In this document: positions 1 to 64,000 of the stretch, in pieces | How positions within the stretch are numbered: position 1 is the stretch's first letter | How the letters are laid out: each line of letters opens with the position of its first letter | DNA from: Ensifer adhaerens | GTDB lineage: Bacteria > Pseudomonadota > Alphaproteobacteria > Rhizobiales > Rhizobiaceae | NCBI RefSeq assembly: GCF_002007205.1 | Contig: NZ_LAZS01000006.1 | Coordinates: 682,001-746,000, forward strand | Direction of reading: 5' to 3' | DNA: 64,000 bases | Notes under the pieces: model-generated | What the model was told of the DNA's origin: nothing | Database searches by the model: none | Seen by the model: only the letters and a program-made list of their open reading frames with translations | Made by a program: the position numbers and the translations under genes

Positions 1-828
1 CTGCAGGTCGGCGCTCTTTTCACGCAGCACCGCCTCCTGCGCGTTGAGGTCGCGGACGGCAAGGCCATTCTGCTTGAAGACCTGCACGGCTTCTGCCATT
101 TCGCCGATTTCGTCCTTGCGCCCGACGAAAGGCACGTCCGCGGCAAGATCGCCGCCAGCCAGCTGCTTCATCTTGCCCGTCAACTCGAGGATCGGACGGC
201 TCAAATGGTTCGTGGCGATGTAGAGGGCCGCGCCGATGCCGGCGATGAGGCCGAGCCCGGCGATGGCGAGGATGGTGACGATCACGCCGCGCTCGAAGGT
301 GGCAACGTCAGCCGTCACCACTTCAAGCGTCTTCAGGTTGATGTCGACAACGCCGTCGATCTGCTCCTGAAACGCCTTGCGGTTTGCGCGGTTGGCGTCG
401 GTATTGCCCTGCTCGTTGGCGGCCTGCGGCGAGACTTCCTCGCCAAGCCGCGCGGTCTCGACACGGAAGGTCTTGAACTCCGCGGCGCGCACCACCAGCG
501 TGTCGAAGGAGGCCATGGTTTCCGCCGGGATCAGCGGGCGCCACTCGGTCAGCAGCGTATCGATCTTGTCGAGATTCTTGCGAATGCCCTCTGCGAAGGG
601 CTTGGCCTTCTCAATGGTCGGGGCGGCATAGATGCCACGCGATTCCATGACGACCGCGGTCACCAGACGGTTGAGGCGTTCCGCGTAGAAGGCGCGCTTC
701 GCCACGTTTTCGTACTGGTGGAACTTTTCGTTGTATTTGCTGACAGCAACCAGCGACATGCCGGTTACCGCAACCGCCAGCACACTCATGATGCCGACGA
801 TTAGATTGATCTTACCGCGTATTTTCAT
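1..828 (-). CDS. Methyl-accepting chemotaxis protein, N-terminal part (cut by window edge)
   Basis: The reading frame opens at an ATG (828-826) and runs without a stop off the left edge, giving 276 visible residues. There is a first membrane helix at about residues 8-28, a periplasmic helical sensor region without PAS or Cache signatures (four-helix-bundle type), a second membrane helix near 184-205, and a HAMP linker with the core LSRPILELTG and DEIGEM. This architecture is that of a transmembrane chemoreceptor signalling to CheA/CheW. The diagnostic cytoplasmic hairpin lies outside the window, so a HAMP-containing kinase or cyclase is not formally excluded. The gene is divergent from rpmH and looks monocistronic at its 5' end. 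Confidence 0.8.
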   Translation of the reverse strand, partial: MKIRGKINLIVGIMSVLAVAVTGMSLVAVSKYNEKFHQYENVAKRAFYAERLNRLVTAVVMESRGIYAAPTIEKAKPFAEGIRKNLDKIDTLLTEWRPLIPAETMASFDTLVVRAAEFKTFRVETARLGEEVSPQAANEQGNTDANRANRKAFQEQIDGVVDINLKTLEVVTADVATFERGVIVTILAIAGLGLIAGIGAALYIATNHLSRPILELTGKMKQLAGGDLAADVPFVGRKDEIGEMAEAVQVFKQNGLAVRDLNAQEAVLREKSADLQ

Positions 829-1079
829 CCCGACCTCCACGGAGTGACGAGAGCGTCCGATTATCGGACATGCCGCCGCCCCATATGCACCGGAAGGACC
901 CTAAATAGGCGTGGTTAATAAAGCTCATCGACCTCGACCGGCAATCTGGGGAGCCCACGTTAGGGCTCCGTTTACCAATCTCCGCTAGTTGGCCTCCCTT
1001 TTCGCGGCTCGACAGATTGCCTTTGGCGGGCGCACCGGCCCTTTTTGCTGTGCTGCCGCCATTGAATCGCCGCCCGCAA

Positions 1080-1108
1080 TTGACTTTCCGGGAAAATTCC
1101 CCTTATAA
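1080..1108 (+). promoter_or_regulatory. Sigma-70-type promoter of the rpmH-rnpA-yidC operon
   Basis: A TTGACT -35 box (1080-1085) is followed after exactly 17 bp by a TTATAA -10 box (1103-1108). It lies about 115 bp upstream of the rpmH ATG and is the best promoter match in the 396-bp gap between the chemoreceptor and rpmH. The rest of that gap (829-1224) shows no gene; it must also hold the divergent receptor promoter, which I could not pick out with confidence. Confidence 0.75.
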
Positions 1109-1224
1109 GCCGCGCACGTCCGGTCAAGCCCTCCTGCCCGAAATGGCGGAGCCATGTCCGATAACGTAAACGCTCCTTGCTACACGCAAACCCAAGAAGG
1201 GCCGCACACCGCGGTATTAAATAA

Positions 1225-1359
1225 ATGAAGCGTACCTACCAACCGTCCAAGCTTGTCCGCAAGCGTCGCCACGGCTTCCGTTCGCGTATGGCTACCAAGG
1301 GTGGCCAAAAGGTCCTCGCAGCCCGCCGGGCTCGTGGCCGCAAGCGTCTTTCGGCTTAA
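1225..1359 (+). CDS. rpmH: 50S ribosomal protein L34
   Basis: A 44-residue, extremely basic protein beginning [18 protein letters not shown] and ending RGRKRLSA, the unmistakable L34 sequence at full family length. L34 is a late-assembling protein of the large ribosomal subunit near the exit region. It is the first gene of the conserved rpmH-rnpA-yidC cluster, preceded by a strong promoter at 1080-1108, and is followed after about 30 bp by rnpA. Confidence 0.97.
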
Positions 1360-1391
1360 GCCGAAACTGCCCGAAACCAGTGTCCGGGCAC

Positions 1392-1778
1392 ATGACGTCA
1401 GATAAAGACAAAACGACTGTCGGGCGGCTGAAAAGCCGTCCGCAGTTTTTGGCCGTTCGGGCAGGAGAAGGCCGCAGAGGCCCCCTGTTTCTCCTCGAAG
1501 TGCTCGACCGCAACGATCCGGAAGGCGAAGCCCGCGTCGGCTTCACCGTCACCAAAAAACACGGCAATGCCGTCGAGCGAAACCGGATCCGCCGACGCCT
1601 GAAAGAGGCGGTGCGGCTTTCCGCCGGGTTTGCAATGAAACCCGGACACGACTATGTGATTGTCGCCCGACGCGAACTCCTGAATGCTCCCTTCGACGCC
1701 TTGACCCGGGGCCTTCGCGAGCGCATCGAAAACAAGCCGAAACAGAAGCGGCCGCCGGCCGGTTCCAGGAAACTATGA
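1392..1778 (+). CDS. rnpA: Ribonuclease P protein component
   Basis: The basic protein subunit of RNase P, which helps the catalytic RNA cleave the 5' leader of pre-tRNA. The frame contains the family signature around [28 protein letters not shown] (the RNR motif, given here by its core NRIRRRLKE) and a typical length of about 128 residues. I chose the ATG at 1392; an in-frame GTG at 1380 would add four residues and neither start has a strong Shine-Dalgarno sequence. The TGA stop overlaps the yidC start directly (ATGATGG at 1775), with no yidD gene between them as is common in other bacteria. Confidence 0.93.
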
Positions 1779-3565
1779 TGGAAAAAAACCGCAACTATTT
1801 CGTGGCGATTGGCCTGTCCGTGCTGATCCTCATTGCCTGGCAGTTCCTTTACGTCAATCCGAAGATTGAAAAGGAACGCATTGCTGCGGAAGCGCTGCAG
1901 GCCCAGCAGGCACAGTCGCAGTCGGCAACGCCGTCTCAGCAGACGCCGGGTCAGGCCCTGCCGGGTGGCGGCGCAATCCCGGGCGCCGGTGAAAACCGCG
2001 ACCAGGCGATTGGCAAGTCGGCCCGCGTTGCGATCGACACGCCGTCGCTTTCCGGCTCCATCAATCTCACCGGCGCCCGCTTCGACGACCTGAAGCTCAA
2101 GGAATACCGCGAGACGGTCGATCCGAAGAGCCCGGTCATCACCCTCTTCAGCCCGGCCGAGACGACCGACGGCTACTTCGCCGAACTCGGCTACGTCGGC
2201 AGCGAGGCCACCGGCTCGGTTCCGGGTCCGCAGACCGTCTGGACGCTTTCGGGCGGCGACAAGCTGACCGCGGCAACCCCGGTCACGCTCACCTTCACCA
2301 ACGAGAAGGGCGTCGTCTTTACCCGCACGATCTCGGTCGACGACCATTACATGTTCCAGGTGGTCGACAGCATCAAGAACGGTGCTGCCGAGCCGCTGTC
2401 GCTTTCGTCCTATGGCCGCGTGACCCGCTTCAACAAGCCGACGACGCCGAGCGTCTACGTGCTGCATGAAGGCTTCATCGGCGTTATCGGCGACCATGGC
2501 CTGCAGGAAGTCGGCTATTCGAAGATCGAGGACGACAAGGCCATCGAGCCGGGCAAGGCGACCGGCGGCTGGCTCGGCATCACCGACAAATATTGGGCTG
2601 CCGCGATCGTTCCGCCGCAGGCGACACCTTACGACACCCGCTTCTCGCACTTCACCGACGGCCGTGGCCGCTACCAGAGCGACTACAAGAGCGACGCCGT
2701 CACCATCGCGGCCGGGCAGTCGTCCGAGGTCAAGAACCTGGTCTTTGCCGGCGCAAAGGAAGTTCCCGTCGTCGACAACTACGAAGTGGCCTACTCGATC
2801 CCCAACTTCGACAAGCTGATCGACTGGGGCTGGTTCTACTTCATCACCAAGCCGATGTTCAAAATGATGGATTTCTTCTTCCGTCTGTTCGGCAACTTCG
2901 GCATCGCGATCCTGATCACCACGATCGTCGTCAAGGCCATCTTCTTCCCGCTCGCCAACAAGCAGTACGCATCGATGGCGAACATGAAGAAGGTTCAGCC
3001 GAAGATGGAGGAACTGAAGAAGAAGTTCGGCGACGACCGCATGGGTCTGCAGCAGGCGATGATGCAGCTCTACAAGGACGAGAAGATCAATCCGCTCGCC
3101 GGCTGCTGGCCGATCCTGATCCAGATCCCGGTGTTCTTCGCGCTCTACAAGGTGATCTACATCACCATCGAAATGCGCCATGCACCGTTCTTCGGCTGGA
3201 TCCACGACCTTTCGGCACCCGATCCGACGACGATCGTCAACCTCTTCGGTCTCTTGCCCTTCGACGGCCCGGCCTTCCTGCATCTCGGCGTCTGGCCGAT
3301 CATCATGGGCGTCACCATGTTCGTGCAGATGCGCATGAACCCGACGCCGCCGGATCCGACCCAGGCAATGCTGTTCACCTGGATGCCCGTGGTCTTCACC
3401 TTCATGCTGGCATCGTTCCCGGCTGGCCTGGTGATCTACTGGGCCTGGAACAACACGCTTTCGGTGCTGCAGCAGTCGATCATCATGAAGCGCCAGGGCG
3501 TAAAGATCGAGCTCTTCGACAATTTGAAGGGCCTGTTTTCGAAGAAACCCAAACCGGCGGAATGA
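1775..3565 (+). CDS. yidC: Membrane protein insertase YidC
   Basis: A 596-residue inner-membrane insertase that acts alone or with SecYEG to insert and fold membrane proteins. An N-terminal helix (about 8-26, [16 protein letters not shown]) is followed by a Q/A/P-rich linker, a large periplasmic beta domain (to about 350) and the conserved five-helix core beginning near [12 protein letters not shown], with the cytoplasmic helical loop [13 protein letters not shown] and the [21 protein letters not shown] segment. The C-terminus is lysine-rich ([12 protein letters not shown]). Translation probably starts at 1775 or the adjacent ATG at 1778, overlapping the rnpA stop. A terminator follows. Confidence 0.97.
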
Positions 3566-3590
3566 CGCCGGTCAGGCACGGTAAACGCAG

Positions 3591-3620
3591 AGCCCCGGAC
3601 TTCGGTCCGGGGCTTTTTTG
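3591..3620 (+). terminator. Rho-independent terminator after yidC
   Basis: A GC-rich hairpin, AGCCCCGGAC / GTCCGGGGCT around a TTCG loop, is followed directly by a T run (TTTTTT, then GTTTT). It closes the rpmH-rnpA-yidC operon, about 25 bp after the yidC stop. Confidence 0.92.
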
Positions 3621-3723
3621 TTTTGACGCCACGGCACGACACAGGATGGCGTTGACGCGGGCGTTCGCTCCGGGCATCTGGCGTTATTGAAACCAGCGCG
3701 CCCCTGCTCCAGGACAAATTGCC

Positions 3724-4656
3724 ATGACCGACCCGTCGGCCACCTCCGCCCCGTTCGCCGCCAGCGAGAAGCTTGGCGCCCTGCTCGTCTTCGGCTCGGC
3801 CTTCTTCTGGAGTTTCGGCGGCGCCATTGCCCGGTTCCTGCACATTTCCGACAGCTGGACGATTGTGTTCTGGCGCTGCCTCTTTGCCGGCCTGTTCCTG
3901 CTCGCCTTCATGCTGGTGCGTGACGGACCGCGCGGCACGGTGGCGCTGTTCAAGGGCATGGGCTGGCCGGGCATCGCCGTCGGGCTCTGTTTCACCATCG
4001 CCTCGACGTCCTTCATCATCGCCATCTCCTACACGACCATTGCCAATGTCGTGCTGCTCGGCGCCGGCGTGCCGCTGTTTGCGGCGCTGATGTGTTGGGC
4101 GCTGTTTCGCGAACGGGTCTCGCGCTTCACCTGGGGCGCGATCACTGCCGTCATCTTCGGCGTCGCGATCATGGTCTCGGAAAGCCTGACGGGAAGCGTG
4201 TCTCCGGTCGGTGATGCGCTGGCGCTGCTGATCCCGGTCGTCTTCGCGCTGGCGACCGTGATTACCCGACGCTACCCGCATGTGCGCATGACGCCGGCCA
4301 CCTGCTTCGGCTGTTTTGCCGCCAGCGCCATTGCCGCCAGCCAGTCGTCGGGACTTTCGGTCACCGGAAGCGAGCTCGCGCTGCTTTTCGTCTTCGGCGC
4401 CTTCAACCTCGGGCTTGGCATGGCGCTCTTCGTCACCGGTGCCCGACTGGTGCCTTCGGCGCTCGCCGCCCTGCTCGGCACTGCCGAAACCGTGCTCGGT
4501 CCGCTCTGGGTGGCGATCATCCATGGCGAGGTGCCGAGCAGCCGAACGATCATCGGCGGCACCTTCATTCTTCTGGCGCTGCTCGCCTATCTCTTCAACG
4601 AGTTCCGGCGGACGCAAGCCATTCCCACACGGCCGGTCCGCACGCCGACGCCTTGA
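3724..4656 (+). CDS. DMT-superfamily (EamA) membrane transporter
   Basis: A 310-residue protein with ten predicted membrane helices arranged as two EamA repeats. The first starts around residues 17-40 ([19 protein letters not shown]) and the second around 155-175. Family members export small metabolites such as amino acids or nucleobases, but the substrate cannot be read from sequence. An AGGA motif lies 9 bp before the ATG. It follows the yidC terminator, so it has its own promoter, and it ends about 55 bp before yihA, with which it may be co-transcribed. Confidence 0.85.
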
Positions 4657-4712
4657 CATCCACGGCCAAAACCTTGAAGCCAAGGACTTTCTCGATGAAG
4701 GACCGACCGCCG

Positions 4713-5366
4713 ATGGCCGACACCAGACCCAAAGACGACAAGCCGCTGTTCGGCCGGCCGTGGATTTTCATTCGCGGCGTGCCCGCCATGAAGTTCCTGC
4801 CGCCGGAAGGACCGGCCGAGATTGCCTTTGCAGGCCGCTCGAATGTCGGCAAGTCGTCGTTGATCAACGCGCTGGTCGGCCACAAGGGGCTGGCAAGAAC
4901 GTCCAATACCCCGGGCCGCACCCAGGAACTCAACTACTTCGTGCCTGACGGCTATTCCGGCGAAGGCGATGACCTGCCGCCGATGGCGCTGGTCGACATG
5001 CCCGGCTACGGCTATGCCCAGGCGCCGAAGGAACAGGTCGATGCCTGGACGAAGCTCGTCTTCGATTACCTGCGCGGCCGTTCGACGCTGAAGCGCGTCT
5101 ATGTGCTGATCGATAGCCGCCACGGCATCAAGAAGAACGACGACGAGGTCTTCGACCTGCTCGACAAGGCAGCCGTCTCCTATCAGCTCGTGCTGACCAA
5201 GACGGACAAGATCAAGGCCGCCGGCGTGCCGCGGCTGGTCGCCGAGACGCTTGAGAAAATCAAAAAGCACCCTGCAGCCTACCCGGAGGTCCTTTCGACC
5301 TCCTCCGAAAAGGGCGAAGGGCTCGAAGAGCTGCGGGCAGCGATCGGCACTGCCATCACGCGCTAG
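4713..5366 (+). CDS. yihA: Ribosome biogenesis GTPase YihA/YsxC (EngB)
   Basis: A 217-residue EngB-type GTPase needed for late assembly of the large ribosomal subunit. The G1 motif [13 protein letters not shown], the G2 region with conserved threonine ([14 protein letters not shown]), G3 DMPGYGYA, G4 TKTDK and G5 STSSEKG are all present. Two earlier in-frame starts exist (TTG 4653, ATG 4695). I chose the ATG at 4713 because it has an AAGGA motif 9 bp upstream and gives the usual rhizobial length. Confidence 0.93.
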
Positions 5367-5503
5367 AGGCTGCGCGATGGTCCGGCATGAGGGGCCTTTT
5401 GCGAAACCAATGTCTTTGATCTCTGTCACTACCCGGACATGCAATCCGCTCTATCTCTGCGTTGCGTCCAGATCGGTGGCGCGGCCAGAGATAGGAGAGA
5501 GAC

Positions 5504-6043
5504 ATGTCCGATTTGATCGTTGTCGGGTTCGATTCCCCCGAGGAGGCTGACAGGGTTCTGGTCCGGCTCGCCGGGCTGAAGAAGGAATATCTGATCGACC
5601 TCGAGGATGCGGTGGTCGTCGTGCGCGACACCGAAGGCAAGGTCCATCTCAAGCAGAGCCTCAACCTGACCGCCGTCGGCGCCACCTCGGGTCTGCTCTC
5701 CGGCTCGCTCTGGGGCGGCCTGGTCGGCCTTCTGTTCCTCAATCCGCTGGCTGGCTTTGCGATCGGCGGCGCGCTCGGCGCGGGTGCCGGTGCCCTTTCG
5801 GGTTCGCTCAGCGATTACGGCATCGACGACGAATTCATCAAGTCGCTCGGCAACACCATCCCGAACAATTCCTCGGCCCTGTTCATCCTGGTGCGCAAGG
5901 TTCAGCCGGAAAAGGTTCTCGCCGAATTCCCCGACTTGCGCGGCCGCGTGCTGAAGACGTCGCTTTCGCCCGAACAGGAACAAAAGCTGCAGGCGGCACT
6001 CTCTGGCGCCAGCGCGGCTTCTCCGCCAGCCGGCTCGTTCTAG
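5504..6043 (+). CDS. DUF1269 family protein with glycine-zipper membrane hairpin
   Basis: A 179-residue protein. Residues 1-60 form an alpha/beta domain (MSDLIVVGFDSPEEADRVL). Residues 63-110 are a hydrophobic Gly/Ala-rich segment (GLLSGSLWGGLVGLLFLNP, then GGALGAGAGALSGSLSDYGI) typical of DUF1269, where it is thought to insert in the membrane. A soluble tail with FILVRKV follows. Function is unknown; relatives are often stress-induced. A GGAGAGAG Shine-Dalgarno sequence precedes the ATG. Its TAG stop overlaps the convergent msrB stop in a shared CTAG (6040-6043). Confidence 0.75.
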   Translation: MSDLIVVGFDSPEEADRVLVRLAGLKKEYLIDLEDAVVVVRDTEGKVHLKQSLNLTAVGATSGLLSGSLWGGLVGLLFLNPLAGFAIGGALGAGAGALSGSLSDYGIDDEFIKSLGNTIPNNSSALFILVRKVQPEKVLAEFPDLRGRVLKTSLSPEQEQKLQAALSGASAASPPAGSF

Positions 6044-6540
6044 CTGGATTTGCCCGCCGGTACGAAGGCAAGCGCCAGACCATTGATGCAATGGCGCTTG
6101 CCGGTCGGCGGCGGGCCGTCGTCGAAGATGTGACCGAGGTGACCGCCGCAACGGCGGCAATGGCATTCGGTGCGGCTCATGGACAGCGAATTGTCCTCCC
6201 GTGTCGCCACGGCACCCGGGAGCGATTGCCAAAAGCTCGGCCAGCCCGTGCCGCTATCGTATTTAGCGTCGGCGGAATAGAGCGGCAGCGCACAGCCGGC
6301 GCAATGGAAGATGCCCTTGCGCTTCTCGTGGTTGAGCGCGCTGGTAAAGGGGCGCTCCGTATCCTCGTGCCTGAGGATGCGGTATTGATCGTCGGTGAGC
6401 GTCGCGCGCCATTCGGCATCAGATTTGACAACCTCGAAGCTCTCCGTTCCGGCTGCCCACGCAAGCGACGTCAGATCGCGGGCCGCGAAGGCTGCGGCCA
6501 AGGCCGTGCCTGCCATCAGGAAGACGCGCCGGCTGATCAT
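6040..6540 (-). CDS. msrB: Exported peptide-methionine (R)-S-oxide reductase MsrB
   Basis: Reduces methionine-R-sulfoxide in proteins. The 166-residue product starts MISRRVFLMAGTALAAAFAA, an N-terminus with SRRVF and a hydrophobic stretch ending near residue 29, which looks like a Tat-type signal, so it probably acts in the periplasm. The MsrB domain has two zinc CxxC pairs (CAGC and CRRC), the GTGWPSFW motif and the catalytic cysteine in RHCINGLAL. A strong GGGAGG motif sits 5 bp upstream of this ATG, which rules out a longer in-frame start. It lies downstream of the fasciclin and sigma-factor genes on the same strand. Confidence 0.92.
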   Translation of the reverse strand: MISRRVFLMAGTALAAAFAARDLTSLAWAAGTESFEVVKSDAEWRATLTDDQYRILRHEDTERPFTSALNHEKRKGIFHCAGCALPLYSADAKYDSGTGWPSFWQSLPGAVATREDNSLSMSRTECHCRRCGGHLGHIFDDGPPPTGKRHCINGLALAFVPAGKSS

Positions 6541-6633
6541 GCTAACCTCCCATTTGGACTCGCAATCGACGATACCGCTCGGACCGAGCCACGGCAAAAC
6601 AATGCCGTTCAAACCGTCGTGACGCCGCGGAAC

Positions 6634-6657
6634 GCCATCGGCCATACGGCCGATGGC
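6634..6657. repeat. Perfect 10-bp inverted repeat between the fasciclin gene and msrB
   Basis: GCCATCGGCC (6634-6643), loop ATAC, then GGCCGATGGC (6648-6657). It lies about 95 bp upstream of the msrB start and 40 bp downstream of the fasciclin stop. No T run follows on either strand, so it is more like an operator, an mRNA processing hairpin or a weak attenuator than a classic terminator. Confidence 0.6.
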
Positions 6658-6696
6658 AGGCACCAGGCCGCAAGTGGCGGCCCGGCGCAGCGGAAG

Positions 6697-7254
6697 CTAC
6701 CCTTTCGGCAGGAGCACCTTGTCGATCACATGGATGACGCCGTTCGACTGTTTGACGTCGGCGATCGTCACCATCGCCGTGCCACCGGTCTCGTCGGTCA
6801 GCGTCAGCTTGCCGCCGTCTTCCTTGGCCTTCAGCACGCAGCCGCCAACCGTCTTCACGTCATGTTCGCCACCATCGTCCGTGACCATCTTGGCGATCGC
6901 CGAGGACATCGCGTCGGCGGAAACGACATGGCAGGTCAGGACCTTGGTGAGCTTCTCCTTGTTTTCCGGCTTCAGAAGCGTGTCGACGGTGCCGGCCGGC
7001 AATGCGTCAAAGGCGGCATTGGTCGGCGCGAAAACCGTGAACGGGCCCTTGCCTTGCAGCGTCTCCACCAAGCCGGCAGCCTTGACGGCGGCGACCAGCG
7101 TGGTGTGATCCTTCGAGTTGACGGCGTTTTCGACGATGTTTTTCTCCGCATACATCGGAGCGCCGCCGACCATCGGATTTTCGGCATGGGCGGCGAATGC
7201 GCTTGCTGCGAGAACGGACGCCGTGGCGACGACGCGAATTGCAGACCTGAACAT
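6697..7254 (-). CDS. Secreted fasciclin (FAS1) domain protein
   Basis: A 185-residue protein with a Sec signal peptide (MFRSAIRVVATASVLAASAF, cleavage after AHA near residue 24) and one FAS1 domain. Family hallmarks are the H1 region GPFTVFAPTNAAFDALP and the H2-like end TIADVKQSNGVIHVIDKVLLP. Two cysteines (in LTCHVV and GGCVLK) could form a disulfide. FAS1 proteins mediate adhesion or surface interactions. An AAGGAAG motif precedes the chosen ATG. The gene follows an ECF sigma/anti-sigma pair, a neighbourhood recalling the SigK-controlled fasciclin antigens MPT70/MPT83 of mycobacteria. Confidence 0.88.
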   Translation of the reverse strand: MFRSAIRVVATASVLAASAFAAHAENPMVGGAPMYAEKNIVENAVNSKDHTTLVAAVKAAGLVETLQGKGPFTVFAPTNAAFDALPAGTVDTLLKPENKEKLTKVLTCHVVSADAMSSAIAKMVTDDGGEHDVKTVGGCVLKAKEDGGKLTLTDETGGTAMVTIADVKQSNGVIHVIDKVLLPKG

Positions 7255-7421
7255 CTTCTCTTCCTTCCTTTTTGAGGGGAGGCGGCTCTTGCGCCGCCCC
7301 GAAGCTGCCGTTCCCTCCTTGGGGAACATGACAAGCAACGGATGCGCGGAAGAAAGAGTTTCAGAAAATCTCCGGCAATTTATCCAATTGATAAATAAGG
7401 ATATTTTCCAACACGGTGCGA

Positions 7422-8141
7422 TCAGAGGTTCCGCGCCTTGCCAAGCGCGATGATCGGCCCGGTGGCCACGCCGGTTGGCGAACCGCCAAGCGGTTCGACA
7501 CTGATGGCGAGGACCGAGCCGGCGGAGATCCTCGAGCGGAACGTGGAGGGAATGGCAATCTCGCCCTCCCCGGTCTGCGGCAGGACGCCGAGCGAGATCG
7601 CCGGGTTGCTGCCATTGATCAGCCAGAGCTCGAGCGATTTCTGTTCCGCCTGGTTCGCGGCAACGGGCGTCACCTTAAGACGACCGGACGACGGATCGAA
7701 ACGAGCCACGAGATCGACGGCGCTGCCTTTTCCGGCGAGTTCGGCAATGAGCGAGGCGCCGGTCGACGGCGCCTCGAACAGGCCGGCCATGGAAGCGCCC
7801 ATCACCATCAGCGCGGCGAGCGAGGCCAGCGCCAGCCCACGCCAGAGCGCCAGCGAATGCCAGAGCCCGCGCGAAGGCACGGGTTCGGGCCGCAGCGTAT
7901 CGAAAAGCCGCTGTTCGATCGCGGAGAAAGCCCTGGGTGGTGGCACCACCGGGTCGTAGCCCTCGTCGAAGGAAGAAAGGTTGCTCTGCCAGCGATCGAC
8001 CATGGCCGCGAAGTTGCGATCGGAGGCAAGCCTGGCCTCGACCTTGCGGCGGTCGTCGGCAGACAACACGCCGAGCACATATTCGCCCGCGATCACCTCG
8101 TCGCGGCGAAAGTCCCGGCCTTCTGGGGTTGGCGTTGTCAT
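7422..8141 (-). CDS. Anti-sigma factor, RskA/ChrR-like membrane protein
   Basis: A 239-residue predicted single-pass membrane protein. The cytoplasmic N-terminal part (about 1-95) begins DEVIAGEYVLGVLSADDRRK, the typical start of RskA-family anti-sigma factors. One membrane helix lies near 118-138 (LALASLAALMVMGASMAGLF) and is followed by an RskA-type periplasmic domain with SLELWLING and the ISVEPLGGSPTG motif. I see no HxxxCxxC zinc motif. Its ATG overlaps the sigma-factor TGA (ATGA), so the two are translationally coupled and probably made in fixed ratio. It should hold the partner sigma factor inactive until an envelope signal triggers its proteolysis. Confidence 0.88.
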   Translation of the reverse strand: MTTPTPEGRDFRRDEVIAGEYVLGVLSADDRRKVEARLASDRNFAAMVDRWQSNLSSFDEGYDPVVPPPRAFSAIEQRLFDTLRPEPVPSRGLWHSLALWRGLALASLAALMVMGASMAGLFEAPSTGASLIAELAGKGSAVDLVARFDPSSGRLKVTPVAANQAEQKSLELWLINGSNPAISLGVLPQTGEGEIAIPSTFRSRISAGSVLAISVEPLGGSPTGVATGPIIALGKARNL

Positions 8142-8677
8142 CGTTCCATACACTCTCGCAACTTCAGGAGACTGCGCCTCAACCAAGTCCGCATCGTGTT
8201 CAGCGGCACCGCGAAGACATCCGCCAGTTCCTGGTAGCTCAGGCCCTCGACATAGGCGCGCCGCACCGCGTCTGCGCGATCCTTTTCAAGCTCCTCCATG
8301 CAGGCATCGATCCGCCTGCCTTCCGCTCTCACAACTGCCGATTTTTCCGGATCGGCAGCAGGATCAGCCAAATCGTAGGCTTCGTCAATCACGTTGGCGG
8401 CCGGTTTGCGCGCACGGATGATATCGATCGCCTGATTGCGCGCGATCGCCGCCAACCAGGAGCTGGCCGCCGCCTGTCCTTGAACGAAACGGCCGGCGCG
8501 CTGCCAGATCTTGACGTAGATTTCCTGCAGCGCCTCTTCCGCTTCGCCCCGGTTTGCAAGGATACGCAGGCAGATGCCGAAGAGTTTCGGGCTCGTCTGG
8601 CGGTAGAGTTCGGCAAAGGCATCGCGATCGCCGAGCGAGACGCGGCCAAGAAGCCCGGCAATATCCTCGTCCATCAT
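8138..8677 (-). CDS. ECF RNA polymerase sigma factor (SigK-like)
   Basis: A 179-residue group IV sigma factor. Region 2 spans about residues 20-90, with FAELYRQTSPKLFGIC and the -10 recognition segment WLAAIARNQAIDIIRAR. Region 4 is C-terminal, with VEGLSYQELADVFAVPLNTM followed by RTWLRRSLLKLRE, a helix-turn-helix. The start is ATG 8677 (ATGATG pair); a GTG at 8728 is possible but has no ribosome site. It is coupled by ATGA overlap to the anti-sigma gene, and the fasciclin and msrB genes downstream are the obvious candidate regulon. It is divergent from argB. Confidence 0.9.
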   Translation of the reverse strand: MMDEDIAGLLGRVSLGDRDAFAELYRQTSPKLFGICLRILANRGEAEEALQEIYVKIWQRAGRFVQGQAAASSWLAAIARNQAIDIIRARKPAANVIDEAYDLADPAADPEKSAVVRAEGRRIDACMEELEKDRADAVRRAYVEGLSYQELADVFAVPLNTMRTWLRRSLLKLRECMER

Positions 8678-8832
8678 CCAGTGCGCGCCCCAAAGCTCGT
8701 TCACAGACGGAGATAGGGCGCCGATCACAATGTGCCAGCCATGCCGTCATTCCGGCTTTATCTTGTTCGCCGATCATTCCATCGGTCCGGAACTTGCGCT
8801 AAACAGCAGCCGGTATTTTTCGAGGGTCCGCC

Positions 8833-9720
8833 ATGTCCGCCAATGAAAGTGAAATCCAGGCACGCCTGCTCACCCAGGCCCTGCCCTACATGCAGCGCTA
8901 CGAGAACAAGACGATCGTCGTCAAATATGGCGGCCACGCCATGGGCAACAGCGAGCTCGGCCGCGCCTTTGCCAGCGACATCGCGCTTCTGAAGCAATCG
9001 GGCGTCAACCCGATCGTCGTGCACGGCGGCGGCCCGCAGATCGGCGCGATGCTGACGAAGATGGGCATCGAATCGAAGTTCGAGGGCGGCCTGCGCGTCA
9101 CCGACGAAAAGACGGTCGAGATCGTCGAGATGGTGCTCGCCGGTTCGATCAACAAGGAGATCGTCGCGCTCATCAACCAGACCGGCGAATGGGCGATCGG
9201 CCTTTGCGGCAAGGACGGCAACATGGTCTTCGCCGAAAAGGCGCGCAAGACCGTCAAGGATCCGGACAGCAACATCGAGCGCGTGCTCGATCTCGGCTTC
9301 GTCGGCGAAGTGGTCGAAGTCGACCGCACGCTGATCGACCTGCTTGCCCGCTCGGAAATGATCCCGGTCATCGCACCGGTGGCACCGGGCCGCGACGGCC
9401 ACACCTACAACATCAACGCCGACACGTTTGCCGGCGCGATTGCAGGGGCGCTGAATGCGACGCGCCTGCTGTTCCTGACGGATGTTCCCGGCGTTCTCGA
9501 CAAGCAGGGCAACCTGATCAAGGAACTCTCGGTCTCCCAGGCCCGCGCGCTGATCGCCGACGGCACGATCTCCGGCGGCATGATCCCGAAGGTCGAAACC
9601 TGCATCGACGCCATCAAGGCGGGCGTTCAGGGCGTCGTCATCCTCAACGGCAAGACCGCCCATTCGGTGCTGCTCGAAATCTTCACCGAGCGCGGCGCCG
9701 GCACGCTGATCGTGCCCTGA
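8833..9720 (+). CDS. argB: Acetylglutamate kinase
   Basis: Phosphorylates N-acetyl-L-glutamate, the second step of arginine synthesis. The 295-residue protein has the N-terminal helix found in arginine-inhibited hexameric forms ([20 protein letters not shown]), the KYGGHAMG nucleotide loop, VHGGGPQIG substrate motif, and the C-terminal [20 protein letters not shown]. In Sinorhizobium argB normally follows yihA closely; here about 3.4 kb (5367-8832) carrying the DUF1269, msrB, fasciclin and sigma genes separates them. A terminator follows. Confidence 0.96.
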
Positions 9721-9750
9721 CCGGACTGAACTCGTTCGCAACCAACAAGA

Positions 9751-9784
9751 AAGCGGGAGAAGGCCTCGGCCCACTCCCGCTTTT
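9751..9784 (+). terminator. Rho-independent terminator after argB
   Basis: AAGCGGGAG (9751-9759) pairs with CTCCCGCTT (9774-9782), followed by TTTTCGTTTT. It lies 30 bp beyond the argB stop and between convergent genes; the A-rich left flank suggests that it may also stop transcription from the opposite strand. Confidence 0.85.
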
Positions 9785-9806
9785 CGTTTTAACGGGCGAA
9801 ATCCGA

Positions 9807-10574
9807 TCAGCCGTTGTAAACCTCCATCGCTGCCGCCTTCAGCTTCTCCATCATCACGCGGTAGGGCCCCGGGCCATAGCTGACGCGCGAGACGCCGGCG
9901 CGGGCAAGCGTCTTCAGGTCGGGTGCGGCCGGGCGCATCATGATGTTGACGGGCAGGGTCGAGGCGGCGCAGACCTTGGCGATCAGCGCCTCGTCCACCA
10001 GCCACGGCACGAAGAAGCCGCTTGCGCCCGCTTCGGCATAGGCCTTGCCGCGGGCGATCGCCTCGTCGACGAGGCCAGCATGGCGCGTTTCGTCACCCTC
10101 CTGCAGGAAGAGATCGGTGCGGGCGTTGATGAACAGAGGGATGCCGCGGCGGTCGGCCATCTCGCGGATGGCGCGGATGCGGGCGGCCTGCTTGTCGACC
10201 GGATGCACGCCGCCCTTGCCGACCACCTGGTCCTCGAAATTGATGCCGATGGCGCCGACATCGAGGATGCGCGAGACATTGGCGGCACCGGTCGCCGGAT
10301 CGTCGGAATAGGCGCCCTCGAAATCGATGCTGACGGGCAGATCCGTGCTCGCCACGATCAGCCGGGCGATATCCGCGAGCCAGGCAAGCGGCACCTTCTC
10401 GCCGTCGCCGAAGCCGTGAGCGGCGGCGACCGACCAGCTTCCGGTCGCAAGCGCCTTGGCGCCGGCCTCGGCCACCGCCTTGGCGCTGCCGGCATCCCAG
10501 ATGTTGTAGAGCACCACCGGGTCACCCTTCTTATGCAGGGCGGCGAAGGCGAGCGCCTTTTCCTTCTGGTTCAT
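9807..10574 (-). CDS. Isocitrate lyase/PEP mutase family protein
   Basis: A 255-residue TIM-barrel protein of the phosphoenolpyruvate mutase/isocitrate lyase superfamily. It shows VVLYNIWDAGSAKAVAEAG, SIDFEGAYSDDP (metal-binding acidic cluster), GINFEDQV, and INARTDLF. It lacks the KKCGH-type catalytic loop of true isocitrate lyases, so a C-C or P-C lyase of unknown substrate (oxaloacetate hydrolase or methylisocitrate-lyase-like) is most likely. Its ATG overlaps the ada stop (ATGA), so it is translated together with the alkylation repair gene. Confidence 0.82.
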   Translation of the reverse strand: MNQKEKALAFAALHKKGDPVVLYNIWDAGSAKAVAEAGAKALATGSWSVAAAHGFGDGEKVPLAWLADIARLIVASTDLPVSIDFEGAYSDDPATGAANVSRILDVGAIGINFEDQVVGKGGVHPVDKQAARIRAIREMADRRGIPLFINARTDLFLQEGDETRHAGLVDEAIARGKAYAEAGASGFFVPWLVDEALIAKVCAASTLPVNIMMRPAAPDLKTLARAGVSRVSYGPGPYRVMMEKLKAAAMEVYNG

Positions 10575-11650
10575 TGCGTTTCCTCCACGAACAGGCTGAC
10601 TGGTTTCATCTTCGCCTCGTGCCGGAGCAGCCATTGTTTCCGCCAGAGCCCTCCACCGTAACCCGTCAGTGAACCATCGGCACCGATGCAACGATGGCAC
10701 GGAATGACGATGGCAATCCGGTTGGACCCATTGGCCTTGGCCACGGCACGCGCGGACTGGATCGTAGCGACCTCGCGGGCAATGTCACCATAGGAACGCG
10801 TCCCGCCGGCGGGAATTTTCACGAGCTTCGCCCAGACGTTGCGCTCGAACGGCGTTCCGCCTGATGCGAGCGGCGTTTGGAACCCGCCCGCCTCGCCTGC
10901 GAAATAGGCCTTCAGCTCGCCTTCGATCTGGTCGATCGGCGCCGTCCTGCCCGGAACGATGGCCGAGCGCGTCGCGCGCTTCAGCGCCTCCAGCTCCGCC
11001 GGCAACGCCTTGCGTTCATGGAATTCCAGCAGATAGAGATGCGTCGCATCGGCAACCGCGACCATCGGCCCGATCGGGGTTTCGATCCAGTCGGAGAAAA
11101 GCAGCGCCCGCCCCTGGGCTGCCGCCGGTGCATCACCGAGCAACCGCTGGAAGGCCGCGCGAAAACCGCTCGGCGATTCGTAGCCGGCCTCGAGCTGGGC
11201 GTCGATCACCCGGCCGCCGTCAGCGAGCTGGCGGGCGGCAAGCCCCAGGCGGCGGTGGCGCGCGAGATCGAGGAAGGTGATGCCGAGCGCGCGCTTGAAG
11301 GCGCGACGGACGGTCGAAGGATCAAGCCCCCGGCGCACGAGGTCGTCCTCGCTCCAGCGACGTTCCGGGGCCGCCTCCAGCGTCTGCAGCAGTTCCTGGA
11401 CGAGCGGATCCTTGGCGCCGAACGTGGCGAGCGGCCGGCAGCGCTGGCAGGGGCGGAACCCCGTCTCCAGGCAGGTGCCGATCGAGCCGACGAAGATCGT
11501 GTTTTCCCGCTTCGGCTTGCGGGCCGGGCACGACAGGCGACAGAAGACGCCTGTTGTCTTGACACAGACGAAGGCAGAACCTTCGTATTCGCTGCTGCGC
11601 GCCATCAAGGCGTCGTAGAGCGTTTCATCGGAGGGAAGATCGAACAACAT
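10571..11650 (-). CDS. ada: Bifunctional alkylation-repair protein Ada (methyltransferase and activator)
   Basis: A 359-residue protein with three parts. The N-terminal Ada zinc domain has Cys37, Cys41, Cys68 and Cys71, Cys37 being the methylphosphotriester acceptor. An AraC-type helix-turn-helix region covers about 85-180. The C-terminal O6-methylguanine methyltransferase has the PCHR active site (Cys318) and YGGGLWRKQWLL. It repairs methylated DNA and, once methylated at the N-terminal cysteine, activates alkylation-response genes. It is followed with ATGA overlap by the PEP-mutase-like gene, an unusual partner. Confidence 0.93.
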   Translation of the reverse strand: MLFDLPSDETLYDALMARSSEYEGSAFVCVKTTGVFCRLSCPARKPKRENTIFVGSIGTCLETGFRPCQRCRPLATFGAKDPLVQELLQTLEAAPERRWSEDDLVRRGLDPSTVRRAFKRALGITFLDLARHRRLGLAARQLADGGRVIDAQLEAGYESPSGFRAAFQRLLGDAPAAAQGRALLFSDWIETPIGPMVAVADATHLYLLEFHERKALPAELEALKRATRSAIVPGRTAPIDQIEGELKAYFAGEAGGFQTPLASGGTPFERNVWAKLVKIPAGGTRSYGDIAREVATIQSARAVAKANGSNRIAIVIPCHRCIGADGSLTGYGGGLWRKQWLLRHEAKMKPVSLFVEETQ

Positions 11651-11725
11651 GCCGTGGTTCTAGCATGGCCACGGCTCGGAAGACGCCGGTTTTCGGGCGT
11701 CTATTTTTCAGGGCAGCGTGGCTTT

Positions 11726-12640
11726 TCAGATCAGCACGAGCATCACGACGCCGAGCACGATCAGCAGGCAGCCCAGAAGCTCCAGCCGGTTGATCCATTC
11801 GCGGAAGATGAAGAAGGACGAGGCGAAGGTGAAGAGCATTTCCACCTGGGCGACGACCTTGACGACGGCCGCCTGCTGCAGGGTCATCGCCATGAACCAG
11901 CCGAAGGAGGCAGACGCGCCGACGAAGCCGACGACAAAAGCCGGTTTCCAGGCAGCAGCGATGCGCGGCAGCTCGTCGCGCTCGCGAAGCACGATCCAGA
12001 TCAGCATGACCACGGTCTGCAGCAGGATGACGAAGCCGAGGGTATAGCTCGCCTGCATCATATAATCGGGTGCGGGCAGGCTCGGCGCCAGCGCCAGCGA
12101 GGCCGAACGATAGGCGACGGCCGACAGGCCGAAGAAGGTGCCGGACAGCAGGCCGATGCCGGCGGTGCGTGAGAACACCGAGGTCACCAGCGTGCGCGCG
12201 CTCAAGGTCGTGCGCGCCACCGAGATCAGCATGACACCGACGACCGAGATGGCGATTGCCACCAGCGTGCCCTGGCTCGCCTTTTCGCCGAGAAAGATCA
12301 GACCGCAGAGGGCTGCCTGCGCCGGCTCGGTGCGCGAATAGGCGGTACCGACGGCGAAATTGCGGAAGGAAAAGAGGTGGACGAGCAGGAAGGTCGCGGC
12401 GATCTGCGCCACGCCGCCGACCACCGCCCAGAGGAAGAAGGTGCCGTTCGGCACCGGAAGCGGGCGGCCCGCCACCTGCCAGAGCAGAAACAGATAGAGG
12501 AAGGCGAACGGCAGGCCGAAGCCGAAGCGCACGAAGGTCGCACCCGTCGTGCCCATGACGCCTTTCAAGTGTTTCTGCATTGCGGAGCGGACGTTCTGAA
12601 GGAAGGCCGCGGCGATGGTGATGAGAACCCAGGTTTCCAT
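11726..12640 (-). CDS. DMT-superfamily (EamA) membrane transporter
   Basis: A 304-residue hydrophobic protein with about ten membrane helices in two EamA repeats, starting METWVLITIAAAFLQNVRSA. A loop with LRERDELPRIAAAWKP separates the halves. The substrate is not evident. It stands alone on the minus strand between ada and the fatty-acid-hydroxylase/sterol-desaturase-family gene, with 75-bp and 58-bp gaps. Confidence 0.82.
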   Translation of the reverse strand: METWVLITIAAAFLQNVRSAMQKHLKGVMGTTGATFVRFGFGLPFAFLYLFLLWQVAGRPLPVPNGTFFLWAVVGGVAQIAATFLLVHLFSFRNFAVGTAYSRTEPAQAALCGLIFLGEKASQGTLVAIAISVVGVMLISVARTTLSARTLVTSVFSRTAGIGLLSGTFFGLSAVAYRSASLALAPSLPAPDYMMQASYTLGFVILLQTVVMLIWIVLRERDELPRIAAAWKPAFVVGFVGASASFGWFMAMTLQQAAVVKVVAQVEMLFTFASSFFIFREWINRLELLGCLLIVLGVVMLVLI

Positions 12641-12698
12641 CGTTGCGAGCTAGCACGCGGGCCGGTTGATTGCCAAGAACCAGCGGCAGATCCGGCGC

Positions 12699-13496
12699 CT
12701 ATTCCGCTTTTTCCTGCGCCTCTGCGAGTTCCCGGCTCTCGCTGATCGTAATGCGCGGCGCTTCGTCCTCGAACGTCTTTACCCGCTGATCGTAGTTCGG
12801 GGCGAGCGTTCCGAGCACACGATCCCAGAACGAGAAATAGTTGGCGTAGTTGTACCGGAAACTCTGATGATGCTGGTCGTGGAATGTCGTGCACAAGAGC
12901 GGAGACGGGGAACGCGCCGTGGAGGTGGCGAAATACTCGAAGCCGCAATGCCCGATCATGCCGTTGAAATGTTCGAACAGCCGATGGGCGATAAGGACCA
13001 ACGGCGGAAACGGCACGACGAATACGACGACGGCCGAAAAGCTCTGAAGCAGGAAGTTGTCGAACACGTCCTCGGAATAGGTGCTCCAGATCGTCGGCGC
13101 GACGCTTTTATGGTGCAGGCTATGCAGCGGATAGAGCCACTTGGTGTGCAGCAGCCGGTGCATGAAGTAGAACCAGGCATCGTAGAGGATCATGCTGAGC
13201 ACGAAGAGCGGCAGGGCGTTCCACCAGTTGAGCGTCCAGGGTGCCGGCGCCCAGCCCTTCTGCTGGGCGTAAAGACCGATAGTCAGCGGCAGGCAGGCGC
13301 TGAACATCGATTTGAGGCTCTGGCGGATCTCGGCGTTGCGACGCTTGTCGGTACCGCGTCCCTTCTGGATCTTTCGCTCGGGATTGCGCTCGTTGAGCCA
13401 TGTGATGCCGTAGCCGAGCACGAAATAGGTAACGACGGTGAACGCGTAGAATCCGAACAGAAACAGCAGATAGAACACTTCGTCAGACATTGGCAT
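12699..13496 (-). CDS. Sterol desaturase / fatty acid hydroxylase family membrane protein
   Basis: A 265-residue di-iron membrane enzyme candidate. The histidine boxes are FMHRLLH (HxxxH), LHSLHHKS (HxxHH), a His in IGHCGFEYF and TFHDQHHQSF, as required for the di-iron centre, with several membrane helices in between. It could hydroxylate or desaturate a lipid; the substrate is unknown. Three ATGs cluster at the start (13502, 13496, 13490); I chose 13496 because a GGGG motif sits 6 bp upstream. It is divergent from the HAD nucleotidase gene. Confidence 0.82.
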   Translation of the reverse strand: MPMSDEVFYLLFLFGFYAFTVVTYFVLGYGITWLNERNPERKIQKGRGTDKRRNAEIRQSLKSMFSACLPLTIGLYAQQKGWAPAPWTLNWWNALPLFVLSMILYDAWFYFMHRLLHTKWLYPLHSLHHKSVAPTIWSTYSEDVFDNFLLQSFSAVVVFVVPFPPLVLIAHRLFEHFNGMIGHCGFEYFATSTARSPSPLLCTTFHDQHHQSFRYNYANYFSFWDRVLGTLAPNYDQRVKTFEDEAPRITISESRELAEAQEKAE

Positions 13497-13646
13497 CCGC
13501 ATCCCCGAGCCAAAAACCGCGCGAGCGGAAGATGCCACGCACTACCGATAACTCAAAGCGCTAATCTATGCGTCAGCATTGCGCGGAGCGCCGCTCGTCT
13601 TTATTTTGTCGTTTGCTGCCACGATCCGTCATGTCATAAGGCGGTC

Positions 13647-14360
13647 ATGAAAAAGCTCGACCGCCTGCCGACCCGCTCCGAATTCGCCCATGTCACCGAC
13701 TGGGTCTTCGACCTCGACAACACGCTCTACCCACACCACGTCAACCTGTTTGCGCAGATCGATCGCAACATGACGGCCTATGTGGCGAAGCTTTTGTCGC
13801 TGGATCCGGCCGACGCCAAGAAGCTGCAGAAGGACTATTACCGCGATCACGGCACGACGCTCAAAGGCCTGATGATCCATCACGGTATCGATCCGAACGA
13901 TTTTCTCGAGCAGGCGCATGCGATCGATTATTCGATCGTTCCTGCCGACCCGGCGCTCGGCGAGGCCATCAAGTCGCTGCCCGGCCGCAAGTTCATCTTC
14001 ACCAATGGCAGTGTCGCCCATGCGGAGATGACGGCCCGGGCGCTCGGCATCCTCGATCACTTCGACGACATCTTCGACATCGTCGCGGCCGACTTCGTGC
14101 CGAAGCCGGCGGGCGAGACCTATGACAAGTTCATGAGCCTGCACCGGGTGGATACCCGCAATGCCGTGATGTTCGAGGACCTGCCGCGCAATCTGCTGGT
14201 GCCGAAGGCGCTGGGCATGAAGACGGTGCTCCTGGTACCGCAGAACCTCGAATACACCTTTGCGGAATCGTGGGAAAAGTCGAACGACACCGACGAGCAG
14301 ATCGACTACGTGACGGAAGACCTCACCGGCTTCCTGCGGAGCCTCCTCACGGATCTCTAG
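13647..14360 (+). CDS. HAD-family pyrimidine 5'-nucleotidase
   Basis: A 237-residue HAD hydrolase of the SDT1-like subfamily. It has motif I DWVFDLDNTLYP (nucleophile Asp and acid Asp), motif II FTNGS, the lysine in VAADFVPKPAG and motif IV VMFEDLPRNL. Relatives dephosphorylate UMP and CMP. The ATG at 13647 has AAGG upstream and starts the conserved domain immediately; longer in-frame extensions to the left run through the divergent desaturase-family gene and are not credible. Confidence 0.88.
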   Translation: MKKLDRLPTRSEFAHVTDWVFDLDNTLYPHHVNLFAQIDRNMTAYVAKLLSLDPADAKKLQKDYYRDHGTTLKGLMIHHGIDPNDFLEQAHAIDYSIVPADPALGEAIKSLPGRKFIFTNGSVAHAEMTARALGILDHFDDIFDIVAADFVPKPAGETYDKFMSLHRVDTRNAVMFEDLPRNLLVPKALGMKTVLLVPQNLEYTFAESWEKSNDTDEQIDYVTEDLTGFLRSLLTDL

Positions 14361-14526
14361 AGTGGGCGCGGGCGGACACCGCGAACACCGCTTCCCACCC
14401 GCTCCGACACAATTTGGCCGCCGAAAAACCCCTTTTCGGCCAATGACTTAAATTACGAAAGTTTAACTGGCGTCGGCCGCACCTCCGTCTATCCTTGCGA
14501 TCGGAAACAACCGATCGAAAGGACGC

Positions 14527-15051
14527 ATGATGCCGAACAAGACCCTGATCCTCGGCGTGGCCGCACTCTCAGTCGCCGTCACCGGAATGACCTCCCCCTC
14601 GTTCGCCGCACGCGAAAAGATGACGCCGGAGCAGCGCGGCGAGCGCATGATTGAGCGCCTCGACACCCACAAGGACCAGAAGGTTTCGCTCACAGAGTTC
14701 CAGGCGCGGATCTCGGACAATTTCAAGACCTTCGATACCAATGGCGACGGGCAGATCAGCACCGAAGAGATGAAGGTGAAGCGCGAAGCCTTCCGCGAGG
14801 CGCGCAAGGCCTGGAAGGACGCCAAGGCAAAGACCGGCACGGAGCGTGAGACCGCCCTTGCCAAGCTGAAGGAAGCCCGCCCGGCGATGCTGCCGGGCCT
14901 GAGGCCCAAGGCCTTCAAGCGCGTCGATACCGACGGCAACGGCTCCTTGAGCGCCAGCGAGGTCTCAAGCGCCGCCGAAGCCATGTTCAAGCGGCGTGAC
15001 AAGAATGGCGACGGCGTCATCGACGCGGCCGACTTTACCAAGAAGATCTGA
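14527..15051 (+). CDS. Exported EF-hand calcium-binding protein
   Basis: A 174-residue protein with a signal peptide (residues 1-28, ending SFAA) and four EF-hand loops: DTHKDQKVSLTE (weaker), DTNGDGQISTEE, DTDGNGSLSASE and DKNGDGVIDAAD, arranged as two pairs around a charged helical linker. This is a periplasmic calmodulin-like protein; related calsymin-type proteins occur in rhizobia. The partner and role are unknown. Two ATGs (14527, 14530) adjoin, with AAAGGA upstream. Confidence 0.87.
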   Translation: MMPNKTLILGVAALSVAVTGMTSPSFAAREKMTPEQRGERMIERLDTHKDQKVSLTEFQARISDNFKTFDTNGDGQISTEEMKVKREAFREARKAWKDAKAKTGTERETALAKLKEARPAMLPGLRPKAFKRVDTDGNGSLSASEVSSAAEAMFKRRDKNGDGVIDAADFTKKI

Positions 15052-15152
15052 CGGGAGCTCTTCTCTCTCCCCACCGCCCGGTGGAGAGGCTCCTCTCTGG
15101 CCCATAGCCCCTTGCTCCCCCGGCGAGGGGCTATGCGCATTGTCGGAGGCGT

Positions 15153-16052
15153 TCAGCGACGGCCGTTCGCCATCGGCACCGACTTAGGATCGACCGTTTC
15201 GTAGAAGCGGGAAATGATCTCCCAGGCTTCCTCGGCCGTTTCGACGAAGTGGACCAGATCGACATCGTTGGGCGCGATCGTGCCGAATTCGGCAAGCGCC
15301 TCGAAGTTGACGATCGAGCGCCAGAATTTTTCGCCGAAGAGAATGAGCGGAACCAGCGCCAGACGCCCGGTCTGCATCAGCGTCATCGTCTCGAACAATT
15401 CGTCCAGCGTGCCGAAGCCGCCCGGGAACACGGTGACGGCCTTGGCGCGCAGGAGGAAATGCATCTTGCGGATGGCGAAGTAGTGGAAGTTGAACGACAG
15501 TTCGGGCGTCACGTAGCGATTGGGCGCCTGCTCGTGCGGCAGCACGATGTTGAGACCGATCGACGGCGCGCCGACATCGTCGGCACCGCGATTGCCCGCT
15601 TCCATCACGCCCGGGCCGCCGCCGGTGACGACGACATATTCCTTGTAGTGCAGCTTGGCCGAATGCTCGGAGCAGAGCCGGGCAAACTTGCGCGCCTCCT
15701 CGTAATAGACCGAAGCCGCTTCGAGGTTCTTGCGCTGCGTCTCGTTCTTCGCCGCCCAGGCGTCGCCGCCGGGCTCGGGAATGCGGGCGCCACCGAACAT
15801 AACGACGGTGGAATTGATGCCGCGCTCCTCCAGCATCATTTCGGTTTTCAAGAGTTCGAGCTGCAGCCGGATCGGGCGCAGCTCCTCGCGGCAGAGAAAA
15901 TCGTCGTCGATATAGGCGAGGCGATAGGACGGCGAAGCCGATTGCGGCGTGACCGGTACGGTCTGTGCGCGTTGCCGGCTCTGCGAGCTGTCGGCCAGCG
16001 GATCCCAGACCCCATCTTTGCGGCGCAGCGCGCGTTTCTTCATACGTGCCAT
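15153..16052 (-). CDS. LOG-family (TIGR00730) Rossmann-fold protein
   Basis: A 299-residue protein of the lysine-decarboxylase-like LOG family. The motifs GGGPGVMEAGNRGA and PGGFGTLDELFE are the nucleotide-binding and catalytic signatures of cytokinin riboside 5'-monophosphate phosphoribohydrolases, so AMP or nucleotide phosphoribohydrolase activity is likely. It has an extra basic N-terminal extension (MARMKKRALRRKDG) compared with the minimal family, as in the longer group II forms. An alternative start is ATG 16043. Confidence 0.82.
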   Translation of the reverse strand: MARMKKRALRRKDGVWDPLADSSQSRQRAQTVPVTPQSASPSYRLAYIDDDFLCREELRPIRLQLELLKTEMMLEERGINSTVVMFGGARIPEPGGDAWAAKNETQRKNLEAASVYYEEARKFARLCSEHSAKLHYKEYVVVTGGGPGVMEAGNRGADDVGAPSIGLNIVLPHEQAPNRYVTPELSFNFHYFAIRKMHFLLRAKAVTVFPGGFGTLDELFETMTLMQTGRLALVPLILFGEKFWRSIVNFEALAEFGTIAPNDVDLVHFVETAEEAWEIISRFYETVDPKSVPMANGRR

Positions 16053-16276
16053 CGTGTCGTCTTTCCCGTCGCGTTCCGGACAATCGGCATCTCGTCCAGA
16101 CGCGTCCTATCCTCAATCCTCGGTCATGAAGGTCGCAAGCGCACCAACGCGCCGCGGCGGCCTTTGCGCATCCCGAACGGGTACGCGGCGCTGTAGTGCC
16201 GCAGTCGCCTCAGTTTGCCAAGCCCCGGCCACTCACGGGACCTGAAAAGCCCTTCAACTTTTCAGGATCATATCTG
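16053..16276. other. Gene-free start of the LOG-dapD intergenic region
   Basis: First part of the 365-bp divergent gap. No gene is apparent. Around 16185-16200 it contains GGCGCTGTAGTGCCGC, which matches in inverted form the left flank of the palindromic element at 39531 and so looks like a partial copy of that repeat family. The promoters for both flanking genes must lie in this gap but I could not assign boxes confidently. Confidence 0.45.
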
Positions 16277-16378
16277 CAGCGCCGCGCCCTGAGGGACATG
16301 TCAAGATCGCTGCAGCAGCTAGATCTGCTGCATAATTTTGTCCTTAAATCGATTCCGATTTTCGGATTTATGCAGTAG
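16277..16378. repeat. Rhizobial palindromic intergenic element, copy A (RIME-like)
   Basis: A 102-bp element starting CAGCGCCGCGCC and ending ATGCAGTAG. It aligns along its length with the element at 39531-39634: both have CAGCGCCGCGC, a central CGCTG and GCA, then CTGCAT, TTTTGTCCTT and a TGCAGTA end. Internal palindromes include GCAG-CTAGAT-CTGC. It closely resembles the abundant mosaic palindromic repeats of Rhizobiaceae. It ends 39 bp before dapD, so it lies in the dapD leader or promoter. Confidence 0.72.
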
Positions 16379-16417
16379 AGCTTTCGCAGGATAACCGCCG
16401 AACTTTAAGGAATTCCG

Positions 16418-17275
16418 ATGACGAACCACGACCTCGCCTCCCTGTCGCAGACGATCGAAGCCGCCTTTGAAGACCGCGATTCCGTCAACACCGGAACGCG
16501 CGGCGCGGTGCGCGATGCCGTCGAGACGGCGCTGAACCTGCTCGACAGCGGCAAGGTCCGCGTTGCCCAGCGCGGCGAAGATGGGGTGTGGACTGTCAAT
16601 CAGTGGCTGAAGAAGGCCGTGCTGCTCTCCTTCCGCCTCAACCCGATGGAAATCGTCAAGGGCGGCCCCGGCCAGTCGGTCTGGTGGGACAAGGTGCCGT
16701 CGAAGTTCGACGGCTGGAGCGTCAACGAGTTCGAGAAGGCCGGCTTCCGCGCCGTTCCGAACTGCGTCGTGCGCCGCTCGGCCTATATCGCCCCCAACGC
16801 CATCCTGATGCCCTCCTTCGTCAACCTCGGCGCCTATGTCGGCGAAGGCACGATGGTCGACACCTGGGCAACGGTCGGCTCCTGCGCCCAGATCGGCAAG
16901 CACGTGCACCTTTCGGGCGGCGTCGGCATCGGCGGCGTGCTGGAGCCGATGCAGGCCGGCCCGACGATCATCGAGGACAACTGCTTCATCGGCGCCCGCT
17001 CGGAAGTCGTCGAAGGCTGCATCGTGCGCGAAGGCTCGGTGCTCGGCATGGGCGTCTTCATCGGCAAGTCGACCAAGATCGTCGACCGCGCCACCGGCGA
17101 AGTGACCTACGGCGAAGTTCCGCCCTACTCCGTGGTCGTCGCCGGCTCGATGCCGTCGGGCTCGACCATGGGCAACGGCCAGCCGGCGCCGAACCTTTAT
17201 TGCGCCGTCATCGTCAAGCGCGTCGACGAGAAGACCCGCTCGAAGACCGGCATCAACGAACTGCTTCGGGACTGA
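16418..17275 (+). CDS. dapD: 2,3,4,5-tetrahydropyridine-2,6-dicarboxylate N-succinyltransferase
   Basis: Transfers succinyl from succinyl-CoA to tetrahydrodipicolinate in lysine and meso-diaminopimelate synthesis. The 285-residue protein has the helical N-terminal domain, a left-handed beta-helix of hexapeptide repeats (about 105-240; [37 protein letters not shown]) and the C-terminal [23 protein letters not shown] precedes the ATG. Together with dapE at 26555 it marks the succinylase branch. The next gene begins 5 bp after the stop. Confidence 0.97.
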
Positions 17276-17280
17276 TCCCG

Positions 17281-17664
17281 ATGACACCGGAGGGGCCGCA
17301 GCCGAGCATGACCTGGCTGTTCTTCAGCCCCTCCGGTCGCATCGGTCGCCTGCCCTTCTTTCTCTCCTGGCTGTTCTGGTTCCTGATCGGCGGCTTCATG
17401 GTTGCCCGGATGGTCGCCAACGAGGGCAACGATACGGCGCTCGCGATCTGGACGCTGGCGTTCGTCGTCTCGAGCCTCGTCTCGCTGCCTTCCATCGCCA
17501 TGCTGGCGATCAAGCGCCTGCACGATATCGGCTATCCCGGCCCACTTTCCCTCACCCTGTTTATCCCGGTCTTGAGCCCGGTCGTCTTCATCGCCCTTTG
17601 CCTCTGGCCGGGTGAGCCGGGGCCCAATGAATTCGGCGCGCACAGCGACGAACCCGGCCCCTGA
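17281..17664 (+). CDS. DUF805 small membrane protein
   Basis: A 127-residue membrane protein with the DUF805 pattern: FFSPSGRIGRLPFF at the start, three or four membrane helices, IKRLHDIGYPG in the middle and a C-terminal WPGEPGPNEFG. Relatives (E. coli YhaH/YhaI) are uncharacterised inner-membrane proteins. It begins 5 bp after the dapD stop, so it is almost surely co-transcribed with dapD. Confidence 0.85.
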   Translation: MTPEGPQPSMTWLFFSPSGRIGRLPFFLSWLFWFLIGGFMVARMVANEGNDTALAIWTLAFVVSSLVSLPSIAMLAIKRLHDIGYPGPLSLTLFIPVLSPVVFIALCLWPGEPGPNEFGAHSDEPGP

Positions 17665-17802
17665 CCCTTCGCCCCTGTACAAGAACGGCGCGAGCGCGTA
17701 TGAAGCGCGCCATGACAGGCCCGCGACGTGTTGGCCGCGGCAATTGGCGCCGAGACGATCCGATCGTCCCGGGCACGACGACCGAAATCCGAAAGACAAG
17801 AT

Positions 17803-19731
17803 ATGACTGAATTCGAAGGGATCGCGCCTGCGATCGCCGAGGCGTTGGCAAAACGCGGTTACAACGAATTGACGCCGGTTCAACAGGCGATGCGCGATCC
17901 GGAACTCGCCGGGCGCGACGCTCTGGTTTCGGCGCAGACCGGCTCCGGCAAGACGGTCGCCTTCGGCCTGGCGCTGGCGCCGACGCTGCTTGGCGACGAA
18001 CGCCGCTTCGGACACGCCGGTGCACCCCTGGCGCTCGCCATCGCACCGACGCGCGAACTGGCGCTGCAGGTCAAGCGCGAGCTCGAATGGCTCTATGGAG
18101 AGACCGGCGCGACGATCGCGTCGTGTGTCGGCGGCATGGACATGCGCACCGAGAAGCGCGCGTTGGAGCGCGGCGCCCACATCGTCGTCGGCACGCCCGG
18201 CCGTCTCTGCGACCACATCCGCCGCAACTCGCTCGACATCTCGTCGCTGCGCGCCATCGTGCTCGACGAGGCCGACGAGATGCTCGACCTCGGCTTCCGC
18301 GAAGACCTCGAATTCATTCTCGAAGAGTCCCCAGATGACCGCCGCACGCTGATGTTCTCGGCCACCGTGCCGAAGTCGATCGCGACGCTTGCCAAGAGCT
18401 ACCAGCGCGACGCCGTGCGCATCAGCACCGCTTCGGAACAGAAGCAGCATGTCGACATCGAATACCGTGCGCTGACTGTGGCGCCGAATGATCGCGAGAA
18501 CGCAATCATCAACGTACTGCGGTACTACGAGGCCAGAAACGCCATCGTCTTCTGTTCGACGCGCGCTGCCGTCAACCACCTGACCGCCCGTTTCAACAAT
18601 CGCGGCTTCTCGGTGGTGGCGCTTTCCGGCGAACTCAGCCAGAACGAACGCACCCACGCGCTGCAGGCCATGCGCGACGGCCGCGCCCGCGTCTGCATCG
18701 CCACCGACGTCGCCGCACGCGGTATCGACTTGCCGGGCCTGGAACTGGTCATTCACGCGGATTTGCCGACCAACTCCGAGACGCTGCTGCACCGCAGCGG
18801 CCGCACCGGACGCGCCGGCCAGAAGGGCGTGAGCGCCCTGATCGTGCCTGTCAACCAGCGCCGCAAGGCCGAGCGCCTGCTCGACGGCGGCCGGATCACC
18901 GCGACCTGGGCACGGCCACCGTCGGCCGACGAGGTCAGCCAGCGTGACGACGAGCGCCTGCTTGCCGATACGAGCTTTGCCGAGCCCATCCGCGAAGACG
19001 AACAGGCGATCGTGGCAGCACTTCTCGAGCGCCACGGCGCCGAGCAGATGGCAGCGGCCTTCGTGCGCCAGTTCCGCTCTGGCCGGTCGGCCCCGGAAGA
19101 TCTGATCGAGGTCGCCGTTGGCGCCAAGCCGCGCCGCGACGAACGCGCACCGCGCGATGACCGTGCGCCGCGCGAGGACTTTGGTGCCGAACGCGCCGAT
19201 TTCAGCGACGGCAGTTGGTTCTCGCTCTCGGTCGGCCGCAAGCAGAGTGCCGAACCGCGCTGGCTGATCCCGATGCTCTGCCGCCACGGCAAGCTGACCA
19301 AGCGCGACATCGGCGCGATCCGCATGCAGCAGGAAGAGACCTTCGTCGAAATGACCGCCGATGGCGCCGAACGCTTCCTGTCGGCGATCGGCAAGGACAA
19401 GATGCTGGAAAAGGGCATCCGCGTGAAGCCGCTCGCCGGCGCGCCGGATCTCTCGCAGCAGCGGCAGGAAAAGCCGAGCTTCTCCAGGGACAAGCCGAAC
19501 TTCTCCAAGGATAAGCCGGGCTTTGCCAAGAAGCGCCCCTATTCCGACGACGCCCCTCGCAGTGACGACCGCGGCGACTTCAAGCCGAAGCGCAAGTTCG
19601 ACAAGAAGCCCGGTTATTCCGAAGGGCCGGCCCACACCGAGGACCGGCCGCCGGCCAAGGGCGCCGAAAAGCCCTGGAGCAACAAGAAGAAGGGCAAGCC
19701 GAAGGGCAATGCCAAAAATCGCCAGGGCTGA
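17803..19731 (+). CDS. DEAD-box ATP-dependent RNA helicase with DbpA-type RNA-binding domain
   Basis: A 642-residue helicase. The core shows the Q motif (YNELTPVQQ), motif I AQTGSGKT, Ia PTREL, Ib GTPGR, II DEAD, III SAT, V ARGIDLPGLE and VI HRSGRTGRAG. After an acidic/basic linker (RDERAPRDDRAPRED) comes a DbpA-like RRM (about 470-555, DGSWFSLSVGR) and a lysine-rich tail. DbpA-type enzymes act in large-subunit assembly on 23S rRNA; whether this one is specific is unknown. The start at ATG 17803 gives a normal N-terminus. Confidence 0.9.
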   Translation: MTEFEGIAPAIAEALAKRGYNELTPVQQAMRDPELAGRDALVSAQTGSGKTVAFGLALAPTLLGDERRFGHAGAPLALAIAPTRELALQVKRELEWLYGETGATIASCVGGMDMRTEKRALERGAHIVVGTPGRLCDHIRRNSLDISSLRAIVLDEADEMLDLGFREDLEFILEESPDDRRTLMFSATVPKSIATLAKSYQRDAVRISTASEQKQHVDIEYRALTVAPNDRENAIINVLRYYEARNAIVFCSTRAAVNHLTARFNNRGFSVVALSGELSQNERTHALQAMRDGRARVCIATDVAARGIDLPGLELVIHADLPTNSETLLHRSGRTGRAGQKGVSALIVPVNQRRKAERLLDGGRITATWARPPSADEVSQRDDERLLADTSFAEPIREDEQAIVAALLERHGAEQMAAAFVRQFRSGRSAPEDLIEVAVGAKPRRDERAPRDDRAPREDFGAERADFSDGSWFSLSVGRKQSAEPRWLIPMLCRHGKLTKRDIGAIRMQQEETFVEMTADGAERFLSAIGKDKMLEKGIRVKPLAGAPDLSQQRQEKPSFSRDKPNFSKDKPGFAKKRPYSDDAPRSDDRGDFKPKRKFDKKPGYSEGPAHTEDRPPAKGAEKPWSNKKKGKPKGNAKNRQG

Positions 19732-19766
19732 GCCTGGCAACGGCAAAAGCACAGCCAAATCAACAG

Positions 19767-19797
19767 ACGCCGCGATCCGATCGCGGCGTTTTTTTTG
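19767..19797 (+). terminator. Rho-independent terminator after the DEAD-box helicase gene
   Basis: A perfect 10-bp stem, ACGCCGCGAT / ATCGCGGCGT around a CCG loop, followed by a run of eight T residues. It lies 35 bp after the helicase stop. Confidence 0.95.
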
Positions 19798-19855
19798 CAT
19801 CTTGGGACCGGCACAATGCGGGTTACGCACGGCATCGCGGGCCGCAGCGCGGTGT

Positions 19856-20767
19856 TCAGGCGGCGTCGAGTTGCGATTGGGCGACGACCTTGACCACCCA
19901 GTCGGCGAAGACGCGCAGACGGCTGCTCAGGTGCCGGTTCGGCGGATAGACCAGATAGATCGGCATGGGCTCGACCTCCCAATCCTCGAGCACCGGCCGC
20001 ATGGCGCCGGTCACGAGATCGTCGCGCACCATGAAGCGCGGCGCCTGGATGACGCCGAGGCCGGCGCGCGCCGCGGCGAGGTAGGTGGTGGATTCATTCG
20101 CCGCCACCGTATAGCGGCCGTTCACCTCGATTTCCTCGTTGCCGCGCTTGAAGTAGAACGGCATCTGCTGCCCGGTCTGCGGCCGGAAATAGCCGACGAC
20201 GTAGCAGTTCTTCGAGAGATCCGAAGGGTGCTGCGGGACCGCGTGGCGCGAGAGGTATTCGGGTGCCGCGACGGCGACGAAGCTCATTTCGGTGATGCGG
20301 CGCGCAATCAGCGACTGGTCGGTGAGCGCACCGACGCGAATGGCGCAATCGACGTTCTCGGCCACGTAGTCGACGGTCCTGTCCGAAACCCCGAGATCTA
20401 TCTGGATGTCGGGATAGCGCGTGTGAAACTCCGGCAGCGCCGGGATCACGATCAGGTTGGCGATCGCACTTGCCATCTCCACCCTGAGCCGTCCCTTCGG
20501 CAAGGTCTGGGCGCTGGAAAGGCTGCCGTCGAGTTCGTCGAGGTCGGTCAAAAGGCGGGCGGCACGTTCGTAATAAAGCGCGCCATCGGGCGTCACCAGC
20601 ACGCGGCGGGTGGTTCGGTTCAAAAGCTTCGTGCGCAAATGTGCCTCCAATCCCTGGATGAGATTGGTGAGCGTTGCCTTCGGCATATTCAGCGAAGCGG
20701 AAGCGCGGGTGAAATTTCCGGTTTCGACGACCCGGAGGAACGCGCGCATGGCCGTGAGCTGGTCCAT
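19856..20767 (-). CDS. LysR-family transcriptional regulator
   Basis: A 303-residue regulator. It has an N-terminal winged helix ([20 protein letters not shown], with [20 protein letters not shown] as the HTH) and a C-terminal periplasmic-binding-protein fold for an effector (about 92-300). It belongs to the CrgA/AaeR-like branch. It is transcribed away from the esterase-like gene and efflux operon at 20908-26330, the classic arrangement for a local regulator of that operon. The start is ATG 20767 (a TTG at 20773 is possible). Confidence 0.9.
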
Positions 20768-20790
20768 TTTCAAGAGCCGTAATTGTTCGA

Positions 20791-20849
20791 GAATACGAAT
20801 AGTGTAGACAGATTGAAAAGACTATTCCAGACAGAAGACAATGCTATTC
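20791..20849. promoter_or_regulatory. Candidate LysR operator: repeated GAATAG/CTATTC motifs
   Basis: The divergent gap contains GAATAC (20791-20796), GAATAG (20797-20802), CTATTC (20822-20827) and again CTATTC (20844-20849). The second and third form an inverted repeat and the last two a direct repeat 22 bp apart, about two DNA turns. This is the kind of spaced array bound by LysR tetramers. No binding data; inferred from position and symmetry. Confidence 0.5.
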
Positions 20850-20907
20850 TCCTATCGTGGCGTGTTGTCGCCACATGTGGGTTTAGCTCGGGCCGAAGGC
20901 AAGAGAG

Positions 20908-21732
20908 ATGGGCGAACAGTTCAAAGTGGAGACGATGCAGACGGGCCAAGGCTCGTGCACGGCACGCGTCTACCGCGGCGAAGCCCTGCTCAATCCGCCG
21001 CCGATCGTGTTGCACCTGCATGGCGGCTCCTTCGTCGGCGGAACGATCGCCGCCGGCGAGCGTGTCGCCGAGGCGCTTGCGGCTGCCGGAGCGGTGGTGA
21101 TCTCTCCGGAATATTCCGCGGCCTGCCTCAATCCCTTTCCCGCGGCCCTCGATGTCGCCTATGCCATGCTGTCGTCGATGCGCTCGCGCTGCCCGCAGTT
21201 CGCGCACAAGAAGTCGTCGCTGTTCGTGGCCGGCGAAGAGGCTGGCGGCAATGTCGCCGCCGGTGCCGCGCTGATGGCGCGGGACCAGTATCTGACCGAT
21301 CTCAAGGGCCAGATCCTGCTGTCGCCGATGCTCGACCCGTGCCTGGCAACGGAATCGTTTCGGCAATACTGCCCGCAGTCCTCGGCGCAATCGATCGCCG
21401 ACGGCTGGCAACGTTATCTCGGCCAGAGCGGTGGCTTCACCCACCCTTACGCCGCGCCGGCCCACTGTACGCGGCTCGCCGGCCTCGTGCCTTCGCTGAT
21501 CGTGACCAGCGAGGAATGTCCGATGCGCGACGAGGCTGAAGCCTATGCCGAGCGCCTGCGCAAGGCGGGCGTGGCGGTGGAGTCCCACGTTCTGCCGGGA
21601 CGCGCCGGGTGGTTGCCGCAGAACGCGGGTTCCGGCGAAGGCTGGTCGGCGCAGCAGAAGGAAATTACCGGCATCTTCGCCCGCTTCTTTCAGAAGGCGG
21701 GGGCAAAGCCGGCGGAAATGACGGTGCGTTAG
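20908..21732 (+). CDS. Alpha/beta-hydrolase (HSL-like) protein lacking catalytic Ser and His
   Basis: A 274-residue protein of the hormone-sensitive-lipase/acetyl-esterase family, with the oxyanion motif LHLHGGSFVGG (HGG 38-40) and a conserved core. The nucleophile elbow, normally GDSAGGN, reads GEEAGGN: residue 111 is Glu instead of Ser. The Asp-Glu of the acid site is kept (DEAEAYAERL, near 208), but the usual HGF histidine is replaced in PGRAGWLP. It is therefore probably not an esterase and may be a binding or regulatory protein. It lies between the LysR gene and the RND adaptor gene and is likely part of that operon. Confidence 0.82.
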   Translation: MGEQFKVETMQTGQGSCTARVYRGEALLNPPPIVLHLHGGSFVGGTIAAGERVAEALAAAGAVVISPEYSAACLNPFPAALDVAYAMLSSMRSRCPQFAHKKSSLFVAGEEAGGNVAAGAALMARDQYLTDLKGQILLSPMLDPCLATESFRQYCPQSSAQSIADGWQRYLGQSGGFTHPYAAPAHCTRLAGLVPSLIVTSEECPMRDEAEAYAERLRKAGVAVESHVLPGRAGWLPQNAGSGEGWSAQQKEITGIFARFFQKAGAKPAEMTVR

Positions 21733-21811
21733 ACGGGGTCGCTCAGAGGCGCATTCCCCCGATCTGGCATCGAACGCAAAGCGCCGGCTCCCAACCGGCA
21801 AGGAGAGAAAA

Positions 21812-23014
21812 ATGACATCGACAGTGACCCGCCGGGCCCTCTGGGGCGCCGGCCTGAGTATCCTTTTGTCTGTCGGCGGCGGTGCCGCCGTCATGTTCGG
21901 CCTGCCGCAGCACTTCGAGGCCGATGCCGCGACCGATGCGGCGGCCGCCCCTCCGCCGGCCGTGCCGGTTTCGGTGGCACGGGCGCAGTCCAAGCGCATC
22001 ACCACCTGGGAAGAATTCTCCGGCCGTCTCGAAGCGATCGAGCGCGTCGAGGTTCGCCCGCGTGTCGGCGGCGCCATCCTCAAGGCGCATTACCGCGAAG
22101 GCGCGCTCGTCAGCCAAGGCGACCTGCTGGTGACGATCGATCCCGAGCCCTATGCCGCCGCCGTCGAGCGGGCAAAGGCCCAGGTCGAGGCAGCGGAAGC
22201 GCGTGTTTCGCTCGCCAAGATCGAACTCGAGCGCGGCCGCAAGCTGGTGACCACCAGCGCCGTGCCGCAGAGCAGCGTGGACCAGCGTTCCAGCGCCTAT
22301 GACGAGGCGCAAGCCGAAGTCCGCTCGGCCAAGGCGGCACTGCGTACGGCCGAACTCGACCTGCAATATACCGAGGTGCGCGCCCCGATTTCCGGTCGCG
22401 TCGGCCGGCTCGACGTCACCGCCGGCAACCTGGTTGCCGCCGGTTCCGCCTCGCCGGTTCTGACGACGCTCGTCTCGGTCGATCCGATCTATGCGAGCTT
22501 CAACGCCAGCGAAGAGGTGGTCACAACCGCACTCGCAAGGCTCGCGGCGTCCGCCGGCGGCAGCGCGATCGAGCGCATTCCGGTCCAGGTCGGCACCGCC
22601 GCCGACGAAGGCACGCCGATCTCCGGCCATATCCAGCTCATCAACAACGAGGTGGATGCGGCAACCGGCACCATCCGAGTGCGCGCAGCGCTTGAAAACG
22701 CCGACGGCAAGCTGATCCCCGGCCAGTTCGTGCGCATCCGCATCGGTGAACCGGATCCTGAGGAAAAGCTCGTGATCAGCGACCGCGCCATCGGCTCCGA
22801 CCAGGACAAGAAGTTCGTCTTCGTCGTCGGCACCGACAACAAGGTCGAGTACCGCCAGGTGAAACTCGGACCGAATTCCGATGGTCTGCGGATCGTCGAA
22901 AGCGGTCTGGCTTCGGGCGAGAACATTGTCGTCAACGGCCTGCAGCGGGTTCGCCCCGGCGTCGTCGTGGCGCCGCAGCAGGTCGAGGAAACGACCGCCT
23001 CGATCGCCAAATAA
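21812..23014 (+). CDS. RND efflux periplasmic adaptor (membrane fusion protein)
   Basis: A 400-residue HlyD/AcrA-type adaptor. It has an N-terminal membrane anchor/signal (about 8-30) and a lipoyl half-motif VEVRPRVGGAILKAHYREGALVSQGDLLVTIDPEPY (core GALVSQGDLL). A coiled-coil hairpin covers about 108-175. A second lipoyl half (YTEVRAPISGRVGRLDVTAGNLV), a beta-barrel domain and a membrane-proximal domain ending at VVNGLQRVRPG follow. It links the RND pump to an outer-membrane channel; no channel gene is present nearby. AAGGAG sits 7 bp before the ATG. Confidence 0.93.
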   Translation: MTSTVTRRALWGAGLSILLSVGGGAAVMFGLPQHFEADAATDAAAAPPPAVPVSVARAQSKRITTWEEFSGRLEAIERVEVRPRVGGAILKAHYREGALVSQGDLLVTIDPEPYAAAVERAKAQVEAAEARVSLAKIELERGRKLVTTSAVPQSSVDQRSSAYDEAQAEVRSAKAALRTAELDLQYTEVRAPISGRVGRLDVTAGNLVAAGSASPVLTTLVSVDPIYASFNASEEVVTTALARLAASAGGSAIERIPVQVGTAADEGTPISGHIQLINNEVDAATGTIRVRAALENADGKLIPGQFVRIRIGEPDPEEKLVISDRAIGSDQDKKFVFVVGTDNKVEYRQVKLGPNSDGLRIVESGLASGENIVVNGLQRVRPGVVVAPQQVEETTASIAK

Positions 23015-23144
23015 TCCAGGCGCCTCTTTGCTCGTTGTGAAGAGGCGGCCAGCCTAGGCATCACTCAGCAGACGCCTTGCCGCGCGGCGAAGCTTTCGCC
23101 GCGCACCGGCGAGGTCTGCCCGAAAACATCCCAAGGGGGATACC

Positions 23145-26100
23145 ATGAACTTCTCACGCTTCTTCGTCGACCGCCCGGTCTTCGCGGGCGTCCTTTCGGT
23201 CCTGATCTTCGTGGCCGGCCTGATCGGCATGACCGGTCTGCCGATCTCCGAATATCCCGAAGTCGTGCCGCCGCAGATCGTCGTGCGCGCGCAGTATCCG
23301 GGCGCCAACCCGGCCGTCATTGCCGAGACGGTGGCGACACCGCTCGAAGAACAGATCAACGGCGTCGAGGACATGCTCTACATGCAGAGCCAGGCGACCG
23401 CCGACGGCCTGATGACGCTGACCGTCACCTTCGCGCTCGGCACCGACCCGGACCAGGCCCAGCAACTCGTGCAGAACCGCGTCTCGCAGGCCGAGCCGCG
23501 CCTGCCCGAGGAGGTGCGCCGCCTCGGCATCACCACGGTCAAGAGCTCGCCCGACCTGACGATGGTCGTGCACCTGCTTTCGCCAAACGGCCAGTATGAC
23601 ATCAACTATCTGCGCAACTACGGTGTGCTGAACGTCAAGGATCGGCTGGCGCGCATCGAAGGCGTCGGCCAGGTTCAGATCTTCGGCGGCGGCGACTATT
23701 CGATGCGCATCTGGATCGACCCGCAGAAGGCAGCCGAGCGCGGCCTTGCTGCAAGCGATATCGCCAATGCGGTGCGCGGCCAGAACGTCCAGGCGGCGGC
23801 CGGCGTCATCGGCGCCTCGCCCTCCGTCCCGGGCCTCGACCTGCAGCTTTCCGTCAATGCCCAAGGCCGCCTGCAGACGCCCGAGGACTTCGAGAACATC
23901 GTCGTCAAATCCGGCGCTCAGGGCGAAGTAACCCGCCTCGGCGACGTTGCCCGCGTCGAAATGGGCGCGTCCGACTATTCGTTGCGCTCGCTGCTCGACA
24001 ACAAGCCCGCCGTCGGCATGGCGGTCTTCCAGGCCCCTGGCTCCAACGCGATCCAGATCTCCGACGATGTGCGCAAGGCCATGGCCGAGATGAAGCTCAC
24101 CATGCCCGATGGCGTCGAATACGGCATCGTCTACGACACGACCCAGTTCGTGCGCGCCTCGATCGAATCGGTCGTCGACACCCTGCTCGAAGCGATCGCA
24201 CTGGTCGTGCTCGTCGTCATCATCTTCCTGCAGACCTGGCGCGCCTCGATCATCCCGCTCGTCGCCGTTCCGGTCTCGATCGTCGGCACCTTCGCGGTGA
24301 TGTACGTCTTCGGCTTCTCGATCAACGCGCTCAGCCTCTTCGGCCTGGTGCTGGCGATCGGCATCGTCGTCGACGACGCGATCGTCGTGGTGGAAAACGT
24401 CGAACGCAACATCGAGCAGGGACTGTCGCCCGTCCAGGCGACCTATCGCGCGATGCAGGAAGTCTCCGGTCCGATCATCGCGATCGCGCTGGTGCTCGTC
24501 GCCGTGTTCGTGCCGCTCGCCTTCATCACCGGGCTCACCGGCCAGTTCTACCGCCAGTTCGCGCTGACGATCGCAATCTCGACGGTCATCTCGGCGCTCA
24601 ACTCGCTGACGCTCTCTCCGGCACTGGCCGCCCTTCTCTTGAAGGACCACCACGCGCCGAAGGATTGGCTGACGCGGGTGATGGACAGGCTCTTTGGCTG
24701 GTTCTTCCGCGGCTTCAACCGTTTCTTCGGCGCAAGCTCGGAAGCCTATGGTCGCGGCGTCGGCCGCATCCTGACGCGCAAGTCGCTGATCATGGTGGTC
24801 TATGTCGTGCTTCTCGGCGTCACCTTCACGCTGTTTCGCGCAGTGCCCGGCGGCTTCGTGCCAGCGCAGGACAAGCAGTACCTGATCGGCTTCGCCCAGC
24901 TTCCGGATGCAGCCACCCTCGACCGTTCGGAAGACGTGATCAAGCGCATGAGCGAGATCGCGCTCAAGCACCCGGGCGTCGAAAACGCCATCGCTTTCCC
25001 GGGCCTGTCGATCAACGGCTTCACCAACTCGTCGAACTCCGGCATCGTCTTCGTCGCCCTCAAACCCTTCGAGGAACGCAAGACGCCCGAACTGTCCGGC
25101 GGCGCGATCGCCATGCAGCTCAACCAGGAATTCGGCGTCATCCAGGATGCCTTCATCGCCATGTTCCCGCCGCCGCCCGTCCAGGGCCTCGGCACGACCG
25201 GTGGCTTCAAGCTGCAGCTCGAGGACAAGAACGGCCTCGGCTACCAGGCGCTCGACGAGGCGGCCAAGGCCTTCCTCGCCAAGGCCTACCAGACGCCGGA
25301 ATTGGCGGGGCTCTATTCGAGCTACCAGATCAACGTGCCGCAGCTCTATGCCGACCTTGACCGTGTGAAAGCACGCCAGCTCGGCGTTGCCGTCACCGAC
25401 GTCTTCGAGACTCTCCAGATTTACCTGGGCTCGCTCTACGTCAACGACTTCAACGCCTTCGGCCGTACCTACAGCGTGCGCGTTCAGGCGGATGCCAACT
25501 ACCGCAGCCATGCCGACGATATCGGCAAGCTGAAGGTGCGTTCGCAGTCCGGCGAAATGATCCCGCTGTCGGCGCTTCTGAAGGTGGAACAGACGGTCGG
25601 CGCCGAACGGGCGATCCGCTACAACGGCTTCCTGTCGGCCGACATCAACGGCGGCCCGGCACCGGGCTTCTCGTCCGGCCAGGCGCAGGAAGCGATCGAA
25701 CGCATCGCCGCTGAAACCCTGCCGCCAGGCATCGGCTACGAATGGACGGACCTGACCTACCAGCAGATCCTCGCCGGCAACTCGGGCATTCTGGTCTTCC
25801 CACTGGCGCTGCTGCTCGTCTATCTCGTGCTGGCGGCCCAGTATGAGAGCCTGACGCTGCCGATCGCGATCATCATGATCGTGCCGATGGGCATCATGGC
25901 GGCGCTGGTCGGTGTCTGGCTGACCGGAGGCGACAACAATGTCTTCACTCAGATCGGTCTGATCGTCCTGGTCGGGCTATCGGCGAAGAACGCCATCCTG
26001 ATCGTCGAGTTCGCCCGCGAACTGGAACTGTCGGGCAGCACGCCGGTCAAGGCGGCGATCGAGGCAAGCCGGCTGCGGCTGCGCCCGATCCTGATGACCT

Positions 26101-26330
26101 CGATGGCCTTCATCATGGGCGTGGTGCCGCTTGTCATGTCGACCGGCGCCGGCGCGGAAATGCGCTCGGCCATGGGTATCGCGGTATTTGCCGGCATGAT
26201 CGGCGTCACCGCCTTCGGCATCTTCATGACGCCGGTGTTCTACGTGCTGATCCGCAAGCTCGCTGGCGAGCGGCCTCTGAAGCACGCGGGAGCCCATATC
26301 GAGGCGCCGCATCTGGCGCCCGGAGAGTAA
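23145..26330 (+). CDS. RND multidrug efflux pump, HAE1 family inner-membrane transporter
   Basis: A 1061-residue AcrB/MexF-type proton antiporter. It has the standard N-terminus (NFSRFFVDRPVFAGVLSVLI), twelve membrane helices in two halves each with a large periplasmic loop, and the proton-relay aspartates in GLVLAIGIVVDDAIVVVENV of helix 4. GLSAKNAILIVEF in helix 10 supplies the conserved lysine. It should export amphipathic toxic compounds, possibly plant phenolics or flavonoids in a rhizobium. It lies 130 bp after the adaptor gene and is probably controlled by the divergent LysR protein. Confidence 0.95.
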   Translation: MNFSRFFVDRPVFAGVLSVLIFVAGLIGMTGLPISEYPEVVPPQIVVRAQYPGANPAVIAETVATPLEEQINGVEDMLYMQSQATADGLMTLTVTFALGTDPDQAQQLVQNRVSQAEPRLPEEVRRLGITTVKSSPDLTMVVHLLSPNGQYDINYLRNYGVLNVKDRLARIEGVGQVQIFGGGDYSMRIWIDPQKAAERGLAASDIANAVRGQNVQAAAGVIGASPSVPGLDLQLSVNAQGRLQTPEDFENIVVKSGAQGEVTRLGDVARVEMGASDYSLRSLLDNKPAVGMAVFQAPGSNAIQISDDVRKAMAEMKLTMPDGVEYGIVYDTTQFVRASIESVVDTLLEAIALVVLVVIIFLQTWRASIIPLVAVPVSIVGTFAVMYVFGFSINALSLFGLVLAIGIVVDDAIVVVENVERNIEQGLSPVQATYRAMQEVSGPIIAIALVLVAVFVPLAFITGLTGQFYRQFALTIAISTVISALNSLTLSPALAALLLKDHHAPKDWLTRVMDRLFGWFFRGFNRFFGASSEAYGRGVGRILTRKSLIMVVYVVLLGVTFTLFRAVPGGFVPAQDKQYLIGFAQLPDAATLDRSEDVIKRMSEIALKHPGVENAIAFPGLSINGFTNSSNSGIVFVALKPFEERKTPELSGGAIAMQLNQEFGVIQDAFIAMFPPPPVQGLGTTGGFKLQLEDKNGLGYQALDEAAKAFLAKAYQTPELAGLYSSYQINVPQLYADLDRVKARQLGVAVTDVFETLQIYLGSLYVNDFNAFGRTYSVRVQADANYRSHADDIGKLKVRSQSGEMIPLSALLKVEQTVGAERAIRYNGFLSADINGGPAPGFSSGQAQEAIERIAAETLPPGIGYEWTDLTYQQILAGNSGILVFPLALLLVYLVLAAQYESLTLPIAIIMIVPMGIMAALVGVWLTGGDNNVFTQIGLIVLVGLSAKNAILIVEFARELELSGSTPVKAAIEASRLRLRPILMTSMAFIMGVVPLVMSTGAGAEMRSAMGIAVFAGMIGVTAFGIFMTPVFYVLIRKLAGERPLKHAGAHIEAPHLAPGE

Positions 26331-26355
26331 GAACCTCCATCCTCTTAGCCTTCAC

Positions 26356-26380
26356 GCGGGCCGGATCCATCCCGGCCCGC
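26356..26380. terminator. GC-rich hairpin after the RND pump gene
   Basis: GCGGGCCGG (26356-26364) and CCGGCCCGC (26372-26380) form a perfect 9-bp stem with a 7-base loop, 26 bp after the pump stop. There is no T run, so it is a weak or factor-assisted terminator at best. Confidence 0.45.
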
Positions 26381-26554
26381 TGACGCTGCGGCGTCGCGCC
26401 TCCGCCCAGGCGCGGCGCCGCAATGCATCTCGCGCGCCAGTTGCTCATCTCATGTGACAGGTCGCCATCCTGCGTGACAGTTTGCTGGCGATCGGATAAA
26501 CCAGCAGCCTCCATTCCCAAGGCCCCCGTGGCCATGCAGACGGCATAGCGTTAG

Positions 26555-27748
26555 ATGACCCCCACCGATCCGATCGCCAATCTCGCCACCCTCATCCGTT
26601 GCCCCTCGGTCACCCCGGCCGAAGGCGGAGCACTTATGGCACTCGAAGCCATGCTGAAGCCGCTCGGCTTCGCGGTCGACCGCGTGGTGGCGAAAGAGAT
26701 CGGCACGCCTGATATCGAGAACCTCTATGCGCGGCTCGGAACCGAAGGCCCGCACCTGATGTTCGCCGGCCACACCGATGTCGTGCCCGTTGGCGACGAG
26801 GCTGCCTGGAGCCATGGACCGTTCTCGGCCGACATTGCCGGCGGCGAAATGTACGGCCGCGGCGCCGTCGACATGAAAGGCGGCATCGCCTGCTTCGTCG
26901 CAGCAATCGCCCGCCACATCGAAAAGCATGGCGCCCCGAAGGGCTCGGTCTCCTTCCTGATTACCGGCGACGAAGAGGGGCCGGCGATCAACGGCACCAC
27001 GAAGCTGTTGCAATGGGCGGCCGACAAGGGCGAGCGCTGGGACGCCTGCCTCGTCGGCGAACCGACCAACCCGGAGAGCCTTGGCGACATGATCAAGATC
27101 GGCCGGCGCGGTTCGCTGTCCGGACGCATCACCGTCCATGGCGTGCAGGGCCACGCGGCCTATCCGCATCTTGCCGACAGCCCCGTGCGCGGCATCCTGC
27201 AACTAACCCAGGCGCTGATGGACCCGCCCTTCGACAACGGCACCGAGAGCTTCCAGCCCTCCAACCTGGAAGTCACGACGATCGACGTCGGCAACGCAGC
27301 CGTCAACGTCATTCCGGCCAAGGCGACGGCTGCCTTCAACATCCGCTTCAACGACACGTGGACGGCGGAAAGCCTGATGGCAGAGATCATTGCGCGGCTC
27401 GACCGCGCGGCAGCAAGCGGCAGCCTGCGCCCGGATCGCGTCCCCGTCCGCTACGAGATCGTCTGGGCCGAGCGCCCGAGCCACGTGTTCCTGACGCGCA
27501 ACAATGCGCTGATCGATTCGCTCTCGGGCGCCGTCGAGGCCGTCACCGGGCGCCAGCCGAAGCTGTCGACGACCGGCGGCACGTCGGATGCCCGCTTCAT
27601 CAAGGACTACTGCCCGGTGGTCGAGTTCGGCCTCGTCGGCCAGACCATGCACATGGTCGACGAACGCGTCGCCGTCGCCGACCTCGAGACGCTGACCGAT
27701 ATCTATGAAACTTTCATCGCCCGCTGGTTCGGCCATGCCGCTGCTTGA
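26555..27748 (+). CDS. dapE: Succinyl-diaminopimelate desuccinylase
   Basis: Hydrolyses N-succinyl-LL-diaminopimelate to LL-diaminopimelate and succinate, using two zinc ions. The 397-residue protein has the M20 peptidase motifs [36 protein letters not shown] and the dimerisation-domain histidine segment [14 protein letters not shown], plus C-terminal [18 protein letters not shown]. It belongs to the same succinylase lysine pathway as dapD. The following gene overlaps its last 14 bp. Confidence 0.95.
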
Positions 27749-28331
27749 CGAGGTGCTTGCCTATATCCGGGGGCTCTGGCTCCTGGCGCAGGGTAACGAA
27801 GAAGGCTTCCGCTGGCTCGATTTCAGCGAGAGCGGCCTCTGGCGCTCGTTCACGTCGATGCTCTGGTGCCTGCCGGCGATCGCCGTCACCTGGGCGTCCT
27901 GGCGGCTCTATTATCTCTCGGTCATGCCAGATGGCACCACGGTCGGCATCGGCCTCATCTTCAAGCTGCTGGTCGTCGATCTCGTCAGCTGGCTTTTGCC
28001 GCTGGTGCTGATCGCCATTCTCTCGCGCCCTCTCGGCTTTGCCGGAGCGGTGGTGCCGATCGTCGTTACGACCAACTGGCTTTCCGTGCCGCTCTCCTAC
28101 GCCATGGCGGTCCCGGCGGCGATCCGTGTCGTCATCCCCGGGAGCCAGGGGCTGACGAGTTTCATCTGGCTGACGCTGCTCGTCATCAGCATAGCGGTGC
28201 TCTTCCGACTTCTGCGCATGGTGACCGGCAACCAGACACTGCTTGCCTCGGCGCTGACGGCGCTCTTCCTGCTGCCGTCGATGATGATCGGGGATCTCTT
28301 GCAGCGCTTCTTCGGCCTGATCCCGAGCTAG
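27735..28331 (+). CDS. Integral membrane protein of unknown function downstream of dapE
   Basis: A 198-residue protein with about five membrane helices (for example near 38-60, 75-105 and 136-160) and the N-terminal motif [22 protein letters not shown] do not recognise a characterised family beyond a resemblance to Yip1/DUF-type rhizobial membrane proteins. Its ATG at 27735 lies inside the 3' end of dapE (14-bp overlap), so translation is coupled to dapE. Confidence 0.7.
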
Positions 28332-28352
28332 AGCTTCGGGATCGGCTCGCGG

Positions 28353-29096
28353 TCAGTAGTCCACTTGTAGGAAATAAAGCCCGTCGGGCGGCGCCACCGG
28401 ACCACAGGCCTTGCGGTCGCGCGCTTCAAGCGCGGCCTGCAGGTCATCCGGCGTCCACTTGCCCTCGCCCACCAACTTCAGCGAGCCGGCGAAGGACCGG
28501 ATCTGGTTGTGCAGGAAGCTCTGCGCCGTCGCGCGGATTTCGATGACGCCGGCAACCAGCGCGACATCGAGCCGGTCGAGCGTGCGTACCGGGCTCGTCG
28601 CCTGGCAATGGGCGGAGCGGAAGGTGGTGAAATCGTGGTGGCCGACGAGGCGCTGGGCACCTGCATGCATGGCTACATGATCGAGCGGCTTCGGCACCCA
28701 CCAGGCGCGCCTGGCTTCCAGCGCCAGCGGCGCTGGCCTTGAAATGATGCGGTAGAGATAATGCCGGCGTAGCGCCGAGAAGCGCGCGTCGAATTCCGGC
28801 GACACTTCCTCGGCCTCGAGGATCGCCACCCGCTCGCCGGCAAGCCCCAGATGGGCATTCAACGCATTGCGCAGGGTATAGGACTTCCACAGACGCGTGA
28901 GGTCGGCATGCATGACCTGGCCGCTGGCGTGAACGCCCGAGTCGGTGCGGCCGGCGCCGCGGATCGAGACGGTCTCGCCGGTCAGGGACAGGATCGCCTT
29001 TTCGATTGCCCCTTGCACCGAAAGGCCGTTGTCCTGCCGCTGCCAGCCGACATAATCCGAGCCGTCATATTCGACCGTCAGTTTGAACCGCGGCAT
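28353..29096 (-). CDS. truA: tRNA pseudouridine(38-40) synthase
   Basis: Converts uridines 38-40 of the tRNA anticodon stem to pseudouridine. The 247-residue protein starts [21 protein letters not shown], contains the catalytic aspartate in [15 protein letters not shown] and the [13 protein letters not shown] motif. Its ATG shares an A with the fmt stop (TGATG), so it is translationally coupled to fmt in a def-fmt-truA arrangement. Confidence 0.96.
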
Positions 29097-30031
29097 CAGC
29101 CGACCCTCGTGCCGGCCGCAACCGGCGTTCCGCGCAGGAAGTCGGCGGTACCAAGCGCCTTGCCGCCCGCGCGCTGCAGGCGCGTGAGCCGCACGGCGCC
29201 CTCGCCGCAGGCAATCGTCAGATTGTCGTCGAGAACCGTGCCAACCTCGCCGGCGCCGGTCGCCAGTTCCGAGTTCAGAACTTTGATGCGTTCCGGCTTG
29301 CCGGCGATTTCGAGCTCGAACCAGGCGCCCGGGAACGGCGACAGGCCGCGGATATGGTCGTGCACCTCGCGGGCGCTTCGGGCGAAATCGATGCGGGTTT
29401 CCGTCTTGCTGATCTTCTGGGCGTAGACGACACCCTCGTCGGGCTGCGCGGTCAGCGGCAGATCGCCGGCTTCGAGCCTGGCCATCGCTTCCTTCATCAA
29501 GGTGGCGCCGACCTGCATCAGGCGATCGTGCAATTCGCCCCCCGTCATCGTCTCGCCGATCTGGACGGCCTTAGTGAGGGCGACGGGGCCGGTGTCCAGC
29601 CCCTTGTCCATCTTCATCACCATCATGCCGGTCTGATGATCGCCGGCCATGACGGCGCGCTGGATGGGGGCCGCACCGCGCCAGCGCGGCAACAGCGAGG
29701 CGTGGCCGTTGTAGCAGCCGAGCTTGGTGCCGGTGAGGATTGCCTCGGGCAGAAGCAGGCCATAGGCGACGACGACGGCGACATCGGCATCGAAGTCCCG
29801 GAAGGCCTGGCGATCCGCTTCGTCCTTGAAGTTGACAGGCGTCAGCACGGGAATGCCCAGGAGTTCGGCTGCCTGATGCACCGGCGATTTCTGCAGGTCG
29901 AGCCCACGGCGGCCGCCCGGCCTTGGCGGCTGGGTATAGACGGCAACGATCTGATGGCCGGCCTCGGCGAGTGCCGCCAGCGTCGGTACCGAGAATTCCG
30001 GTGTACCCATGAAGATGATGCGAAGCGACAA
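29096..30031 (-). CDS. fmt: Methionyl-tRNA formyltransferase
   Basis: Formylates initiator Met-tRNA using 10-formyltetrahydrofolate. The 311-residue protein begins [21 protein letters not shown] and has the folate-site motif [19 protein letters not shown] with catalytic Asn/His/Asp, and a C-terminal tRNA-binding OB-like domain. It is paired with def upstream (173-bp gap) and truA downstream (1-bp overlap), as in other rhizobia. Confidence 0.96.
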
Positions 30032-30106
30032 GGCGGTAACTCCGTCCTTTCAGATCACTTCATGCAGCAAGCGGCGAAATGATCTCAATCTCTGAAACAG
30101 CACAAT

Positions 30107-30137
30107 TCCGGGAAAGCCGTCTCAGGCTTTTCCCGGA
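30107..30137. repeat. Inverted repeat in the def-fmt gap
   Basis: TCCGGGAAAGCC (30107-30118) pairs with GGCTTTTCCCGGA (30125-30137) with one bulged base. It sits between the def stop and the fmt start on the minus strand. It may be an attenuating or processing hairpin; its AATTCCGG and TTTTCCCGGA parts resemble the 55-bp tandem repeat units near 38 kb. Confidence 0.55.
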
Positions 30138-30204
30138 TTTGTTCAATGGGTCCCGCCTTCAAATCGAACGCTCGCGATTTACGCGATCGCTCACGATCGA
30201 AGGC

Positions 30205-30729
30205 TCAGATCGCCTTGGCGCCGCGCGTCTTGGCGGCCTTGGTGAACTTGCGGATCACCATATCGCGCTTGAGCTTGGAGATGTGATCGATGAACAGAAC
30301 GCCGTTCAGGTGATCGATCTCGTGCTGCAGGCAGGTCGCGAGCAGGCCATCGGCCTCGATCGTCTGTTCCTTGCCGTCGCGGTCAAGGTGCTTGACGGTG
30401 ATGGTCGCCGGGCGCTCGACCTCGGCATAATAATCCGGGATCGACAGGCAGCCTTCCTCGTAAACCGAATAGGTGTCGGAAGACGAGACGATCTCGGGAT
30501 TGATGAAGACGAGCGGCGACTTCTCGTCGCCCTCCTTCGAAACGTCGAGCACCAGCATGCGCCTGGCGACGCCGATCTGGATCGCGGCAAGGCCGATACC
30601 GGGCGCATCGTACATGGTTTCGAGCATGTCGTCGGCCAGACGGCGGACGTCCGCGTCGATGGTTTCGATCGGCGTGGAAACCTGGCGAAGCACAGGATCG
30701 GGAAGGATGATAAGCGGCTTGATCGTCAT
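30205..30729 (-). CDS. def: Peptide deformylase
   Basis: Removes the N-formyl group from nascent proteins. The 174-residue iron enzyme shows the three signature motifs [17 protein letters not shown] (metal-binding Cys) and QHEIDHLNG (metal-binding His pair with catalytic Glu). The ATG at 30729 starts [17 protein letters not shown], the usual N-terminus. It is probably transcribed with fmt and truA and is divergent from rmuC. Confidence 0.96.
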
Positions 30730-30880
30730 GTTGCTCCCATAGCCGATCTTTCCGTCGGCGTGCAAGGAAATTGCCTTGCCACCCGCAGCAGCCCTTGCTG
30801 CAGCGGCCCGCGTTAACTGCATCGGCCGAATGTTCTTGTTTTGATCTACACTTCGCGAGAGAATCTGTTAGGTTTGGCGC

Positions 30881-32074
30881 ATGGAACCTGCGCCTCTACC
30901 CTTTGCCCAGCCGTTGTTTTTCGTCGGCACCTTGCCGATCACGCTGGGCCACCTCGTGATTGCCGCCGGCCTTGTGGTCGTGGTTGCTCTTCTGATGGCA
31001 TTTTCCCGCCGGCGCGATACCCGCGACGACGAGCGGCAGGAACAGATGGCGATGCTGCTGGCCGCCCAGACAGAGATGCAAGGGCGGGTCGCGGCCATGG
31101 CCGAGGTGTTCGGGGCGCGGCAGGCGGAGCTCAACCAGACACTCAGCCAGCGCATCGACGGCATGACCCACCGCATCGGCGCCTCGATCACCGAACAGAC
31201 CAAGGCGACGCACGAGAACCTTAGGCGGCTGCAGGAGCGCCTCGCGGTCATCGACACCGCCCAGAACAACATTCAGGCGCTTGCCAAGGACATGGCCGGG
31301 CTTCAGGCGATTCTTTCCAACAAGCAGACGCGCGGTGCTTTCGGCCAGTCGCGCATGGAGGCGATCATCGCCGACGGTTTGCCGATGGGCGCCTTCGAGT
31401 TCCAGGCGACGCTGTCGAACGGCGCGCGGCCCGACTGCACCATCCGCATGCCGAACGGCCAGCCGCCGCTGGTCATCGATGCCAAGTTTCCGCTCGAAGC
31501 CTGGAACGCGATGCGTGACGCGCCGAGCCCGGAACGCCGGCTACAGATCGCACAGCTCTTCCGCCGCGACATGGAAACGCATGTGCGCGATATCGCCAGC
31601 AAGTATCTGATACCAGGCGAAACGCAGGACACCGCCTTCCTCTTCGTGCCGTCGGAATCGATCTTCGCGGAGATCCACGAGCATTTCGAAGCGATCGTTC
31701 AAAAGGCGCACCGCCAGCGGATCGTCATCGTCTCGCCGTCGCTGTTGCTCCTATCGATCCAGGTGATCCAGGCGATCCTCAAGGATGCGCGCATGCGCGA
31801 GCAGGCGCATCTGATCCAGGGCGAAGTCATCAGGCTGATGGAGGACCTCGGCCGTCTTGACGAGCGCGTACGCAAGCTTCAGGGCCATTTCGCCATGAGC
31901 CAGAAGGATGTCGAGGATATCCTCGTTTCCTCCAGCAAGCTCACCCGCCGCGGTGCCAAGATCGAGGCGCTCGAACTCGAGGCCGAGGGTGTCCCCCGGG
32001 ACGCGGGTGATCAGCGTGCTGCGGTCGACAACCGCGTCGGGCAATTGCGCCTGCGGGTGGTTGACGAGGACTGA
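30881..32074 (+). CDS. rmuC: DNA recombination protein RmuC homologue
   Basis: A 397-residue protein with one N-terminal membrane helix (about 20-43), a coiled coil (50-140) and a C-terminal RmuC domain containing PPLVIDAKFPLEAWNAM, a PD-(D/E)xK-nuclease-like core, followed by FVPSESIFAEI. RmuC limits inversions at short repeats and has recently been linked to defence against foreign DNA in E. coli. It is divergent from def and about 50 bp upstream of the ribokinase gene. Confidence 0.9.
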   Translation: MEPAPLPFAQPLFFVGTLPITLGHLVIAAGLVVVVALLMAFSRRRDTRDDERQEQMAMLLAAQTEMQGRVAAMAEVFGARQAELNQTLSQRIDGMTHRIGASITEQTKATHENLRRLQERLAVIDTAQNNIQALAKDMAGLQAILSNKQTRGAFGQSRMEAIIADGLPMGAFEFQATLSNGARPDCTIRMPNGQPPLVIDAKFPLEAWNAMRDAPSPERRLQIAQLFRRDMETHVRDIASKYLIPGETQDTAFLFVPSESIFAEIHEHFEAIVQKAHRQRIVIVSPSLLLLSIQVIQAILKDARMREQAHLIQGEVIRLMEDLGRLDERVRKLQGHFAMSQKDVEDILVSSSKLTRRGAKIEALELEAEGVPRDAGDQRAAVDNRVGQLRLRVVDED

Positions 32075-32126
32075 GGCTGTCGGGCACTCTCCGGCCCAAT
32101 TCGCAAAGCCGACAGGACAATTTCAC

Positions 32127-33026
32127 ATGATTACTGTTTTTGGGTCCATCAACATGGATCTGATCGCCACCACCGCACGCCTCCCGAAGCCCGGCGAAAC
32201 CGTTGCCGGCACGAGCTTCTCGACCGCCGCCGGCGGCAAGGGCGCAAACCAGGCGCTCGCCGCGCGGCGCGCCGGAGCAACGGTCAAGATGGCGGGCGCG
32301 GTCGGCGCCGACAGCTTTGCCGAGGGCGCACTGGAACTGCTGAAGGGCGCAGGCGCCGACCTGTCGCTGACCAAGACTGTCGACGAGCCGACCGGCACCG
32401 CCCATATCCTGGTCGGCGGTGACGGCGAAAACGTCATCGTCGTCGTCGCCAGCGCCAATGCGACGGTCGATGAGGCCGATGCGGTCACGGCCGTTGATGG
32501 CATGAAGCCCGGCGACACGCTGATGCTGCAGCTCGAAATTCCGGCGGCCTCGGTCGAGAAGGCGCTCACTGCGGCCAAGCAGAAGGGCGTGCGCTCGGTC
32601 ATCAACATCGCGCCGCTGACGCCGGAGGCGGCCCGCCTCGGCCGCATGGCCGATATCGTCATCGCCAACGAGACAGAATTCGAGCTTCTTGCCGGCAAGA
32701 GCGGCATCAGCAGTGCGGAGCGCGAAGCGGCAATGAAGGCACTTCATGCCGAGACCGGCCAGACGGTCATCGTCACGCTCGGCGCCGAAGGCGTGATCGC
32801 CGTGCACGAGGGCGAGATCCAGCGCGCCAAGGGCCTGAAGATCGAGCCGGTCGACACGGTCGGCGCCGGCGACACCTTCTGCGGCTATCTTGCAGCCAGC
32901 CTCGATGCCGGCATCGCCTTCCCCGACGCTCTGCGCCGTGCCGCGGTCGCCGGCTCTCTCGCCTGCCTGAAGAGCGGCGCGCAGCCCTCGATCCCGCTTG
33001 CTTCGGACGTGGCGGCACGCGTCTAG
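32127..33026 (+). CDS. rbsK: Ribokinase (PfkB family)
   Basis: Phosphorylates D-ribose with ATP. The 299-residue protein starts MITVFGSINMDLIATTARLP, has the first PfkB signature GGKGANQALAARRAGA and the second DTVGAGDTFCGYLAA with catalytic Asp. AGGA lies 9 bp before the ATG. No ribose transporter is nearby; the nucleoside hydrolase at 35914 could supply ribose, so the two may belong to the same nucleoside salvage route. Confidence 0.9.
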   Translation: MITVFGSINMDLIATTARLPKPGETVAGTSFSTAAGGKGANQALAARRAGATVKMAGAVGADSFAEGALELLKGAGADLSLTKTVDEPTGTAHILVGGDGENVIVVVASANATVDEADAVTAVDGMKPGDTLMLQLEIPAASVEKALTAAKQKGVRSVINIAPLTPEAARLGRMADIVIANETEFELLAGKSGISSAEREAAMKALHAETGQTVIVTLGAEGVIAVHEGEIQRAKGLKIEPVDTVGAGDTFCGYLAASLDAGIAFPDALRRAAVAGSLACLKSGAQPSIPLASDVAARV

Positions 33027-35838
<2,812 letters not shown>

Positions 35839-35856
35839 TCAACGGAACGAGAAAAG

Positions 35857-35888
35857 AAAACGGCGCCTCTCGGGGCGCCGTTTTTGTT
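35857..35888 (+). terminator. Rho-independent terminator after the chemoreceptor gene
   Basis: A stem of CGGCGCC and GGCGCCG around TCTCGG... (35861-35880), preceded by AAAA and followed by TTTTTGTTT. It lies 20 bp after the stop and between convergent genes, so it probably also works for the nucleoside hydrolase gene on the minus strand. Confidence 0.9.
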
Positions 35889-35913
35889 TGGACTACGATG
35901 ATCGAGCCGAAGC

Positions 35914-36858
35914 TCAGATGCGTGCCAAGCGTTCCGTCAGAAGATCGAAGAAGCCCTGGTCGTCGACGAAGCGCATGACCTTGGCGTTGTGCGGCCGGCC
36001 GGTGACCTGCCACCAGTCGACGACGGTCATGCCGGCCGTGAGCTCCGACTTGGTTTCGATCTCGACGTTGCAATCCCGGCCGGTGAAAAGCTCGGGACGC
36101 AGCAGATAGGCAATGACGGTCGGGTCGTGCAGCGGGCCGCCGTCGCTGCCATATTTCTCGATATCGAAGCGTTCGAAGAATTCGAGCATTTCGGCCATGG
36201 CGATCGCCGGGCGGCTGCCGATGTCGCGGATCTTCTGGACGCGCGCCTTGTGGGTCAGCACCCGGTGGGTGACGTCAAGCGGCATCATCACGATCGGAAT
36301 GCCCGAACGGAAAACGATGTCGGCGGCTTCCGGGTCGACGTAGACGTTGAACTCGGCGGCGGGCGTGATGTTGCCGCCTTCGAAGAAGCCGCCACCCATC
36401 ATCACCAGTTCCTTGACCCGCGGGGCGATGTCAGGCGCCTTCTGAAGCGCCAGCGCGATGTTGGTCAGCGGACCGAGCGTGCAGAGCGTCACGGTGCCTT
36501 CTGCCTCGTTGCGCAGCGTCTCGATGATGAAGTCGACCGCATGCTGCTCCTCGAGCTTCATCGTCGGCTCGGCAAGCTCCGGGCCGTCGAGACCGGTCTT
36601 GCCGTGGACGTGTTCGGCGGTCACCAGCGGGCGGGCAATCGGCTTGTCGGCGCCCGAGAACACCCTAACCTTCGGCCGGTCACAGAGCTCGCACAGGATA
36701 CGCGCGTTGCGGGCCGTCAAGGCCAGCGGCACGTTGCCGGCGACAGCGGTGATGCCGAGAAGATCGATCTCTTCCGGGCTGCCGAAAGCGAGCATGATGG
36801 CGGCGGCGTCGTCCTGCCCGGGGTCGGTGTCTATAATTATCTTTCTCGGCACAGGCAC
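35914..36858 (-). CDS. Inosine/uridine-preferring nucleoside hydrolase
   Basis: Hydrolyses the N-glycosidic bond of ribonucleosides, releasing ribose. The 314-residue protein shows the calcium-site motif IIIDTDPGQDDAAAIMLAF, GNVPLALTARNA, the GADKPIARP motif and the C-terminal HDPTVIAYLL with catalytic-site His/Asp. Translation starts at GTG 36858 with GGAGG 8 bp upstream (a second GTG lies 6 bp in). A perfect 11-bp palindrome lies just upstream. Specificity (IU or purine type) cannot be fixed from sequence. Confidence 0.92.
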   Translation of the reverse strand: MPVPRKIIIDTDPGQDDAAAIMLAFGSPEEIDLLGITAVAGNVPLALTARNARILCELCDRPKVRVFSGADKPIARPLVTAEHVHGKTGLDGPELAEPTMKLEEQHAVDFIIETLRNEAEGTVTLCTLGPLTNIALALQKAPDIAPRVKELVMMGGGFFEGGNITPAAEFNVYVDPEAADIVFRSGIPIVMMPLDVTHRVLTHKARVQKIRDIGSRPAIAMAEMLEFFERFDIEKYGSDGGPLHDPTVIAYLLRPELFTGRDCNVEIETKSELTAGMTVVDWWQVTGRPHNAKVMRFVDDQGFFDLLTERLARI

Positions 36859-36881
36859 TTTCTCGTCCTCCCTGGATCACG

Positions 36882-36908
36882 TTGTTCGGGTCGATCCGAC
36901 CCGAACAA
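36882..36908. promoter_or_regulatory. Perfect 11-bp inverted repeat upstream of the nucleoside hydrolase gene
   Basis: TTGTTCGGGTC (36882-36892), loop GATCC, then GACCCGAACAA (36898-36908). It is centred about 37 bp upstream of the GTG start of the nucleoside hydrolase gene and about 225 bp upstream of the heat-shock gene. No T run follows, so an operator for a local or distant repressor, or a structured 5' leader, is more likely than a terminator. Confidence 0.6.
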
Positions 36909-37039
36909 GGCGCGATCGATACCATGCATTGGGACCGGGGCGGGGGCAAACGTCCTGGCGTTCCTCTGTCCCATTCCCGGATTCTGCGAGAGCGGACTAT
37001 GATTTGCGTGCACGCCGGAGGCAAGCGGCTTGCACTCAT

Positions 37040-37121
37040 TGCGCACAGCTACCATATTGCGGAAAGGATGCTGCAAGGCAGGTCCGAACAACGGTCGCTT
37101 GATCTCGCAAGGACTTGAAGA
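37040..37121 (+). promoter_or_regulatory. ROSE-type RNA thermometer in the leader of the small heat-shock gene
   Basis: The terminal hairpin at 37094-37114 has the ROSE signature. The 5' strand holds U-C-G-C-U (37095-37099), the conserved UYGCU, and pairs with the Shine-Dalgarno AGGA (37110-37113), leaving G97 bulged; UUG/CAA extends the stem to an AUCUCG loop. All of AGGA is paired at low temperature and would melt on heating. Further small hairpins upstream (GCAAG-CGG-CTTGC near 37020) fit a multi-stem ROSE leader. The 5' limit of the element is approximate. Confidence 0.85.
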
Positions 37122-37553
37122 ATGAGCCGAATTACGCCTTTTACGAGCCCGCTGCTGTTGGGTTTCGATACGATGGAAAAGACCCTTGAGCGCATCGCCA
37201 AGGGCAACGACGGATACCCGCCCTACAATATCGAGCGCATCCGCGGCGACGAATCGTCCGATGCGCCGGAACGCCTGCGCATCACGCTGGCGGTGGCCGG
37301 CTTTTCCGACGAAGACCTCGAAGTCACCACCGAAGAAAACCAGCTCGTCATCCGCGGCCGGCAGATCGACAACGGCGACCGCGACTATCTGCACCGCGGC
37401 ATCGCCGCGCGCCAGTTCCAGCGCACCTTCGTTCTCGCCGACGGCATGAAGGTGCTCGGCGCTGAACTGCGCAACGGCCTGCTCTCGGTCGATCTCGTTC
37501 GTCCCGAACCGGTGCGTATGGTAAAGAAAATTAACATTTCAGTCCCAGAGTAG
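37122..37553 (+). CDS. Small heat-shock protein Hsp20/IbpA family (class A)
   Basis: A 143-residue alpha-crystallin-domain chaperone. It starts MSRITPFTSPLLLGFDTMEK, like the IbpA/HspA class of rhizobia, with an alpha-crystallin domain (about 30-125) holding YPPYNIERI, LVIRGRQ, YLHRGIAARQFQRTFVLADG and the A.L.NGLL.VDL motif. A short C-terminal tail follows. It holds unfolding proteins at high temperature. It is controlled by the ROSE element just upstream, and is followed 47 bp later by a DUF1150 gene. Confidence 0.95.
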   Translation: MSRITPFTSPLLLGFDTMEKTLERIAKGNDGYPPYNIERIRGDESSDAPERLRITLAVAGFSDEDLEVTTEENQLVIRGRQIDNGDRDYLHRGIAARQFQRTFVLADGMKVLGAELRNGLLSVDLVRPEPVRMVKKINISVPE

Positions 37554-37600
37554 GATAACCGGCGGGATTTTCCCCTCACCGGCGACCACGGAGTGTCACC

Positions 37601-37858
37601 ATGGGACTGAAAGACATCAGCTCGTCACTGTCGAAGAACGACCTCGCGCATCTCGGCGAAGGCGAAGTCGGCTACATCCGGAAAATGCGTTCGGAAGAGG
37701 TCTCGCGCTGCTTCCCGGAAGCACCGGAGATGGGACCGGGTATCGACCTCTGGGCACTCTTCGGCGCCGACGGCACGCCGATCCTCCTCACCGACAACCG
37801 TTCCAGCACCTTCTTCAAGGCGGCCGAGGACGATCTGAAGACAGTCACGCTGCACTGA
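37601..37858 (+). CDS. DUF1150 family protein
   Basis: An 85-residue protein matching DUF1150 by its pattern LGEGEVGYIRKMRSEEV and LWALFGADGTPILLTDNR. Function is unknown, but the family is commonly encoded right after small heat-shock genes in alphaproteobacteria, as here, suggesting shared transcription from the heat-shock promoter. It is the last gene before the tandem repeat array. Confidence 0.88.
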   Translation: MGLKDISSSLSKNDLAHLGEGEVGYIRKMRSEEVSRCFPEAPEMGPGIDLWALFGADGTPILLTDNRSSTFFKAAEDDLKTVTLH

Positions 37859-37936
37859 TCGGGCTACCGTCGACGACGGCGGCAACGTGATGCCTGAATG
37901 GAAGCCGTCGCCCCTGAGAGCGACGCAAGCTTGAGC

Positions 37937-38681
37937 GGAAAACCGCTTCACACTTTTCCTGGAATTGATCTTCTGGTCCGCAATTCCGGACGGAAAACCG
38001 CTTCGCACTTTTCCTGGAATTAAGCTTCTAGTCCGCAATTCCGGACGGAAAACCGCTTCGCACTTTTCCTGGAATTAAGCTTCTAGTCCGCAATTCCGGA
38101 CGGAAAACCGCTTCGCACTTTTCCTGGAATTAAGCTTCTAGTCCGCAATTCCGGACGGAAAACCGCTTCGCACTTTTCCTGGAATTAAGCTTCTAGTCCG
38201 CAATTCCGGACGGAAAACCGCTTCGCACTTTTCCTGGAATTAAGCTTCTAGTCCGCAATTCCGGACGGAAAACCGCTTCGCACTTTTCCTGGAATTAAGC
38301 TTCTAGTCCGCAATTCCGGACGGAAAACCGCTTCGCACTTTTCCTGGAATTAAGCTTCTAGTCCGCAATTCCGGACGGAAAACCGCTTCGCACTTTTCCT
38401 GGAATTAAGCTTCTAGTCCGCAATTCCGGACGGAAAACCGCTTCGCACTTTTCCTGGAATTAAGCTTCTAGTCCGCAATTCCGGACGGAAAACCGCTTCG
38501 CACTTTTCCTGGAATTAAGCTTCTAGTCCGCAATTCCGGACGGAAAACCGCTTCGCACTTTTCCTGGAATTAAGCTTCTAGTCCGCAATTCCGGACGGAA
38601 AACCGCTTCGCACTTTTCCTGGAATTAAGCTTCTAGTCCGCAATTCCGGACGGAAAACCGCTTCGCACTTTTCCTGGAATT
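37937..38681. repeat. Tandem array of a 55-bp palindromic repeat, 14 copies
   Basis: Units begin at 37937 and then every 55 bp to 38652. Each unit starts GGAAAACCGCTTCGCACTTT and continues TCCTGGAATT, AAGCTTCTAG, TCCGCAATTCCGGAC. The first copy has several base changes (CTTCA, ATTGATCTTCTGG). The next 12 appear identical and the last stops after 30 bp at ATT. AATTCC...GGAAAA pairs with TTTTCC...GGAATT, so every unit can fold, and GTCCG...CGGAC is a second palindrome. 55 is not a multiple of three and no frame stays open, so it is not coding. The array fills the 826-bp gap between the convergent DUF1150 and trmB genes, ending 3 bp before the trmB stop. Confidence 0.97.
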
Positions 38682-38684
38682 GCT

Positions 38685-39383
38685 TTAGACGCGCCGGAAG
38701 GTGAGATAGGCGGAGCTGCGCCCTTCCCTGCGTGCCTTGGCCTCGTAGCGCGTGCTCGGCCACCCCTCATAGGGCGTCAGCCAATCGGAAGCCTTCTCTG
38801 CCGTCCACTCGAAGGCTGCGTGATCGCGGCAGTGCAACAGAGTCCAGTTGACGTAGGTATCGATATCCGAGGCGAAGCAGAACAGGCCACCGGGCTTCAA
38901 CACGCGGGCGAAGCGGTCGAGATTGACCTTGGAGACGAAGCGGCGCTTCCAGTGTTTGCGCTTCGGCCACGGGTCCGGATAGAGCAGATCGATCTGGTCG
39001 ATCGACGCAGCCGGCAGCCAGTCGAGCACCTGGGTGGCGTCGTCGTCGTAGAGCCTGATGTTGCTGACGCCGCGCGCCTCGATGTGGCCGACGAGCTTGG
39101 CCATGGAATTGACGAAGGGTTCGACGCCGATAAAGCCCGTCGACGGCGCTTCGGCCGCGCGGTGGATCAGGTGCTCGCCGCCGCCGAAGCCGATTTCGAG
39201 GCGCATGCGGTCGACGACCTGAGGATAGAGCGTCTTCAGATCGGCCGGAGCCGCGCTCGAAAGGTCAAGCTTCAGCGTCGGCAGTACGGTTTCCAGATGC
39301 GTCGCCTGCCGCTCGCGCAGCGGCTTGCCCTTGCGGCGGCCGAAGAAGGCCTCGGTTGCTCTGGCACGGCGCGGTTCGGTCAT
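38685..39383 (-). CDS. trmB: tRNA (guanine-N7-)-methyltransferase
   Basis: Forms m7G46 in tRNA variable loops using SAM. The 232-residue protein has the SAM-site [13 protein letters not shown], the D-rich [20 protein letters not shown] and the signature [19 protein letters not shown], with C-terminal [13 protein letters not shown]. It is the last gene of the long minus-strand run. Its TAA stop lies within or right beside the tail of the last repeat copy. Confidence 0.95.
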
Positions 39384-39444
39384 GTCCTTGTCCCTTGGTC
39401 ACGCTGATCTCGGATCAAGGCAACCCAAAATCAAAATGAACGAA

Positions 39445-39471
39445 GCGGGCGCTCCTTGCCGGAGCGCCCGC
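39445..39471. terminator. Perfect 11-bp GC hairpin between metK and trmB
   Basis: GCGGGCGCTCC (39445-39455), loop TTGCC, GGAGCGCCCGC (39461-39471). On the minus strand it is followed by TTCGTTCATTTTGATTTT, so it is a plausible imperfect terminator for metK, leaving trmB to its own promoter or to read-through. Confidence 0.7.
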
Positions 39472-39530
39472 CCTGATTTTCGCAAACGCCTGATAGCAGG
39501 CCGCTGCGCTATCTTCAATGCGCGGCACTA

Positions 39531-39634
39531 CAGCGCCGCGCGTCTTGTGAGACGCGCAAAGGTCGCTGTAGCACTTTAAAGTGCTGCATGTTTTTGTCCT
39601 TTAGTCGGTTACGATCAAAGGAAACGTGCAGTAC
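39531..39634. repeat. Rhizobial palindromic intergenic element, copy B (RIME-like)
   Basis: A 104-bp element of the same family as 16277-16378, starting CAGCGCCGCGCG and ending GTGCAGTAC. It contains the hairpins GCGCGTCT-TGTG-AGACGCGC and GCACTTTAAAGTGC (a perfect palindrome), then CTGCATG and TTTTTGTCCTTTAG. The left flank GCGGCACTACAGCGCCGC adds another inverted repeat. It lies just downstream of metK and probably appears at the 3' end of its mRNA. Confidence 0.75.
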
Positions 39635-39654
39635 ACGCCACGCCGACGCCTTGA

Positions 39655-40923
39655 TTAGGCGGCAGCCCGGCCGTTGACGGCGCCACTCTGCTCGATCGCA
39701 GCCTTCAGCGGCTTGACCAGGTCGATCTTCTCCCAGGAGAAAGAACCGTCACGGCCGGCCTTGCGGCCGAAGTGGCCATAGGCGGACGTCTTGGCATAGA
39801 TCGGCTTGTTGAGATCGAGATGACGGCGAATGCCGGTCGGCGACAGGTCCATCGTCTGGCGGATCGCGTGTTCGACCTGATCTTCCGAAACCTTGCCGGT
39901 GCCGTGCAGGTCGACATAGATCGACAGCGGCTGGGCGACGCCGATGGCGTAGGAAAGCTGGATCGTGCAGCGGTCCGAGAGACCGGCCGCAACGACGTTC
40001 TTTGCCAGGTAGCGGGCGGCATAGGCAGCCGAACGGTCGACCTTGGTCGTGTCCTTGCCCGAGAACGCGCCGCCGCCATGCGGTGCGGCACCGCCGTAGG
40101 TGTCGACGATGATCTTGCGGCCGGTGAGGCCGGCGTCGCCGTCAGGACCGCCGATGACGAACTTGCCGGTCGGGTTGATGTACCAGGTGCAATCGTCGGC
40201 GATCTTCAGATCGTCGAGCGCTTCGCGGATATAGGGCTCGACAACCGAGCGAACCTTGGCGGAATCCCAGCTGTCGTCGAGGTGCTGCGTCGACAGAACG
40301 ATCGAGGTGACTTCCGTCGGCTTGCCGTCGACGTAGCGTACGGTAACCTGGCTCTTGGCATCCGGGCCGAGCTTGGCGACTTCGCCTTCGCCCTTCTTGC
40401 GCGCAGCGGCGAGCAGGTTGAGGATGCGGTGCGAATAGTAGATCGGCGCCGGCATGAGCTCAGCGGTTTCGCGGCAGGCGTAGCCGAACATGATGCCCTG
40501 GTCGCCGGCACCTTCTTCGCCCTGCTTGTCGGCGGCGCTGTCGACGCCCTGAGCGATGTGGGCGGACTGGAAGTGCAGGAGCACGTCGATCTTCGCCGTC
40601 TTCCAGTGGAAGCCGTCCTGCTCATAGCCGATCTCGCGGATCGCCTTGCGGGCGGCGGACTTGAACTTCGAGGGGTTGATGACGTCGTTGCCGTCCTTGT
40701 CCTTCTTCAGAAGGCTCGGCGGCAGGCGCACTTCGCCGGCAATCACAACGCGGTTGGTGGTCGCCAGCGTCTCGCAGGCGATACGCACGCCCCAGGGATC
40801 GACGCCGGTCTTGGCCGCTTCGCGGTAGACCAGATCCACGATCTCGTCGGAGATACGGTCACACACCTTGTCCGGATGACCTTCGGCTACGGATTCACTC
40901 GTGAATAGGTAGTTTGCACGCAT
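39655..40923 (-). CDS. metK: S-adenosylmethionine synthetase
   Basis: Makes SAM from methionine and ATP. The 422-residue protein starts [22 protein letters not shown] and contains the signatures [13 protein letters not shown] and [16 protein letters not shown] (P-loop-like), along with [15 protein letters not shown]. It has the longer insertions typical of rhizobial MetK. The ATG at 40923 is fixed by the conserved N-terminus. A near-palindromic operator candidate overlaps its predicted promoter about 80 bp upstream. Confidence 0.96.
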
Positions 40924-41002
40924 GCGGGAAGTCCCCTCAATGAAGAAAAAGCGCTGGCACGGTGTTAGTGGTTTTGCGACCGAAAAACAAGCACACAACG
41001 AC

Positions 41003-41018
41003 ATAAATATATCTTTAT
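41003..41018 (-). promoter_or_regulatory. Candidate metK operator overlapping the -10 box (SahR-like palindrome)
   Basis: ATAAATAT (41003-41010) and ATCTTTAT (41011-41018) form a 16-bp palindrome with 7 of 8 positions symmetric. On the minus strand a TTGGCC -35 is followed after 17 bp by ATATAT, which falls inside the palindrome, so a bound protein would block the metK promoter. ArsR-family SahR regulators are known to control SAM-cycle genes through AT-rich palindromes of this form; the assignment here is inference. Confidence 0.5.
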
Positions 41019-41065
41019 ATCGCCATCGGGGCCAATCACTTTGATGCGCCGGGGGAAGGCGCGCA

Positions 41066-41093
41066 AGAAAAAAGCGGCACAATGGCCGCTTTG
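41066..41093 (-). terminator. Rho-independent terminator after the praR-like gene
   Basis: Read on the minus strand: AAGCGGC (41091-41085), loop CATTGT, GCCGCTT (41078-41072), then TTTTTTC. It is 30 bp beyond the stop of the HTH regulator and separates it from the metK promoter. Confidence 0.9.
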
Positions 41094-41122
41094 TTTTCAA
41101 GTCCCGACGGGGAACGTTGGAA

Positions 41123-41542
41123 CTATTCGCTTTCTGCTTCCGCAGCGAGTGCCTTGACGAGATCGACGAGCCGGCGGCGAACCTTCGGGTCGGTGATCTT
41201 GACGAAAGCGCGGTTGAGCTGCAGCCCCTCGGAGGACGACAGGAAATCGACGACGTAGTTCGAGCTGGAAGCCTCTGCCATGCCGGGCTGACCGGCAGCG
41301 TTATCGCCCGGGGCATCCTCGAAGAAGAAGGAAACCGGAACGTTCAGGATGCCTGAAATGTTCTGCAACCGGCTGGCGCCGACGCGGTTCGTGCCCTTCT
41401 CGTACTTCTGGATCTGCTGGAAGGTGATCCCCAGACTTTCGCCGAGCTTCTCCTGGCTCATGCCAAGCATCGTACGGCGAAGACGAATCCGACTTCCGAC
41501 ATGAATGTCGATCGGATTCGGCTTCTTCTTGTTTTCGATCAT
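41123..41542 (-). CDS. praR: XRE-family HTH regulator, PraR/PhrR-like
   Basis: A 139-residue regulator. The HTH domain covers about 12-70 ([20 protein letters not shown], then [20 protein letters not shown]), followed by SFFFEDAP and a C-terminal helix with [17 protein letters not shown]. This is the rhizobial PraR/PhrR type; PraR in Rhizobium leguminosarum represses biofilm genes. The start is ATG 41542 ([10 protein letters not shown]); a GTG at 41560 would add six residues. It lies between lnt and metK with its own terminator. The gene symbol is by similarity only. Confidence 0.8.
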
Positions 41543-41687
41543 ATCTGCGTTCCCAAACACGCTGTTTCGTTAATCCATCGCCCGGCATGAGAACTCCGCT
41601 CACCGAGGCGTCCGCCAGGGTGATCGAACAAAGCCACCACAACAAGGACGATGGTGCGGACCACTATGCAATTTTAGGGGTTTTAGG

Positions 41688-43283
41688 TCAATTCTTCCTA
41701 ATATTAAAACCAACACGCGAAAACACTGCAACCAGAAGGAGGAAGATCGCACCCAGCCAGAAAACGCGGCTTCGCATAGCGTCGTCTAACGGGGTAGGCA
41801 TCCTTCCCGGCAGAAGTGTGTCGACCACTCCCCTATAATTGTAGGATAATCCTACCATTAAAACCCCACGTGCATCAACAATTGCTGATATACCGCTGTT
41901 GGCCGCGCGGACAAGGGGGGTACCAGTTTCAACGGCGCGCAATTGTGCCTGGTGGAAATGCTGGCGCGGGCCCGGCGTATCTCCGAACCAGGCGTCGTTG
42001 GTGATATTGAGAAGCGCGTCGGCGCGGCGCGCGGTCCCATCGATCTCGTCCGGGAAGATCGCCTCGTAACAAACGAGCGGGTAGAGCGTGCGGCCGCCGG
42101 GCAGCGTCAGCAGCGAACGACTTTTCGCAGCGGAAAAGCCACCTGGCATGGAAGCGGCGACCGAGCTCAGCCCCCAGGAAGACAGCAGGCTCTCGAAAGG
42201 CAGATATTCGCCGAAGGGTACCAGATGCACCTTGTCGGCAGCGCCGATGATCTGGCCCCGACCGTCGATCATATAAATCGAGTTGTAGTAGCGGGGCGGC
42301 AGGCCGGCGCCGGCATCCTCCACGCGCACGGCGCCGGCGATCAGCACCTGGTCGTCGTCAAGCACTTCGGCGATGCGCGCCAGGGCGTCCGGATTGTCGG
42401 TGAGGATGAAGGGGATCGACGTCTCCGGCCAGACGACGATATCCGGCCGTTTGCTCTCTTTCTCAGGCGCGACGGCGGTCAACGCAAGATGCTCCTCGAA
42501 CACCGCAGCGCGCTCGCCATCGTCGAGCTTCTTCGCCTGGTCGATCACCGGCTGGACGAGGCGCACGGTCAGCGGCGGCTCGGGCGAAGCCGGCGCCGGC
42601 TGTGCCAGGCGGTAGAAACCGAAGCCCACATGGGCGGAAAAAAGCAGGACCGCGACCGCCAGGCCGATCCGGCTTCCCCTGCCCGTCGCGATCAAAGCGG
42701 GAGCGGCAAAGACGAAGACGGCGAGCATGTTGATGGTCGAAAGATTGACGACGCTTGCCGACTGCATCATCAGCGGCATCGGCATGGCGGCGTAGCCGAT
42801 CGCATTCCAGGGGAAGCCGGTGAAGAGAAAGCTGCGCAGCCATTCGCAAAGGCCGAAGCCCAGGGCAAGGGCGGCAATGCGTCCGATGCCGTCGGACCAG
42901 AACAGGCGGGCAATCAGCGTCGCCAGGGCGTAGAAGAGCGCAAGAAAGGCCGGCAGGCCGACGACGGCAAGGGGCAGCGCCCAGGCAAACTCATCCGCCT
43001 CGACGAGCAGCGCGTTGCCGAGCCACCACAGACCACCGAGGAAGTAGCCGAAACCGAACCACCAACCGACGACCGCCGCGGGCCAGAGCCGCCTGACGAC
43101 GCCGCCCTCCGGGTTTCCGGTCGCGCCGTCGAGCAGCCAGACGAGGATCGGAAAAGCAACGAATGCAAAGGCGAAGATGCCGAAGGGCGGCTGCGCCAGA
43201 ACCGCGATAAGCCCCGCGAAGAAAGCGAGCAAAGCCCGGGGGAACCCGGAAAGAAGCATCACCCTGCCAGCCAGTCTTACCAT
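41688..43283 (-). CDS. lnt: Apolipoprotein N-acyltransferase
   Basis: Adds the third acyl chain to bacterial lipoproteins. The 531-residue protein has six or so N-terminal membrane helices (about 10-215) and a C-terminal nitrilase domain with the catalytic triad Glu in VVWPETSIPF, Lys in GAADKVHLVPFGEYLPF and Cys in YPLVCYEAIFPDEI. A final membrane helix lies at the C-terminus. It is 230 bp downstream of corC, the usual gene order in rhizobia. Confidence 0.95.
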   Translation of the reverse strand: MVRLAGRVMLLSGFPRALLAFFAGLIAVLAQPPFGIFAFAFVAFPILVWLLDGATGNPEGGVVRRLWPAAVVGWWFGFGYFLGGLWWLGNALLVEADEFAWALPLAVVGLPAFLALFYALATLIARLFWSDGIGRIAALALGFGLCEWLRSFLFTGFPWNAIGYAAMPMPLMMQSASVVNLSTINMLAVFVFAAPALIATGRGSRIGLAVAVLLFSAHVGFGFYRLAQPAPASPEPPLTVRLVQPVIDQAKKLDDGERAAVFEEHLALTAVAPEKESKRPDIVVWPETSIPFILTDNPDALARIAEVLDDDQVLIAGAVRVEDAGAGLPPRYYNSIYMIDGRGQIIGAADKVHLVPFGEYLPFESLLSSWGLSSVAASMPGGFSAAKSRSLLTLPGGRTLYPLVCYEAIFPDEIDGTARRADALLNITNDAWFGDTPGPRQHFHQAQLRAVETGTPLVRAANSGISAIVDARGVLMVGLSYNYRGVVDTLLPGRMPTPLDDAMRSRVFWLGAIFLLLVAVFSRVGFNIRKN

Positions 43284-43513
43284 GCAGCCTCCAGTCGATC
43301 CCGCCGCCTGCCACGGCGGAGGAACGAAACAACACCCGAATCAATCGGCGCCAGTCTTCCAAAAAACCGGCTTCTTGTCCCCTTTCGGGGCCGGATTAGG
43401 GGGCGAGGCAAGGTGTTCCGGCTTGGCAACGGTGCCTACGCCACCGGCTCGGAGACATCACGGATGGATGGAGGAGATTACCCGCGCGCATGAAACGCGC
43501 GGGAACCGGACGA

Positions 43514-44680
43514 TCAGTGCTCGCCCGCCGTTGCCTCGGAGGCGGCAGCGCCATTGTTGAGATTGACCGGACCAGTTTCCGAAGCGGTCTCGCCCTCCGG
43601 CCGCAGGACGCGGCGGCGGGCCGGCGGGCGCTTGCGCATGATGCGCACACGCTTCACGCGGCGCGGGTCGGCGTCGAGGATCTGGAACTCGAAGCCCGGA
43701 ATGGCCTGGACGACTTCGCCGCGCACCGGAATGCGGCCGAGCGAGGCGAAGATCAGGCCGCCGAGGGTGTCGACGTCCTCGAGTTGTTCGCGCACGTCGA
43801 AATCGCGGCCGATCGCCGCGGCGATCTCTTCCAGCTCGACGCGGGCGTCGGCGACGAACACGTCGTCCGACGTGCGCGCAAACATCACTTCGTCGTCGTC
43901 GTGCTCGTCCTCGATATCACCGACGACCATCTCGACGATGTCTTCGAGCGAGACGAGACCATCGGTTCCGCCATATTCGTCGATGACGAGCGCCATCTGG
44001 ATGCGGGCGGCCTGCATGCGCTGCATCAGGTCGGACGCCAGCATCGAGGGCGGCACGAAGAGGAGCTGGCGGACGATGCCCGCCTCCTCCAGCGACTTGC
44101 CGAGATCGACGCGCGAAAGGTCGAAGCTTGCCTTGGGCGAGCGCGGCGCCTTTTCGGACGCGGCCGCCGTCGATGCCTGGGCTTGCGCCTTGCCGTTGCG
44201 GCGGCGATTGCGGGCCTGCTTCGTGACATAGGACAGCAGGTCGCGAATGTGGACCATGCCGCGAGGGTCATCGAGGCCTTCGCTGTAGACCGGCATGCGC
44301 GAGCGGCCGGACTCCTCGAAGATCACCATCAACTCGCCGATGGTGATGCTCTGGTCGACCGCTTCGATATCGGCGCGCGGAACCATGACGTCCTCGACCC
44401 GGATCTCGCGGAAGCGCAGGATGTTGTTGAGCATCGCCCGTTCGCCGGGCGAGAAAGCCGTGTTGCTGTCGGCATCGGTCTGAAGCGCGTCAGCAAGATC
44501 CTCGCGCAGGCTCGATGGACTTGCGCCGCGCAAGAGGCGCGCGGCCCGGCTCCAGAAGGTGGAAGTGGATTTCGTGCCCTCGTGTCGAGTGGCGGTGCTA
44601 CTACTGCCCGCCTCCGCCTCTCCGGAGGCATCTGCCTCCTCGGTCGCCAGCGCGACGGGCTGTGTTTTAAAGTCGCTCAT
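43514..44680 (-). CDS. CorC/HlyC-type hemolysin-family protein with CBS pair
   Basis: A 388-residue protein. A disordered Ser/Thr/Ala-rich N-terminus (1-40) leads to two CBS domains (about 90-240; VEDVMVPRADIEAVDQS and VYSEGLDDPRGMVHIRDLL) split by an Ala/Arg/Lys-rich insert near 160-185. Then come EYGGTDGLVSLEDIVEMVVGDIEDEHD and a CorC/HlyC C-terminal domain. There is no DUF21 membrane domain, so it is the soluble CorC form. It lies directly after ybeY, as in many proteobacteria. Confidence 0.9.
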   Translation of the reverse strand: MSDFKTQPVALATEEADASGEAEAGSSSTATRHEGTKSTSTFWSRAARLLRGASPSSLREDLADALQTDADSNTAFSPGERAMLNNILRFREIRVEDVMVPRADIEAVDQSITIGELMVIFEESGRSRMPVYSEGLDDPRGMVHIRDLLSYVTKQARNRRRNGKAQAQASTAAASEKAPRSPKASFDLSRVDLGKSLEEAGIVRQLLFVPPSMLASDLMQRMQAARIQMALVIDEYGGTDGLVSLEDIVEMVVGDIEDEHDDDEVMFARTSDDVFVADARVELEEIAAAIGRDFDVREQLEDVDTLGGLIFASLGRIPVRGEVVQAIPGFEFQILDADPRRVKRVRIMRKRPPARRRVLRPEGETASETGPVNLNNGAAASEATAGEH

Positions 44681-44692
44681 TGGTCCAAACTG

Positions 44693-45199
44693 TTAAATCG
44701 GGGTACGATCCCCGTAGGGGTCAGATAAGCCAAGACGCGCCAAAATGCGAGTCTCCAGGCCTTCCATTCTTTCGGCTTCGTCATCTTCCATATGATCATA
44801 ACCGAAAAGATGCAGGAATCCATGCACGAGAAGATGCGTCAGATGCGCATCGAAGGACTTTTCGAGTTCCACCGCTTCGCGCTCGAGCGTCTCCTTCGCG
44901 ACGATGATGTCGCCAAGCATCGGTCCGGGCATGGCGCCCGGCGTCACCGGAAAGGCGGGAAAGGACAGCACATTGGTCGGCTTGTCCTGATTGCGCCACT
45001 CGGCGTTGATTGCCCGCATGGAGGCGTCGTCGGTAAAGACGAGCGAAAGCTCCGGCGGATTTTTCGGCAGCGGTTGCTTCTCTTCGGTTGCCAGAAAGGC
45101 TGCCGCCGCCTCGAGCACCGGCGACGAGAAGGCGAGCAACGCCCCCTCATCCGGCCAGTTGCCCTCTTCCACGCTGATCTGGATATCCAATGCCGTCAT
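44693..45199 (-). CDS. ybeY: Endoribonuclease YbeY (rRNA maturation)
   Basis: A 168-residue single-strand endoribonuclease acting in 16S rRNA 3'-end maturation and ribosome quality control; in S. meliloti it also affects Hfq-like small RNA regulation. The zinc-binding motif [15 protein letters not shown] with three histidines is intact, and [16 protein letters not shown] is the second conserved block. It lies between phoH (17-bp gap) and corC (12-bp gap). Confidence 0.95.
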
Positions 45200-45216
45200 G
45201 ATCGCAGCGACCGCTT

Positions 45217-46272
45217 TCAGCGGTCGCCCTGCTCGCTTTCGTCGTGCACGGCCGTATGGGACTCGTAGGCCCTGACGATGCGCGCCACCATCGGATGACG
45301 CACGACATCGACGTCCTTGAAGCGCACGACCGAGACGCCTTCGACCCCTCTGAGGATCTGCAGCGCTTCGACGAGGCCCGACTTCACGCCGCGCGGCAAG
45401 TCGACCTGGCTCGGGTCTCCGGTGACGATCATCCGGCCGTTTTCGCCGAGACGGGTCAGGAACATCTTCATCTGCATCGATGTCGTGTTCTGCGCCTCGT
45501 CGAGGATGACGGCGGCATTGGCAAGCGTGCGGCCGCGCATGAAGGCGAGCGGCGCGATTTCGATGACGCCGGCGGTAATGGCGCGTTCGACCTTGTCGCC
45601 CGGCATCATGTCATAGAGCGCGTCGTAGAGCGGCCGGAGATAGGGATCGACCTTCTCCTTCATGTCGCCCGGCAGGAAGCCCAGGCGCTCGCCCGCCTCG
45701 ACGGCAGGACGCGACAGCACGATGCGGTCGACGACGCCACGCTCCAGCAGCTGTGCGGCATGGGCAACCGCGAGGTAGGTCTTGCCGGTGCCGGCGGGGC
45801 CTACGCCGAAGACAAGCTCGGACCGCTCCAGCGCACGGATATAGGCATCCTGCGTCGGCGTGCGCGCTGCTATCGTCTTCTTGCGCGTCGAAATCTGCGC
45901 CATCGTCAATTTGGCTTTACGCTCCATGGTCGGCAATTGTAGCTGATCGTCGGCGGCAACCGCCATACGGATCGCGCCCTCGACATCAGACGTATCGATC
46001 GAAGCCCCGCCCTGCAATCGTCCATAGAGATAATCGAGAGCACGGCGCGCCTGGTTGGTGGCGACGACGTCACCGGAGATCGCTACGGAATTGCCGCGCG
46101 GTCGGGCGTCGATGCGCAGCCGCTCTTCGAGAAGCTTCAGGTTCTGGTCGAACTGGCCGAAGAGCTCGCTGGCGAACCGATTGTTCTCGAAGGTCAGCAC
46201 GAAGTGATTGGCGTCTGTCGCAGAGGTTTTCGACTGGCGCGTGGATGAAGAGATCAATTCGTGTCCGTTCAA
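45217..46272 (-). CDS. phoH: PhoH-family ATPase (YbeZ)
   Basis: A 351-residue ATPase. It has a KH-like N-terminal region (about 40-100), Walker [18 protein letters not shown] and Walker [35 protein letters not shown] is the sensor segment. YbeZ partners with YbeY in RNA processing, and the two genes are adjacent here in the miaB-phoH-ybeY-corC-lnt order. Confidence 0.93.
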
Positions 46273-46299
46273 GCGGTTCAGGCTCCTTGTTTTCGGTCC

Positions 46300-47700
46300 T
46301 TACCCGATCATCTCCGCAAACAGGCTGTTCGGCCCGGCCTTGATGATTCGCACCTTGATAATGTCACCGATTTGCGATGCTTTTGCATCAACATTCACCG
46401 GCTGCAGCCACGGCGAGCGCCCGACGAGCTGGCCGGGCATGCGCCCTTCCTTCTCCAAAAGCAGGTCGATTTCGCGACCGACGCAGGACTCGGCGAAGGC
46501 CCGCTGCTGCGAAAACAGCAAAGCCTGCAATTTTTCCAAGCGCTTGGCCTTCACGTCCTCGGAAATTTGGTCGCCGAGTTCGGCGCCCGGCGTGCCGGGA
46601 CGCGTCGAATATTTGAACGAAAATGCCTGTGCATAACCCACGGCTTCCACGAGGCGCATGGTGTCCTCGAAGTCCTCGTCGGTCTCTCCGGGGAAGCCGA
46701 CGATGAAATCGCCCGACAAGGCGAGGTCCGGCTGGACCGCGCGGATGCGCGCAATCAGTGCCAGATACTCGGCGGCGGTATGCCTGCGGTTCATCGCCTT
46801 CAGGATGCGGTCGGAGCCCGATTGCACCGGCAGGTGCAGGTAGGGCATCAGCTTTGCCATCGAGCGGTGCGCCTCAATCAGGCTGTCGTCCATATCGCGC
46901 GGGTGACTGGTCGTGTAGCGCAGCCGGGCAAGGCCCTCGATCTCGCCGAGACGCGAAAGCAGGTCGCCAAGGCCCCATTCGCGGCCATCGGGTCCGACGC
47001 CGTGCCAGGCGTTGACGTTCTGGCCGAGTAAGGTGATTTCACGCACGCCGCCTTCGACGAGCTTTTCCGCTTCCGAGACGATCTGGGCGACCGGGCGGGA
47101 AACCTCGGAGCCGCGCGTGTAGGGAACGACACAGAAGGTGCAGAACTTGTCGCAACCTTCCTGCACCGTCAGGAAGGCGGTAACGCCGCGGGCGCGGGTC
47201 TTCGCCTTGTCGGGCGCCGGCAGGTGCTCGAACTTGTCTTCGACGGCATAGTCCGTCTGCACGACCCGTTCACCGCTGCGCGCGCGCTTCAGTGCCTCGG
47301 GCAGCCGGTGGTAGGTGGTCGGGCCGATGACGAGATCGACCGCGGGCGCACGCCTCAGGATCTCGTTGCCTTCGGCCTGCGCGACGCAGCCGGCAACGCC
47401 GATCACCATTTCGCGGCCTTCGGCGGCTTTCGCCTTCTTCAGGTCGCGCAGGCGGCCGAGCTCGGAATAGACCTTTTCCGCCGCCTTTTCGCGGATGTGA
47501 CAGGTGTTGAGGAGGACGAAGTCGGCATCTTCCAGCACGTCGGTCGAGACATAGCCATCGCGCGACAATGCATCCGACATGCGGTCGGAGTCATAGACGT
47601 TCATCTGGCAGCCATAGGTCTTGACGAAGACCTTGCGGGCCGGCGCGCGTTCGTCGCCCATGGCGGGCGTTGTCGACAGAAGGGCTGTTTCCTGGGTCAT
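46300..47700 (-). CDS. miaB: tRNA-2-methylthio-N6-dimethylallyladenosine synthase
   Basis: A radical-SAM methylthiotransferase that adds the 2-methylthio group to i6A37 of tRNA. The 466-residue protein has the N-terminal cluster cysteines ([35 protein letters not shown]), the radical SAM motif [19 protein letters not shown], and a C-terminal TRAM domain. It is just upstream of phoH with a 27-bp gap. Confidence 0.95.
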
Positions 47701-47771
47701 GGCGGCTTACTTAGTGCAAACCGGTCCGAAGTTGAAGTATTTTCGGCAGCGGCCGCCTTTCCCGAGACGTC

Positions 47772-48563
47772 TCAGGCCCGCCCGCGCAACCGGTCCGACA
47801 GCATGCTGCGGATGCTCTGTTCGATCTTGCGGCTCACTTCCTTGCGGTTGGTGTGCCTGTCGTAGTCGATCGCCTCGCCGAAATCGACGTCGACCTCGAT
47901 CGCCCCTTCGCGCAGGATGCCCAGCAGATGCGGCACCAGTTCGGTATCGCCCGGCCAGGCCGCGATCGGTCGGTTGAACCGGCCCATCGGCATGCCGTGA
48001 ATGCCGGTATAGGAGATCGCCACCGGCTGCACGTGTACGAGCCCGGTCGGCGAATGCGGCACAGCCGACGCGGCAGCGCCGAAAAGCGAGGTCTTGATCT
48101 CCAGCAGGCGGTTGCCGTCCGAGGTCGTACCCTCGGGAAACAAAACGACGATTTCGCCGGCCGCCATGCGCTGGCCGATCTCGCTCACCTGCTTGCCGGT
48201 CGAGCGCTTCTGCTCACGCTCGACGAAGATCGACGCCTGCAGCCGGGCGAGAACGCCGAAGACCGGCCAGCCCTTCACCTCGGACTTGGCGACGAAGGCG
48301 ACATCAGCGATGGACGAGAGGACCAGGATGTCCTTCCAGGAGGCATGGTTGGCGCAGATCAGCAACGGCCGGCGGCGGTCCGCCATGCCATGGACCCGCA
48401 CCTTGATGCCGAGAAGGTAACAGGCGAGCCGGTGCCAATAACGCGGCAGGTGGCGCCGGGGTTTCAGATCGAGCCAGAGGCAGACGACCTGAATCGGCAT
48501 CAGCACGAGCGAAACCAGCGCCAGAAGCGCTGCGAAGATCGCAATCCGTAGCCAATTGATCAT
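47772..48563 (-). CDS. olsA: Lyso-ornithine-lipid O-acyltransferase OlsA (PlsC family)
   Basis: A 263-residue acyltransferase with an N-terminal membrane helix (about 5-27), the PlsC box NHASWKDILVL (HxxxxD), and the FPEGTTSDG motif. It resembles 1-acylglycerol-3-phosphate acyltransferases. In S. meliloti the homologue in this genomic position (between miaB and rimI) is OlsA, which completes ornithine lipid from the lyso-lipid made by OlsB; olsB is at 62894 in this window. The start ATG 48563 gives MINWLRIAIF. General lysophosphatidate acyltransferase activity is the alternative. Confidence 0.82.
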   Translation of the reverse strand: MINWLRIAIFAALLALVSLVLMPIQVVCLWLDLKPRRHLPRYWHRLACYLLGIKVRVHGMADRRRPLLICANHASWKDILVLSSIADVAFVAKSEVKGWPVFGVLARLQASIFVEREQKRSTGKQVSEIGQRMAAGEIVVLFPEGTTSDGNRLLEIKTSLFGAAASAVPHSPTGLVHVQPVAISYTGIHGMPMGRFNRPIAAWPGDTELVPHLLGILREGAIEVDVDFGEAIDYDRHTNRKEVSRKIEQSIRSMLSDRLRGRA

Positions 48564-48604
48564 CCGGAAAGAAATCCCTGGCGCAACCGAGTGAGCGCTT
48601 GGGA

Positions 48605-49102
48605 CTAGCGAAGATCGAGCCGCATGACAAGCGCGGCGGTCCGCTGGCCGGCTTTGTCCTGGTAATAGGCGCGGCGTTCGCCGACCTTGTTGAAGCCGAG
48701 CTTGCGGTAAAGCCCGATCGCCGGCTGATTGGTCTCGTCCACTTCGAGGAACAACGCCTCGGAGCCCTTGACCAGCGCTTCGCGCATGGCCGCCTGCATC
48801 AACCTCCAGCCGAGACCGGAGCGCGCATAACGCGGCTCGACGCCGATCGTCAGGATTTCCGCCTCGCCGGCAACGGCTCGCGAGAGGACGAACCCGCCGA
48901 AGGCCGGGCGGAACGAGCCGTTGGTCTGCCGGGCGACAAAGCCGAACACCGTTTCCTGGACGAGGAGCGCATGAATTTCGCCGTCGCTCCACGGGGACGC
49001 GAAACGCTGGCGGTGCAGCGCCGCCGCGGCCATCAGGTCCGCTTCCTCCAAGGGGAAGATGTCGAACTCGGTGCGGCGGGTGAAGTAGTCGGTGAAGCTC
49101 AT
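48605..49102 (-). CDS. rimI: Ribosomal-protein-alanine N-acetyltransferase
   Basis: A 165-residue GNAT acetyltransferase that in other bacteria acetylates the N-terminal Ala of ribosomal protein S18. The acetyl-CoA loop is in IGVEPRYARSGLGWRLM (Q/RxxGxG/A form) and the motif LFLEVDETNQPAIGLYRKLGF is typical of RimI. It begins 6 bp after the tsaB stop; the tsaB-rimI pair is widely conserved. Confidence 0.9.
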   Translation of the reverse strand: MSFTDYFTRRTEFDIFPLEEADLMAAAALHRQRFASPWSDGEIHALLVQETVFGFVARQTNGSFRPAFGGFVLSRAVAGEAEILTIGVEPRYARSGLGWRLMQAAMREALVKGSEALFLEVDETNQPAIGLYRKLGFNKVGERRAYYQDKAGQRTAALVMRLDLR

Positions 49103-49108
49103 CTCGGT

Positions 49109-49768
49109 CTATGCTCGGGCAATCGCGAAGCCCGCCTGCGGCTTGGCGTCGGGGCCTCTGAGATATAGCGGACGCGGCTTGGCCGAGGCTGGATCGGCAA
49201 CGGCACCAAGCACGGCGACGGCGGCGACATCGATGAGTTCTGAGGGCTTGAGCGGCATGTCGGCAGCGACGAGATGTGCGCCGGATCCGCCGATGACGCC
49301 GTCGAAACCGGCAAATCGTTCGCGCGCCGCCTCGACGGAGAACGCCTCGGGCTCTGCTATGGCAGCGCCCGTCGCATCGAAAGCCTGGAGATAGACTTCG
49401 TCCCGCTTGGCATCGATGGCCACGAGAACGGCCTTGCCGGGCGATGCGGCACGGATGCCCTCGGCCACGACCGCAAGCGTCGAGACGCCGACGGCGGGTT
49501 TGCCGAGCGCCAGCGCCAGGCCGCGGGCGGCCGCCACGCCAACACGAATGCCGGTGAATGACCCCGGACCGACGGTGACAGCGATGCGGTCGATATCGGA
49601 AAGCGATCGGCCGGCCGTAGCCAGTGCCTCGTCGACGAACTCCATCAGCCGCTCGGCGTGTCCCTTGCCGAGATCGGCCCCGGAACGCCCGAGCACGGCT
49701 TCCGCTTCGTTGTCATAGACGGCAACGGAGCAGCCCGAACCGGACGTGTCGATCGCAAGTACAATCAT
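49109..49768 (-). CDS. tsaB: tRNA threonylcarbamoyladenosine synthesis protein TsaB
   Basis: A 219-residue ASKHA-fold protein that activates TsaD in t6A37 formation. It starts MIVLAIDTSGSGCSVAVYD and shows GHAERLMEFVDEAL, VTVGPGSFTGIRVGVAAARGLAL, the defining TsaB block. The start at ATG 49768 gives the family N-terminus; a longer in-frame start is not supported. It is followed by rimI and preceded about 100 bp upstream by the nfu gene. Confidence 0.94.
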   Translation of the reverse strand: MIVLAIDTSGSGCSVAVYDNEAEAVLGRSGADLGKGHAERLMEFVDEALATAGRSLSDIDRIAVTVGPGSFTGIRVGVAAARGLALALGKPAVGVSTLAVVAEGIRAASPGKAVLVAIDAKRDEVYLQAFDATGAAIAEPEAFSVEAARERFAGFDGVIGGSGAHLVAADMPLKPSELIDVAAVAVLGAVADPASAKPRPLYLRGPDAKPQAGFAIARA

Positions 49769-49867
49769 TTCAACGCTGTGATCTCTAAGACGCCACAAAC
49801 CGCAAAGCCGAGGTGGCTTTGCGGCCAATTCTTACGCTACGCGAGACGCCAATGGTGGCGTCCGATA

Positions 49868-50434
49868 TCAGACGGCTTCGACCGCTTCCACCTCGGGCAC
49901 GAAGTGGCGCAGCAGGTTCTGCACGCCATGCTTCAGCGTCGCGGTCGACGACGGGCAACCGGAGCAGGCGCCCTTCATGTTGAGGAACACAGTGCCGTCC
50001 TTGAAGCCACGGAAGGTGATGTCGCCGCCATCCTGGGCGACGGCCGGGCGCACGCGCGTTTCCAAGAGTTCCTTGATCGTGGCGACGATCGTCTCGTCGC
50101 CTTCATCGAAGAACTCGTCTTCCTCGTCGGCCTGCTCGGCGCGGCCGCTGCCGGCCATGATCGCCTGGCCGGACATGAAATGCTCCATGATCGAACCGAG
50201 GATCGCCGGCTTCAGGTGCTGCCATTCCTGGCCTTCCTTGCTGACGGTGATGAAATCATAGCCGAAATAGACGCCGGTGACGCCGGGGATCGAAAACAGC
50301 CGTGCCGCAAGCGGCGAGCCGGCACGTGCTTCTTCCTCGTCGCGGAATTCGGCAGTGCCGTTTTCCAGGACGACCTTGCCCGGCAAAAACTTCAGCGTCG
50401 CCGGGTTCGGCGTGGCTTCGGTCTGAATGAACAT
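49868..50434 (-). CDS. NifU-like iron-sulfur scaffold protein (Nfu type)
   Basis: A 188-residue protein with an N-terminal Nfu domain (MFIQTEATPNPATLKFLPG, about 1-88), an acidic linker (EQADEEDEFFDEGD) and a C-terminal NifU domain with the cluster cysteines in MKGACSGCPSSTATL. It carries and delivers Fe-S clusters to target enzymes, one of which could be MiaB, encoded downstream on the same strand. Confidence 0.93.
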   Translation of the reverse strand: MFIQTEATPNPATLKFLPGKVVLENGTAEFRDEEEARAGSPLAARLFSIPGVTGVYFGYDFITVSKEGQEWQHLKPAILGSIMEHFMSGQAIMAGSGRAEQADEEDEFFDEGDETIVATIKELLETRVRPAVAQDGGDITFRGFKDGTVFLNMKGACSGCPSSTATLKHGVQNLLRHFVPEVEAVEAV

Positions 50435-50540
50435 GTCTGTCTCCGTTTCGCCGGGAACGGCATCCGCCCAGCTTTTTAGAATAATTCAAAAGAATATAGG
50501 AGCATGGCCCTCGGGTCGCAAGGGCACATAGCGACGCAGG

Positions 50541-51032
50541 TCAGCTGAGCGCGTCGATCTCCTCGTCCGTCAGGGCATCGGGGATGACCGTGACGGGGAT
50601 CGGAAAGGCCGCGGCCTTGCCGGCAATGGACGACACCAGCGGACCGGGGCCCTCTTTCGCCGAACCGGCTGCGAGAACCAGAATGGCGATGTCGCGATCC
50701 TCTTCGATCGCCGCGTGGATCTGCTCGGTGGCCGTGCCCTCGCGGATGACGACCTCGGGCTCGATGCCGATCCGCTCGCGGACCGACTGGGACACCTTGG
50801 CGAGCGTCGCCTCGGCTTCCTCGCGCGCTTCCGCACGCATGATTTCCTCGACCCCCAGCCATTGCTGGAAGTCGCCGTCGGCGATCACATAGAGCAGGAC
50901 GAGGCCACCATTGGAATTCTTGGCGCGCATGCCGGCATAATGCACGGCGCGCCCGCATTCCGGGGTATCGTCTATCACCGCCATGAATTTGCGGCGGTGA
51001 CCTTCAAGTCGAGAGAGTCGGGTCGAGACCAT
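50541..51032 (-). CDS. Universal stress protein (UspA family)
   Basis: A 163-residue single-domain UspA protein (KFMAVIDDTPECGRAVHYAG, with a C-terminal IAILVLAAGSAKEGPGPLVS and FPIPVTVIPDALT). The nucleotide-binding Gly-rich loop is altered from the usual G-2x-G-9x-G(S/T), so ATP binding is uncertain. I chose ATG 51032 (MVSTRLSRLEGH). It lies between trpS and the nfu gene and appears monocistronic. Confidence 0.83.
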   Translation of the reverse strand: MVSTRLSRLEGHRRKFMAVIDDTPECGRAVHYAGMRAKNSNGGLVLLYVIADGDFQQWLGVEEIMRAEAREEAEATLAKVSQSVRERIGIEPEVVIREGTATEQIHAAIEEDRDIAILVLAAGSAKEGPGPLVSSIAGKAAAFPIPVTVIPDALTDEEIDALS

Positions 51033-51160
51033 AGGGTGAACAATACATCCCGCGCGAGCCGCCGCAAGGTCTGATTTTTGCGTTTCGGACGAGGACACGG
51101 AAAAGTGCCCGAGGCTTTCCGGTCGAGGTTCACTTCGGCTGGCGAAGGCCGACCATCAAA

Positions 51161-51193
51161 ATGAAATTGGGTCCGGGCGTTCCCCGGACCCAA
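51161..51193 (-). terminator. Terminator after trpS
   Basis: TTGGGTCCGGG (51167-51177), loop CGTTC, CCCGGACCCAA (51183-51193): a perfect 11-bp stem. On the minus strand it is followed by TTTCATTTTGATGG. It lies just past the trpS stop. Confidence 0.85.
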
Positions 51194-51198
51194 TCAGT

Positions 51199-52263
51199 TT
51201 ACTGCAAAAAGCCGATGATCTCGCGCACTTCGCGCATCGTCTTTTCCGCCCGTGCCCGCGCCCGCTCGCCGCCGTCCCTAAGGATCGCGTCGATATGGGC
51301 GGTGTCACCCATCAGGCGGCGCATCTCAGCGGTGATCGGTGCGAGAACCTCGACCGCGAGGTCGACCAGGGCCGGCTTGAACACGGAGAACTGCTGCCCG
51401 CCGAATTCGGAAAGCACCTGCTCCTTGGTCTTGTCGGACAGCGCAGCATAGATGCCGACGAGGTTGTCCGCTTCCGGTCGCCCCTTCAGCCCATCGACTT
51501 CGCTCGGAAGCGCATCCGGGTCGGTCTTGGCCTTGCGGATCTTCTTCGAGATCGTCTCGGCGTCGTCCATCAGGTTGACGCGCGACAGGTCGGACGGATC
51601 GGACTTCGACATCTTCTTGGTGCCGTCGCGCAGCGACATGACGCGCGGCGTCGCACCGCCGATCAGCGGCTCTACCGGCGGGAAATAGGCATGGATCGGC
51701 TCTTCGCCGACAACCATGTCGACACCGTAGCCGGCGCTGCGGATATGCTCCATGAAGTCGATGTTGAACTTCTGGGCGATATCGCGGGTCAGCTCCAGAT
51801 GCTGCTTCTGGTCGTCGCCGACAGGAACGTGCGTCGCGCGGTAGACGAGAATGTCGGCCGCCATCAGGCTCGGATAGGCAAGCAGGCCCAGCGAGGCGTT
51901 CTCGCGGTCTTTGCCGGCCTTGTCCTTGAACTGCGTCATGCGGTTCATCCAGCCGATGCGGGCGACGCAATTGAAGATCCAGGCGAGTTCCGCGTGCTGC
52001 GGCACGGCCGACTGGTTGAAGACGATATGCTTCTTCGGATCGATACCCGAAGCGATGAAGGCAGCGGCGATCGAGCGGATCTGCCCCTTCAGGTCCTCGT
52101 GCACGAGCTGGGCCGTGATCGAGTGCAGGTCGACGACGCAGTAGATGCAGTCGTTGTTTTCCTGCAGCGCCACGAACTTGCGGATCGCGCCGAGATAATT
52201 GCCGAGATGGAGATTGCCCGTCGGCTGAACGCCGGAGAATACGAGCGGCTTGAATTCGTTCAT
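51199..52263 (-). CDS. trpS: Tryptophanyl-tRNA synthetase
   Basis: Charges tRNA(Trp). The 354-residue class I synthetase shows the HIGH-equivalent [18 protein letters not shown], the [13 protein letters not shown]-like segment [17 protein letters not shown], and the KMSKS loop [15 protein letters not shown]. The start at ATG 52263 is fixed by the conserved N-terminus. It is followed by a clear terminator. Confidence 0.96.
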
Positions 52264-52374
52264 GTCGTCCTCAATAGGCTGGTGGAGGGCCCCAGGGCCT
52301 GCTGGCCCATGTTGCTAACGGCATGGCTTATGCACGGGCGGCGGGAGGCAATCAAGAGGTCGAGAACTGCAGGT

Positions 52375-52767
52375 TCACGCCGCTGGCTGCAAGAGATCCC
52401 AATGGTTGCCGAACGGGTCGCTGAAGACGGCAACGGTGCCATAGGGCTCGTGGCGCGGCGCCTCCAGAAAGACGACGCCGGCGGCCAGCATCGCCGCATG
52501 GTCGCGGGCGAAATCGTCGGTGAAGAGGAAGAAGCCGACCCGGCCGCCGGTCTGGTTGCCGATCGCCGCCTGCTGGCGCTCGCCGTCAGCCTTGGCGAGC
52601 AGCAGCGCCGTTTCGACGGCCCCCTTGGGACGGACGACAACCCAGCGCTTGGTGGCGTCGAGAACGGTGTCCTCCACGAGATCGAAACCGAGCTTGCCAC
52701 AGTAGAAGGCGATGCCGGCGTCGTAGTCCGGCACGACCAGGGCAATGCGTGCGATGGTCTGGCGCAT
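52375..52767 (-). CDS. VOC-family (glyoxalase/dioxygenase-fold) protein
   Basis: A 130-residue protein with two beta-alpha-beta-beta-beta units: TIARIALVVPDYDAGIAFYCGKLGFDLVED and RVGFFLFTDDFARDHAAMLAAGVVFLEAPR, ending FSDPFGNHWDLLQP. These features define the VOC superfamily; the substrate is unknown. Its ATG shares a base with the murJ stop (TGATG), so it is coupled to murJ translation. Confidence 0.86.
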   Translation of the reverse strand: MRQTIARIALVVPDYDAGIAFYCGKLGFDLVEDTVLDATKRWVVVRPKGAVETALLLAKADGERQQAAIGNQTGGRVGFFLFTDDFARDHAAMLAAGVVFLEAPRHEPYGTVAVFSDPFGNHWDLLQPAA

Positions 52768-54371
52768 CAGTCACCCGCCTCCGGCGTTGCTGCAGGCTCC
52801 GCAGGCGCTTTCGCGCCCCGCTTGATGTTGCGGCGGATCATGCCGAGGCTCGCGCCGCCGAGCCCGAAGGCGAGCGCGAAGTAGATCACCATGGCGACTG
52901 CGACCAGGCCCGTCAGCGTCGTTGTCCGCGTCAGCAGGGACGCGGCAGAGGACAGTTCGAAAGCGAACCAGCCGACAGCGTAGTACAGCGCCGCCGCCAT
53001 GCCCGCCGCCGCGATGACGAGACGCGGGATGCGGGTGAGCAGCGGGATGTCCCTGCCCCAATGGCCGCGCCAGACGAGTGTCGCAAAGAGCAGGACGGCG
53101 TTCACCCAGCCCGCAACAATCTCGGCAGTGGCGATGCCGCTGGCGCCGAGACGCGGAAACAGGGTGAGCGCCAGGGACACGTTCACGACAACGGAGATGG
53201 CGGCGAAGATCATCGGCGTGCGCGTGTCCTCGCGCGCGAAAAAGCCGGGAATGAAGGCCTTGATCAGCACGAAAGCCGGCAGGCCGAGGCCGTAAATTGC
53301 CAGGATATGACCGACGATGATGGTCGAATCGGCCGAGAACTTGCCGCGCTCGAACAGCAGCCGGACGATCGGCTCGGACATGACGAGCAATGCGGCAGCG
53401 GCCGGCAGCGTCAAGAACAGCGTGAACTCGACGGAGCGGTTCTGCAGGTTCGACGCCTCGTTGACATTGCCAGAGCGCAGCGCCCGGGCGAGTTCCGGTA
53501 ACAGCACGGTTGCGACCGCGATGCCGACGACGCCGAGCGGCAGCTGGTAGATGCGGTCGGCATAGACGAGCGAGGAAACGGCGCCTTCCTGCGCCGAGGC
53601 GATGTTGGTGTTGATCAGGAGGTTGATCTGGGTGATGCCGCCGGTGATCGCCGCCGGCAGGGCCAGCACCAAGAGGCGCTTCACGTTGGCGGTCATCTTC
53701 GGACGACGAAGGCCGATCTTGATGCCGGCGTCACGCACCGCGATCCAGACGATCGCAAGCTGCACCAGGCCGGCGGCCATGACGCCCCAGGAAAGCCCGT
53801 AGCCGACCGCGATCGGGTCCTGACCCGCGTACCAGGCATAGCCGAGCACGCCGATGAGGATGAAATTGAGAAACACCGGCGCGATTGCCGCGGCGAAATA
53901 GCGGTGCAGCGAATTCAGCATGCCCGCCATCATCGCCGCCAGCGACATGCAGGCGAGATAGGGGAACATGATCGCCGCAAAGACGATGGTGCTGCCGAGC
54001 TTTTCCGGGTCGTCGGCAAAGCCGGGCGCGATCAGGTTGCTGACGATGAAGGGCATCGTCAGTTCCATCGCGATCGTCAGGAACAGCAGCACGGTGAAGA
54101 GGACGCCAAAGACCTCCTCGGAGAAACGCCGCGCGCCATCCATGCCGTTCGCCTCGATTTCCCGGGCAAAGAGCGGCACGAAAGCGGAATTGAAGGCGCC
54201 TTCGGCAAAGAGGCGGCGGAAGGTGTTCGGCAGGCGGAAGGCGGTGTTGAAGGCGTCGGCCACCGGGCCGGTGCCAAGGGCTGCCGCCATGAAGGTTTCG
54301 CGGATGAAACCGAAGAGCCGGCTTCCGAGCGTCGCGCCACCGACAGTTGCAAATTTCTTGACCAGGCTCAT
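52767..54371 (-). CDS. murJ: Lipid II flippase MurJ (MviN)
   Basis: A 534-residue membrane protein with about 14 helices. It begins [25 protein letters not shown] and has the conserved [32 protein letters not shown] block (core [16 protein letters not shown]), the MurJ hallmark. It flips lipid-linked peptidoglycan precursor to the periplasmic side. Its ATG overlaps the glnD stop (ATGA); the glnD-murJ order is usual in rhizobia. Confidence 0.95.
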
Positions 54372-57208
54372 GTTTCGGCTTTTGTCGCTCTTTGAGAGGA
54401 GACGCCCGGTGGCGGCGCGATGATGCCCGACGGCATGCGGTCGCGTGCTTCGTCACCCTCGCCGGCCATGACGGCCTTGAGGCGGGCGGCAATGTTCATC
54501 TGACGGTTTTCGCTCGTCACCTTCTGGCCGACGAGGTCGGTGACGTAGAAGGTGTCGATCACCTTCTCGCCGAAGGTGGTGATGTGGGCCGAGGCGATAT
54601 CGAGCGAGAGATCGGAAAGCACCGCGGTGATCTCGGACAAGAGGCCCGGACGGTCGAGGCCCTCGACCTCGATGACCGTGAACTTGTTCGACAGCGTGTT
54701 GCTGATCGTCACTTCCGGCGTCACCGTGAAAGCCTTGGTGCGCTTCTTCACCTTGGTGCGGCTGGCAATGACTTCCGGCAGCCGCTTGCGGCCGGAAAGC
54801 ACATCCTCGATCAGCTTGCCGATGCTCGCCGCCCGGCGCATCTCGTCCTCGTCGACGGCGAATTCGCGGTTAACGAGGATGGTGTCGAGCGCACGGCCGT
54901 CCGAGGTCGTGAAGATCTGGGCGTCGACGATGTTGGCGCCGGCCGCGGCACAGGCGCCGGCAATCACCGTCAGCAGCCGCGGATGGTCCGGCGAAAGCAC
55001 GGTGATTTCGGTGATCGCGTGGAACTGGTGGGTGCGCACCATCGTCGCCAGCGCCTTGCCGGCGGCATCCGCCTCACGGATGAAGCGCGCATGCCGGATC
55101 TGGTCCTCCAGCGCCACCGTCAGGAGATACGGCTGGTAGTGCAGGCGCACATAGTCGTCGCGTTCTTTCTCGGACCAGTCCGTCAGCGCCTCGCCGAGCA
55201 TGACGGCAGCATGCGCCGCACGCTCCTTGCGCGACAGTTCGGAGAAGCCGCCCGACAGCAACAGCTCGGTCTCGTAATAGAGCGTGCGCAGCAGCTGCCC
55301 CTTCCAGCCGTTCCAGACGCCGGGACCGACAGCGCGGATATCGCAGACGGTCAGGACAAGCAGCATCTTCAGGCGGTCGAGCGACTGCACCCGCTCAGCA
55401 AAGTCGACGATCGTCTTGCGGTCGTTGAGGTCGCGCGTCTGGGCGACCATCGACATCAAAAGATGCTCCTCGATCAGCCAGGCGACGAGTTCCGTTTGCT
55501 TCGGCGACAGCCCGAAGCGCGGGCAGAGCTTGCGCGCCACCTTGGCGCCGGCGGTCGAATGATCCTCCGGCCGACCCTTGGCAATGTCGTGCAGGAGCAC
55601 GGCGACATAAAGCGCCTCGCGCTCCTCGATCCCCGGCATCAGCTTGGCGACCAGCGGATGTGCCTCTTCCTCGATGCCGCCCTCGATGCGCGAGAGCACG
55701 TCGACGGTGCGCAGCAAGTGCTCGTCGACCGTATAGTGATGATACATGTTGAACTGCATCATCGAGACGATCTTGCCGAAATCCGGAATGAAGCGGCCGA
55801 GCACGCCGGCTTCGTTCATGCGCCTGAGGATCAGTTCCGGCTTGCGGCGCGAGGTGAGGATCGACAGGAAGAGGCGGTTTGCCTCCTCGTTTTCGCGCAG
55901 CGCCGGCTTGATCAGGCCGAGAGAGCGCGTCACCTGGCGCAGGGCTGCCGGGTGGAATTCGAGCCCGTTGATATCGGCGATGTGGAAGAAGCGCAAAAGG
56001 TTGACCGGATCGCGCTTGAAGACATCGGGGCTTGCAAGCGCAATGCGGCCGCCGTCGTCGACGAAATCGAGCGTGCCGGCGATCTTGCGGCTGCGATGGG
56101 TGAAGCGGCCGATGATGCCGGAAATGCCGGGCGCGTCCTTGGCCTGCTGGTCTTCGAGTGCGGCGCAGAAGATGCGAGTGAGGTCGCCGACGTCCTTTGC
56201 CACCAGGAAGAAGTGCTTCATGAACCGTTCGACGGCCGAAAGGCCCGGATGGTCGTGATAACCGAGCGCCTCGGCGATCTCGCGCTGGATGTCGAAGGAC
56301 AGCCGCTCCTCGGCCTTGCCGGTCAGGAAATGCATGTGGCAGCGCACAGCCCACAGGAAATCCTCGGCCTTCTGGAAGAGCTGGTATTCCTGCCGCGACA
56401 GCACCCCGAGCTTGACGAGGTCGGCCGTGTCCTTGAGCCGGTAGAAATACTTGGCGATCCAGAACAGCGTGTGCAGGTCGCGAAGGCCGCCCTTGCCTTC
56501 CTTGACGTTCGGCTCGACGAGATAACGCGTATCACCCGCCTTGCGATGGCGCTCGTCCCGTTCGGCCAGCTTGGCGGCGATGAAATCCGGCCCGGTGTTG
56601 CGCACGATCTCGTGGTCGAAGCGCGTTTCGAGTTCGGCGCACAAGGTCTCGGAGCCGCAGATATAGCGCGTTTCGAGAATGGCGGTGCGGATCGTCATGT
56701 CGGCGCGCGACAGCCGGATGCATTCCTCGATGGTGCGGGTGGCGTGACCGACCTTGAAGCCCAGGTCCCAGAGGATATAGAGCATGAACTCGATCGCCGG
56801 CTCCGCCCAGACCGCCTTCTTGACCGGCAGCAGGAACAGAAGATCGATGTCGGAGCCCGGCGCCAGCGTGCCGCGGCCATAGCCGCCGACCGCGGTCACC
56901 GCGATGCGCGAGGCCGGAGGCGCGTTGGCGGCATCGAAGATCTCGTTCAGCACGAAATCATGCAGCACCGTAATCAGCTGATCCTGCAGCCAGGAAATGC
57001 GCTCGGCGCAGAGAATGCCGGCACCATCCGCGTTGAACAGCTCGCGCGCCTTGGCCCGGCCGGCGACGTTTGCCTGCTTGAAGGCAGCCAGCAATGCCTG
57101 ACGCATCGGGTCGCGCTGTTCGGCGTGGGCCGAGGCGATGAAGTCGCATTTTGCCCGGAGCGCTGCGACATCGAGGATTTCGGGAAAGAAGGTTTCGTGT
57201 CTGCCCAT
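54368..57208 (-). CDS. glnD: [Protein-PII] uridylyltransferase / uridylyl-removing enzyme
   Basis: The nitrogen sensor that uridylylates PII proteins under nitrogen limitation and reverses it when glutamine is high. The 946-residue protein has the nucleotidyltransferase motif [21 protein letters not shown] (GGYGRG and DID), an HD hydrolase domain with [14 protein letters not shown], and two C-terminal ACT domains (about 745-900) that bind glutamine. The start at ATG 57208 ([12 protein letters not shown]) suits the family; a longer frame to 57313 exists. Confidence 0.95.
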
Positions 57209-57347
57209 GAAGTGCCGAGGGGCGTCCTGTCCGACTGGTTGCGTGGTTCGCTGAATGAAGAGCGTTCCTGCATGCTCCCATCCGATCAAGGCCGAACCGG
57301 GACCGTGCAGCATTTCAAGTTACTACCGGCTCATCGCCGCGCCCTTA

Positions 57348-57370
57348 GAAAGGCGCGCGGCGCTGTATAG
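57348..57370. repeat. Fragment of the rhizobial palindromic repeat family
   Basis: The glnD-mutS gap carries GGCGCGCGGCGCTGTA (around 57353-57368) next to CGCGCCCTTAGAAA. This matches one end of the elements at 16277 and 39531 in inverted orientation, without the rest of the element. It is likely a decayed or partial copy. Confidence 0.4.
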
Positions 57371-57411
57371 CCTTTTTCACCGACGCGTGCACAGCAAAAA
57401 CCGAGAGCCTG

Positions 57412-60156
57412 CTACCGGGCACTCAGTTCCTTTTTCAGGGCGTAGAGCGCGTCCAGCGCCTCGCGCGGCGTCATGTCGTCGGGGTTGAGCGCCTTCAGCG
57501 CCTCGTCCACCCTGGAGTTTCCGACGGATTTCACCTCTTCTCGCCGGATCGCCACCTGGAAGAGCGGCAGATCGTCGATCAGTTGGCTCGCCGGATTCTT
57601 GCGGTCGGCGTCCTCGAGCTTGGCGAGCACGTCCTTGGCGCGCGCCACCACCGAGGCCGGCAGGCCGGCGAGACGGGCGACCTGAATACCATAGGAGCGG
57701 TCGGCCGCACCCGGCCCCACCTCGTGCAGGAAGATCACGTCGCCGTGCCATTCCTTGACCCGCATGGTGGCGTTCGAGAGACGTCCGAGCTTTTCCGAAA
57801 GCACGGTGAGCTCATGGAAGTGAGTGGCGAAGAGGCCGCGGCAGCGGTTCGCCTCATGCAGATGCTCGACCGCCGCCCAGGCGATCGACAGGCCGTCGAA
57901 GGTCGCCGTGCCGCGGCCGATCTCGTCGAGGATCACCAGCGAGCGATCGGTCGCCTGGTTGAGGATCGCCGCCGTCTCGACCATCTCGACCATGAAGGTC
58001 GAGCGGCCGCGCGCCAGATCGTCGGAGGCGCCGACGCGGGAGAAGAGCCGGTCGACGATGCCGATATGGGCGCTCGTCGCCGGCACGAAGGTGCCCATCT
58101 GCGCCATGATCGCGATCAGCGCATTCTGTCTGAGGAAGGTCGACTTACCGCCCATATTCGGACCGGTGAGCAGCCAGATCGCGCCGCCCTCCTCGCCCTC
58201 AGGCGGCGACAGATCACAGCCATTGGCGACGAAGGTATTCGATGCCTGGCGTTTGAGCGCCTGTTCGACCACCGGATGGCGGCCGCCGTCGATGGCGAAC
58301 ATGCGCGAGCGGTCGACGATGGGCCGAGCATAGGCCTGCTCTTCCGCAAGCACGGCAAGGCCGACGGAGACGTCCACGGTCGCAAGCGCCAGTGCTGCCG
58401 CCTTCAGCGTCTCGGCAGCGGCAACGACTTCTGCCGTCATCGCGTCGAAGGCTTCGAGCTCGATCGACAACGCGCGGTCGGCGGCGTTGGCAATCTTGCT
58501 TTCGAGTTCGGCGAGTTCCGTCGTGGTGAAGCGCATGGCGTTCGCCATCGTCTGGCGATGGATGAAGCGGGCGCGGCCGGCATCGGTGTCGGTCATCGAG
58601 CCGGCGTTTCCGGCTGTCACCTCGATGAAATAACCGAGCACGTTGTTGTGCTTGATCTTCAGCGACTTGATGCCGGTTTCTTCCGAATATTGCAGCTGCA
58701 GCCCGGCGATCACCCGGCGCGACTGGTCGCGCAGGCCCCTGACTTCATCGAGCTCGGCATTGGCGCCTTCGCAGACGAAACCGCCGTCCCGCTTCAAGAG
58801 TGGCAACTCTTCGCCAAGCGTTGCGTCGAGCAGCCCGAGCAGACCGGCAGGCAGCGCATCGATCGCTGAACGTGCCTGTTTCAACTCTTCCGAAAGCGTG
58901 CCGGCAGCCATCAGCCGCGAGATCGAGGCGGAGGCGTGCAAGCCCGCCCGGATGGCGCCGAGGTCTCGCGGTCCACCACGACCGAGCGCGAGGCGCGACA
59001 GAGCGCGCGGCATATCCGGCGCGCGACGCAGCGCATCGCGCAGGTCGCCGGAAAAGGAGGGCTGGCTCGCCAGGATCTCGATCGAGTCGAGCCGCTCGTT
59101 GATGCGATCCGGATCGGTCAAGGGCGACATCAGCCGCTCGGCAAGCAGCCGCGCGCCGCCGCTTGTGACCGTGCGGTCGAGCGCCTTCAGCAGCGTGCCT
59201 TCGCGGGCGCCCGAGAGCGTCTTGACCAGTTCAAGGTTCCCGCGCGTCGCCGGGTCGATGAACAGCGTCGAGGCCGCACTTTCGCGCTCGGGCGTTCCGA
59301 GCGCCGGACGCTCGGCAAGCTGGGTCTTCTCGACATAGGAGATCGCCGCGGAGGCGGCGGCCAGTTCGGCACGGGAGAACGTCCCGAAGCCGTCGAGTGT
59401 CTTCACGCCGAAATAGCGGGCAATGCGGCCCTCGGCCGTCGCGCTGTCGAACAGCACGGCCGGCTGCGGCACGGCCACGCGACCGAGCACGTCGAAGACG
59501 GGGCGAAGTTCCGGATCGTGAAACACCGTGTCGGCAAGGATCAGTTCGCGCGGCTCGATGCGCAGGATATCGGCAAGCAAACGGCTTTCGGCGGTTTCGG
59601 CCAGCCGGAAGATGCCGGTGGAGATGTCGATCCAGGCAAGCGCATAGGCCGGCTCCGAACCGCTCTTGATCCGCGCCAGCGCCATCAGGTAATTGGTCTC
59701 GGACGGCGAAAGCAGCTTTTCTTCGGTGATCGTGCCGGGCGTCACCAGGCGCACGACGTCGCGGCGGACCACCGATTTGCTGCCGCGCTTCTTGGCCTCC
59801 GCCGGGTCCTCGACCTGCTCGCAGACGGCAACGCGGAAACCGAGCCCGATCAGCTTCTGCAGATAATCGTCGGCGGCATGCACCGGCACGCCGCACATCG
59901 GGATTTCCTGGCCCATGTGCTGGCCGCGCTTGGTCAGCGTGATGCCGAGCGCACGCGAGGCTTCGACCGCGTCCTGGAAGAACAGCTCGTAAAAATCGCC
60001 CATGCGATAGAACAGCAGCGAGTCCGGGTTGTTGGCCTTGATCTCGATGAATTGTTCCATCATCGGCGTCGCGGTGGAACGGCTTTCCTCGCTCGCCAGT
60101 TCGGCTGCGGATAAAACCTCCCCCGCGCGGGTCGAATAGTCTGTCACGAAATTCAT
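57412..60156 (-). CDS. mutS: DNA mismatch repair protein MutS
   Basis: Recognises mismatches and starts repair. The 914-residue protein has the N-terminal mismatch-binding [13 protein letters not shown] motif (Phe-x-Glu), Walker [18 protein letters not shown], Walker [17 protein letters not shown] and the C-terminal dimer region ending [25 protein letters not shown] frame extension at the N-terminus ([20 protein letters not shown]) is rhizobia-like. It is divergent from the malic enzyme gene. Confidence 0.96.
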
Positions 60157-60259
60157 GATTGTTCCGAAAAAAGAGATGGCACACTATCGCCAAGCAAATA
60201 TAGACGACAACCATAAAGAGGCGCACCGCAAGGCTCGCCCACAGGAGGATAGAGGAAAC

Positions 60260-62545
<2,286 letters not shown>

Positions 62546-62640
62546 GACCGGCGTTGCCGGTCCGGCGGCTGCCCCATTCTGACGCAGCCGCCTCCAATCG
62601 GGTCACTTCGGCCCCTCGATTGGTAGCAATTCGAAACAAC

Positions 62641-62683
62641 CTCAAAGAAGAAAAGCCCGCTTCCCTAATAAGGAGGCGGGCTT
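62641..62683 (-). terminator. Strong terminator between convergent tme and olsB
   Basis: AAGCCCGCTTCC (62653-62664), loop CTAATAA, GGAGGCGGGCTT (62672-62683): a 12-bp stem with one G-T pair. On the minus strand a pyrimidine tract TTTTCTTCTTT follows; on the plus strand there is no T run. It therefore ends minus-strand transcription (the small RNA candidate, or olsB read-through). Confidence 0.85.
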
Positions 62684-62775
62684 AATAGCGGGTAGTGCTT
62701 TTATGTTTAAGGTTATGAAAGTAGGAGTCTTGGGAACCCTATACCTGCCGAACCCCGGAAGATCGGCAGTTTCTC
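62653..62775 (-). ncRNA. Candidate small RNA between tme and olsB
   Basis: On the minus strand the interval reads as a 5' hairpin (CTGCCGA 62769..., paired with TCGGCAG ...62745), about 60 bases of weakly structured, pyrimidine-containing sequence with GACTCCTACTTTC, and a strong 12-bp terminator hairpin ending in TTTTCTTCTTT. This layout, in a 348-bp gap with no convincing gene, is typical of trans-acting small RNAs. The 5' end is uncertain and no known family could be assigned. Confidence 0.55.
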
Positions 62776-62783
62776 CATTTATT

Positions 62784-62851
62784 TCTCTATTCGTTCGTCA
62801 TGAAATTAGAGAAGAACATGACAATACATGTCTCTCTTTCGACCTCGAAAG
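62784..62851. repeat. Cluster of inverted repeats upstream of the small RNA candidate
   Basis: Three palindromes lie close together: TCTCTA...TAGAGA (about 62784-62812), ACATG-ACAATA-CATGT (62816-62831) and CTTTCGA-CC-TCGAAAG (62836-62851). The region is AT-rich compared with its surroundings and is directly upstream of the candidate small RNA on the minus strand. They may be operators or processing sites. Confidence 0.5.
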
Positions 62852-62893
62852 TCAAATCCATCATTAATATTTGGTTAACCCCATTAGGCCCGG

Positions 62894-63784
62894 TCAGGAG
62901 ACCGCGCCACCGAACCGACCGGCATCGGCGCCGTAGTAGTTGAGGTAACGCCCCGAGATATTGCTGATCGGCAATACGATCAGAACGTCGGTCGTGCGGA
63001 AGGCATGATCGACCACCGCGCCGTCACCGACCATGGCGCCAAGGCGCATATAGCCCTTGATCAGCGGCGGCAGGGCGGCAAGCGCCTTCTTTGCGTTGAT
63101 CGCCTCGGCCGGCATCAGATCCATCGTCCGGTGCAGTTCCGGGCGCGCGCTGACGGCCCAGTCGTCGCGGGCGCGGATGTTGTGGTGAAGGAAAGACAGC
63201 GCCAGCGCATGCTCGGCCGGAACGACACCCGGGAACGAGCCGCAGCCGAACATCGCGTCCATGCCGTATTTCAGCGCGTAGGCCCAGTTGCCCTGCCAAA
63301 GGAGTTCGACCGTGCGCTTGGTGCGGTACTCCGGCAGGACGCAGGAACGGCCGAGCTCCATGAAGCGCTTCGTCGGATGACGGGCGAGAAGCGCGTCGAT
63401 CGCGAATTCGGAAGACGAATAAAAACCGCCGGAACGCTCAGCCACATCCTGGCGCAGCAACCGGTAGGTGCCGACGATCTGATCTTCGGAGTCGCCTTCG
63501 ATCGCGGTGTCGAGAACCAGCAGGTGATCGCAGATCGCATCCCAGCTGTCGACGTCGCGCTTGCGCCGCTCTGCCTCGGGGCCAACCTGTGCCTTCATCT
63601 CCTCGACGAAAACCTTGTAGCGCACCGCCTGGGCGGCATCGATCTCCGATGCCGTGCGGGCGAGACGCGTCTCAAGATTGGCGATCCGGCCAAGCACGTC
63701 GCTTGCCGGAGCGGCAGCCTTCTTGCCGATGCAAGCCTGAGAAGTATCAACCACGTTCGCCGATTCCAATAGCTCGATGGCCAT
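62894..63784 (-). CDS. olsB: L-ornithine N(alpha)-acyltransferase OlsB
   Basis: Transfers a 3-hydroxyacyl chain from acyl-ACP to ornithine, the first step of phosphate-free ornithine-lipid synthesis. The 296-residue GNAT-like protein shows AVRYKVFVEEMKAQVG, RRKRDVDSWDAICDHLLVLD, FMELGRSCVLPEYRTKRTVELLWQGNWAYAL (core ELGRSCVLPEYR) and GCGSFPGV, the OlsB/PlsC-like hemolysin pattern. In S. meliloti olsB lies at this same position next to tme; its partner olsA is at 47772. Ornithine lipids matter under phosphate limitation. Confidence 0.9.
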   Translation of the reverse strand: MAIELLESANVVDTSQACIGKKAAAPASDVLGRIANLETRLARTASEIDAAQAVRYKVFVEEMKAQVGPEAERRKRDVDSWDAICDHLLVLDTAIEGDSEDQIVGTYRLLRQDVAERSGGFYSSSEFAIDALLARHPTKRFMELGRSCVLPEYRTKRTVELLWQGNWAYALKYGMDAMFGCGSFPGVVPAEHALALSFLHHNIRARDDWAVSARPELHRTMDLMPAEAINAKKALAALPPLIKGYMRLGAMVGDGAVVDHAFRTTDVLIVLPISNISGRYLNYYGADAGRFGGAVS

Positions 63785-63905
63785 CCCGCGTCATCCCGAA
63801 TCAATTCTGTCTGCCGGGCTTAGACCACGTTTCTGCAACAACATAGTGACATCAAAGCGGCACACAACCCCCGCTGCAGAATGGTTACCGTTACCACCGC
63901 GCGCG

Positions 63906-64000
63906 TTACCGTTTGCCGAGCAGACGCGCAATTTCGGAGGTCAGCACCTGCGGCTCGACCGGCTTGGCCAGGACGACATCGGCACCGGCGGCAAGGAGGC
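63906..64000 (-). CDS. C-terminal end of a response-regulator receiver domain (cut by window edge)
   Basis: Only the last 31 codons are visible: ...LLAAGADVVLAKPVEPQVL followed by TSEIARLLGKR and a TAA stop at 63908-63906. The GADVVLAKPVEP segment is the beta5 lysine (KP) motif of a receiver domain. In S. meliloti the gene beyond olsB encodes a sensor histidine kinase, so this is probably a hybrid kinase, but a stand-alone regulator cannot be excluded. Confidence 0.65.
   Translation of the reverse strand, partial: LLAAGADVVLAKPVEPQVLTSEIARLLGKR

Follow-up and report, generated by a model that had tools for sequence, protein, structure and literature searches.

The stretch of Ensifer adhaerens DNA analysed here (64,000 nucleotides; hereafter the window) carries, between a gene for a DUF1150 protein and trmB, a head-to-tail array of a palindromic unit, and the question that it raises is how such an array arose and whether it does anything for the genes on either side. 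The host genome comprises 6.87 Mb in 22 contigs, and the TrmB sequence of the window is nearest to that of E. adhaerens ST2, followed by those of other Ensifer. Tandem Repeats Finder reported a period of 55, 13.6 copies, 99% matches and a score of 1464 at 37936-38681, while the remaining four rows in the 64-kb window scored 52 to 81. Unit-by-unit comparison resolved positions 37937-38681 into 13 full 55-bp units and a 30-bp final unit. The preliminary description, in which the first of fourteen copies was divergent, the next twelve identical and the last cut short, and in which the flanking genes converged on the array, is borne out in all of these points (Table 1).

Table 1. Features of the DUF1150-trmB region, in window coordinates.
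Feature	Position	Strand	Basis or remark
DUF1150 gene, left neighbour, directed at the array	37601..37858	+	Open reading frame; orthologue adjoins trmB in relatives
Short inverted repeat CGTCGC...GCGACG in the gap between DUF1150 and the array	37906..37925	.	Sequence; also in ST2, G001 and G009
Unit 1, divergent edge copy with 4 differences, without the preceding left half-arm GCAATTCCGGAC	37937..37991	+	
Units 2-13, twelve identical 55-bp copies	37992..38651	+	Repeat finder, unit comparison
Unit 14, last copy; its right arm retains the outer element end GGAATTGC	38652..38683	+	
Complete 44-bp hairpin (second arm), immediately after the trmB stop	38640..38683	-	Folding, covariation
trmB stop codon TAA (TTA on the + strand)	38685..38687	-	Open reading frame
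trmB, right neighbour, its stop adjoined by the element	38685..39383	-	Open reading frame; TrmB relatives

Each unit consists of a 44-bp palindrome, GCAATTCC-GGAC-GGAAAA-CCGCTTCGCAC-TTTTCC-T-GGAATTGC, to which a short linker is attached. In the inner copies the final GC of the palindrome has been given up to the linker; the last copy retains it, so that the arm extends two bases beyond the repeat proper and is followed by one base and then by the trmB stop. A second palindrome, GTCCG/CGGAC, had been attributed to every unit, and it is indeed present here and in the arrays that ST2, G001 and G009 have at trmB; it depends on the linker of this locus, however, and is absent from other arrays of the same genome, such as L068, L069, L070 and L071. 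The short inverted repeat to the left of the array could be either a native hairpin or the leftover of a lost first arm.

The genome-wide search for the unit that the preliminary description had suggested found the palindrome dispersed over 27 places in its own genome. It was also matched in all 16 genomes of the genus and in 462 of 72,556 plasmid records, with Rhizobium contributing 271 of the matched records and Sinorhizobium 141. From TA to TA, full-length relatives span 104-106 bp (104 bp in G009); they consist of a first palindromic arm, a linker reading CTTTTGAAATTAC or CTTTTGTTTTTAC, and a second arm that is the palindrome of the array. The array is therefore one arm, in amplified form, of a RIME/CIR-type element with two arms. 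The terminal repeat of the parent element is short, CTAGAGC/GCTCTAG, and copies in R. jaguaris and R. ruizarguesonis (L282, L288) have the ends CTAGAGC...GCTCTAG. Full-length copies in E. sesbaniae (genome G008; L196, L197, L199, L200 and L203) are near-identical, which suggests a recent burst of the element in that species. A second conserved element site was seen in five genomes (L073, L176, L197, L211, L235), with 1-4 copies and a gene start 45-46 bp to the right, and may thus lie in a 5' leader.

The placement of the element relative to genes points to how it inserts. Gene context was read for 112 element clusters, 20 from the genome of the window (the window and 20 other stretches, set against the 27 places of the palindrome) and 92 from 80 fetched 20-kb stretches of four other genomes, after two clusters that lacked one flanking gene or fell within a called gene had been left out. 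The right-hand gene was convergent in 80 of the 112 clusters, and in 50 of these 80 (28 of 49 distinct sites) its stop codon fell at the element end, 8-11 bp from the core. Counted over all 67 distinct sites in five genomes, 28 have the element directly at a stop codon. These 28 stops comprise 17 TAA, 5 TAG and 6 TGA, against 275 TAA, 221 TAG and 786 TGA in the background (n=1282), so that TA-containing stops make up 22/28 at the element and 496/1282 among background genes (Fisher p = 4e-5; p values for sites are rough, because sites and species share descent). On the left side, 84 left-hand genes face the element, and 11 of them stop at a distance of 64-66 bp from the core, the distance expected for a full-length element being 65; the stops read for nine of these cases were six TAG, one TAA and two TGA. 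The left-hand stops of half elements, of which 10/18 contain TA, were unconvincing, and an attempt to tell full from half elements by folding the upstream stretch was rejected, since native terminators and neighbouring units also fold. Placement at a stop has exceptions: of six E. sesbaniae copies that are young and near-identical, none abuts a stop codon, and among annotated plasmid copies only 2/9 do so (14 single-element loci fetched, five without gene annotation left out, and a 50-kb stretch set aside).

Filled and empty alleles complement these counts. At the trmB stop itself, of two sister species, L096 is empty and L094 is filled by a related sister family with ATGTC arms, as a single element with a doubled TA; the stop has changed from TAA to TAG and TrmB still has 232 residues. 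A TA target duplication is thus seen for the sister family at the codon where the window has its array, and TA at 38686-38687 is presumably the insertion target there too, as this filled and empty pair at the same codon suggests. For the subfamily of the window, G009 has a full-length copy between the stops of two convergent genes, with C-TA-G at both ends. A search of eight other genomes for this site found G001, G014, G011 and G005 empty and, at the same TAG in G010, a single-arm insertion with TA at both ends; G000 and G003 differ on the right side, and G008 matches partially. Because the empty alleles read TGAG, the TA duplication at this site is readable only from the filled allele. The array at trmB shows no left TA, so that the insertion which founded it is deduced from the right end.

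Nine related species carry an array at the trmB locus, and a trmB tree of 29 rows places them together, with a single change and a support of 99/99. Copy numbers, counted by eye from printed sequences with degenerate copies included, are 14 in the window, 7 in ST2, 6 in G001, 5 in LC11, 4 in G014, 3 each in E. sesbaniae, G009 and Root278, and 2 in G005; ST2/G003, LC11/G011, Root278/G010 and E. sesbaniae/G008 have identical intergenic sequences and were each counted once. Among 80 named relatives, the core was found in the trmB intergenic stretch of five, namely L088-L091 and, as the sister family, L094. The linkers of the ST2, G001 and window arrays are uniform inside each array and different between species, two linkers take turns in the LC11 array, as would follow from the doubling of a block of two copies, and the copy nearest DUF1150 is altered or truncated in seven of the nine species. 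Neighbouring copies are spaced 54-59 bp apart in 87 of 93 cases family-wide (13 from the trmB array), and the other arrays of the same genome have linkers of their own, which indicates that tandem duplication has been local and repeated. An array of this size had been called uncommon in rhizobial DNA; fourteen is indeed the largest number observed here, whereas tandem copies as such are common, nine of the 20 clusters read in the same genome having them.

We consider it probable (about 0.72) that the array arose when one arm of a small, non-autonomous mobile element was amplified locally, head to tail. This parent, of about 104 bp from TA to TA with two palindromic arms and a linker, would insert at TA; where this TA belongs to a stop codon, it would be kept and the first base of the element would complete TAG or TAA. 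Regeneration of the stop leaves the protein as it was and allows the insertion to persist, so that placement at stops is explained by a TA-targeting element that restores the stop, with no selection for position. One such insertion would have struck the trmB stop in the ancestor of an Ensifer species group, after which the first arm may have been lost, unless only half an element entered. The remaining linker-plus-arm unit, representing the right arm, would then have been duplicated in tandem in place, presumably because replication slipped at the hairpins or recombination was unequal, and the units would have been homogenised separately in each species, that of the window reaching 14 copies. 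Of the roles offered in the preliminary description, that of a recently amplified selfish element accords best with these data: the unit belongs, as an arm, to a family of dispersed elements with TA ends, its number ranges from 2 to 14 by species, and its linkers have been homogenised separately. An array that related species share in 2 to 7 copies looks like a fast-changing by-product of mobile DNA, which would probably have little or no function of its own, and less like a system of a new kind.

The enzyme that would move the element is presumably IS630-like. Four IS630 copies in G008 (L266-L268 and L271) sit in CTAG and have the ends TGTCCTGAT...ATCAGGACA; they thus have the same target motif as the repeat and different terminal repeats. 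A DDE_3 search in four genomes found no transposase with matching ends, the genome of the window yielding one weak DDE_3 fragment. The elements lie mostly on one chromosome strand: of the distinct sites, 47 share the strand of the element at trmB, 12 have the opposite one and 1 is mixed (p = 5e-6; G001:C1, G008:C1, G009:C2 and G014:C1, loci L168-L247), and a lagging-strand, IS200/RAYT-like model was therefore examined. It was rejected, as the bias is not flipped by GC skew (24:2 where positive, 24:10 where negative) and as Y1_Tnp (PF01797) had 0 matches in the genome of the window, which is 99.99% complete; the control was positive in 5 of 14 genomes. The elements of G005 look one-sided near its start and mixed elsewhere.

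The hairpin itself has been retained. The 44-bp arm folds at -18.8 kcal/mol on the trmB strand, with a GAA triloop, and at -16 on the other RNA strand. Across 261 distinct copies, 81% of the positions expected to pair do so by standard pairs, against 35-50% in slid versions, and the loop reads GNA on the trmB strand in 195 of the 261. These compensatory changes would fit an RNA hairpin as well as a DNA structure needed for movement. The count of G-U against A-C, which could tell the RNA strand, came to 242 to 211 and does not clearly favour one; other selections gave 93:62, 64:32 and 185:149; a count of 72:30 came from a selection-biased sequence set.

A selected function at the 3' end of mRNA is the alternative that survives best, and we regard it as unlikely. 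According to this explanation, a hairpin immediately behind the stop would shield the end of the transcript or hold up ribosomes at the stop, an effect that the array would multiply or insulate between the convergent genes. Such hairpins have a precedent in E. coli, where REPs less than 16 nt from a stop can reduce translation (PMC12306157), and by analogy an effect of the array on trmB is plausible and a role at the mRNA 3' end possible. The conservation of the pairing and the presence of the array in all nine species of the group speak for it, as does the finding that stop-abutting sites are more often tandem than others (16/28 vs 7/39, p = 0.0015), an excess that could come from selection or from plain tolerance. 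However, TA insertion by itself accounts for the position, the covariation is equally expected if the hairpin serves DNA movement, and a copy number of 2 to 14 speaks against a fixed dose. More doubtful still is an extension of this idea in which RIME-type arms, arriving at stops as ready-made 3'-end hairpins, are kept for tuning the preceding gene, the tandem copies forming a 3'-UTR minisatellite through whose number of units the neighbours, here trmB and DUF1150, are adjusted heritably and reversibly.

A stack of bidirectional intrinsic terminators, also put forward in the preliminary description, would suit the convergent neighbours and a hairpin that forms on both RNA strands, and 35 of 67 element sites do lie between convergent genes, against 206 of 1039 intergenic gaps of at least 40 bp in the same regions. 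Yet insertion at stop codons favours convergent gaps likewise, some left-hand genes already possess their own GC-rich hairpin with T's behind it, as for example at L173 and L080, and a terminator scan of 37500-39500 placed none of its five sites, and no U-tract terminator, within the array (37937-38681), so that this function is improbable. Rfam 15 gave no match inside the array at E <= 1. The trmB-metK gap holds a strong inverted repeat (39443-39473) that has a T-rich tail on each strand and is a good candidate for a bidirectional intrinsic terminator. The same gap contains a second dispersed rhizobial palindrome (39502-39641; ACAGCGCCGCGCGTCTT...AGACGCGCAAAGG..CGCTGTAGCACTTT), with a weak Rfam match to the Brucella sRNA CI27 (27.8 bits against a gathering score of 59.8) and a similar sequence in L099.

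That the array binds a nucleoid protein or acts as a decoy is suggested by its many identical palindromic sites adjoining one another and is very improbable, given the different linkers of the family's other arrays. Least probable of all is that the copy number is an assembly artefact: twelve identical units in a 22-contig assembly invite the thought, but short-read assemblies tend to collapse such arrays, and arrays with other linkers stand at the same locus in eight other genomes, including the 3-contig G001, G009 and G014.

With the amplified arm of a mobile element as the preferred reading, an odd array becomes a comparative series, with one locus, nine species and 2 to 14 copies, together with filled and empty stop alleles. 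This series makes the movement of rhizobial palindromic repeats testable, both in its TA target and in the regeneration of the stop codon, and makes it equally testable whether hairpin arrays behind a stop alter expression or are tolerated. Should copy number vary within a species, the trmB array would in addition be of use for typing in the E. adhaerens group.

Repeats of the RIME, CIR and MITE-like types are already known; the arm-only tandem array at a stop codon is new. Literature searches on RIME, palindromes, MITEs, stop codons and Ensifer tandem repeats gave no description of such an array among the titles and abstract openings listed, and six core sequence strings had no match in a text search of the literature. 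The Rhizobium-specific intergenic mosaic elements (RIME) were reportedly described by Osteras and colleagues in 1995. RIME1, which is about 108 bp long with two large palindromes, resembles the full-length parent in both respects (104-106 bp, two arms), and on this size and structure the element likely belongs to RIME; the array differs in using a single arm, in tandem.

Among repeats of other bacteria, the CcrM-associated CIR of Caulobacter and Brucella are described as about 110 bp long with two inverted-repeat arms, a linker and TA ends (PMC2229807), and to that extent the full-length relatives, which are likewise alphaproteobacterial, share their arms, linker and TA termini. The GANTC site of CcrM, however, is absent from the window array and present in 1 of 16 first arms of the subfamily (four rows that were neighbouring second arms excluded), and for this reason the element is not filed as CIR; the sister family (L094, L244, L275) has GATTC. 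The RUP, Correia/NEMIS and ERIC MITEs are likewise non-autonomous with TA ends and a TA target, whereas the element here has only a short terminal repeat, and no partner transposon was found for it. REP/BIME are also palindromes, some tandemly reiterated and some near stop codons (PMC3733652, PMC12306157); compared with them, the parent is longer and two-armed, and the element is not filed as REP/RAYT because no Y1 transposase was found in this genome. Finally, BrickBuilt of Porphyromonas gingivalis is a minisatellite that arose within a MITE, as the tandem repeat would have done here. Its 23-bp unit lies between a leader and a tail, whereas the unit of the trmB array is a whole hairpin arm at a stop codon.
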